This document shows, piece after piece, positions 1 through 39,754 of a stretch of 39,754 nt of DNA. The translations under genes and the position numbers were made by a program. Source of the stretch: an uncultured Pirellulales bacterium (lineage in GTDB: Bacteria > Planctomycetota > Planctomycetia > Pirellulales > Lacipirellulaceae); the NCBI GenBank assembly GCA_947258835.1, contig CAMYJY010000018.1, positions 1 to 39,754 on the forward strand, in the 5' to 3' direction. Under the pieces are notes generated by a model that worked only from the letters and a program-made list of their open reading frames with translations, searched no databases and was not told the DNA's origin. The stretch's first letter is position 1. Each line of letters begins with the position of its first letter.

Positions 1-11
1 GTCGGAGGATA

Positions 12-1046
12 ATGTTCATGTCTATTGCTGCAGATTGTTCTCATCTTGATGGTGCGTTGGATTGCCTGGCCCGCTTGCCGGTCGAACAGTTGCGGTGCTA
101 CGTGGTCGATGCGGAGCAGCGCAGGTTGGTCACCGTGCCACCGGACCGAGTCTCCGCGGAATTGGGGTCGTCGTCGGGTGAGGTGTGGATCGATATGCAG
201 GCTCAGGATCCTCGGGAGATTCAAGAATTTCTGGAACAGCTCGCACTGCACCCTCTGATTTTGGAGGATTGCCTGGATCCCTTTTGGAGTTCGCGATTTT
301 CCTCCTACGATACCTCGCTGTACTTCGAGTTTCCGGTGTATGCTGCGGATTCGGTAGACGATTACCTGTCGGTCATCTGTATTCCACGGATGTTGATTAC
401 CATCCGCGCCACGCCGATTCCTGCGGTGGACCGTATGTTGGAGAGTCTGGATGCACAGACGCGGCTCAACGATGGGACCAAAGCTGCCGTGTTGTACGCT
501 CTCCTCGATGGGATCGGGGAGGGCCTGATTCAGGCTGCACGAGATGGCCGGCAGGCCATCCGGGATTTGTCCCGTGTGCTGGACAGTGAGCCGGATGCCG
601 TGGACATGGAACAGATCATTTCCGTGCAGCGGGAACTGCAGGACATCACGATGATCGCCGAGGATCAGCTCTACTGCCTGCGTGGGTTGATAAGTGTCGA
701 CTCGAACGCACTGGCGATCTCGGGCCAGTGCGATTACTTGCGCGATGCGCTCCGCAGTTATGAGACGGCGCTTCGCGTGGTGCATCGCTACGAATCGCGA
801 GCAGCGGAAATGCGCCAGCAGTATCAATTTTTCTTGCAGGAGAAAACCGAGTCCCGCATTCGGGTGCTGACGATTTTGTCTTCGATCTGCATGCCGCTGA
901 CCCTCATCGCGGGGATCTACGGCATGAACTTCGCGCGGATGCCGGAAACACAGTGGCAGTGGGGATATCCCGCCACTCTGGGGGCGATGTTTGCGATTGC
1001 CGCTGGCCTGTTGGTGTTTTTTTACAGACGCGGCTGGCTGAACTAG
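12..1046 (+). CDS. corA: CorA-family divalent metal ion transporter
   Basis: 344-aa ORF; C-terminal YGMNF motif followed by two hydrophobic segments, typical of CorA/ZntB. Confidence 0.9.
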   Translation: MFMSIAADCSHLDGALDCLARLPVEQLRCYVVDAEQRRLVTVPPDRVSAELGSSSGEVWIDMQAQDPREIQEFLEQLALHPLILEDCLDPFWSSRFSSYDTSLYFEFPVYAADSVDDYLSVICIPRMLITIRATPIPAVDRMLESLDAQTRLNDGTKAAVLYALLDGIGEGLIQAARDGRQAIRDLSRVLDSEPDAVDMEQIISVQRELQDITMIAEDQLYCLRGLISVDSNALAISGQCDYLRDALRSYETALRVVHRYESRAAEMRQQYQFFLQEKTESRIRVLTILSSICMPLTLIAGIYGMNFARMPETQWQWGYPATLGAMFAIAAGLLVFFYRRGWLN

Positions 1047-1228
1047 GGCTTAATGGACCAGCTCGTGACATGCTGAAATGGCTCGGTGAACCGTTTCCGA
1101 ATCGCAAATGCGAGTGGCTGCCTGTTTTCTGGTAAACCGCTTGCTACTTCTGGCTGTGGAAATTTTTGCCGTGCCAGGACTTGCCGGCTGCTAGTCAGGG
1201 GCATCCCCAGGCGAGTCCGTGCGATCGA

Positions 1229-2398
1229 CTACTTGCCCAGTGGGAAAGATTTTGCAAGACCGGGCGAGACCTGCGAGCAGGCAATCGTCTTCGGTTTGCG
1301 ATCAAGCGGCAATTGCTGCACTGGTGGCAGGGGGCTGCGACGAGAACGTGCGGAGAGAGGACCCGTGGCTAGGGCCGTCAGCACGGAGAGGGTGATCAGT
1401 TCTCGACTGCGCCAATCGGCAAACACCTGCTGCCGGGCTTCGTCTGTTAAGGCGGACGACTCCCTCGGTCCAGCAGGCTTTGCTACTCGGATTGCTGGAC
1501 GGCCAGCAGCGGTCACCGCGGTAGCACGCTGTGACTGAGAGACGGTAGCGGCGCTGGAGACAGCGGCCTGCGTAGCCGTCCGGCGGCCTGGCTGGTAGGA
1601 AATAACCGGTGAGTCCTGTGCGCCTCTGGGCGTCGTGATGTGTTGCTCAGTTTCCGTGGATTGATCGGTGGGCTCAGGCGTTGTTGCAGCACGAGCTGGC
1701 TGCGCAATTCTTTCCGGTAGAGCGATAGACGCCACGCGCAGCGAGATCTCCCGCCCGCGACTGGGCACCACTACGTTGTTTCGTGCTGCTGTTTCAGTCG
1801 ACGAGGGGAGGCTGTTTTTTGTTTGGGGCAGAAACCACAGGCCGGCTGATTGCCGTGTAATGGCTGGCGCTGCTGCGGATTCCAGGATGTGATTTTCGGA
1901 TGAACCCGGTTCTTCTGGAACTGGGTTGGCGAAAGGAGTATTTGGAATATTAGTAGAAGGGAATTGCACAGTTCCTGCTCCCCGCTCACTAGGAAGCAGT
2001 CCTGGCAAGGGAATCGGCTGGGGTGTAAAATTTAGATCAAAATTCGCTGTCGGCTGGCAGCATGTGGCACCATTGTGTCCCTGTAGTGCAGACGGTTGTG
2101 CATGCAGTTTTTGCCCGGAAGTGTTGCGATCGCACGCGAAAAAATGACCTGAGTCCGTGGAGAGAGCGTCCTCCAGAGGCATCAAAGTCGCGAATTCACC
2201 TGCTGAAACTGTAGTCACCTCAAACTGGTTCGTCGACTCAATTTCCAGCGGGGAGGCGGAGAGAGCAAGTCGCTGCTCCAAGTGCTGCACAGCCAAACGC
2301 GAGCGGCTACCTGAACGCCCTGGGCAACTCGTGGCAAAAATATTGGATGTGGATGCTTGAATGAACTTCAGCGCCCAACGGAAGCCAGCACAGGCCAT
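1229..2398 (-). CDS. Hypothetical exported protein with planctomycete-type N-terminal 'HLEQRLALSAS' motif
   Basis: 389-aa ORF, start 2 nt after the upstream ORF stop (2401); LEQRLALSA motif near N-terminus; Ser/Thr/Pro-rich body. Confidence 0.5.
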   Translation of the reverse strand: MACAGFRWALKFIQASTSNIFATSCPGRSGSRSRLAVQHLEQRLALSASPLEIESTNQFEVTTVSAGEFATLMPLEDALSTDSGHFFACDRNTSGQKLHAQPSALQGHNGATCCQPTANFDLNFTPQPIPLPGLLPSERGAGTVQFPSTNIPNTPFANPVPEEPGSSENHILESAAAPAITRQSAGLWFLPQTKNSLPSSTETAARNNVVVPSRGREISLRVASIALPERIAQPARAATTPEPTDQSTETEQHITTPRGAQDSPVISYQPGRRTATQAAVSSAATVSQSQRATAVTAAGRPAIRVAKPAGPRESSALTDEARQQVFADWRSRELITLSVLTALATGPLSARSRRSPLPPVQQLPLDRKPKTIACSQVSPGLAKSFPLGK

Positions 2399-2400
2399 GG

Positions 2401-3783
2401 TTATTTTTCCTTGCTCAGCAGGTTTTGGAAGCCGACATGGTTTTTAAAGGCCAAAAAATCAGCAACATGAATAGGGCCTGACAGCGGCTGTTGCTGGGCG
2501 GTTCGCGCCTGCTCCAACAGGGAAACCGCGTCCTCTGCCATTTTCTTTCTTGCCTCAGCCTGGTGGTGTTCGTCGAGTTGACTTGCCGCCTGGGCGAGTT
2601 CCCGAGCAACGTGATACAGGTGTTGCCCATCGTTGGCTCGCAGCTGGCGACGCTGGTGTGCTGCCTTGGCCGCTGCCAGCGGCCGGTTGGCCTTCCGCAG
2701 TGCCCGGCCGTAGTTGAGGTAGTGTTTGTTGAGGTTTTCTCGGCAAGCGACCAAGCGTGGTGCGCGTGCGACTGCGGCACGTTGCTGCTCAATCGCCTGA
2801 CGATGTAGGACACACGCCTGACGATGTTGGCCCACATGGCTTTCGATGGCTCCCAGGTTGTTGTAGCACAGTGCCAGGTCGCTCTTCAGCTCCAGATCCT
2901 CAGAGTGCGTTTCCCGCCCCGCATCGTCTTTTGTAGCGAGCAGGCTCTCCAAAATCTCGATCGCTGCTTGGCACGAGTTGCGGGCTGCCTGCCAGTCGGC
3001 CTCCTGCTCGACAAAACTCAAATTGTTCAGCGCGATGGCCAAATCATGGGCATGACGGGGTTCCTGCGGATAACGCTCAAAAAGTTGTTGCAGCAAGGCA
3101 ATGGCTTGCTGGATGTTCGATTTCGCCTGGTCGTTTTCTCCAATCTGTCGCTGCAAGAGTCCCAAATTGACTTGCATCTCCGCCAACGTGCGGACCATGT
3201 GAGGATCGTCATGCTCCGCCTCCGCGAGCTCCGACTGTTGTCGAATTGCGTCTTGATAGTGCTGTTTGGCCAGGGACGCGTCCCCTTGCGAGGCCTCCAG
3301 CAAGCCAAGTTCGTTGAGACAAGTTGCTCGATTGTGCAACGGACTGCGGCTCGCACCACTGGCGGGACGCAATTGTTCAAAAAGTTGTAAGGCTTGAGTG
3401 TACAACTGTCTGGCTTCAACTTGGCGATAATCGTCTGGCAACTCAGCCAGTTTGTCAGCCAGTTGAATTTGTAATTCATTCTGATGCACGTTACCGCTGG
3501 GCGACACACCGGGATCCGGTAAAATGGTTTCCAACCGAACCGTCGACTGCTCAAGCGCGTGGGCCATGGCCTGCAGGGACACCTCGCGTCGCACGTCCCG
3601 CTTTTGGGTGAGTACGTGCTGTTCCACGGCCCGGCGCAAATTGTTGATCAAAATCTTCCTCAGCCAGGCCCCAAATTCATTGCGGCAGGTACCGCGGAAT
3701 TGGTTGAAATCGCGAGTGGCCTCCAAAAAGGTCTCCTGGACGATGTCCGACGGGCTGACGCGGGCGAGCAATTTTCTTTCCAA
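2401..3783 (-). pseudogene. ECF sigma-factor region-2 fragment joined to TPR repeats (likely decayed or fused locus)
   Basis: N-terminal LLARVSPSDIVQETFLEATRDFNQFRG is ECF sigma-70 region 2; after ELPDDYRQV (~3417) the sigma region 4 is absent and TPR-like repeats follow. Upstream homologous residues (FLRLQHAYLSVGR) lie in another frame. Confidence 0.6.
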
Positions 3784-4312
3784 TTGGCCCTGCCCACGCT
3801 AAGGTATGCGTGCTGCAATCGCAAGAAGGCCCGGGAACGCCGAAAGGGATCGGTGGTTCCAAAGCAATCCGTCTCGACGAACAAGTAGAAATCACGAGAG
3901 CCGGCGCGCGGACGATAATCTAAATTCAGTCGTGTCTTTGTGTCTTGGTGGTTCTACTCGAGGTACTCAAATTTACGCCCGCGGACGAACCATCATCACC
4001 GCCTTAATCCAAGCAAACCAAGCCGATATACAGCAATTATCAAAACTCGCAGCCTAAAAATCTTTGCACCACACAAAGAAACTGATTGTTCGTAGTCCGC
4101 AGGACACGTAGAACTGACCGGTGCTCGACTGCAACCAAGTAAACAGAGTGGCCCAAGTGTTTGGGAATGCCACCACCAGCAAGGCCAGTGCTATCAGCCG
4201 CAGACGCCGCGCCGCGATCGTCCCCAGGATGGTGGTAGACGTTGTTTCCGTCGTTTCGTCGTGGTTCAAAATTCTCAGCCTACGACTCGCATCGGCCGGC
4301 GGTTCTGCCGCC

Positions 4313-5824
4313 TTAGAGGGTACCCATGGCCCGTTGGAGTTGCATTTCCGCCAGGAGGGAATCGTACAAGCTACTGTAATAGTTGCTGTAGGCTCGTGTC
4401 CGCAGTGTCTCCGCGTCCAGCACCTCGGTATTTGTTCCCGCCCCTTGTTGGTAGCGAGCGATCGAGACCCGCAGATTTTCATCCGCGCTCTCCAGGGCCG
4501 CCTGGTTGACATCGACTTGTTGCTGCGTGCTGTCGAGGTCGTGCCAAGCCTTTTTAACCTGGAGGGTAATCATGGACTCCAAATGCGTCCGCTTCCGCAG
4601 CAATCCCTCGGCCGACTGTTCCAGCTGGGCCGTGCGGTTGCCTTTGCGGCCCGCGTCCCAAAAATTCCATTCCGCCAGCACGGCCACATTGTTGAAACTC
4701 TCGTGTTCGAGAAATCTGTTTTCTATGAAGCTATAACCGCCATCGAGGACAATTTGCGGTCGGTTTCCGGCCCGGATCGATTTTGCCGAACTGCGGAGTG
4801 CCCGCACTTTGGCTGAGAGGAAGCCAATCTCGGGACGTTGATTTAAGGCTTGACTGATGGAGAGTTCCAGGTCGTAGTCTTGCGCGGGGCGTGACAAATC
4901 TTGGACCTCGACGAGGTTGTCCAGAGGCCGCTGCAGGGCCCGGTTGTAGGACGCCTGGGCAACGGTGCGGAGGTTTTGCATCTGCAGACGCAACTGGCGC
5001 GCATTGGCCAAGGCGACTTGCACAGCGAGGAGATTCGCGCGGATGCCAACACCTTGATCCACCAGGTTTCCCACCTCCCGCTCATGGGCTTCGAGACTCT
5101 TCACGCCATCCTGAGCCACCTCCAGCAGTCGCTGCGCCTTGAGAACGCCCACGTAAGCCTGCGCCACTTGCAGCTTGACGTCCAACTCGGTCCGCTGCCC
5201 GTCCGCCACGGCCGCGGTCACTTCGGCACCTGCCGCGTGGATGGCATTCTTGATCCGCCCAAAGGTGTACAAAGCCTGCGTTGCGCGCACACCCCCCAGG
5301 AAGAATTCGCGCTGATTTGCCGTCACGCTGGCCGTCGCTCCATTCGGAAGAAAGACCGGGATCGGCGGTATGGGCGCGTTGATCGTAAGCGGATTGTCGT
5401 AAACGGAATAGCTGCCGCGGGCTGAAAGAGTCGGCAGTCTCTCGGCGCGGGCGGCACGCAGCCCGCGCTGAGCGGCCGACGCCTGCCAGCGACTGGCTTC
5501 CAGATCTGGATCCACGCTTAACGCGATCGCCCAAGCCCCCGACAACGACTCGCCTGTCTCGGAGATGACCGTTGGCGTAATCTCCGCCAAGTTTGTGCTG
5601 GCTGGGGCCGGCAAGGTGACCTCTTCCTGGGAGTAAGCCGCGCTGCCCTGAATACTGGTAGCGAAAATGCAGCAAACCACTGCCAGCAGGCGGCAGAGCC
5701 TGCCCCGGGCTGGAACTGGGGTCCGCCGGTCTCTGGGGGCTACCGCTCGGAAGGTATTGGTCCGCTTCCGTGGGGCGTTCCCCGGTTCGCTAGCATCAAG
5801 AATATGTTGTGTAGGGTGCATCAT
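4313..5824 (-). CDS. TolC-family outer membrane efflux protein
   Basis: Long ORF (open from 5962; ATG ATG at 5824/5821 preferred); signal-peptide-like LLAVVCCIFATSIQGSAA; OEP-type coiled-coil repeats. Confidence 0.85.
   Translation of the reverse strand: MMHPTQHILDASEPGNAPRKRTNTFRAVAPRDRRTPVPARGRLCRLLAVVCCIFATSIQGSAAYSQEEVTLPAPASTNLAEITPTVISETGESLSGAWAIALSVDPDLEASRWQASAAQRGLRAARAERLPTLSARGSYSVYDNPLTINAPIPPIPVFLPNGATASVTANQREFFLGGVRATQALYTFGRIKNAIHAAGAEVTAAVADGQRTELDVKLQVAQAYVGVLKAQRLLEVAQDGVKSLEAHEREVGNLVDQGVGIRANLLAVQVALANARQLRLQMQNLRTVAQASYNRALQRPLDNLVEVQDLSRPAQDYDLELSISQALNQRPEIGFLSAKVRALRSSAKSIRAGNRPQIVLDGGYSFIENRFLEHESFNNVAVLAEWNFWDAGRKGNRTAQLEQSAEGLLRKRTHLESMITLQVKKAWHDLDSTQQQVDVNQAALESADENLRVSIARYQQGAGTNTEVLDAETLRTRAYSNYYSSLYDSLLAEMQLQRAMGTL
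5688..5782 (-). repeat. Interspersed repeat family A copy inside the tolC-like CDS
   Basis: Reverse complement ACGGAAGCGGACCAATACCTTCCGAGCGGTAGCCCCCAGAGACCGGCGGACCCCAGTTCCAGCCCGGGGCAGGCTCTGCCGCCTGC aligns to the 14710-14805 copy. Confidence 0.85.
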
Positions 5825-6224
5825 GCGTCGTGTGATCGTGAAAGCGTGCTGTTGTGGTAGTGTAGTGGTTGTAGTGATCGGCCGGCTTGTGTGGATTTTG
5901 CCTGCATTTGCTGGGCGAGCCCAAAACTCGCTGTAATCCGCAAAGCTTGACATCGCATGCATGCGGCCAGCTTGCCCCCTAGTCCGCGTCTTCTCCGTTT
6001 GTCAAATACTCGTGGCAAGATTTACCGGAGAAATCAGAGAAATCGATGCCATCGGCACCGGCAGCCGATGTAATCAGGCAGCTCTATGGAGACCTGTGTC
6101 ATCGATTAGAGCAGCTTACCAACAGTGGTGGTGGTCGCCCCCCGCGCAAACCGAGGGGAGCCACGCAGTGCGACCCGCTGGCAGCACATCGCATTTTGGA
6201 AATTTTCTATAAAACCCTTGGTGA

Positions 6225-6671
6225 TTGGATATGGTACTTCGAGTTACTCAAACGTTGGCAGTCGTAGGTTTGCTAGCTCAGTCGCTGCTGGCGGGAGAGC
6301 CCGGTTGCGGGACTCCCGTGGTGGAGACTTCCTGCTCCGGGGCGGTGCATTGCGGCTCCGCTGTCTGTGGTGCAGCGGATATTTTTACGGAGGGCAGCGC
6401 AGCGCGTGAGTCTGCCGGGAGCGTTTTGCTGGCAAAATGCCGGGTTGCTATGGGGTGCCCGCAGTGCGTCTGCTGTATAGGGGGCAAGCCCTGTCGGCCG
6501 GAGCCGCGTTCCTGCCGACCCGAGTGCGTGTGCCTGGACAAGTCATGCCGCCCCATGCCAAAATACTGCCGGCCAGAATGTGTGTGCCGCTATGCGAGCT
6601 GCCGTCCCGAGCCACGCCTGTGTCGGCCGGAGAAGGTTTGCTGCTATCCTGAACCCATCTGCTGCCGCTGA
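6225..6671 (+). CDS. Small Cys-rich exported protein with CRPxPxxCRPECVC repeats
   Basis: 148-aa ORF; signal-peptide-like N-terminus (TLAVVGLLAQSLLAG); 23 Cys; repeated CRPEPRSCRPECVCLDKSCRPMPKYCRPECVCRYASCRPEPRLCRPE. Confidence 0.65.
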   Translation: MDMVLRVTQTLAVVGLLAQSLLAGEPGCGTPVVETSCSGAVHCGSAVCGAADIFTEGSAARESAGSVLLAKCRVAMGCPQCVCCIGGKPCRPEPRSCRPECVCLDKSCRPMPKYCRPECVCRYASCRPEPRLCRPEKVCCYPEPICCR

Positions 6672-6741
6672 CTGTGGCTTGCGGCAGGAACAGTTAGCGA
6701 GGGCACCATCTGACTTGGATGATGCGAGTAAACTTGTTGTA

Positions 6742-6850
6742 TTTGAGTCAAATTGAGCGACCAGTGGGAGCGGGCAAACGTCTTCCGATCGGTAGCTCGC
6801 ATTGGTTCGAGGCCCCCCGGTCAAGCCGGGGGCAGGCCTTGTCTCGCTAG
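6742..6850 (+). repeat. Interspersed repeat family A copy
   Basis: TTTGAGTCAAATTGAGCGACCAGTGGGAGCGGGCAAACGTCTTCCGATCGGTAGCTCGCATTGGTTCGAGGCCCCCCGGTCAAGCCGGGGGCAGGC. Confidence 0.9.
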
Positions 6851-6859
6851 AGTCAGAGT

Positions 6860-7390
6860 ATGACAGCTAAAGAATTTTTTGACTGGCAGACTTCGGGTGG
6901 AACCAACGATGTCATGAAACTCGTTGCGGCTCTTGAAAAGGCCGACATTCCTTGGTGCGCTATTGGCGGTGTTGCCGTCAACCATTGGGCGGAAAACCCT
7001 ATCGTTACGCAAGACGTTGATCTCGTCGTGGCCTCCGAGGCAACTGCAAAGGCCATAGCACTTCTCGAGGCAGCCGGTTTTTCCGCACAGCGATTTCAAT
7101 GGTCCGTTAACTTTCGCGGCTCATCGGCTGTTAGTATCCAACTCAGCACAGAAAAATTCTATCAGGAATTTCCTTCACGCTCAGTTCCTGCAGATGTCCA
7201 CGGCATCCTGCTGCGGGTTGCCTCATTGGAAGATACTTTCCGAGGCAAGATCCTTGCCTGGTCCGATTCTGAGCGCAGGCAAAGCAAACGCATCAAGGAT
7301 CTGGCGGACATTGCACGACTCGTAGAATCCCATCCCCAGCTGTGGGACCAACTGAGCGACGAACTGAAAAGCCAAGTTGAAAAACCATAG
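6860..7390 (+). CDS. Nucleotidyltransferase-fold protein (AbiEii-like / minimal NTase)
   Basis: AIGGVAVNHWAENPIVTQDVDLVV resembles NTase GG...DxD motif; C-terminal KRIKDLADIARL. Confidence 0.65.
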   Translation: MTAKEFFDWQTSGGTNDVMKLVAALEKADIPWCAIGGVAVNHWAENPIVTQDVDLVVASEATAKAIALLEAAGFSAQRFQWSVNFRGSSAVSIQLSTEKFYQEFPSRSVPADVHGILLRVASLEDTFRGKILAWSDSERRQSKRIKDLADIARLVESHPQLWDQLSDELKSQVEKP

Positions 7391-7419
7391 CCGATTCAAA
7401 CAGCTCAGGCCAATGTGGC

Positions 7420-10400
7420 TCAGCGGGTCTTGCCTGCGGCCGAAATTCTAGGTCGTGCCGGGATGGAAATTCGGAAGAACAACGTGTACAGGGTCGGCAC
7501 CACCACCAAGGTAAAGACTGTGCCGATGGCCAGCCCCCAGGCCATCACGCTGGCTAGACCGTAGAACAAGGGGTCATGTGAAATAATCAGCGGCAGCAGG
7601 CCCAGGACCGTAGTCGTCATCGACATCATGATCGGTCGGAATCTGGAGACGGCTGCCGAAACCACCGCTTCGTAGTCGTGGGTCCCCTCGGACCGATTGG
7701 TCTCGATTCTGTCGATCAGGACGATCCCGTTGTTGATGATCGTGCCGGCCAGGCTCAACAGGCCGAGGATGACCATGAAACCGAAATCGGCCCGCATGAC
7801 TAGCAAGCCGACCACCGCGCCGATCAAGATGAGCGGGATGGTGATCAAAATAATACCGGCCCGCCGGAAGGAATTGAACTGCCAGATCAAGAGGGCCACG
7901 ATCAGCAGGAAGCAGGGGGGAAACCAAGCCATCAACTTGGTCTGGGCATCGACCGAATCCTCCAGTTCCCCGCCGATTTCCCAAGAGTGGCCGGGAGGGA
8001 ATTCCAATCCGTCCAAGGTCGGTTGCAAACGCTGCAACATTTCCCCGGCCGGCAAGATCTGATGCCTGGCGCTGACGGTGATGGTCCGCTCTTGGTTGTA
8101 GCGATGGATTTGATTGACTTCTCCCCTGCCATAGAGACTGGCGATTTGCGAGAGGGGCACGTTGTTCTGACTGGAGTTCGAGTACACCCCCAGCCCTGGT
8201 ACCGAGACCAGATTCTCGCGTTCGGACTTGATCCCGCGCACCACGACGGGAATCACCGTGTCGCCGGCCCGGTATTCCGTCGTTGTCGAGCCGTCAATAA
8301 AAGCATCCAGGGAATCGCTCACTTCCTGGGAGGTCAGCCCCGCCCGTCGGGCCCGCGCCTGATCCACCTCAGCCACCAGCTTGAACACCAAATTGTTCCA
8401 GTCCTGCCGGATGTCGATGGTGCCTGGAATGGCCCGCAGCGCGGCCATCACCTGTTCCGCCTGGGTCCTGAGAACCTGGCTGTGGGGCCCGCTTAAGCGA
8501 AATTCCAACAAGCCCGTTTCACTCCCACCCATCCACATGGCCTTGACTCGGCCCCGCACGTTGGGGCAGTTGGCCAAGAGGTAGTCGCGGGTGCGCCGCA
8601 CCAGGCCGGGTACCTGCTGATTGGTTTCCGTGTTGATAATGATGAAGGCCGTATGCGGGTCGGGATCGTCCGGCGCTAACGAGAGATAAAAGCGGGGACC
8701 GCCATTGCCGACGTAGGCCACGGTGGTGGTGATCTCTGGATTGATCGACTTGTCATTCAACCAACGGCTGATTTTTTCCACCGTGGTCGCGGTCTGATCA
8801 ATGCGGGTCCCGGCGGGGAGGTCGAGATAAGCCAAAAACTGATTGCGGTCCCCCGGCGGGAAAAAGACTTTGGGCACAAACGTGAGTCCCCAGAGAGCCA
8901 AGACCAAAGCGCCCACGGTTAGGCCGATCACGATGCCGCGCCTGCCCAAGGCCGTTTCCAAAACAGCTCGGTAGACGCGATAGAATGTCCCCTGGTAGGG
9001 ATCGGCGGCAGCACCCGTTGTGGTTGCGGGCTGAATTTTCATGAACCAATTGCTGGAACTGGTAGTGAGGTACAGCGACATGAACCACGAAGACAGCAGC
9101 AAAATGGTGACGACTTGTCCTAGCGAAAGCACGTAGTCGCCCGTTTGCCCGATCATCAACATCATCGGCGCAAAGGCCAAGACCGTGGTCAAGGTGCTGG
9201 TGAGCAAAGGTAGGGAAAGTGAGTCTCCGGCCTGCTGGGCCGCTTCCCGCGCGGAGGCGCCCAGTTGCATGCGGGTGCGGATGTCTTCCGCCACGACAAT
9301 GCCATTGTCGACCAGCATGCCCAGCGCGATGATCATGGAGGCGATGGACATCCGTTGCAGTTCGATTCCCATCAGGCCCATCACCACCAGACCCATGAGC
9401 ATCACCAGCGGCACGAAAGAACCCACGATGAGACCCGTCCGGACGCCGAGAAAAATCATCACCACGACCAGCACGATCATCAGCGTTTCCAGCACATTCA
9501 GCACCGCGCCGTTCACCGCTTTTTGGATCAGTTCGGGCTGGTAGGTCGCATACTCCAACACGTAACCCCAAGGCAACGACTGCTCAATTTGACGGATCTC
9601 TCGGGACAGTTTTCTGCCGAAGTCCACGGCATTCACCCCCTCCTGCAGGATCACGCTCATGATGATTGCAGGTTGTCCGTTATAATAAGCCGGCTTTACC
9701 GGTGGATCCACGTAGGCTCTGCGGATCACGGCGAGGTCCTGCAGCGGGACGGTGCCTTGGGTACCGGGAATGGGAATCAGCAGGGACTCGATTTCCGCCA
9801 CCTGATTAAAATTCCCCGTGGGGGCGATAATGATTTCTTGGCCCTCGATGTCCAGCCGCCCGGCCGGTAGCGTCACGTTTTGCTGCTTGAGTGTCTCGGT
9901 GATGGTGCGGATGCCGATGCCGAACTGGGCCAACTTGGCGTTATTGATATCCAGATAGATCCTCTCGTCCTGAATGCCGTAGAGGTCGATTTTCTTGATG
10001 CCTGGCATGGTACCCAGGTGTTCCCGGGCATCCCGCGCCGCTTCCCGCATCTCCGCCATCGTGAAGCCGTCGCTCCAGAGTGCGATGGTCGCCACGGCCG
10101 TATCGCCGAATTCGTCGTTGACGGCGGGGCCAATGCTCCCCTCCGGGAGGCTGGGCACGATGTCGTGGAGTTTGTTGCGGAGCTTTTTCCAGGTGGCCGG
10201 CAAATCTTTGGCGGCGACTTCGTCGCCAACTTCGAAGTGGATGATCGATTCACCCCGTTTGGAGGTGGACCAAATATCGTCCAGCTCGCTCATGGTACGG
10301 GCCTGTTCCTCGATCACGCGGGTGATCAGCCGCTCGATGCGTTCCGGCGCCATGCCCGGGAAGCGGGTGGTGATGAGGGCTTCTCGGATCACGATAAACG

Positions 10401-10509
10401 GATCTTCCAAACGCGGTTGGCGCACCATCAACAGCCCGCCAAAGCACAGCATCAGCAGCATGGAGAAGACGACGGTCCGCGAATTCTTGAGCGCGAAGGA
10501 GGTGATCAT
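7420..10509 (-). CDS. RND-family efflux transporter permease (AcrB/HAE1-like)
   Basis: 1029 aa; two sets of TM blocks with large periplasmic loops; SMIIALGMLVDNGIVVAEDI motif. Confidence 0.95.
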   Translation of the reverse strand: MITSFALKNSRTVVFSMLLMLCFGGLLMVRQPRLEDPFIVIREALITTRFPGMAPERIERLITRVIEEQARTMSELDDIWSTSKRGESIIHFEVGDEVAAKDLPATWKKLRNKLHDIVPSLPEGSIGPAVNDEFGDTAVATIALWSDGFTMAEMREAARDAREHLGTMPGIKKIDLYGIQDERIYLDINNAKLAQFGIGIRTITETLKQQNVTLPAGRLDIEGQEIIIAPTGNFNQVAEIESLLIPIPGTQGTVPLQDLAVIRRAYVDPPVKPAYYNGQPAIIMSVILQEGVNAVDFGRKLSREIRQIEQSLPWGYVLEYATYQPELIQKAVNGAVLNVLETLMIVLVVVMIFLGVRTGLIVGSFVPLVMLMGLVVMGLMGIELQRMSIASMIIALGMLVDNGIVVAEDIRTRMQLGASAREAAQQAGDSLSLPLLTSTLTTVLAFAPMMLMIGQTGDYVLSLGQVVTILLLSSWFMSLYLTTSSSNWFMKIQPATTTGAAADPYQGTFYRVYRAVLETALGRRGIVIGLTVGALVLALWGLTFVPKVFFPPGDRNQFLAYLDLPAGTRIDQTATTVEKISRWLNDKSINPEITTTVAYVGNGGPRFYLSLAPDDPDPHTAFIIINTETNQQVPGLVRRTRDYLLANCPNVRGRVKAMWMGGSETGLLEFRLSGPHSQVLRTQAEQVMAALRAIPGTIDIRQDWNNLVFKLVAEVDQARARRAGLTSQEVSDSLDAFIDGSTTTEYRAGDTVIPVVVRGIKSERENLVSVPGLGVYSNSSQNNVPLSQIASLYGRGEVNQIHRYNQERTITVSARHQILPAGEMLQRLQPTLDGLEFPPGHSWEIGGELEDSVDAQTKLMAWFPPCFLLIVALLIWQFNSFRRAGIILITIPLILIGAVVGLLVMRADFGFMVILGLLSLAGTIINNGIVLIDRIETNRSEGTHDYEAVVSAAVSRFRPIMMSMTTTVLGLLPLIISHDPLFYGLASVMAWGLAIGTVFTLVVVPTLYTLFFRISIPARPRISAAGKTR

Positions 10510-10527
10510 GATCGGCGTGTGGCTATC

Positions 10528-11682
10528 CTATTCGATGTCCAGCGGTTCCGGGTCGGCTTCTTTGCGGGGGGGCATCCGCTTGACCCGCATCCCGTCACTT
10601 AAGAAGCTCACCCCCGCCGCTGCCAACACGTCGCCGGGGGAAATTCCCTGGGTCACGACAATCTGGTTATCCTTCACACCGCGGCACTGGATGGGGACTT
10701 GTTTGACCGTGGAGCTATCCGGCTGATAGACGAACACAAAGCCGCGATTGGTATCCAAGCTGGGCAGCATGGCCTGGGCCGGGAGCAGGTAGCCCCCCGC
10801 GAACCCGGTCCCTTGCAGCTCAAAGCTGGCTTCGGCCGTCATGCCCGAGCGGACGCGCGGTGGCGGATCCAGCAACCGCACTTTCACGGGGAAGGCATTT
10901 CCTTCACCGGCCACCGTGCCCACTTCCGTCACGCTGCCGGCGACGGTCTGGCCGGGGAGTGTGGGAAAGGATACGGCTACCGGCAGACCCACGGTGAGCA
11001 GATGCACTACGGTTTCCGGGATGGCGACGACAATTTCCTGGTCGCCTTTGGCATCGATCTCAAACAGCTTTTGGCCGCGTTGCACGTCCACGAAGGGTTC
11101 GACCTGACGGACACCGATGCTGCCATCGTAGGGGGCATACAGCACGGTTTTGCGGAGGTCGCGCCGGGATAGATTGAGTTTGGACACGACGAAATCCACG
11201 TTCGCCTGGGACTCCCGGAAGGCAAACTCCGCTTGCTCCAGCCGCCGTTGGCTTCCCGCGCCTTCGGCAAACAGGCGTTGCTGACGCTCGTATTCCGCTT
11301 GCTGCTTTTTCACATTCGCTTTGGCCGTGACCAGCTCGGCCTCGGCCTTCTGCACCTCAAGTTGATAGGGCTCCTGGTCGAGTTCGGCCAGGATGTCTCC
11401 ATGCTTGACTTCCGCACCGATATCGACACGGACGCTGAGCACATTTCCCGCGACTTCAAAGCTAAGGGCCGAGCGATCGATGGCTCGGACAGTTCCCGAG
11501 AATCTGCGGACCTGACTGGTAGTTTCCGCGCCGACGGTAATCGTCTTCAGCCCGCGAATTTCCTCCACGATCGGTGCTTCCGTAGCACAACCCATCGACA
11601 GCAAGAGCACTGTGGACCAGCACCAGATAGGACACTCGATTTTTATGCAGCGGGCCCCAGGCCCGCATTGCTGACGCCTCAT
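10528..11682 (-). CDS. RND efflux periplasmic adaptor (membrane fusion) lipoprotein
   Basis: Open frame from 11766; M at 11682 precedes lipobox LLLSMGC; barrel-sandwich/biotinyl-lipoyl-like and coiled-coil segments; immediately upstream of RND gene. Confidence 0.9.
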   Translation of the reverse strand: MRRQQCGPGARCIKIECPIWCWSTVLLLSMGCATEAPIVEEIRGLKTITVGAETTSQVRRFSGTVRAIDRSALSFEVAGNVLSVRVDIGAEVKHGDILAELDQEPYQLEVQKAEAELVTAKANVKKQQAEYERQQRLFAEGAGSQRRLEQAEFAFRESQANVDFVVSKLNLSRRDLRKTVLYAPYDGSIGVRQVEPFVDVQRGQKLFEIDAKGDQEIVVAIPETVVHLLTVGLPVAVSFPTLPGQTVAGSVTEVGTVAGEGNAFPVKVRLLDPPPRVRSGMTAEASFELQGTGFAGGYLLPAQAMLPSLDTNRGFVFVYQPDSSTVKQVPIQCRGVKDNQIVVTQGISPGDVLAAAGVSFLSDGMRVKRMPPRKEADPEPLDIE

Positions 11683-11920
11683 TTCCAATGTCCTTCCTCT
11701 GTGGATCAGGGGGCTGCTCGAGCCGTGGACGTGGACGCGATCAGGAGTGCAGCCACGGGCTAGCATGGTGGCAGTGGTTCAATATAGGTACTCCAGGTCT
11801 GTCCGTACACACGTCCGACCATGTCTTGCTCGTTGGTCACGACTCTGGCGGACAAGATGTCGGTGCCACCCAATGCTGGTAACGATTTTAGTGGCAGTAT
11901 GTGGCAGTATTAGGGGGTTC

Positions 11921-11997
11921 CAGTCATTCCCGCGCAGGCGGGAATCCAGTAGCAGTGCCAGTGGTCTAGATTCCCGCTTGCGCGGGAATGACGCTGG
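11921..11997 (+). repeat. Inverted pair of ATTCCCGC-N-GCGGGAAT palindromes (dRS3/REP-like)
   Basis: CAGTCATTCCCGCGCAGGCGGGAATCCAG ... CTAGATTCCCGCTTGCGCGGGAATGACGCTGG. Confidence 0.85.
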
Positions 11998-12217
11998 AGA
12001 ACGGCGAGAGGCTGGGGCGCAGCCCCACCTTTGTTTGGTCGACTTTAGCGGTTGGGTGATTTGGCGGGGCGAGGGGGCCGGCTTTGTCGCCTCAGGCAAT
12101 TTGTGACGATAGTTCCGATGGCCGCGGTTGTGTGGCTAGTAGCTGACGTAGTGGTTATCGCGGCCGTGTCGGGGGGATGCACCCGGGATCAGGGAAGAAT
12201 GAGGGAGAGGGGGACTT

Positions 12218-13792
12218 GTGAGGCAGCAACGAGGCAAGCTTTTGGCGCGGACTTGGAGGCCCGTATGGCTGGCGTTTTTGTTACTCGCTAGCAGTGGGTG
12301 CCAGGGATCCCTGGGCAATTGGTGTCGGAATGGGTTCCGGGTGGGGCCGGACTATTGCAAGCCGGCGGCGCCCGTGGCCTGCGAGTGGATCGATGCCTAT
12401 GACGAGCGAGTGCGGCAGGAGCTTCCCGACAATTCCGCGTGGTGGACCGTGTTTCAGGACCCGATCCTGAACGGATTGATGGACGATACCTACCGCCAAA
12501 ATCTACCGCTTCGCGAGGCTGGCATGCGGGTGGTGGAGGCCCAGCGCCTGCGGCAGATTGCGGCCGGCAATATTTTTCCGCAGACCCAACAGGGATTTGG
12601 GGAATATAGCCGTACCGAGGTGAGTGAGAACGCGTTCCCGACCAATCGGCTGGCCGGTCTGGGGTTCATGCCCCCCAGTGCGGTGAACAATTGGGTGACT
12701 GGCTTTGACGCGGGTTGGGAGCTTGATGTGTGGGGTCGTTTTCGACGAGGAATTGAGGCGGCGGATGCAAATCTGGACGCTTCGGTGGAGGACTATGACG
12801 CGATCTTGGTAAGCTTGATTGGCGAGACTGCTGAGGCTTATATCAACTACCGCGTGGCCCAAACGCGTCTGGCTTATGCGCGGGACAATGTCCGGATCCA
12901 GCAGGGATCGCTGGAGCTGAGTGAGTCGCGTTTCCGCAATGGCGCGGTGACAGAGCTGGATGTGACTCAAGCGACGGCTAATTTGCAGAATACCAAGCAG
13001 CAAATCCCGCTGTACGAGGTCCAGCTGCGACAGGCCAACAACCTGTTGTGCGTCCTGCTGGGCCTGCCCGCTCAGGATCTTTCCCCGCGTCTGGGCGAGC
13101 AGCCCATTCCCGCGCCGCCGGTGGATGTTGTGGTTGGCATTCCCGCGAATCTAATCCGACGTCGTCCGGATATCCGCCGGGCGGAACGTCAAGTTGCGGC
13201 CCAGAGTGCTCTGATTGGCGTGGCCGTGGCCGACCTGTTTCCTAGTTTTTCCATTGTGGGTGCCGTGCAGGTCCAAGCCGAGGATTTTGAGGATTTGTTT
13301 GAAAGCGCCAGCGCCGCCAGTTTCGTCGCCCCCGGTTTCAATTGGAACTTGCTTAATTATGGTCGTCTGGCCAATCAAGTCCGCGTGCAGGAAGCGCGTT
13401 TTCAGCAGCTGGCCATCGCCTACCAGCAGCAGGTGCTGGAGGCCAATGCGGAGGTGGAAGACGGTATTATCGCCTTTTTGCGGGGCCAGCAACGCCTGGT
13501 GGATGTGCAGGGGGCGGTGCAGGCCTCCACGCGATCGGTCGACTTGGCGCGGATCCAATATCGCGAGGGTGCCACGGATTTTAACCGCGTGTTCATTCTG
13601 GAAACGGCACTGACCAACCAGCAGGATCTGTTGGCGACGGTGCAGGGCGAGCTGGCCCAAGGGTTGGTGGCGGTGTACAAGGCCATGGGCGGTGGCTGGC
13701 AGATTCGCCTGGGCGCGGGGTCCACGAGTGAGCAGCTGGACGAGCTGCTGCAGCCGGGCGAGGTGGTTGCGGATCCAGGCGACAAGTCTTGA
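12218..13792 (+). CDS. Efflux outer membrane lipoprotein (OprM/NodT family)
   Basis: 524 aa; lipobox LLASSGC; PxxxIxxRRPDIRRAE motif; OEP repeats. Confidence 0.93.
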   Translation: MRQQRGKLLARTWRPVWLAFLLLASSGCQGSLGNWCRNGFRVGPDYCKPAAPVACEWIDAYDERVRQELPDNSAWWTVFQDPILNGLMDDTYRQNLPLREAGMRVVEAQRLRQIAAGNIFPQTQQGFGEYSRTEVSENAFPTNRLAGLGFMPPSAVNNWVTGFDAGWELDVWGRFRRGIEAADANLDASVEDYDAILVSLIGETAEAYINYRVAQTRLAYARDNVRIQQGSLELSESRFRNGAVTELDVTQATANLQNTKQQIPLYEVQLRQANNLLCVLLGLPAQDLSPRLGEQPIPAPPVDVVVGIPANLIRRRPDIRRAERQVAAQSALIGVAVADLFPSFSIVGAVQVQAEDFEDLFESASAASFVAPGFNWNLLNYGRLANQVRVQEARFQQLAIAYQQQVLEANAEVEDGIIAFLRGQQRLVDVQGAVQASTRSVDLARIQYREGATDFNRVFILETALTNQQDLLATVQGELAQGLVAVYKAMGGGWQIRLGAGSTSEQLDELLQPGEVVADPGDKS

Positions 13793-13820
13793 TACCCACA
13801 TGGAACGACGGAGTTCAAGC

Positions 13821-14588
13821 TCAGACGTCCAGTTCGATGGTGACTGGCGCGTGATCACTGACGGTGAGTCCGGCCTGGCGATGCGTGATGGCTTGGCGAA
13901 AGGGCGGTCGCGCGGTCGGGTTGGCCAGCAGGTAATCGATCCGCCAGCCACGGTCCAGTTCACGAGCCCGGCCCCGGTTGGACCACCAGGAGTAGGGGCC
14001 GTCGACATCGCCGGCGTGTTCTCGGACTAGGTCGTGCCAGCCGGAGTCGAGCAGGCGACCGAACCAAGCCCGTTCGTGGGGCAAAAAACCGGAGTTCTGC
14101 TGGTTCCCTTGGGCGTAATAGATGTCTTGGGGGGTATGGGCGATGTTGAGATCGCCACCCAGGATGACCGGGCCGCTGGCAGGCAGTTGGCGGGTAGCCC
14201 AGGGGCGGAAGCGGCGCATCCAGCGTTCTTTTTCCGTTTGCCGCTCGGGGCTGCTGGAGCCGGAGGGTAAGTAGACGCTGGCCACTTGCAGCGGGCCCAG
14301 GCGGACATAGGTCAGGCGGCCTTCGGTGTCGGCCGGACTGAGTCCTGTTTGGATGAGTTGTGACGGTTGGCGGGTCCAGACGGCGGTGCCGGCGTAGCCC
14401 TTTTTTTGAGCCGGGTTCCAATGCACGTGCCAGCCGGTAGGGCTGGCCCACTCGGGGGGAAGTTGTTCCGGGAGTGCGCGGACTTCCTGGAGCAGGAGCA
14501 CATCGGGGCGAATCTGCTCCAGTTCCTGGGCAAATCCCTTCCGCAGGGCGGCGCGGAGTCCATTGACGTTCCAGGTGGTGATACGCAT
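13821..14588 (-). CDS. xth: Exodeoxyribonuclease III
   Basis: MRITTWNVNGLRAALRKG, DVLLLQE, GGDLNIAHTPQDI, WRIDYLLA, SDHAPV motifs. Confidence 0.95.
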   Translation of the reverse strand: MRITTWNVNGLRAALRKGFAQELEQIRPDVLLLQEVRALPEQLPPEWASPTGWHVHWNPAQKKGYAGTAVWTRQPSQLIQTGLSPADTEGRLTYVRLGPLQVASVYLPSGSSSPERQTEKERWMRRFRPWATRQLPASGPVILGGDLNIAHTPQDIYYAQGNQQNSGFLPHERAWFGRLLDSGWHDLVREHAGDVDGPYSWWSNRGRARELDRGWRIDYLLANPTARPPFRQAITHRQAGLTVSDHAPVTIELDV

Positions 14589-14704
14589 CGGCGGCTGGGC
14601 CGCCGATGGTGGCGGGTCCGTGGTTGGCTGGAAAGCCCACTATCATAGGTAAATACACGAATGTGGAAACCGCTTAGCCATTTACAAACAGAAATGTTCA
14701 GCGC

Positions 14705-14805
14705 CAGCGACCAACGGGAGCGGGCTACTTTCATCGAGCGGTAGCTCGCATTGGCCGGCGGCCCCCCGTTCTAGCCGGGGGCAGGCTCTGCCGCCCGCAG
14801 AAAAA
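14705..14805 (+). repeat. Interspersed repeat family A copy upstream of rpsJ
   Basis: AGCGACCAACGGGAGCGGGCTACTTTCATCGAGCGGTAGCTCGCATTGGCCGGCGGCCCCCCGTTCTAGCCGGGGGCAGGCTCTGCCGCCCGC. Confidence 0.9.
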
Positions 14806-14820
14806 GTGGGGGGCGGGGTA

Positions 14821-14849
14821 TTGACGGGGTGGGGGCACCTGCTTAAGAT
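14821..14849 (+). promoter_or_regulatory. Putative sigma-70 promoter of the S10 operon (TTGACG-N17-TAAGAT)
   Basis: -35 TTGACG at 14821-14826, -10 TAAGAT at 14844-14849, ~80 nt upstream of rpsJ start. Confidence 0.45.
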
Positions 14850-14929
14850 TTGTGATTCGCCACTCCTGGTAGTGGCTGCGTTGTTCTTTGAAACTTTGGA
14901 TCCAAGCACCTCATTTATTGGGAGTTCCT

Positions 14930-15253
14930 GTGCCCGCGTCGAAAGAAGTGATTCGAATTCGGATGGAGGCCTACGACCATTCGGTGTTGGACCAAAGTGC
15001 GGCTGAAATTGTGGACACGGCCAAGCGGACCAATTCGGTGGTTCATGGCCCGATTCCGCTGCCAACTCGCATCGAGCGGTACACGGTCCTGTCGGGGCCG
15101 CATGTCGATAAGAAAGCGCGTCAGCAATTTGAAATCCGCACTCACAAGCGGCTAATTGATATTGTGCAGGCTACGGCCAAGACGATTGAAGCGTTGAATA
15201 AGCTGAGTCTGCCTGCTGGTGTGGACATTAAGATTAAGGCCACGGCGGGCTGA
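14930..15253 (+). CDS. rpsJ: 30S ribosomal protein S10
   Basis: [21 protein letters not shown]...[42 protein letters not shown] start. Confidence 0.97.
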
Positions 15254-15557
15254 TGTGGTGGATCCTGGGTTGCTCGTGGCCGTCTGTTGTTGCTCGGCGC
15301 GGGGAGTCAGGGGCCTGCCTCAGGCCGCGTTGGAGGTGTCCGGCGGGCGGCAAGCATGGCAACGCCAGGCAATTTGAGCCGCCCCGATAATTTTGTGGTG
15401 GTTTGTAGTTTTTCGTTAGTCAAGATTTAATAGTTCTCTTTATATGCAGCGGAAGTTGTGTGGGTAAGCTCCGTCGAGGCGGATGTCTCCCGCATCAGCA
15501 ATACCCATTCGTATCAGTTGAGTAGTCCGTAGGCCGTCGGGCCTGTGAGGGTTTGGT

Positions 15558-16292
15558 GTGATGACCGATAGCAGTAAAGGTGCCGGCAGCAAGGGTACCA
15601 GTAGTCCGGTGGTTGGCATCTTGGGCCGTAAGGTCGGGATGACGCAGGTCTACGACGAGTCGGGCAAGGTGGTTCCGGTCACTGTTGTCGAGGCGGGGCC
15701 CTGCGATGTGTTGCAGGTCCGCACGTCCGAGCGTGATGGCTACGAAGCGGTGCAATTGGGTTATCTGGATAAGCCGCGTCGGCTGGCCGCCCGCAGTGAG
15801 CGGGGGCAGGTTGCCAAGCTGGATAGCAAGCGTAGTAAGCGTCGGGCTGCCAGCGGTATCGAGCCTGTGGCGAAGGCCGGTTGCGAGCCCAAGCGTTTTA
15901 AGCGGGAAATTCGCGGTTCTGCCGGCGAGCTGGAGGTGGGTTCCCAGGTGACTGTGGAGGCCTTTGGTGAGGTAGCCACGGTGGATGTGATTGCCACCAG
16001 CAAGGGTCGCGGGTTCTCGGGGGCCATGAAGCGGCACAATTTTGCTGGTCAGCGGGCCTCGCATGGCGTCAAGAAGTGCCATCGCCACATGGGGGGGACC
16101 GGCTGCAGTGCTTATCCTAGTCGTCTGTTCAAGGGCGTTCGCATGCCGGGGCAGTATGGCAACCAGCGGTGTACGGTCCGCAATCAAAAAATTGTGCGTA
16201 TTCAAGCAGAGGACAATCTGCTCATTATCCGCGGGGCCATTCCTGGTCCCAATGGCGGCTATGTCGTCGTGCAGCAAACCAATAAGTTATAA
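15558..16292 (+). CDS. rplC: 50S ribosomal protein L3
   Basis: GILGRKVGMTQVYDESGKVVPVTVVEAGPC; HMGGTGCSAYPSRLFKGVRMPGQYGNQ. Confidence 0.97.
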   Translation: MMTDSSKGAGSKGTSSPVVGILGRKVGMTQVYDESGKVVPVTVVEAGPCDVLQVRTSERDGYEAVQLGYLDKPRRLAARSERGQVAKLDSKRSKRRAASGIEPVAKAGCEPKRFKREIRGSAGELEVGSQVTVEAFGEVATVDVIATSKGRGFSGAMKRHNFAGQRASHGVKKCHRHMGGTGCSAYPSRLFKGVRMPGQYGNQRCTVRNQKIVRIQAEDNLLIIRGAIPGPNGGYVVVQQTNKL

Positions 16293-16346
16293 GGGGGCGG
16301 CCTGTCACCGGTTGTTTGATCGGTGGTTGGCGGCCTGCAGCCTGTT

Positions 16347-16994
16347 ATGCCAAAACTCACAGTCCATGATGCCAAGGGTAAGAAGGTTGGCACCTATACC
16401 ATTGAGCCAACGGATCTTGCTCCGCGGATTAATAAGCAGCTCCTGCATGATGCGGTGGTGATGTACCAGGCCAATTTGCGGCAGGGTTCGCACCAGACCA
16501 AGACCCGCGCTCAGGTGTCGGGTACGACCAAGAAGATGTATCGTCAGAAGGGTACGGGGAATGCTCGGGCCGGTTCGAAGCGGAGTGGTATCCGCACGGG
16601 CGGCGGTCACATTCATGCGATTCGCAATCGGGACTACTCGTATTCGCTGCCTCGCAAGGCCCTGCAGTTGGCCGCTCGGATGGCGATTGCCTCCAAGATT
16701 CGCGACGATGAAATTACCTTGATTGACAAGCTGGATTTTGATCAGCCCAAGACCAAAGAGATGGCTGGCGTTTTGCGGCATTTGGGTTGCGATGGTGAGT
16801 CGCTGCTGATTGCCACCGCGGGCCATGCAGTCAATGTCTACAAGAGTGCCCGTAATATCCGTCAGGTTTCCATATCACCGGCAGCCGAGTTGAACGCCTT
16901 GAGTGTGTTGTCTTCGCGGCGGTTGTTGATCACTCCCGAGGCCCTCGATCAAATCAAAGAGCGGGCCGCAGCCTCCAGTGGAGCGGGCAAATAA
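16347..16994 (+). CDS. rplD: 50S ribosomal protein L4
   Basis: RQGSHQTKTRAQVSGTTKKMYRQKGTGNARAGSKRSGIRTGGG; ATG at 16347 preferred over the upstream ORF start. Confidence 0.96.
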   Translation: MPKLTVHDAKGKKVGTYTIEPTDLAPRINKQLLHDAVVMYQANLRQGSHQTKTRAQVSGTTKKMYRQKGTGNARAGSKRSGIRTGGGHIHAIRNRDYSYSLPRKALQLAARMAIASKIRDDEITLIDKLDFDQPKTKEMAGVLRHLGCDGESLLIATAGHAVNVYKSARNIRQVSISPAAELNALSVLSSRRLLITPEALDQIKERAAASSGAGK

Positions 16995-17007
16995 GGCCTG
17001 AATCGCG

Positions 17008-17322
17008 ATGCCAAAGCATATTCCCAGTACCACAAGCATTGCCCTGCAGCCGCACCAGGTAATTATTAAGCCGCTGCTCACGGAAAAGGGTATTCATCGC
17101 TCCACGCGGTGCAATGCCTATGCCTTTCAGGTCAATCCCTTGGCGACCAAGGGGGATGTCCGCAGCGCCGTGGAAGAGTTGTTTGAAGTCAAAGTTGAAA
17201 AAGTTCGTACCCAGCATCGGAAGGGCAAGCCACGTCGCACCAAGATGCGGTTTGGCTACACCCAAGACTGGAAAAAAGCCATCGTGACACTCGACCCCGA
17301 GCATCACATCGAATTGTTTTAG
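17008..17322 (+). CDS. rplW: 50S ribosomal protein L23
   Basis: IIKPLLTEKGIHRSTRCNAYAFQVNPLATKGDVRSAVEELFEVKV. Confidence 0.96.
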   Translation: MPKHIPSTTSIALQPHQVIIKPLLTEKGIHRSTRCNAYAFQVNPLATKGDVRSAVEELFEVKVEKVRTQHRKGKPRRTKMRFGYTQDWKKAIVTLDPEHHIELF

Positions 17323-17479
17323 CGAGTTACGAGTTACGGGTTACGGGTTGTGAGTTCAGGTGCTCGCGCCTCGAAACTCGTAACTCGCAACTCATTAGTT
17401 TTAGAAAGGCGCGAGTTACCAGTTATGAGTTGCGAGTTCATGTGCTCGCGCCTCGAAACTCCCCGCTCGCTACTCACTC
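17323..17479 (+). repeat. Two imperfect hairpin units of GAGTTACGAGTT / GTGCTCGCGCCTCGAAACTC repeat
   Basis: Shared 'GAGTTC(A)xGTGCTCGCGCCTCGAAACTC' in both units; arms self-complementary (gagttacgagtt vs aactcgtaactc). Confidence 0.8.
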
Positions 17480-18343
17480 ATGGGTATTCGTAAATACAAG
17501 CCGGTTACTCCGGGCAGGCGTGACGCGACGGTCAGTGATTTTGCTGAGCTGACTCCGGGTGCGAAGCCGGAAAAATCCTTGTTGCGCCCGCTGGTGAAAA
17601 CTGGGGGGCGGAATAATCAGGGGAAGATTACCGTTCGTCACCGTGGCGGTGGTCACAAGCGGCGTTTTCGGTTGATTGATTTTCGGCGGAATAAGGATGG
17701 TGTTCCGGCCACGGTCGATTCCATTCAGTACGATCCCAATCGCTCAGCGCGGATTGCGCTGCTGCATTACGCGGATGGCGAGAAGCGGTATATTGTGGCC
17801 CCGGATGGCTTGCAGAAGGGGGATGTGGTGCAGAGCGGGAGTGATATTCCCGCCCAGGTGGGCAATTGCCTGCCGCTGTCCAAAATGCCTTTGGGAACGA
17901 CAATTTTTAATATTGAGATGCGTGCCGGGCGGGGCGGTGTGTTGTGCCGCAGCGCGGGCACGAGTGCTACGTTGATGGCCCGCGAGGCCGAGTGGGCCCA
18001 GATTTCGCTGCCCAGCGGTGAGATTCGGCGGATTCCCTCGGCGTGCCGTGCCACGGTGGGCCGGGCGAGCAACATCGACCACAGTGCGGTCGTGTTGGGG
18101 AAGGCCGGTCGCAAGCGGTGGTTGGGCCGACGGCCTCATGTTCGTGGTACCGCGATGAATCCCATCGACCATCCGCATGGTGGTGGCGAAGGGCGGACCA
18201 AGGGCGGGCGTCACCCGGTGAGCCCGGAGGGCAAGAGCGCCAAGGGCGGGGCGACCCGTCAGCGCCGCAAGGCTTCCAATAAAGCCATTGTGCGTCGTCG
18301 TCGGAGCAAGCGGTATGGACAACTGAAGTTAATTAAGAAGTAG
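17480..18343 (+). CDS. rplB: 50S ribosomal protein L2
   Basis: [53 protein letters not shown]. Confidence 0.97.
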
Positions 18344-18475
18344 CTCGTTAGAAACAGCCATTAAGAAATAATTGGCAAAGCCCTCAGCATAATATTTTGA
18401 TCGCTTGACAACAGGCTGGCTGCTCATCAGGCCGCTGCCTGCTGGGGAGCGAAAAGCCGAAAGCCGAAAGTCATC

Positions 18476-18742
18476 ATGGGACGTTCACTCAAAAAAGGAC
18501 CTTACGTCGACCCCAAGTTGTATTTGAAGGTCGAGAAGCTGAATGATGCTGGCCAGAAGTCGCCGATTACTACCTGGGCTCGTGCTTGCACGATCGTGCC
18601 GGAGTTTGTCGGGCATACGTTTATGGTGCACAACGGCAAGGCCCATTTGAAGGTGTTTGTGACGGAGGACATGGTGGGGCACAAGTTGGGTGAGTTTTCG
18701 CCCACAAGAAATTTCCGTGGCCACAGTGGTAAAGGTAAGTAG
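18476..18742 (+). CDS. rpsS: 30S ribosomal protein S19
   Basis: [43 protein letters not shown]. Confidence 0.97.
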
Positions 18743-18818
18743 TTTCTGGATGAGTAACCAGAGGGGTGTGTTGGCGGGTTTGCTTGCCACACATTGCTCG
18801 CAGATGGCAGCTTAAGAC

Positions 18819-19145
18819 ATGGCATATACAGCAACCCATCGGCATGCACGCATCAGCGCGACCAAGGTGCGGCCCATTGCCGACTTGATTCGTGGCCAGA
18901 AGGTGGATGATGCCTTGGCGATTTTGCGTTTCCAGCCCCAGCGTGGTGCACGCATGCTGGAGAAGGTGCTGAAGAGCGCTATGGGAAACGCGGAGGACCA
19001 GCGGGCGCCCAACTTGGCCGGTTTGCGGGTGGTGGATGCGCGCGTGGATGGCGGTCCGATGTTTAAGCGGGTTCGTCCGCGGGCGCGTGGCATGGCGCAC
19101 ATTATTAAGAAACGTTTTTCACACATCAAGATTTCGATCGAATAG
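18819..19145 (+). CDS. rplV: 50S ribosomal protein L22
   Basis: ARISATKVRPIADLIRGQKVDDALAIL; RARGMAHIIKKRFSHIKI. Confidence 0.97.
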   Translation: MAYTATHRHARISATKVRPIADLIRGQKVDDALAILRFQPQRGARMLEKVLKSAMGNAEDQRAPNLAGLRVVDARVDGGPMFKRVRPRARGMAHIIKKRFSHIKISIE

Positions 19146-19221
19146 GGAGTCGGCTCTCGGTGCACGGTGGTCTGCCGGATTTCGTTCTGGCGGGGCACCA
19201 ACTGCCGTCAGCTCCAATACT

Positions 19222-19917
19222 ATGGGTCAAAAAGTCAATCCCGTTGGTTTTCGTACAGGCATCATGCTGGGCTGGAAAAGCCGTTGGTATGCTTCCAAGA
19301 AAGAGTTCGCGGAGCTCCTGATTGAAGACCAAAAGATTCGCAAGTACGTCCACAAGAAGTACAAGTTTGCCGGTATTGCGAAGGTTGAAATTGAGCGGAC
19401 GCGCGACGAAGTGAAGGTCATTCTCTTTGCCGCCCGGCCGGGTGTGATTATTGGGCGGAAAGGGCAGGAGGTTGAGCAGCTGCAGGATGACTTGCAGGCC
19501 TTGGTGGGACGTCGAATCAATATCAAGATTGAAGAGATTTCCAATCCCAACCTGCAGGCCCAATTGGTGGCTGAGGATATCGCAGAGCAGTTGTCCAAGC
19601 GATCCAGTTTCCGCCGGACGATGAAGCGATCGATGGAACAAACGATGGAAGCCGGTGCCAAAGGCATCAAGATTCAATTGGCAGGCCGGTTGGGCGGGGC
19701 CGAGATGGCCCGTCGCGAGAAGCAGATCTCCGGATCGATTCCGCTGAGCACATTGCGGGCGAAGATCGACTACGGAATGGTGGAGGCCAAGACTGCCCAA
19801 GGGCATATTGGTGTCCAGGTATGGATCAATCAAGGTATGTACGAGGACGAGATCGATGGCGCTGATGCCCAAGAGGGTCAAGCACAGAAAAAGCCAAAGA
19901 GGTCGTATAAGAGGTAA
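19222..19917 (+). CDS. rpsC: 30S ribosomal protein S3
   Basis: MGQKVNPVGFRTGIMLGWKSRWYA; KH domain PGVIIGRKGQEVEQL; start ATG 19222. Confidence 0.97.
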   Translation: MGQKVNPVGFRTGIMLGWKSRWYASKKEFAELLIEDQKIRKYVHKKYKFAGIAKVEIERTRDEVKVILFAARPGVIIGRKGQEVEQLQDDLQALVGRRINIKIEEISNPNLQAQLVAEDIAEQLSKRSSFRRTMKRSMEQTMEAGAKGIKIQLAGRLGGAEMARREKQISGSIPLSTLRAKIDYGMVEAKTAQGHIGVQVWINQGMYEDEIDGADAQEGQAQKKPKRSYKR

Positions 19918-20266
19918 CGCGACCCGTGGCAACCGAGTGGTCTTTGGTGACTTCGGATTGCAGTCCTACGAGGGCGGGTGGATCAGTGCCGCGACGATCG
20001 AGGCTGGACGTATAGCCGCGCAGCAATACATTCGCGGCGAAGGGAAGCTCTACATCCGTATCTTTCCGCACAAGTCCATTACCTCCATCCCTTTGGAAAC
20101 ACGTATGGGCAAAGGCAAGGGGGAGCCCGATTATTGGGCTGCCACGGTGCGGCCCGGCACGATCCTTTACGAATTAGCTGGCGTGACGGAAGAGCAGGCC
20201 AAGATTTGTTTTGCCCGCTTGGCCCATAAGATGCCCGTAGCAGTCAGAATGGTCAAACGTAAATAG
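19856..20266 (+). CDS. rplP: 50S ribosomal protein L16
   Basis: MALMPKRVKHRKSQRGRIRGNATRGN...; start ATG 19856 (or 19865) lies inside the rpsC 3' end. Confidence 0.95.
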   Translation: MALMPKRVKHRKSQRGRIRGNATRGNRVVFGDFGLQSYEGGWISAATIEAGRIAAQQYIRGEGKLYIRIFPHKSITSIPLETRMGKGKGEPDYWAATVRPGTILYELAGVTEEQAKICFARLAHKMPVAVRMVKRK

Positions 20267-20273
20267 GCGCCAG

Positions 20274-20507
20274 ATGAACAAAGCCAGTGAACTTCGCGAA
20301 ATGAGTGATGAGCAGCTCGCGCTCACGTTGAAAGAAGCAACCGACAATTTGTTTCGCTTTCACATCCAAGCACAAACGGACCGACTCGACGCACCGAGTG
20401 AGTTGCGTCGGGCACGAAGGTTGGTGGCTCGGGTGAAGACGATCCAGACCCAGAGGGCCAGCAAGTCGGAGAAAACAACCGCTGCGACCGCTGAAGACTC
20501 AAACTGA
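20274..20507 (+). CDS. rpmC: 50S ribosomal protein L29
   Basis: MNKASELREMSDEQLALTLKEATDNLFRFHIQAQTDRLDAPSELRRARRLVARVKT. Confidence 0.95.
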   Translation: MNKASELREMSDEQLALTLKEATDNLFRFHIQAQTDRLDAPSELRRARRLVARVKTIQTQRASKSEKTTAATAEDSN

Positions 20508-20550
20508 AAACAAGGCCTCCCTGCAACCGGTGCCATCCGGAAAATAAAAC
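20497..20550 (+). repeat. Interspersed repeat family B, copy 1 (ACTCAAACTGAAAACAAGGCCTCC...)
   Basis: Shares ACTCAAACTGAAAA(C/T)(A/G)AGGC(C/T)TCC with copies at 24505 and 28531; contains the rpmC stop codon. Confidence 0.75.
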
Positions 20551-20862
20551 ATGCCCAAAAAACAACTCATTGGTGTCGTGGCCAGCGACAAGATGGACAA
20601 ATGCCGCCGTGTGGAAATTGACCGCTTGGTCAGGCATCCCAAGTACGGAAAGTTTATTAAACGCCGGACCGTCTGCCATGTTCATGATGAGCACAACGAG
20701 TCGCACACAGGCGATACGGTGGAAATTGTCGAATGTCCGCCCAAGTCGAAGACCAAGCGTTGGGATTTGGTGCGGGTGGTTGCCAAAAGCCGCTTGGTGG
20801 ATATTGCGGCCATGCGTGCCGCGGCCAAAGAGCAGGCAGGTGGTGAGAAGGTCGAGTCGTAG
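20551..20862 (+). CDS. rpsQ: 30S ribosomal protein S17
   Basis: [70 protein letters not shown]. Confidence 0.97.
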
Positions 20863-20951
20863 ATGCCAGAGGGCTTGGCGTTGGCCAGTCGCGGGAGCCA
20901 CGAGGCTGCGGGCAGCAAAAATGAGCACACTTAGGTTTTGAGAGTAGTACG

Positions 20952-21320
20952 ATGATTCAAATGCAAAGTCGCTTGGCGGTGGCTGACAACACGGGTGCCA
21001 AAGAGGTGATGTGCATCAAGGTGTTGGGGGGAAGCCGTCGTCGCTTCGCGCGGATTGGCGACGTGATTGTCTGCAGCGTTAAGAGTGTGATTCCTGGCAG
21101 TGAAGTCAAGAGAAAGACGGTGGTCCGTGGCGTGATCGTCCGGCTCAGAGCCCCCACGCGGCGGGCCGATGGGAGCTACGTACGCTTCGACACCAATGCC
21201 GTCGTGCTGATCGATAAAGACAACAACCCCCGCGGCACGCGTATTTTTGGGGCCGTAGCGCGGGAGCTGCGTGAGCGGAAGTTTATGAAAATTGTCAGCC
21301 TGGCCAACGAGGTGATCTAG
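20952..21320 (+). CDS. rplN: 50S ribosomal protein L14
   Basis: [40 protein letters not shown]. Confidence 0.98.
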
Positions 21321-21321
21321 C

Positions 21322-21669
21322 ATGCTGATTCGCACTGGAGATACGATCGAAGTGATTGCCGGAGCCGATCGCGGCACGACCAGCCGCGTGATTCAGGTTG
21401 ATCGGGAAAAGGGCAAGGCTTTGGTGGAAAACGTCAACCGTGTGTACAAGCACGTGCGGCGAAGTCAAAAACATCCCCAAGGGGGGCGTTTGAGCAAAGA
21501 GATGCCCATCCAGCTTTCCAATGTGATGTATGTCTGTCCGTCCTGCTCCAGTCCTTCGCGACTGGGCGCGCGGTTTTCCCCGGAGGGTGCCAAAGAACGT
21601 TTTTGTAAGAAATGCGGCGCGAGTGCTGGCGAAATCGCACCAGCCCATGCGTCCCACGCCCAGAAATAA
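21322..21669 (+). CDS. rplX: 50S ribosomal protein L24 (Zn-ribbon CxxC...CxxC form)
   Basis: KOW motif IRTGDTIEVIAGADRGTTSRVIQVDREKGKALVENVNRVYKHVRRSQKHPQGG; CPSC...CKKC. Confidence 0.96.
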   Translation: MLIRTGDTIEVIAGADRGTTSRVIQVDREKGKALVENVNRVYKHVRRSQKHPQGGRLSKEMPIQLSNVMYVCPSCSSPSRLGARFSPEGAKERFCKKCGASAGEIAPAHASHAQK

Positions 21670-21822
21670 GGCGGCAGGTGCCTGCCCTCGGCTTGACCGG
21701 GGGCCGCCGGCCAATGCGAGGGCGGCAGTGCCGCCGGCCAATGCGAGGGCGGCAGTGCCGCCGGCCAATGCGAGCTACCGCTCGGAAGGTGTTTGCCCGC
21801 TTCCGTTGGGCGCTTGAATTGT
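21670..21822 (-). repeat. Interspersed repeat family A copy with internal 27-bp tandem amplification
   Basis: GGCGGCAG...CCGGGGGCCGCCGGCCAATGCGAG[GGCGGCAGTGCCGCCGGCCAATGCGAG]x2 CTACCGCTCGGAAGGTGTTTGCCCGCTTCCGTTGGGCGC; begins directly after the rplX TAA. Confidence 0.85.
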
Positions 21823-21872
21823 TGTAAATATTAGAATTCCAATCGTTAGTAGCACAAAGTACGCGAACCACT

Positions 21873-22430
21873 ATGACTGCTCGACTGAAAGAACGCTACG
21901 AGAATGAGCTTCTCCCCCAGCTGGCGGAGAAGCTCGGACGCCAAAATCGTCTGTCGCTGCCCAAACTGGAAAAAATTGTGGTGAGCATGGGGGTGGGCAG
22001 TGCCATCGCGGACAAGAAGCATCTTGAGGAAGCCACTGCGGCCATGGCGGAAATCACGGGTCAAAAGCCCATGATCTGCCGGGCCCGCAAGTCCGTGGCC
22101 AACTTCAAGTTGCGGGCGGGCTACGCGATTGGTTGCAAGGTTACCTTGCGTGGTGTGCGGATGTATGAATTTTTGGATCGCTTGATTTCCTTGGCTTTAC
22201 CCCGTGTGCGTGACTTTCGGGGGCTGAACCCAAAAGCCTTTGACCGGCATGGCAACTACAGCCTGGGTTTGAATGAACAGCTGGTGTTTCCCGAGCTCAA
22301 TCCGGACAAATATCTTCGCCCCCAGGGGATGAATATTGCTTTTTGCTGTTCCACCGATTCGGACGATGAGTCACGCGAATTGCTGGCCGGTTTTGGCATG
22401 CCTTTCCAAACGGCCGAGAATAAGCAGTAG
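21873..22430 (+). CDS. rplE: 50S ribosomal protein L5
   Basis: RLKERYENELLPQLAEKLGRQNRLSLPKLEKIVVSMGVG; RDFRGLNPKAFDRHGNYSLGLNEQLVFPE. Confidence 0.97.
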   Translation: MTARLKERYENELLPQLAEKLGRQNRLSLPKLEKIVVSMGVGSAIADKKHLEEATAAMAEITGQKPMICRARKSVANFKLRAGYAIGCKVTLRGVRMYEFLDRLISLALPRVRDFRGLNPKAFDRHGNYSLGLNEQLVFPELNPDKYLRPQGMNIAFCCSTDSDDESRELLAGFGMPFQTAENKQ

Positions 22431-22580
22431 TCGATTTTTTCAACAGAGACATTTCCAATGAACGGGTACTCCAGAAAATCGTAGCGGACAGCACCGAGAT
22501 GGGTTGCCGCAAGTCGCGTTTGGGCCCCTGTGCGGGGCTTGGTCGCAGACGAAGTTTATCGAAAGGATAAGACAAGACAG

Positions 22581-22766
22581 GTGGCTAGCAAATCAAAAAT
22601 CGCCAAGGCGGAAAAGACCCCTAAATTTTCCACGCGCATTGAGTCACGGTGTCAGATTTGCGGTCGGCCGCGTGCTGTGTACCGCAAGTTTGGAATTTGC
22701 CGTATTTGTTTTCGCAACCTGGCCGACAAGGGATTGATACCGGGTGTGAAGAAGGCCAGCTGGTAG
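22581..22766 (+). CDS. rpsN: 30S ribosomal protein S14 type Z
   Basis: GTG start; [38 protein letters not shown] zinc-ribbon form. Confidence 0.95.
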
Positions 22767-22909
22767 GCTTGTTGGCTGGGGCGCGGTGGAAGCCCCCAGC
22801 CTGACAAAAACAGCGGGTGGTGTGGGCTCCAGCAGCCTGGCACGATCCAGTGTGGTGAAAAACAACGTACTAACGAGACCCTTTTAGTAGTCACTGGGAC
22901 AATAACGAG

Positions 22910-23347
22910 ATGATGACCGACCCTATCGCCGATATGCTGACCCGCATTCGCAATGCGGTGAGCGTAGAACGGCCGATCGTCGAAATGCCGCACTCGAAAG
23001 TTAAACGAGGTGTTGCCGAAGTGCTCAAGCGCGAAGGTTACATCTGGGATTGGCGCGAGGAGGAACCACCGGCTCCAGGGAGTCAGGCGGACGCCGGTGC
23101 TAAAGTGCGTGGTCCGGGCAAGCGACTTTGTTTGGAGCTGAAATACGGCCCCAACGGCGAGCGGGTGATTCGGCATATCAAACGGGTGAGTCGACCTGGC
23201 TGCCGGGTCTACAGTCGTGCCAACGGTTTGCGGCCGATTCTCAATGGGTTGGGGATCTCGATCATCAGTACCAGTCGTGGTGTGATCAGTGATCGTGAAG
23301 CTCGGCAAAAGAAGCTGGGCGGCGAAGTTTTGTGTGAATTGTGGTAG
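22910..23347 (+). CDS. rpsH: 30S ribosomal protein S8
   Basis: [71 protein letters not shown]. Confidence 0.97.
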
Positions 23348-23416
23348 GAGAGGCAGTCACCGCTCGGCGAGGAGCCGTTCGGTCCCGACCGCCGATAGCT
23401 GAAGGCCAAATGAAAC

Positions 23417-23959
23417 ATGTCACGTATCGGTAAAAAGCCAGTCACGATTCCCGCGGGTGTTCAGGTCCGCGTTGCCAATCGGGAAATCTCGGTGGAGGGC
23501 AAGCTGGGTAAGCTTGTCTGGAGCCATCGACCAGAACTGACGGTGACGGTCGACGACCAAGCCGGGACGGTTGTCGTCCAACGCGCCAATGACCAGAGTC
23601 AAAGTCGCGCCTTGCACGGACTGACTCGGTCTTTGATTCAAAATATGGTGGTTGGTGTTTCAACCGGATACGAAAAGCGACTCGAGATTCATGGCGTGGG
23701 CTATTTGGCCGCCGTTCAGGGAAACGTGTTGCAGCTGCGTGTCGGTTTTGCCAACGAAATTCACAAAACAATTCCCGCGGGTGTGGAGGTGACTTGCCCG
23801 GATCAGACGCATGTGGTCATCAAGGGAATCGATAAGCAAAAAGTAGGTCAATTCGCGGCCGAGGTGCGGGCCGTCCGCAAACCGGAACCTTACAAAGGCA
23901 AGGGCATTCATTACGAAGGCGAACAAATTCGTCGCAAAGCAGGGAAGGCCGCGAAATAG
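23417..23959 (+). CDS. rplF: 50S ribosomal protein L6
   Basis: MSRIGKKPVTIPAGVQVRV; KPEPYKGKGIHYEGEQIRRKAGKAAK. Confidence 0.97.
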   Translation: MSRIGKKPVTIPAGVQVRVANREISVEGKLGKLVWSHRPELTVTVDDQAGTVVVQRANDQSQSRALHGLTRSLIQNMVVGVSTGYEKRLEIHGVGYLAAVQGNVLQLRVGFANEIHKTIPAGVEVTCPDQTHVVIKGIDKQKVGQFAAEVRAVRKPEPYKGKGIHYEGEQIRRKAGKAAK

Positions 23960-24007
23960 AGTGGTCCGCACGCGACGTTGTCGCGGGGCCCAGTCAGGGA
24001 GAGCTGA

Positions 24008-24061
24008 CGTACCATTCGACTTCGGCGTACCATTCAACTTCGGCGTACCATTCAACTTCGG
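24008..24061 (+). repeat. 18-bp tandem repeat x3 (CGTACCATTCRACTTCGG)
   Basis: Three consecutive 18-nt units between rplF and rplR. Confidence 0.9.
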
Positions 24062-24113
24062 CGGGCAGGCCTGGGCGACACACGCGTGGGATTGTTGAGA
24101 GAGAGAGTTTTTC

Positions 24114-24482
24114 ATGGATCATCAAAAAGCAATTGACAAACAACGCCAAAGACGCCGTTTTCGCGTGCGGAAGCGGCTGCGTGGCACGGCGGATCGTCCC
24201 CGCCTCTGCATCACGCGTAGTCACCGCAATATCTTGGCGCAGGTCATCGATGATATCGCGGGCAAGACTCTGGTCAGCGCGTCGACTAGCGATAAGGATT
24301 TAGCTCCCAAGGTTAAGTATGGGGGCAACGCCGAGGCGGCGGAGGTGGTGGGCAAGACGATCGCCGATCGGGCAGCCCAGGCAGGTGTGCAGCGGGTATG
24401 TTTTGACCGTGGCAGTAGCAAATATCATGGCCGTGTGGCGGCCTTGGCCAACGCGGCACGCGAGGCAGGTTTGCAATTTTAG
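24114..24482 (+). CDS. rplR: 50S ribosomal protein L18
   Basis: [61 protein letters not shown]. Confidence 0.96.
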
Positions 24483-24504
24483 CCGGCCAGCGGGCATTTT
24501 AATT

Positions 24505-24590
24505 AACTCAAACTGAAAATGAGGCCTCCATGAAGCCGGTAAAGCCCGATAAAATAGCCCCCGTTTCCGCACCGCGGCGGCTCACCGAGA
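24505..24590 (+). repeat. Interspersed repeat family B, copy 2
   Basis: ACTCAAACTGAAAATGAGGCCTCCATGAAGCCGGTAAAGC...CCGCACCGCGGCGGCTCAC; matches copy 3 at both ends. Confidence 0.8.
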
Positions 24591-24636
24591 AACCTGGTTG
24601 GGAGACGCACTAATTTCCATTTCACGGGAGTCGAAC

Positions 24637-25158
24637 GTGTCTACGGGTTCACGAAACAAGCGACGCGAAAAAAAGTCGGACGAAAAGCGGAGCGGCGAAT
24701 TTGCTGAAAAAGTCGTCAAAATCAAGCGCTGCGCGGCGGTGGTGAAGGGCGGTCGTCGCTTTAGCTTTGCTGCTCTGGTGGTGGTCGGAGACGGCAAGGG
24801 CAAGGTGGGGTGGGGCTATGGTAAGGCCAATGAAGTGCCTCCGAGTGTAGAAAAGGCTGTCAAGGAGGGGACCCGCAGTATGGTCACCGTGCCCCTGGAA
24901 GATTCCACGATTCCCCACCAAATGATTGGCCGTTATGGCGCCGCGCGGGTGGTGTTGGTGCCGGCGACACCCGGTACCGGGATTATTGCCGGCGCGGCGG
25001 TGCGTGCCGTGTGCGAAGCGGCGGGCATCCAGGACATCCTGACCAAGAGTTTTGGCTCCAACAATCCCGTGACACTGGTCAAAGCGACTTTTGCCGCCTT
25101 GGAGCAGATGCGGCCCCGATTTGATGTAGAACGACTTCGCGGAGTGACCCTGTCATGA
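24637..25158 (+). CDS. rpsE: 30S ribosomal protein S5
   Basis: [44 protein letters not shown] start at 24637 preferred. Confidence 0.96.
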
Positions 25159-25637
25159 TTTTGAACGATGTCCATCGCGGGGTTACCCGCCATAAAAAAC
25201 GCAAGCGTCTGGGTCGAGGTATTGGCTCGGGGCAGGGCAAAACGGCTGGCCGCGGCCACAAGGGCCAGGGCTCTCGGGCCGGCTCCTCCAGCCATCCCAC
25301 GTTCCAAGGCGGAACCATGCCGCTGGTGCGGAGAGTTCCCAAGCGCGGTTTTAACAACCGCTGGGGGAAGACGGTGGCGGTGGTGAATGTGGGGCAAATC
25401 GATGCCGCTTTTCAGGCCGGCGAAGCGGTCACTTTGGAGGCGTTGGCCGCCAAAAACTTGGCCCGGGGTCGCTTTGATCTGCTGAAGATTTTAGGCGATG
25501 GTGAGCTGAGTAAGAAACTGACAATTTCTGGCCATCGTTTCAGCAAGTCGGCTATGGAGAAGATTGCCCAGGCGGGTGGGGAGGCCGTGATTCTGCCCGG
25601 CAAAACGACGGTTACCCAAAAGAAGCGTGCTCAGTAG
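25155..25637 (+). CDS. rplO: 50S ribosomal protein L15
   Basis: [29 protein letters not shown]; overlaps rpsE stop (ATGA). Confidence 0.96.
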
Positions 25638-25638
25638 C

Positions 25639-25666
25639 AAGCCGGACTTATTAACAAGTCGGGCTT
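25639..25666 (+). terminator. Hairpin (AAGCCGGACTT-ATTAAC-AAGTCGGGCTT) between rplO and secY; attenuator/terminator-like
   Basis: 11-bp stem with one mismatch, 6-nt loop, no strong U-tract. Confidence 0.4.
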
Positions 25667-25717
25667 ATTGAAACAGCAAAGCGGTGTGTGCCCGCTCGTG
25701 TCTTAAGGATAAGGTCC

Positions 25718-27109
25718 ATGTGGGAAAAAATTCGCGTTGTCTGGCAGATTCCCGAACTCCGCCAAAAGATTTTGCTGACGCTGGGGTTGCTGGCCATCTA
25801 CCGGTTGGGATTCCAGATCCCGCTGCCCATCGTCAATCCCGAGCGTGTCCAGGCGGCGGCCGGACAAACGGGCGGCATGGCCGATGTCTTGCAGGCCGTG
25901 GCTGTGTTCAGTGCTAGCCAGCTGAACCAAGTCACCATTTTTGGCCTGGGAATCATGCCCTATATCTCGGCCTCGATTATTTTCCAATTGCTGGGCAGCG
26001 TGTATCCGCCGCTGGAAGCACTGCAAAAAGAAGGCGAAGCTGGGCGTAAAAAGATCAATGAATACACCCGTTACGCGACCGTGTTCATTTGTGTCATCCA
26101 AAGCATAATTTATGTGAAAAGCTACGTCGTCCCGTCGGGTTTTGTTGATCCTGTGTATCTCAACCCGGAGACGGAGGCCTTAGGTTGGGGGTGGTGGTTG
26201 GTCGCCATTCTCACCATGACCGCGGGAACCGTGTTTTTGATGTGGGTGGGTGAACAAATTGACGAGTATGGGATCGGTAACGGCATCAGCCTGTTGATTA
26301 TGGCCGGTATCCTGGCGGCCATGCCCGGGGCAGGGTACGACCTATTAAAGCAGGCCACACTGGCCTTGGGGGGGGGTCCTGGCGGCAAGTTGGGGATTGA
26401 AAAGCTGCTCATGCTGGCTGCCATGTTTGTGGCAGTGGTGGTAGGAGTGGTGTACATCACGCTGGGGCAGCGGCGGATTCCCATGCAAAGTGCCAAGCAC
26501 GTCCGCGGACGCAAAGTGTACGGTGGTACGCGGCAGTACTTGCCGCTGAAGGTCAATCAGGCCGGCGTCATGCCGATTATTTTTGCCAGCAGTTTGCTGC
26601 TCTTGCCGACGATCCTGTTCACGCAATTGGCCAAACTGCAATGGGAGAAGAACGGGTTTTGGGATTCGTTCTTCAATTGGGCCAGCACCGCATTTGCCAT
26701 GAATTCCTTTGGCTACGTGTTGTGTTATGTGGGCCTGATTTACTTTTTTTGTTTCTTCTGGACGGCCATCACCTTCAATCCCAAGGATGTATCCGAGAAC
26801 CTGAAGAATCACGGCTCGTTTATTCCTGGCTACCGACCGGGTAAACGCACGGCCGATTATTTAGAGAAAGTGATGTTTCGCATTACCTACGTGGGTGCCG
26901 GGTTTTTGGCCCTGGTGGCGATTATCCCGACGATTATTTCCAGTTCCATCGGGGTCTCCCCCATGGTGGCCAGTTTTTATGGCGGAACGGGGCTGCTGAT
27001 CGCGGTCAGCGTGGCCTTTGACTTGGTGCAAAAAATAGACAGTCATTTGGTGATGCGGAACTATTCTGGATTGTTGGAAAAATCTTCTGGGGGCGGTGGA
27101 GGTTTCTAG
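25718..27109 (+). CDS. secY: Preprotein translocase subunit SecY
   Basis: ELRQKILLTLGLLAIYRLGFQIPLP; GLGIMPYISASIIFQLL; GIGNGISLLI. Confidence 0.97.
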   Translation: MWEKIRVVWQIPELRQKILLTLGLLAIYRLGFQIPLPIVNPERVQAAAGQTGGMADVLQAVAVFSASQLNQVTIFGLGIMPYISASIIFQLLGSVYPPLEALQKEGEAGRKKINEYTRYATVFICVIQSIIYVKSYVVPSGFVDPVYLNPETEALGWGWWLVAILTMTAGTVFLMWVGEQIDEYGIGNGISLLIMAGILAAMPGAGYDLLKQATLALGGGPGGKLGIEKLLMLAAMFVAVVVGVVYITLGQRRIPMQSAKHVRGRKVYGGTRQYLPLKVNQAGVMPIIFASSLLLLPTILFTQLAKLQWEKNGFWDSFFNWASTAFAMNSFGYVLCYVGLIYFFCFFWTAITFNPKDVSENLKNHGSFIPGYRPGKRTADYLEKVMFRITYVGAGFLALVAIIPTIISSSIGVSPMVASFYGGTGLLIAVSVAFDLVQKIDSHLVMRNYSGLLEKSSGGGGGF

Positions 27110-27129
27110 GACGTTTTTCGTGTGCGATC

Positions 27130-27687
27130 ATGCAAATTGTATTCATAGGACCACCAGGTGCTGGTAAAGGAACCCAGGCGGAGCGGATGGCCGCCCACCT
27201 AAAAATTCCCAGCCTGTCGACTGGCGCGATGTTGCGGAAGGCCTGCCAGCAGGGGACCAGCATCGGGGAGCAAGCCAGGGAATGCATGGCGGCGGGGGAC
27301 CTGGTCCCCGATCCCCTCGTGGAAAAAATTGTGTTCGATTGCCTGGCCGCGCCGGAAAGTCATGATGGGTACATTTTGGATGGCTTTCCGCGGACGTTGG
27401 ATCAGGCGGCCAGCCTGGATACCTGGCTGGAGCAGCTGGGGCGTCCTTTAAGCGTGGTCCTGGAAATTCAGGTACCCGACCAAGAGATTCTCGATCGGCT
27501 CGCGGCTCGCGGCCGCTCGGATGATGATCGCGAAGTCGTGCTGCATCGACTCCGAGAGTACAACCAGAGGATTTGTCCTTTGCACAGCTATTACCGGCAG
27601 CGGGGATTGTTGCGTGTGGTGGATGGGGTCGGCAGCGTGGACGAGGTATTCCAGCGGCTGCGGCAAGTGGTGGAGGAGCTCCTATGA
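27130..27687 (+). CDS. adk: Adenylate kinase
   Basis: MQIVFIGPPGAGKGTQAERMAAHL; GYILDGFPRTLDQA. Confidence 0.96.
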   Translation: MQIVFIGPPGAGKGTQAERMAAHLKIPSLSTGAMLRKACQQGTSIGEQARECMAAGDLVPDPLVEKIVFDCLAAPESHDGYILDGFPRTLDQAASLDTWLEQLGRPLSVVLEIQVPDQEILDRLAARGRSDDDREVVLHRLREYNQRICPLHSYYRQRGLLRVVDGVGSVDEVFQRLRQVVEELL

Positions 27688-28541
27688 AACGTGACAGAGC
27701 ACATCGCATTGAATTGAAATCCAAACGGGAGATTGGGCTCATGCGCCAAGCGGGGTTGGCCGTGTGGCAGGCGCATCAAATCGCTGCCCCCTTGATGGTT
27801 CCCGGGAATACAACGCGCCAGATTGATGCGGCCATCGAAGCCTATTTTGAGAAGATTGGCGCGGAGCCGCTGTTTAAAAACTACCCCAATTCCATGCGGG
27901 GGCAGCCGGCTTTTCCGGCGGTGACATGCATGTCCGTGAACGAAGCGGTCGTGCATGGAATACCGGATGATCGACCCCTGGAGGCGGGAGATATTGTCAG
28001 CATTGATACCGGCTGCCGGCTGCATGGCTGGTGCGGCGATGCGGCGATTACGCATCCCATTGGTGCGGTGGACCCGCAAACCCAACAGCTGCTCGACGTC
28101 ACCAGCGGCGTGCTGGATTTGGCCATTGAGCTGTTGGCCAGCAAGAATCGCTGGAGTCAGATTGCCCAGCAGATGGGACAGTATGTGGCGGACCACCGGC
28201 TGGCTACCGTGGAGTGTTTCGTAGGGCATGGCATTGGCCGCCAGATGCATGAGGACCCGCAGGTCCCCAATTTCCGCAGCCGATCCTTGAGTGGTAGCAG
28301 CGATTTCGATATCCAGCCAGGCCTGGTAATTGCCATTGAGCCGATGGTCAACGTGGGGACCAAACAGGTCAAAATGTTGCGGGATCAATGGACCCAGGTT
28401 ACGGCCGATGGCCAGCGGAGTGCCCACTTTGAGCATACGGTGGCCGTGACCGAGGACGGCCCCCGAGCCCTCACGACCGCTCCCGCGCCCGCTGAGTCCA
28501 TGGACCCGCCGGGCCTTGCCGGCGGAAAAAACTCAAACTGA
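27684..28541 (+). CDS. map: Methionine aminopeptidase type I
   Basis: ATGA overlap with adk; KSKREIGLMRQAGLAVWQ; NEAVVHGIPDDRPLEAGDIVSIDTG; GHGIGRQMHEDPQVPN. Confidence 0.96.
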   Translation: MKRDRAHRIELKSKREIGLMRQAGLAVWQAHQIAAPLMVPGNTTRQIDAAIEAYFEKIGAEPLFKNYPNSMRGQPAFPAVTCMSVNEAVVHGIPDDRPLEAGDIVSIDTGCRLHGWCGDAAITHPIGAVDPQTQQLLDVTSGVLDLAIELLASKNRWSQIAQQMGQYVADHRLATVECFVGHGIGRQMHEDPQVPNFRSRSLSGSSDFDIQPGLVIAIEPMVNVGTKQVKMLRDQWTQVTADGQRSAHFEHTVAVTEDGPRALTTAPAPAESMDPPGLAGGKNSN

Positions 28542-28620
28542 AAACAAGGCTTCCAGGAAGCCGTTAAAGCTTGGGAAGTAAGACCATCTTCCCGCAGCAC
28601 GGCGGCTCACAACAAGTACT
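28531..28620 (+). repeat. Interspersed repeat family B, copy 3
   Basis: ACTCAAACTGAAAACAAGGCTTCCAGGAAGCCGTTAAAGC...CCGCAGCACGGCGGCTCAC; supplies the map stop codon. Confidence 0.8.
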
Positions 28621-28716
28621 GGCCCGGACGTCCATGGAGTGGGCTTTTCCGGCCCAAACCGGCCAGCACTAGGGACACCTGTTTTCACTTTGAGTAAAAA
28701 ACCTGCCCGGCAGCCC

Positions 28717-28746
28717 TTGAAGCAGGGGCCTGTCAAGGGCTATACT
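28717..28746 (+). promoter_or_regulatory. Putative sigma-70 promoter (TTGAAG-N18-TATACT) upstream of rpmJ/alpha operon
   Basis: -35 TTGAAG 28717-28722, -10 TATACT 28741-28746, ~180 nt before rpmJ. Confidence 0.45.
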
Positions 28747-28925
28747 GCTATGTTTCCCCACAGCGGCAGGTGGTTGCTGCCCGGCGGGCAACGTAGCCCC
28801 GTATCGCCCGCGGGTAAGGCAGTCGGGTCCGCATTGCCGTGAGTTGTGGCGGAAAAAAGGCAGGCACGGTGCCCGCCGCCCAAACAGCTACGCACTAAAA
28901 TTTTCCCCGCAGTGGGAGGGTCACG

Positions 28926-29039
28926 ATGAAGGTTCGAACCAGCGTCAAAAGAATGTGTGACAAGTGTCAAGTTGTGCGTCGCAAGGGTGTGGTTCGCGTG
29001 GTCTGCGATAACCCCCGCCATAAACAGCGGCAGGGTTAA
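28926..29039 (+). CDS. rpmJ: 50S ribosomal protein L36
   Basis: Manually translated 37 aa (absent from ORF track): [37 protein letters not shown]. Confidence 0.97.
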
Positions 29040-29140
29040 ATGGCCCGGCGCCGCCACAGCCAAGCGCGCGACGCGTGGTTGGACAGCGGCAGTGTGTCCG
29101 GTTATAAGTTGAGACCCTGAGATAAACCAACTGTTGTATG

Positions 29141-29342
29141 GAAGTCAAAATTTTAGCGACCAACGGAAGCGGGCTGATGCTTTCCGAGCGGTAGCTCGCA
29201 TTGGTTCGAGGCCCGGGCCTCGTTAGTTTCCTTAGGGGGCGAAATTCGTCGTATTTGAGTCAAATTTTGGAGCGACCATCGGGAGCGGGCCAATGACTTC
29301 TGAGCGGTAGCTCACATTGGTTCGAGGCCCGGGCCTCGTTAG
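29141..29342 (+). repeat. Two tandem copies of interspersed repeat family A
   Basis: GTCAAAATTTTAGCGACCAACGGAAGCGGGC...GAGCGGTAGCTCGCATTGGTTCGAGGCCCGGGCCTCGTTAG repeated at ~29255-29342 with few changes. Confidence 0.9.
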
Positions 29343-29369
29343 ATCGTTTTATTACGGAGTTCATGTAAG

Positions 29370-29753
29370 ATGCCCCGTTTGCTAGGTGTCGATATCCCCG
29401 CCGACCGTCCTGCGGTTGTTTCGTTGACCTATTTGTATGGCGTCGGGCCGCGGACGGCTCGTGAGCTATGCCATAAGGCAGGCATCAATCCCCAGCTGCG
29501 TGCCCGCGAATTGGGGGAAGACGAGGTGGCCCGTCTGGCGGCCCTCCTCGACAAGGACTACGTGGTGGAGGGGCAGCTGCGGCGGCAGACGAGCCAAAAC
29601 ATTTCGCGGTTGCGTGATATCGCGTGTTACCGTGGATTGCGTCATCGTCGGGGACTGCCGGTGCGTGGTCAGCGGACCAAGACCAACGCCCGCACACGGA
29701 AGGGTCCCAAAAAGACCGTGGCTGGCAAGAAAGGCGTGAAAGATCTGAGATAA
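29370..29753 (+). CDS. rpsM: 30S ribosomal protein S13
   Basis: [65 protein letters not shown]. Confidence 0.97.
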
Positions 29754-29830
29754 GCGGCAACGCTGAGAGAGGTACAAGTGGCGGGTACGCCCGTCCTTGG
29801 GGGAAGTTAGCACATCACTGGGAGTTCTTC

Positions 29831-30232
29831 GTGGCTAAGTCAAGCAAGACCAAGACGAAAAGTAAGAAAAAGACAGTACGTCGTAATGTGACTGTTGCCG
29901 TGGCCCACATCTCGGCGACCTTCAACAACACGCAGGTCACGATCACCGACACCAAGGGAGATACCTTGTGTTGGGCGAGTGCTGGAACCAGTGGTTTCAA
30001 GGGGAGCCGCAAAAGCACCCCGTTTGCCGGTCAAAGCGCGGCCCAGCAGGCCGCTGAAAAGGCCCGCAAGTTTGGTGTCAAGGATATCCAGGTGCAGGTC
30101 AAAGGGCCTGGAAGTGGTCGCGAAAGCGCCATCACGGCCTTGGAGGCCGCGGGGCTAAAAGTCAAATCGATCGAAGACGTGACGCCGTTGCCCCATAATG
30201 GTTGCCGGCCGCGGAAGAAGCGCCGCGTGTAG
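29831..30232 (+). CDS. rpsK: 30S ribosomal protein S11
   Basis: [55 protein letters not shown] start 29831. Confidence 0.97.
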
Positions 30233-30320
30233 GGGCGGCGTATCGCCCGTTGGTCCCGCAAGTTGCCATTCTTCATGAGCAAATTTTATTATCCGCATCA
30301 TCCACCAGTAACACAGAGTC

Positions 30321-30929
30321 ATGGCTCATTACACAGGTCCCCGCGCACGTATTAACCGCCGTCTTGGCGCAGTGATTTTCGAGAACGTCGGTGCCACCCG
30401 CGCTATGGAGCGGAAGCCCAGCCCGCCGGGTATGGCTCTGCGTGCCCGCAAGCTTTCCACCTATGGCGAAGCCATGCGTGAAAAGCAGAAAATCAAATAC
30501 TACTACGGTTTGGGCGAACGCCAGCTGCGGAAGCTATTCCAGCAGGCCAAACGCCGCACTGGCAACACGGGCGAAAACCTGCTGCTCCTGTGCGAGTCGC
30601 GTCTGGACAGCGTGGTGCGGCTGGCCGGTTTTACAAGAACTCGGTCGCAAGCGCGGCAAGGGGTTAGCCATGGGCATTTCTTGGTGAATGGCAGAAGGAC
30701 CGACGTCGCCTCGTATCAGGTGCGCGTGGGGGATGTGATGCACGTCAAACGTCGTCAGAACCTGTCGGATCTTTACCGAGGCTATCTGGAAAATGCCGAT
30801 AGTCAGGCGGCGGATTGGCTCACCGTGGATGCGTCCCTGCAGGAAATCATTGTCAGTCGCCTGCCGGCCAAAGAGGATATCACATTGCCTGTCGATGTCG
30901 GCATGGTGGTGGAATTGTTGTCACGTTAA
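30321..30929 (+). CDS. rpsD: 30S ribosomal protein S4
   Basis: MAHYTGPRARINRRLG; YYGLGERQLRKLFQQAKRRTGNTGENLLLLCESRLDSVVRLAGF. Confidence 0.97.
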   Translation: MAHYTGPRARINRRLGAVIFENVGATRAMERKPSPPGMALRARKLSTYGEAMREKQKIKYYYGLGERQLRKLFQQAKRRTGNTGENLLLLCESRLDSVVRLAGFTRTRSQARQGVSHGHFLVNGRRTDVASYQVRVGDVMHVKRRQNLSDLYRGYLENADSQAADWLTVDASLQEIIVSRLPAKEDITLPVDVGMVVELLSR

Positions 30930-30950
30930 TAAACGATTGCCGGGCGGTGT

Positions 30951-31070
30951 TGCCTGCAACTGGGTTGCCTGCAACTGGGTTGCCTGCAACTGGGTTGTCC
31001 GCAACTGGGTCGTCCGCAACTGGGTCGTCCGCAACGGGGTCGTCCGCAACGGGGTCGTCCGCAACGGGGT
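30951..31070 (+). repeat. 15-bp tandem repeat x8 with a directional sequence gradient
   Basis: TGCCTGCAACTGGGT x3, TGTCCGCAACTGGGT, CGTCCGCAACTGGGT, CGTCCGCAACGGGGT x3. Confidence 0.97.
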
Positions 31071-31216
31071 CGGATGCTTGGCGTTCCGGGTTGAGGCATT
31101 CCGGGGCAGCCCCGGGGCGGAGAGCTAGCCGGGCCCACGATGAAGTGCTCTTGAGCAAGCAAAACAACCAACATTAGTAATCATTCGGGAACTACCGTGA
31201 AGGGTGGAGGTATCTG

Positions 31217-32212
31217 ATGCACGTTCGATGGCGTGGACTGGAATTGCCAAGTCAAGTGGCTTGCGATACGTCAACTTTGACAAATAGTTACGGAAAATTC
31301 GTGGCAGAGCCCTTTGAGCGCGGTTTTGGCACGACCATTGGCAACGGCTTGCGTCGTATCTTGCTGTCCAGCTTGGAGGGCAGTGCGGTCACCCAAATTA
31401 AAGTCCACAACGCGCTGCACGAGTTCACCACGATTGCCGGTGTCTTGGAGGACGTGACCGATATCGTCCTGAATATCAAGTCACTGGTGGTGAAGAACCA
31501 CAGTGATTCGACCAAGGTGCTGCGGGTGGAGCGTCGCACCGCGGGCGTAGTGACCGCGGGCGACATTGAGGGGGATGAGTCGGTGGAGGTGATCAACAAG
31601 GAATTGGTCATTGCCACGCTGACGGATGATGTGGAGTTTGTGATTGAGATGGTGGTGGAAAACGGACGCGGTTATGTGCCGGCGACCGAGCATGGGGCCA
31701 ACATCCAAGAGGTCGGCATTATTCCGATCGACGCCGTGTTCAGCCCCGTCACGCGGGTGCGGTATATGATTGATGAGACCCGCGTTGGTCAGAAGACCAA
31801 CTACGACAAGCTCACGCTAGAGATTCAAACAGACGGTTCGATCAATCCTGAAATGGCGCTGGTTGAATCGGCCAAAATCTTGCGGAAGCACCTCACGCCC
31901 TTTGTGCAGTACACCGAGTTGGGACCGCAAGTGCATTCCGCCTCGCGTGGTAGCTCGCTCAGTGGTGCCGACAGCGCCTTGGAAGCCAAGCTCAACATGA
32001 GCATTGCCGAGCTGAATTTGTCCGTGCGGGCCGGGAACTGCTTGGAGACGGAAAACATCATGCAGGTGCGGGATTTGGTAAGCCATACCGAAGACCAATT
32101 GTTGGAGGTCCGCAATTTCGGCGAAACGACCTTGGCAGAAGTTCAAATGAAGTTACGCGAGTTGGGTCTGCATTTGGGCATGCGAGTCCCCAGCCCCGCG
32201 GCCAACGTATGA
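31217..32212 (+). CDS. rpoA: DNA-directed RNA polymerase subunit alpha
   Basis: [37 protein letters not shown]-terminal HhH-type alpha-CTD. Confidence 0.97.
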
Positions 32213-32230
32213 AGGTAAGGGTGTTGAACC

Positions 32231-32917
32231 ATGAGACATCGCAGAAAAGGCCGTACGCTGGGCCGCAACCCGAGCCACCAACGGGCTCTACTCCGAAATC
32301 TGGCCAGTGCGTTGCTGCTCACCGAGCGGGATGCCGAATTTGATGACAACGCCCCCAAGGTGAAGGGCCGTATCATCACCACGGTGCCCAAGGCCAAAGA
32401 GGTCCGGCCCTTGGTGGAGAAATGCATCACCATTGCCCGCCGCAGTTTGGCCGCCCAGGCGGCTGCTGCCGAGCATGAAACCTCGGCCGAGCGTGATAGT
32501 GAGGAGTGGAAGGCCTGGCGAGCCAGCGATCGCTGGCAGGCCTGGAACCAGGCCATGGCTCCGGCGGTGGCAGCCCGCCGTCGCTGTCTGAAGCTGATCG
32601 GTGACAAGCAGGCCGTGGGGATCTTGTTTGACGAGATTGCGCCGCGGTTTGCTGATCGACCTGGTGGCTACACACGGATTGTTCGCCTGGCACAACCCCG
32701 CCTGGGCGATGCGGGTGCCCAAGCGATTTTAGAATTTGTCGGTGTGCGGGATCGAGTGGTAGAAAAAAGCCAGCGGCCGGCCTTTGACGAGGCACCGCCT
32801 GCAGAGGTCGCAGCAGCGGAAACCGCATCATCTTCCGCCGAGGTTGCGGACGCGGAGGAGCCCGCAGGCCTTGATCAGCCAGCGGCAGACGATTCCTCCG
32901 CTGCAGGCGAGAAGTAA
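32231..32917 (+). CDS. rplQ: 50S ribosomal protein L17, long form with internal insertion and acidic C-terminal tail
   Basis: MRHRRKGRTLGRNPSHQRALLRNLASALL; RFADRPGGYTRIVRLAQPRLGDAGAQAILEFVG. Confidence 0.95.
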   Translation: MRHRRKGRTLGRNPSHQRALLRNLASALLLTERDAEFDDNAPKVKGRIITTVPKAKEVRPLVEKCITIARRSLAAQAAAAEHETSAERDSEEWKAWRASDRWQAWNQAMAPAVAARRRCLKLIGDKQAVGILFDEIAPRFADRPGGYTRIVRLAQPRLGDAGAQAILEFVGVRDRVVEKSQRPAFDEAPPAEVAAAETASSSAEVADAEEPAGLDQPAADDSSAAGEK

Positions 32918-32948
32918 TTCGCGCGCAGGTGGAAATCCAGTCACCTCC

Positions 32949-33112
32949 GCGAGTCGTAGGCTGGGCGCAGCCCCACCTTGATCACTTGCTGAGAATTTTG
33001 AACCACGACGAAACAACGGAAACAACGTCCACTACGAATCAACCAACGAAAAGAATCAACCAACGAAAAATAAGTTTCTGTTCGTCGTCGCGTTGTTTCG
33101 CTGTGGTTCCTT
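32949..33112 (+). repeat. Interspersed repeat family D: imperfect palindrome (GAACCACGACGAAACAACGGAAACAACG ... CGTTGTTTCGCTGTGGTTC)
   Basis: Inverted arms within the copy; second partial copy at 4236-4290 on the minus strand. Confidence 0.75.
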
Positions 33113-33181
33113 GTCATTTCCCCTTCGCGGGGCCCCTTCGCGGGAATGACGAGGAGATCCGCTGGTTCTCAAGACACTGCT

Positions 33182-33757
33182 ATGGAAAGTCACGGATTTG
33201 ACTTTACCTCCGCGATGCGACGGCTCTGTGCCGACATGACGCGTCGCTTGCCCGAGCTGGGGCATATTCAGCTCGACCGCGTGGCGCTCAATCTATGTCG
33301 AGCGCGCAAGCGGGTGCCCCACGGGATCTATGCAGCGCTGACACCCTTGCGTTTTCAGGATGGGGCTCGCCAAGCGAAGCAGCGCGGTCGGCGATACCGT
33401 GTGGATCCTGTTCACGACTCCGCGGGCCAAGAGTATCTTTATTTGCTTAGCTTTTATCTACCACGGTTTATGGATACGACCTGGGAGGAGAAGCTCTCTA
33501 CGATTTTGCATGAGCTGTGGCATATCAGCCCCGATTTTAACGGCGATCTGCGGCGGCACGCGGGACGCTGCTACGCCCACGGGTCCTCGCAGCGGAGTTA
33601 CAACGCCCACATGGATCGTCTGGCGCAGAAGTGGCTCGCACACAGCCCCCCCGAGCATCTCTACGACTTTTTGCTGTGTGGTTTTGATCAGCTCGTGGCT
33701 GAGCACGGACCGATCACCGGCACCCATTGGCCAGCCCCCAAACTGGTCCCACTCTAG
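33182..33757 (+). CDS. Putative zinc metallopeptidase-like protein (HELWH motif)
   Basis: ORF open from 33146; STILHELWHISPDFNGDLRRHAGRCYAHGSSQRSYNAHMDRLAQKWL. Confidence 0.6.
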   Translation: MESHGFDFTSAMRRLCADMTRRLPELGHIQLDRVALNLCRARKRVPHGIYAALTPLRFQDGARQAKQRGRRYRVDPVHDSAGQEYLYLLSFYLPRFMDTTWEEKLSTILHELWHISPDFNGDLRRHAGRCYAHGSSQRSYNAHMDRLAQKWLAHSPPEHLYDFLLCGFDQLVAEHGPITGTHWPAPKLVPL

Positions 33758-33872
33758 TCGTCATTCCCACCGCCCCCCTATCGTCTTCCCGCCGCCCCCT
33801 CTCGTCTTCCCGCGGCTCCCTCTCGTCATTCCCGCGGCCCCCTCTCGTCATTCCCGCGCAGGCGGGAATCCA
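33758..33872 (+). repeat. Degenerate ~21-bp tandem array of TCGTCATTCCCGC half-sites ending in a full ATTCCCGCGCAGGCGGGAAT palindrome
   Basis: TCGTCATTCCCACC / TCGTCTTCCCGCC / TCGTCTTCCCGCGG / TCGTCATTCCCGCGG / TCGTCATTCCCGCGCAGGCGGGAATCC. Confidence 0.85.
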
Positions 33873-34016
33873 TAGCCCACAGCAAGTTGTTCACCAAAGT
33901 CTACGTAGGGCAAATAGGTGGGGCTGTGCCCCTTCCGGTTCTCGCTCGCCGCGCTGGCGGACCAGGAGCCAGCATGCTAGCAAGTTGATGCTGGCAGCGC
34001 GCGCCAGGCACCTGGA

Positions 34017-34937
34017 TTGACAGCTGAGACGCTGGCAACTACCGTTCCCCTTCATTTTGCGTTGTGCTCAGGGAGCGGTGGCTTGCGAGGTATTTGGAAT
34101 CTACTGGCGGCAGTCCCCATGCTCTGCGGTTGTAGCTCGCTGATCATGGTTCCCGATGTGGCCGAGCCGCAATCATTCTTACGGCCCGTGGAAACGGGGC
34201 CCGACAGTGTTGCTCTAGAGATCTTTCAGGTCCGTTTTCCTGCCAACGATGCTGAGTTTATCGCGGAGTTGTGGGGAGCGGTGGATGAAATGCGACTGGA
34301 TGTTGCCTTGCGTCATGAGCTGTTGCGCAACGGATTTCGCGCCGGTGTGTTGGGGGCCGCAGTGCCTGACGGGCTGGCCCAGCGGCTGAACTTACAAAGC
34401 GAGGCCGCTCCGGTGGAGCCCGAACGCGTGATCACTGGCACCAACGCCGATCCCCAAGTCACACGGCGGGTGGTGCAGCTTAACCGACACGACACGGCCA
34501 AGATTCAAGCCGCCAAACTGCGTCCGAGCCTGCATGTTTTCCTGAGTGATGCTACCGGCGTCCATGGCCGCAGTTACCAGCAGGCTGAAGCCGCTTACAA
34601 TTTCCGGGCCGCGGCCGTGACTGGACAACAGGTCCAACTGGAATTGGCTCCGGAGCTGCAGCATGGCGAAATGCGCAACCGCTATGCCGGCGGCGATCAA
34701 GGGATATTTCTCATGACTCAGTCCCGTGAGCGAGAAAGCTTTGATCGTCTGGCGATGCGGACCCAGTTGGCAGCTGGTGAGATTTTTGTCGTTGGCTGTC
34801 TGCCCGATGTTTCGGGCAGCTTGGGCTACGCCTTCCACACGGAAGATTTCCGTGGTCCAAGCGAGTTGAAGCTGGTCCTGGTGCGCCTGCTGCAAGTCCC
34901 GCACAGCGAGATCTTAGCTCAGGTGGGGGGCGAGTAG
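34017..34937 (+). CDS. Hypothetical lipoprotein
   Basis: 306 aa; lipobox-like VPMLCGCSS following a hydrophobic segment; real start may be internal. Confidence 0.6.
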   Translation: MTAETLATTVPLHFALCSGSGGLRGIWNLLAAVPMLCGCSSLIMVPDVAEPQSFLRPVETGPDSVALEIFQVRFPANDAEFIAELWGAVDEMRLDVALRHELLRNGFRAGVLGAAVPDGLAQRLNLQSEAAPVEPERVITGTNADPQVTRRVVQLNRHDTAKIQAAKLRPSLHVFLSDATGVHGRSYQQAEAAYNFRAAAVTGQQVQLELAPELQHGEMRNRYAGGDQGIFLMTQSRERESFDRLAMRTQLAAGEIFVVGCLPDVSGSLGYAFHTEDFRGPSELKLVLVRLLQVPHSEILAQVGGE

Positions 34938-34961
34938 GACCCGCGCGCGTAGGAGCATCTT

Positions 34962-35119
34962 CCGTCATTGCCGCGTACCTCAGCGTCATTCCCGCCTCTC
35001 ACAGCATCATTCCCGCCTCTCTCAACGTCATTCCCGCGCCTCTCACAGCATCATTCCCGCGCCTCTCACAGCATCATTCCCGCCTATCTCAACGTCATTC
35101 CCGCGGAGGCGGGAATCTA
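34962..35119 (+). repeat. Degenerate ~21-22-bp tandem array of (A/C)(G/A)TCATTCCCGC half-sites ending in CATTCCCGCGGAGGCGGGAATC
   Basis: About seven TCATT(C/G)CCGC units separated by CTCTCACAGCA / CTCTCAACG spacers. Confidence 0.9.
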
Positions 35120-35212
35120 GCATCCACCCAATGTTTCCCTCTGTCGAAAGTGTGTCAAATTCGCACACCGCGTGATATTTCCCGAGCGCTCCAGTATGTT
35201 CAGCCGTCTCAG

Positions 35213-35300
35213 CCGCGAGGGGGTGGCAGGGCCTGCCCCCGGCTTGAACGGGGGGGCGTCCACCCACGCGAGCCATCGTCCGGAAGGCAGGTGCCCCGGC
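35213..35300 (-). repeat. Diverged family A copy
   Basis: GGCAGGGCCTGCCCCCGGCTTGAACGGGGGGGCGTCCACCCACGCGAGCCATCGTCCGGAAGGCAGG resembles the reverse-complement form of family A. Confidence 0.55.
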
Positions 35301-35364
35301 CATCGTTTGCTTCCGGTGATCGATTTCTTGCTTTAACAATTGTCCAGTCGCCCGCCATGCCCCC

Positions 35365-35393
35365 TGCCGAGAGTTGCCGCTACGTGCTATAAT
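35365..35393 (+). promoter_or_regulatory. Putative promoter of fba (weak -35 TGCCGA, N17, -10 TATAAT)
   Basis: Perfect TATAAT at 35388-35393, ~136 nt upstream of the fba ATG. Confidence 0.4.
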
Positions 35394-35528
35394 TCAAGCC
35401 CCACATACAAAATTTCCTACCATCTTCGTGGGTCCGCGGACCTTGCTACCATCTGGCCGAGACAGGCCGTTTCTGCAGACACAGAAGTCGCTGTGAGCGA
35501 GAAATTGTAACTCCAGGAGAATGACAAG

Positions 35529-36572
35529 ATGCCCTTAGTACCGATGCGAATTTTATTGGACCATGCCGCCGAAAACGATTACGGCCTGGCCGCTTTTAAC
35601 GTGAACAATATGGAGCAGATCCAGGCCATTATGGAGGCTGCGGAAGAGACGGAGTCTCCCGTGATCGTCCAGGCCAGTCGGGGTGCTCGCTCCTATTCCC
35701 AGGACAACTATTTGCGACACTTGATGTTGGCGGCGTCGGAGCTCTATCCGCAGATTCCGATTGTGATGCACCAAGACCACGGCAACAGTCCCGAGACGTG
35801 CCAGAGTGCGATCGACTATGGTTTTACCAGCGTGATGATGGACGGTTCCCTGGAAGAGGACGGCAAGACGCCCGCGAGTTTCGAATACAACGTTGATGTG
35901 ACCAAGCAGGTTACCGAGAAAGCCCATGCCCAAGGCGTTTCCGTGGAGGGTGAGCTGGGCTGCTTGGGGTCGCTGGAGTCGGGCGAAGGCGAGCAGGAAG
36001 ACGGCCACGGCGCGGTAGGCAAGTTGTCGCGTGACCAATTGCTGACCGATCCCGAGGAAGCCGAGCGGTTTGTGGCCGAGACGGGTGTGGATGCCTTGGC
36101 CGTGGCGATTGGCACCAGCCATGGGGCCTACAAATTCACCAGCCAGCCCACCGGCGATGTACTGGCCATGGATCGCATCGAAGAAATCCATCGTCGGCTG
36201 CCCAATTGTCACTTGGTGATGCACGGCAGCAGCAGTGTGCCGCAGGACCTGCAGGACATCATCAATCAGTACGGCGGTAAGCTGAAGCAGACCTGGGGTG
36301 TGCCGGTGGAAGAGATTCAGCGGGGCATTAAGAGTGGCGTGCGGAAGATCAATGTCGACACGGACAACCGCCTGGCCATCACCGGCGCGATCCGCAAGGT
36401 CTTTGCGGAGACGCCGGAGAAATTTGACCCCCGCGACTACCTGAAGCCAGCCCGGGCCAAGATGAAGGAAGTCTGCGTGGCCCGCATGGTGGCCTTTGGT
36501 CAGGCCGGTCAGGCGTCGAAGGTCCAGTGCCAGTCGATCGATAAGTTCGCCAGCTTCTACGCTGCCGTCTAG
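35529..36572 (+). CDS. fba: Class II fructose-1,6-bisphosphate aldolase
   Basis: [84 protein letters not shown]. Confidence 0.96.
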
Positions 36573-36598
36573 CAAGTTTTTCCAGAAAAATTTCCGAT

Positions 36599-36641
36599 GC
36601 AGCCCGGTCCCGGCGAGCCCAGGACCGGGCTGCTGTTGTTT
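36599..36641 (+). terminator. Rho-independent terminator after fba
   Basis: GCAGCCCGGTCC ... GGACCGGGCTGC stem followed by TGTTGTTTT. Confidence 0.75.
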
Positions 36642-37093
36642 TAGTCCTAACTGCAGTGCGCAGCTGGGTTTAGCACCAGCCGTCGGGCGGGACGGCAAGA
36701 GCCAGTCCCTGAGATGACGCACCCCCTGACGCGGGAAAATAAAGTATCTAGAACATGTTTTTTCATATTTTTTGTTGTGTATTTGTTCTGAAATTGCTAG
36801 CATGCGGAGCACGAGCGCCAACTAAACGACTTGGTTTTGGGGAACCAGGGTCGTCGCGGGACGACCCGTGCTTTTCTCCAGACTTTCTCGTTCAGGGCAC
36901 TCCTCACGGAGGAGTGTATTCTACCACTCTTCTGGGAGTCTGACGTTGTAGGATGCGCGAGGGCAGCGCGCATGTTTGGCCAACGCCTGGTGGGAAGGTA
37001 CCGCAGGTCGGCACGTTTTCTTACCTGGTTACGGCCTTACCATTTGGGCCGCAGCGCTGTTGCGGTCGGGTATTTACCTTTGGAGCCGCAACC

Positions 37094-38896
37094 ATGCGCA
37101 GCTACCCTTCTTGTTGGAATAAAACGCTCGCCCAACTTGGCTTTCGCCGCAAACGCAGAAAGTCTCATCCAAAAGAGAGCCCACGCTTCCACAGACGCCA
37201 TAGGCTGGAGTGCTTGGAGTCCCGGCAGATGCTCGCTGCGGACACGCTGTGGGTGGATACCTTGACCGACAACCCGGACTTGGGGCTCACTCTCCGTGAG
37301 GCACTGGTGGCAGCCAATGATGGCGACCTCCACGGCGAAGTCGATCAGATTCGGTTTATGGAAAACCTCTCTGGTGGTACTCTGGAACTGACTGGAGGCC
37401 AGCTCTCGATAGACAGTGACGTCGAGATTATTGGTTTGGGCCAGGATGCATTGACGATTGATGCTCAAGGCAACAGTCGCGTGTTTTATGTTCCTGCCGA
37501 TACGGAAGCATCCATTCAAGACCTGACCATCACGGGTGGCTCCAGCAGCTATGGCGGCGGCATCTACAATCGGGGCGATCTGACGCTGGATTCCGTGACC
37601 GTCTATGACAACACAGCTACAAGGTATGGCGGAGGAATTTACTTCTACGGGGACGACCTCGTGGTCAAGCGTTCTTCGATCTTAAACAACGAAGCGGGAT
37701 ATACCGCAGGTGGTATTTACGCCCGCTATGCTGATTCCGTGAGGATCGACTCCAGCACCGTTGCTGGCAATCAAGCACGGTACGATGGTGGGTTGAATCT
37801 AACACACGTCGTGGATATCGACATCAGCAATAGTACCATCTCCGGCAACATTGGCACGCAATATAGAGGTGGGATTTACTATTATGCCACGCCATATCGT
37901 GCGGGCTCCCATGTTTTTCGCAATCTGACGATCACGGACAACAACAGCAACTCCCAACCTGGTGCCGGTATCTTTCTGGCAACCAACAGCCAAACATTGG
38001 AGCTGTACAACTCCATTGTGGCGGACAATGTCGGCACCACGGATGGCGGATCGGCCACGGATATCCGTGGGGCTTTCCATCCCGATAGTTCGCACAACCT
38101 GATTGGCGTTAGCAGCGCGGGCACGGGCATTGTCCATGATACAAATGACAACCAAGTGGGCACCAGCTCGAATCCACTCGATCCCGGCCTACTGGCCCTG
38201 GGGGAATACGGCGGTCCCACGCAGACCCACGCGCTGCAGCCAAATAGCTTGGCGGTCAACACAGGTTCGTCAACAGAAATGCTCGATCAACGTGGTTTCC
38301 CACGCAACGTCGGCGGATTCGACATCGGCGCGGTTGAGCTGTGGGAGGGTGAGCCGCCGGCGGAGCCGCCGGTCGATTTGATTGTCTCCAGTATTGTGGA
38401 CACCTTCGACGGCAATTATGCCCACGGTGAGCTAACCCTCCGCGAGGCGGTCGCTATCGCCAACTTCCGCTCTGGCAGCGACACGATTACCTTTGACGCG
38501 AGTGTGTTCACTGGCGGTAGTGCCAGCCGGATTCGCCTAACCCAAGGGGAAGTTAGGATCACCGAGACGCTCACGATCGATGCCTCTACGGGGACGGGAG
38601 TCGTCATCAGCGGCGACGCGGACGATGACGACATCTTGGTAGCTGGCACGCTGATCACCGACGTCACGGCGAGCTTGGACGCCAACGTGCTGAGCGACAA
38701 CACCCGCGTGTTCAACTTTTCGTCTCCCGCCGGCGATCTGACGCTGGAGAACCTGACCATCACCGGTGGACGCACCACCGACTTCTCCGAGGATGGCGGC
38801 GGCATCCGCTTTGGATCAAACGACCCGACTTCTCCGAGGATGGCGGCGGCATCCGCTTTGGATCAAACGACGCACTCACCGTTACCGATAGCCTGA
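37094..38896 (+). pseudogene. Giant exported beta-helix repeat protein, 5' part (interrupted by a 47-bp duplication frameshift)
   Basis: ATG 37094; basic N-terminus plus LECLESRQMLAAD motif; two LTLREA(L/V) modules; choice-of-anchor-Q-like GEYGGPTQTHALQPNS; right-handed beta-helix GGGIYN repeats. Confidence 0.75.
38778..38871 (+). repeat. Perfect 47-bp tandem duplication
   Basis: CCGACTTCTCCGAGGATGGCGGCGGCATCCGCTTTGGATCAAACGAC at 38778-38824 and 38825-38871. Confidence 0.98.
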
Positions 38897-39754
38897 TCAG
38901 CGGCAATAGCACCGTCGATTATTTGGACTCGGACTACGGCTATCAGGCGCACGGCGGCGGCATCGCCACGGATTCCGGTGCGGTAACACTCATTGGCAGC
39001 ACGGTCAGCGGCAACCACACCACGGGTTTTGGGGCCCATGGCGGCGGCATCTACAATGATTCTGGTTTGGTGACACTCATCGATAGCACAGTCAGCGACA
39101 ACAGCATCACGGGGGAGGATGCCTATGGCGGTGGGTTGTACACCTATTCCGGCACAATCGTCCTGACGGGCAGTACAATTAGCGGCAACAGCACGAGCGG
39201 CAGCAGTGAGGCCGATGGCGGCGGCATCTTTAATGATTCGGGGATAACGCGTCTCACCAGCAGCACGATCAGCGACAACCACAGCAGTGGGGATGGCGGC
39301 GGCATTGGCACGCGTTATGGTTCGGTAACGCTGACCAGCAGCACGATCAGCGGCAACAGTACCACGGGTGCAGGTCATGGCGGCGGTATTTACACCGCTA
39401 CGGGTAAGCAAAGTTACTCGACTTCCGGTCGAGTAAGTCTCACCAACAGCACGGTCAGCGGCAACAGCAGCGGCGGCCATGGCGGCGGCATCGCTTCGGG
39501 TGGCGACCCCACTTGGCGTGAATCTATTTCCAATAGCCACGTAGTAAAGCTGAATAACAGCACGGTCAGCGACAACGAGGCGGCGGGCACTGGGGGCGGG
39601 GTCTATGTCTTTGACCACACGAGCAACCCACGCATCACGCTGGAGAACTCGATCGTCGCGGGCAATCGAGACCACAAAGCTCCCGAAAATAGTGGCACCC
39701 CCAGCGATTTGGTCCCCGACCCCGACAGCACGCTGAACCTGGGCTCCATCGTGA
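38872..39754 (+). pseudogene. Continuation of the beta-helix protein in a shifted frame, open to window end
   Basis: ALTVTDSLISGNSTVDYLDSDYGYQAHGGGIATDSGAVTLIGSTVSGNHTTGFGAHGGGIYNDSG... no stop through 39753. Confidence 0.8.

Follow-up and report, generated by a model that had tools for sequence, protein, structure and literature searches.

A dispersed repeat family that enters coding sequence in a Pirellulales bacterium and probably supplies part of a TolC signal peptide

A repeat of ~135 bp has probably inserted at the signal-peptide region of a TolC-family gene in an uncultured Pirellulales bacterium, where the gene's sequence suggests that it is translated from ATG 5824 or 5821 and serves as the n-region of the signal peptide. 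The gene lies in the window, by which we mean the whole 39,754-nt stretch of contig CAMYJY010000018.1 analyzed here. The repeat belongs to a dispersed, lineage-specific, mostly intergenic family of well over 200 copies, and alignments of nadB, dgt, pyrF, and atpF with their orthologues demonstrate, at the level of sequence, that this family enters coding sequence. The TolC gene and the copy within it have the following parts.

4313 to 5824, minus strand: gene for a TolC-family outer membrane efflux protein (putative start ATG 5824; longest open reading frame to 5962; Pfam OEP, 9.1e-46; TIGR01844, 6e-36, below cut-off)
5822 to 5824, minus strand: ATG 5824, the most likely start, directly before the element (a second ATG lies at 5819 to 5821)
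5778 to 5821, minus strand: degenerate 5' half (module M1) of the TolC copy (full-length profile match 5809 to 5688; exact 5' end tentative)
5688 to 5777, minus strand: element core, encoding PRKRTNTFRAVAPRDRRTPVPARGRLCRLL (profile positions 3 to 92 of 93, 64.9 bits; same orientation as the TolC gene)
5651 to 5689, minus strand: hydrophobic h-region LLAVVCCIFATSI in the translation, beginning at the 3' end of the element and compared with MCRSSQVLARLTCLMTLFWIGQVSLA of an orthologue
5678 to 5680, minus strand: GTG 5680, the rival start, with no other start codon from the repeat to the mature protein; it would give MVCCIFATSIQGSAA

As the earlier note had proposed, positions 5688 to 5782 encode RKRTNTFRAVAPRDRRTPVPARGRLCRLL on the minus strand, immediately before LAVVCCIFATSIQGSAA in the open reading frame 4313 to 5962. 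The note took this copy for a full-length element of ~95 bp; the copy is real but the unit is longer, running for ~135 nt in TolC to ~5821. Module M1 of the TolC copy scores 15.2, compared with 8.4 +/- 1.9 for random genomic sequence, a value equalled by 6 of 1500 random sequences and 0 of 500 shuffles. Since this weak 5' half reaches ~5821, we put the element's edge at ATG 5821/5824. A profile search also recovered every other copy listed previously (~6755, ~14710, ~21670, ~29150, and ~29260), together with a degenerate copy absent from that list.

6726 to 6847, plus strand: intergenic copy of the second subfamily (99.3 bits)
14694 to 14796, plus strand: intergenic copy (98.0 bits)
21668 to 21855, minus strand: copy with the 27-bp tandem unit, between ribosomal protein genes (matches 21719 to 21855 and 21668 to 21720; 83.0 + 31.1 bits)
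29130 to 29214, plus strand: second-subfamily copy, short form without the 24-bp hairpin (64.6 bits)
29244 to 29330, plus strand: second-subfamily copy, short form (58.3 bits)
35221 to 35338, minus strand: degenerate copy (64.1 bits)

No Rfam family matched in a scan of the window. Several other features of this DNA can be recorded. Three copies of a AACTCAAACTGAAAA... repeat lie ~4 kb apart at 20497, 24505, and 28530, and a second type of palindromic repeat (GTCATTCCCGC...GCGGGAATGAC), partly a tandem array of 21- to 23-bp units, occurs at 11966-11996, 33135-33165, and 34951-35120. Positions 4232-4279 and 32988-33035 form an inverted pair of 48 nt, 94% complementary and 28.7 kb apart, and a tandem array of the 15-bp unit GTTGCCTGCAACTGG spans 30934-31083. 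The product of one window gene is a sigma factor that matches the Planctomycetaceae-specific subfamily TIGR02984 (E 1e-39, below the curated cut-off), which points to a probable planctomycete host.

The abundance of the repeat in the host assembly (2.75 Mb, 327 contigs) is far beyond chance, with 221 matches to the 18-bp core TTCCGAGCGGTAGCTCGC at up to 3 mismatches versus 0 for the reversed pattern. In support of the TolC core, a 131-nt query matches at least 40 genomic copies. Among 397 genomes of the order the core is nearly missing, with only a few scattered matches outside the host assembly. One same-genus genome (G008) holds ~10 copies of a family that is related but built differently; at its loci L238-L247 the units are ~100 bp long and resemble one another at their ends (CTCTGTATAC...GCCGCTCTGTG), and in about half the middle differs. 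The location of copies was surveyed in 101 stretches (1.29 Mb) with a home-made codon-usage gene caller, by which 78% was coding. Here 23 of 176 copy clusters fall inside called genes and 153 outside, fractions that are not genome-wide since most of the contigs were picked for holding copies. Only 9 of 137 copies outside genes lie between convergent genes, unlike published REPs (PMC3733652).

Aligned copies show a full unit of ~135 bp, or 45 codons, consisting of a 5' half of ~45 bp that exists in two subfamilies, followed by a core of ~60 bp with the hairpins GAGC-GGTA-GCTC and GGCGGC...GCCGCC. Both hairpins are conserved, with compensatory change in no more than 2 of 20 pairs. The GGCGGC...GCCGCC hairpin can enclose an optional 24-bp GC hairpin, and an optional 27-bp unit can be tandemly repeated. 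The lengths of the ~135-bp unit, the 24-bp hairpin, the 27-bp unit, and other modules are multiples of three. The length offset from the model is also a multiple of three in 23 of 34 full-span copies outside called genes, a count that is not independent given the many near-identical recent copies. Both ends of the element carry CTG in direct orientation, and inspection by eye showed no duplication at the nadB and pyrF sites. In copies outside called genes, a mean of 1.24 of the 3 sense frames and 1.65 of the 3 antisense frames are open, as against 0.94 in shuffles.

The clearest coding copies are those in conserved genes. Orthologue alignments were made with 11 same-genus genomes, in each of which the protein is uninterrupted at the insert sites. 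NadB carries an in-frame element of 45 aa (PLHYAPAAH[...]DEPLDL) and PyrF one of 37 aa, while the dGTPase gene dgt (L075:9223-10575, plus strand) has one in-frame insert of ~86 aa holding two elements. In the orthologues, these NadB, Dgt, and PyrF sites fall in variable loops. The closest parallel to TolC is atpF (L161:5416-6207, plus strand), where a sense copy separates the n- and h-regions of the signal peptide and shares the orientation and frame of the TolC copy; several AtpF orthologues begin M-S-F-x-R-x-F-x-LLL..., and the protein here reads MIFARLFS, then the element, then LVLGVMVMLCAPCRAA. Family profiles point to further likely coding inserts in an RND transporter, MnmE, BirA, an M20 peptidase, and a polyketide synthase. 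In the polyketide synthase gene (L131:3741-9650, minus strand), two elements lie apart from each other between domains. Most inserts that lie within domains are antisense, in agreement with the antisense strand having more open frames. A search for genes put out of frame by copies turned up carB (L105:2300-3000, plus strand), in which an element is in frame with both halves of the gene; farther upstream there is a frameshift or deletion, which could reflect faulty assembly or a degenerating gene. The suggestion that a noncoding repeat became coding sequence thus holds for the family, by the nadB, dgt, pyrF, and atpF alignments, and for TolC itself translation through the repeat is likely.

Same-genus genomes yielded no TolC orthologue at useful similarity, and we therefore used the closest one available, which has 71% identity and comes from another bin (L270; record labelled Rubricoccaceae). 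A divergent Cys-rich gene near TolC is also conserved at this locus. The orthologue begins MCRSSQVLARLTCLMTLFWIGQVSLAQEQ, a short ordinary signal peptide with its start close to the hydrophobic core and without the repeat segment. No member of the repeat family was found in its genome, which together with the missing segment indicates that the TolC insertion is derived. More distant TolC orthologues also lack the segment. This N-terminal comparison, which the earlier note had called for, rules out the reading of the segment as ancestral protein sequence with a coincidental likeness to the repeat, a reading also opposed by the 64.9-bit match and one to which we would assign next to no probability. 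Alignment of the upstream DNA of TolC with that of the orthologue found no usable homology, which leaves the insertion point approximate.

Five in-frame starts are available to the TolC gene: ATG 5962, 5953, 5824, and 5821 and GTG 5680. Initiation at ATG 5962 or 5953 would place ~90 extra residues ahead of the hydrophobic segment. Although the frame is open from 5962, this is very improbable, as the codon score of 5962-5825 is intergenic-like (-0.206) and the frame of the 71% orthologue is closed in the matching region, closing shortly upstream of the gene (stop-to-stop open reading frame from nt 1947, start at nt 1977).

A start at GTG 5680 is a more serious, though still unlikely, alternative. 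The element would then be 5' untranslated region, open by chance, with translation beginning inside the hydrophobic stretch and the hairpins acting, if at all, on the mRNA. GTG 5680 is the start picked by the codon model, and codon usage upstream of it is intergenic-like: 5824-5684 scores -0.158 per codon, where intergenic open frames have a median of -0.166 and the 5th percentile of gene starts is +0.038. By this measure the verified copies inside genes score low or mixed as well (dgt, -0.24; nadB, +0.14). We saw no Shine-Dalgarno-like motif before ATG 5824; such motifs accompany just 21% of called ATG starts. Intergenic copies often have open sense frames (mean 1.24 of 3), and upstream of genes there are 15 other copies whose frames are open by chance, which makes the open frame alone a weak argument for translation. 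A survey of REPs has likewise warned that many N-terminal REPs are extragenic and the starts misannotated (PMC3733652), which counts against reading the TolC copy as coding. Changes by codon position (6/6/3 in the TolC copy, 45/53/48 in in-gene copies) show no third-position excess in either set, and since the in-gene copies also lack this bias the test does not discriminate for the TolC copy. Against GTG 5680 stands its product, MVCCIFATSIQGSAA, a signal of 15 residues with no basic n-region and ~11 residues shorter than that of the orthologue, which makes translation through the repeat most likely. The atpF gene argues in the same direction, since its orthologues put the start upstream of the element and the same arrangement is translated there.

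We therefore favor translation through the repeat, and propose that a dispersed ~135-bp element inserted in sense orientation at the signal-peptide region of the TolC-family gene. The reading frame would have been kept because the element is 45 codons long and its sense frame has no stop. Ribosomes would most likely initiate at the element's 5' edge, on ATG 5824 (or 5821), and read through the element into the hydrophobic signal segment that adjoins its 3' end. The long basic n-region would then be the element peptide (RKR...RRTPVPARGRLCR), which is expected to be cleaved off with the signal peptide, leaving the mature channel protein unchanged. Of this scheme, the start codon, the n-region function, and the cleavage are what we infer.

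Two more sense copies, at L130:5711-5846 and L113:9135-9194, lie right before hydrophobic signal-like segments. Sense copies in this position in TolC, atpF, and these two loci, set beside in-domain copies that are almost all antisense, raise the idea that the element repeatedly gives rise to n-regions of signal peptides and is tolerated or selected in that role, as a module for export and not as mere loop filler. We regard this idea as doubtful.

The family has counterparts among known repeats. Rickettsia palindromic elements (RPEs) are dispersed units of ~150 bp that lie in frame within unrelated conserved genes and are translated as inserts of tens of residues, and nearly half of those in R. 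conorii are in genes (PMC10969869). The present element resembles them, in a comparison of descriptions and not of sequence, in its dispersed lineage-restricted copies and in its in-frame insertion in unrelated conserved genes, absent from orthologues (here nadB, dgt, pyrF, and atpF). It differs in belonging to another phylum, in its modular build with the optional 24-bp hairpin and 27-bp repeats, and in the share of sampled clusters inside genes, ~13% as against nearly half in R. conorii (PMC10969869). Palindromic GTAG/CGTC REPs occur inside open reading frames of known function in Opitutus terrae, Rickettsia conorii, and others, and are reported from the PVC superphylum, Planctomycetes among them; they are units of 20-40 bp with a GTAG or CGTC tag at one end (PMC3733652). 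The unit here is ~135 bp, with GGTA in the loop of GAGC-GGTA-GCTC, and this mismatch in size and tag means that the element is not a GTAG/CGTC REP. A search for a linked tyrosine transposase (RAYT-type) gave three Y1_Tnp genes over the cut-off and one weak match, with no copy of the repeat within 2.2 kb of any of them. The element is like a MITE in being short, nonautonomous, and high in copy number with a lineage-specific expansion, and unlike one in that no terminal inverted repeats, target duplication, or cognate transposase were identified for it. It is a new lineage-specific family of a known process, that of protein-coding repeats such as RPEs and intragenic REPs.

Rickettsia is the best-known source of protein-coding mobile repeats. 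An unrelated and abundant family with orthologue-verified inserts in the housekeeping genes nadB, dgt, pyrF, and atpF indicates that the process recurs outside Rickettsia, and the orthologue set provides empty-site comparisons within one genus. Insertion at a signal peptide would be a simple route by which a repeat may become protein without harm to the mature product.
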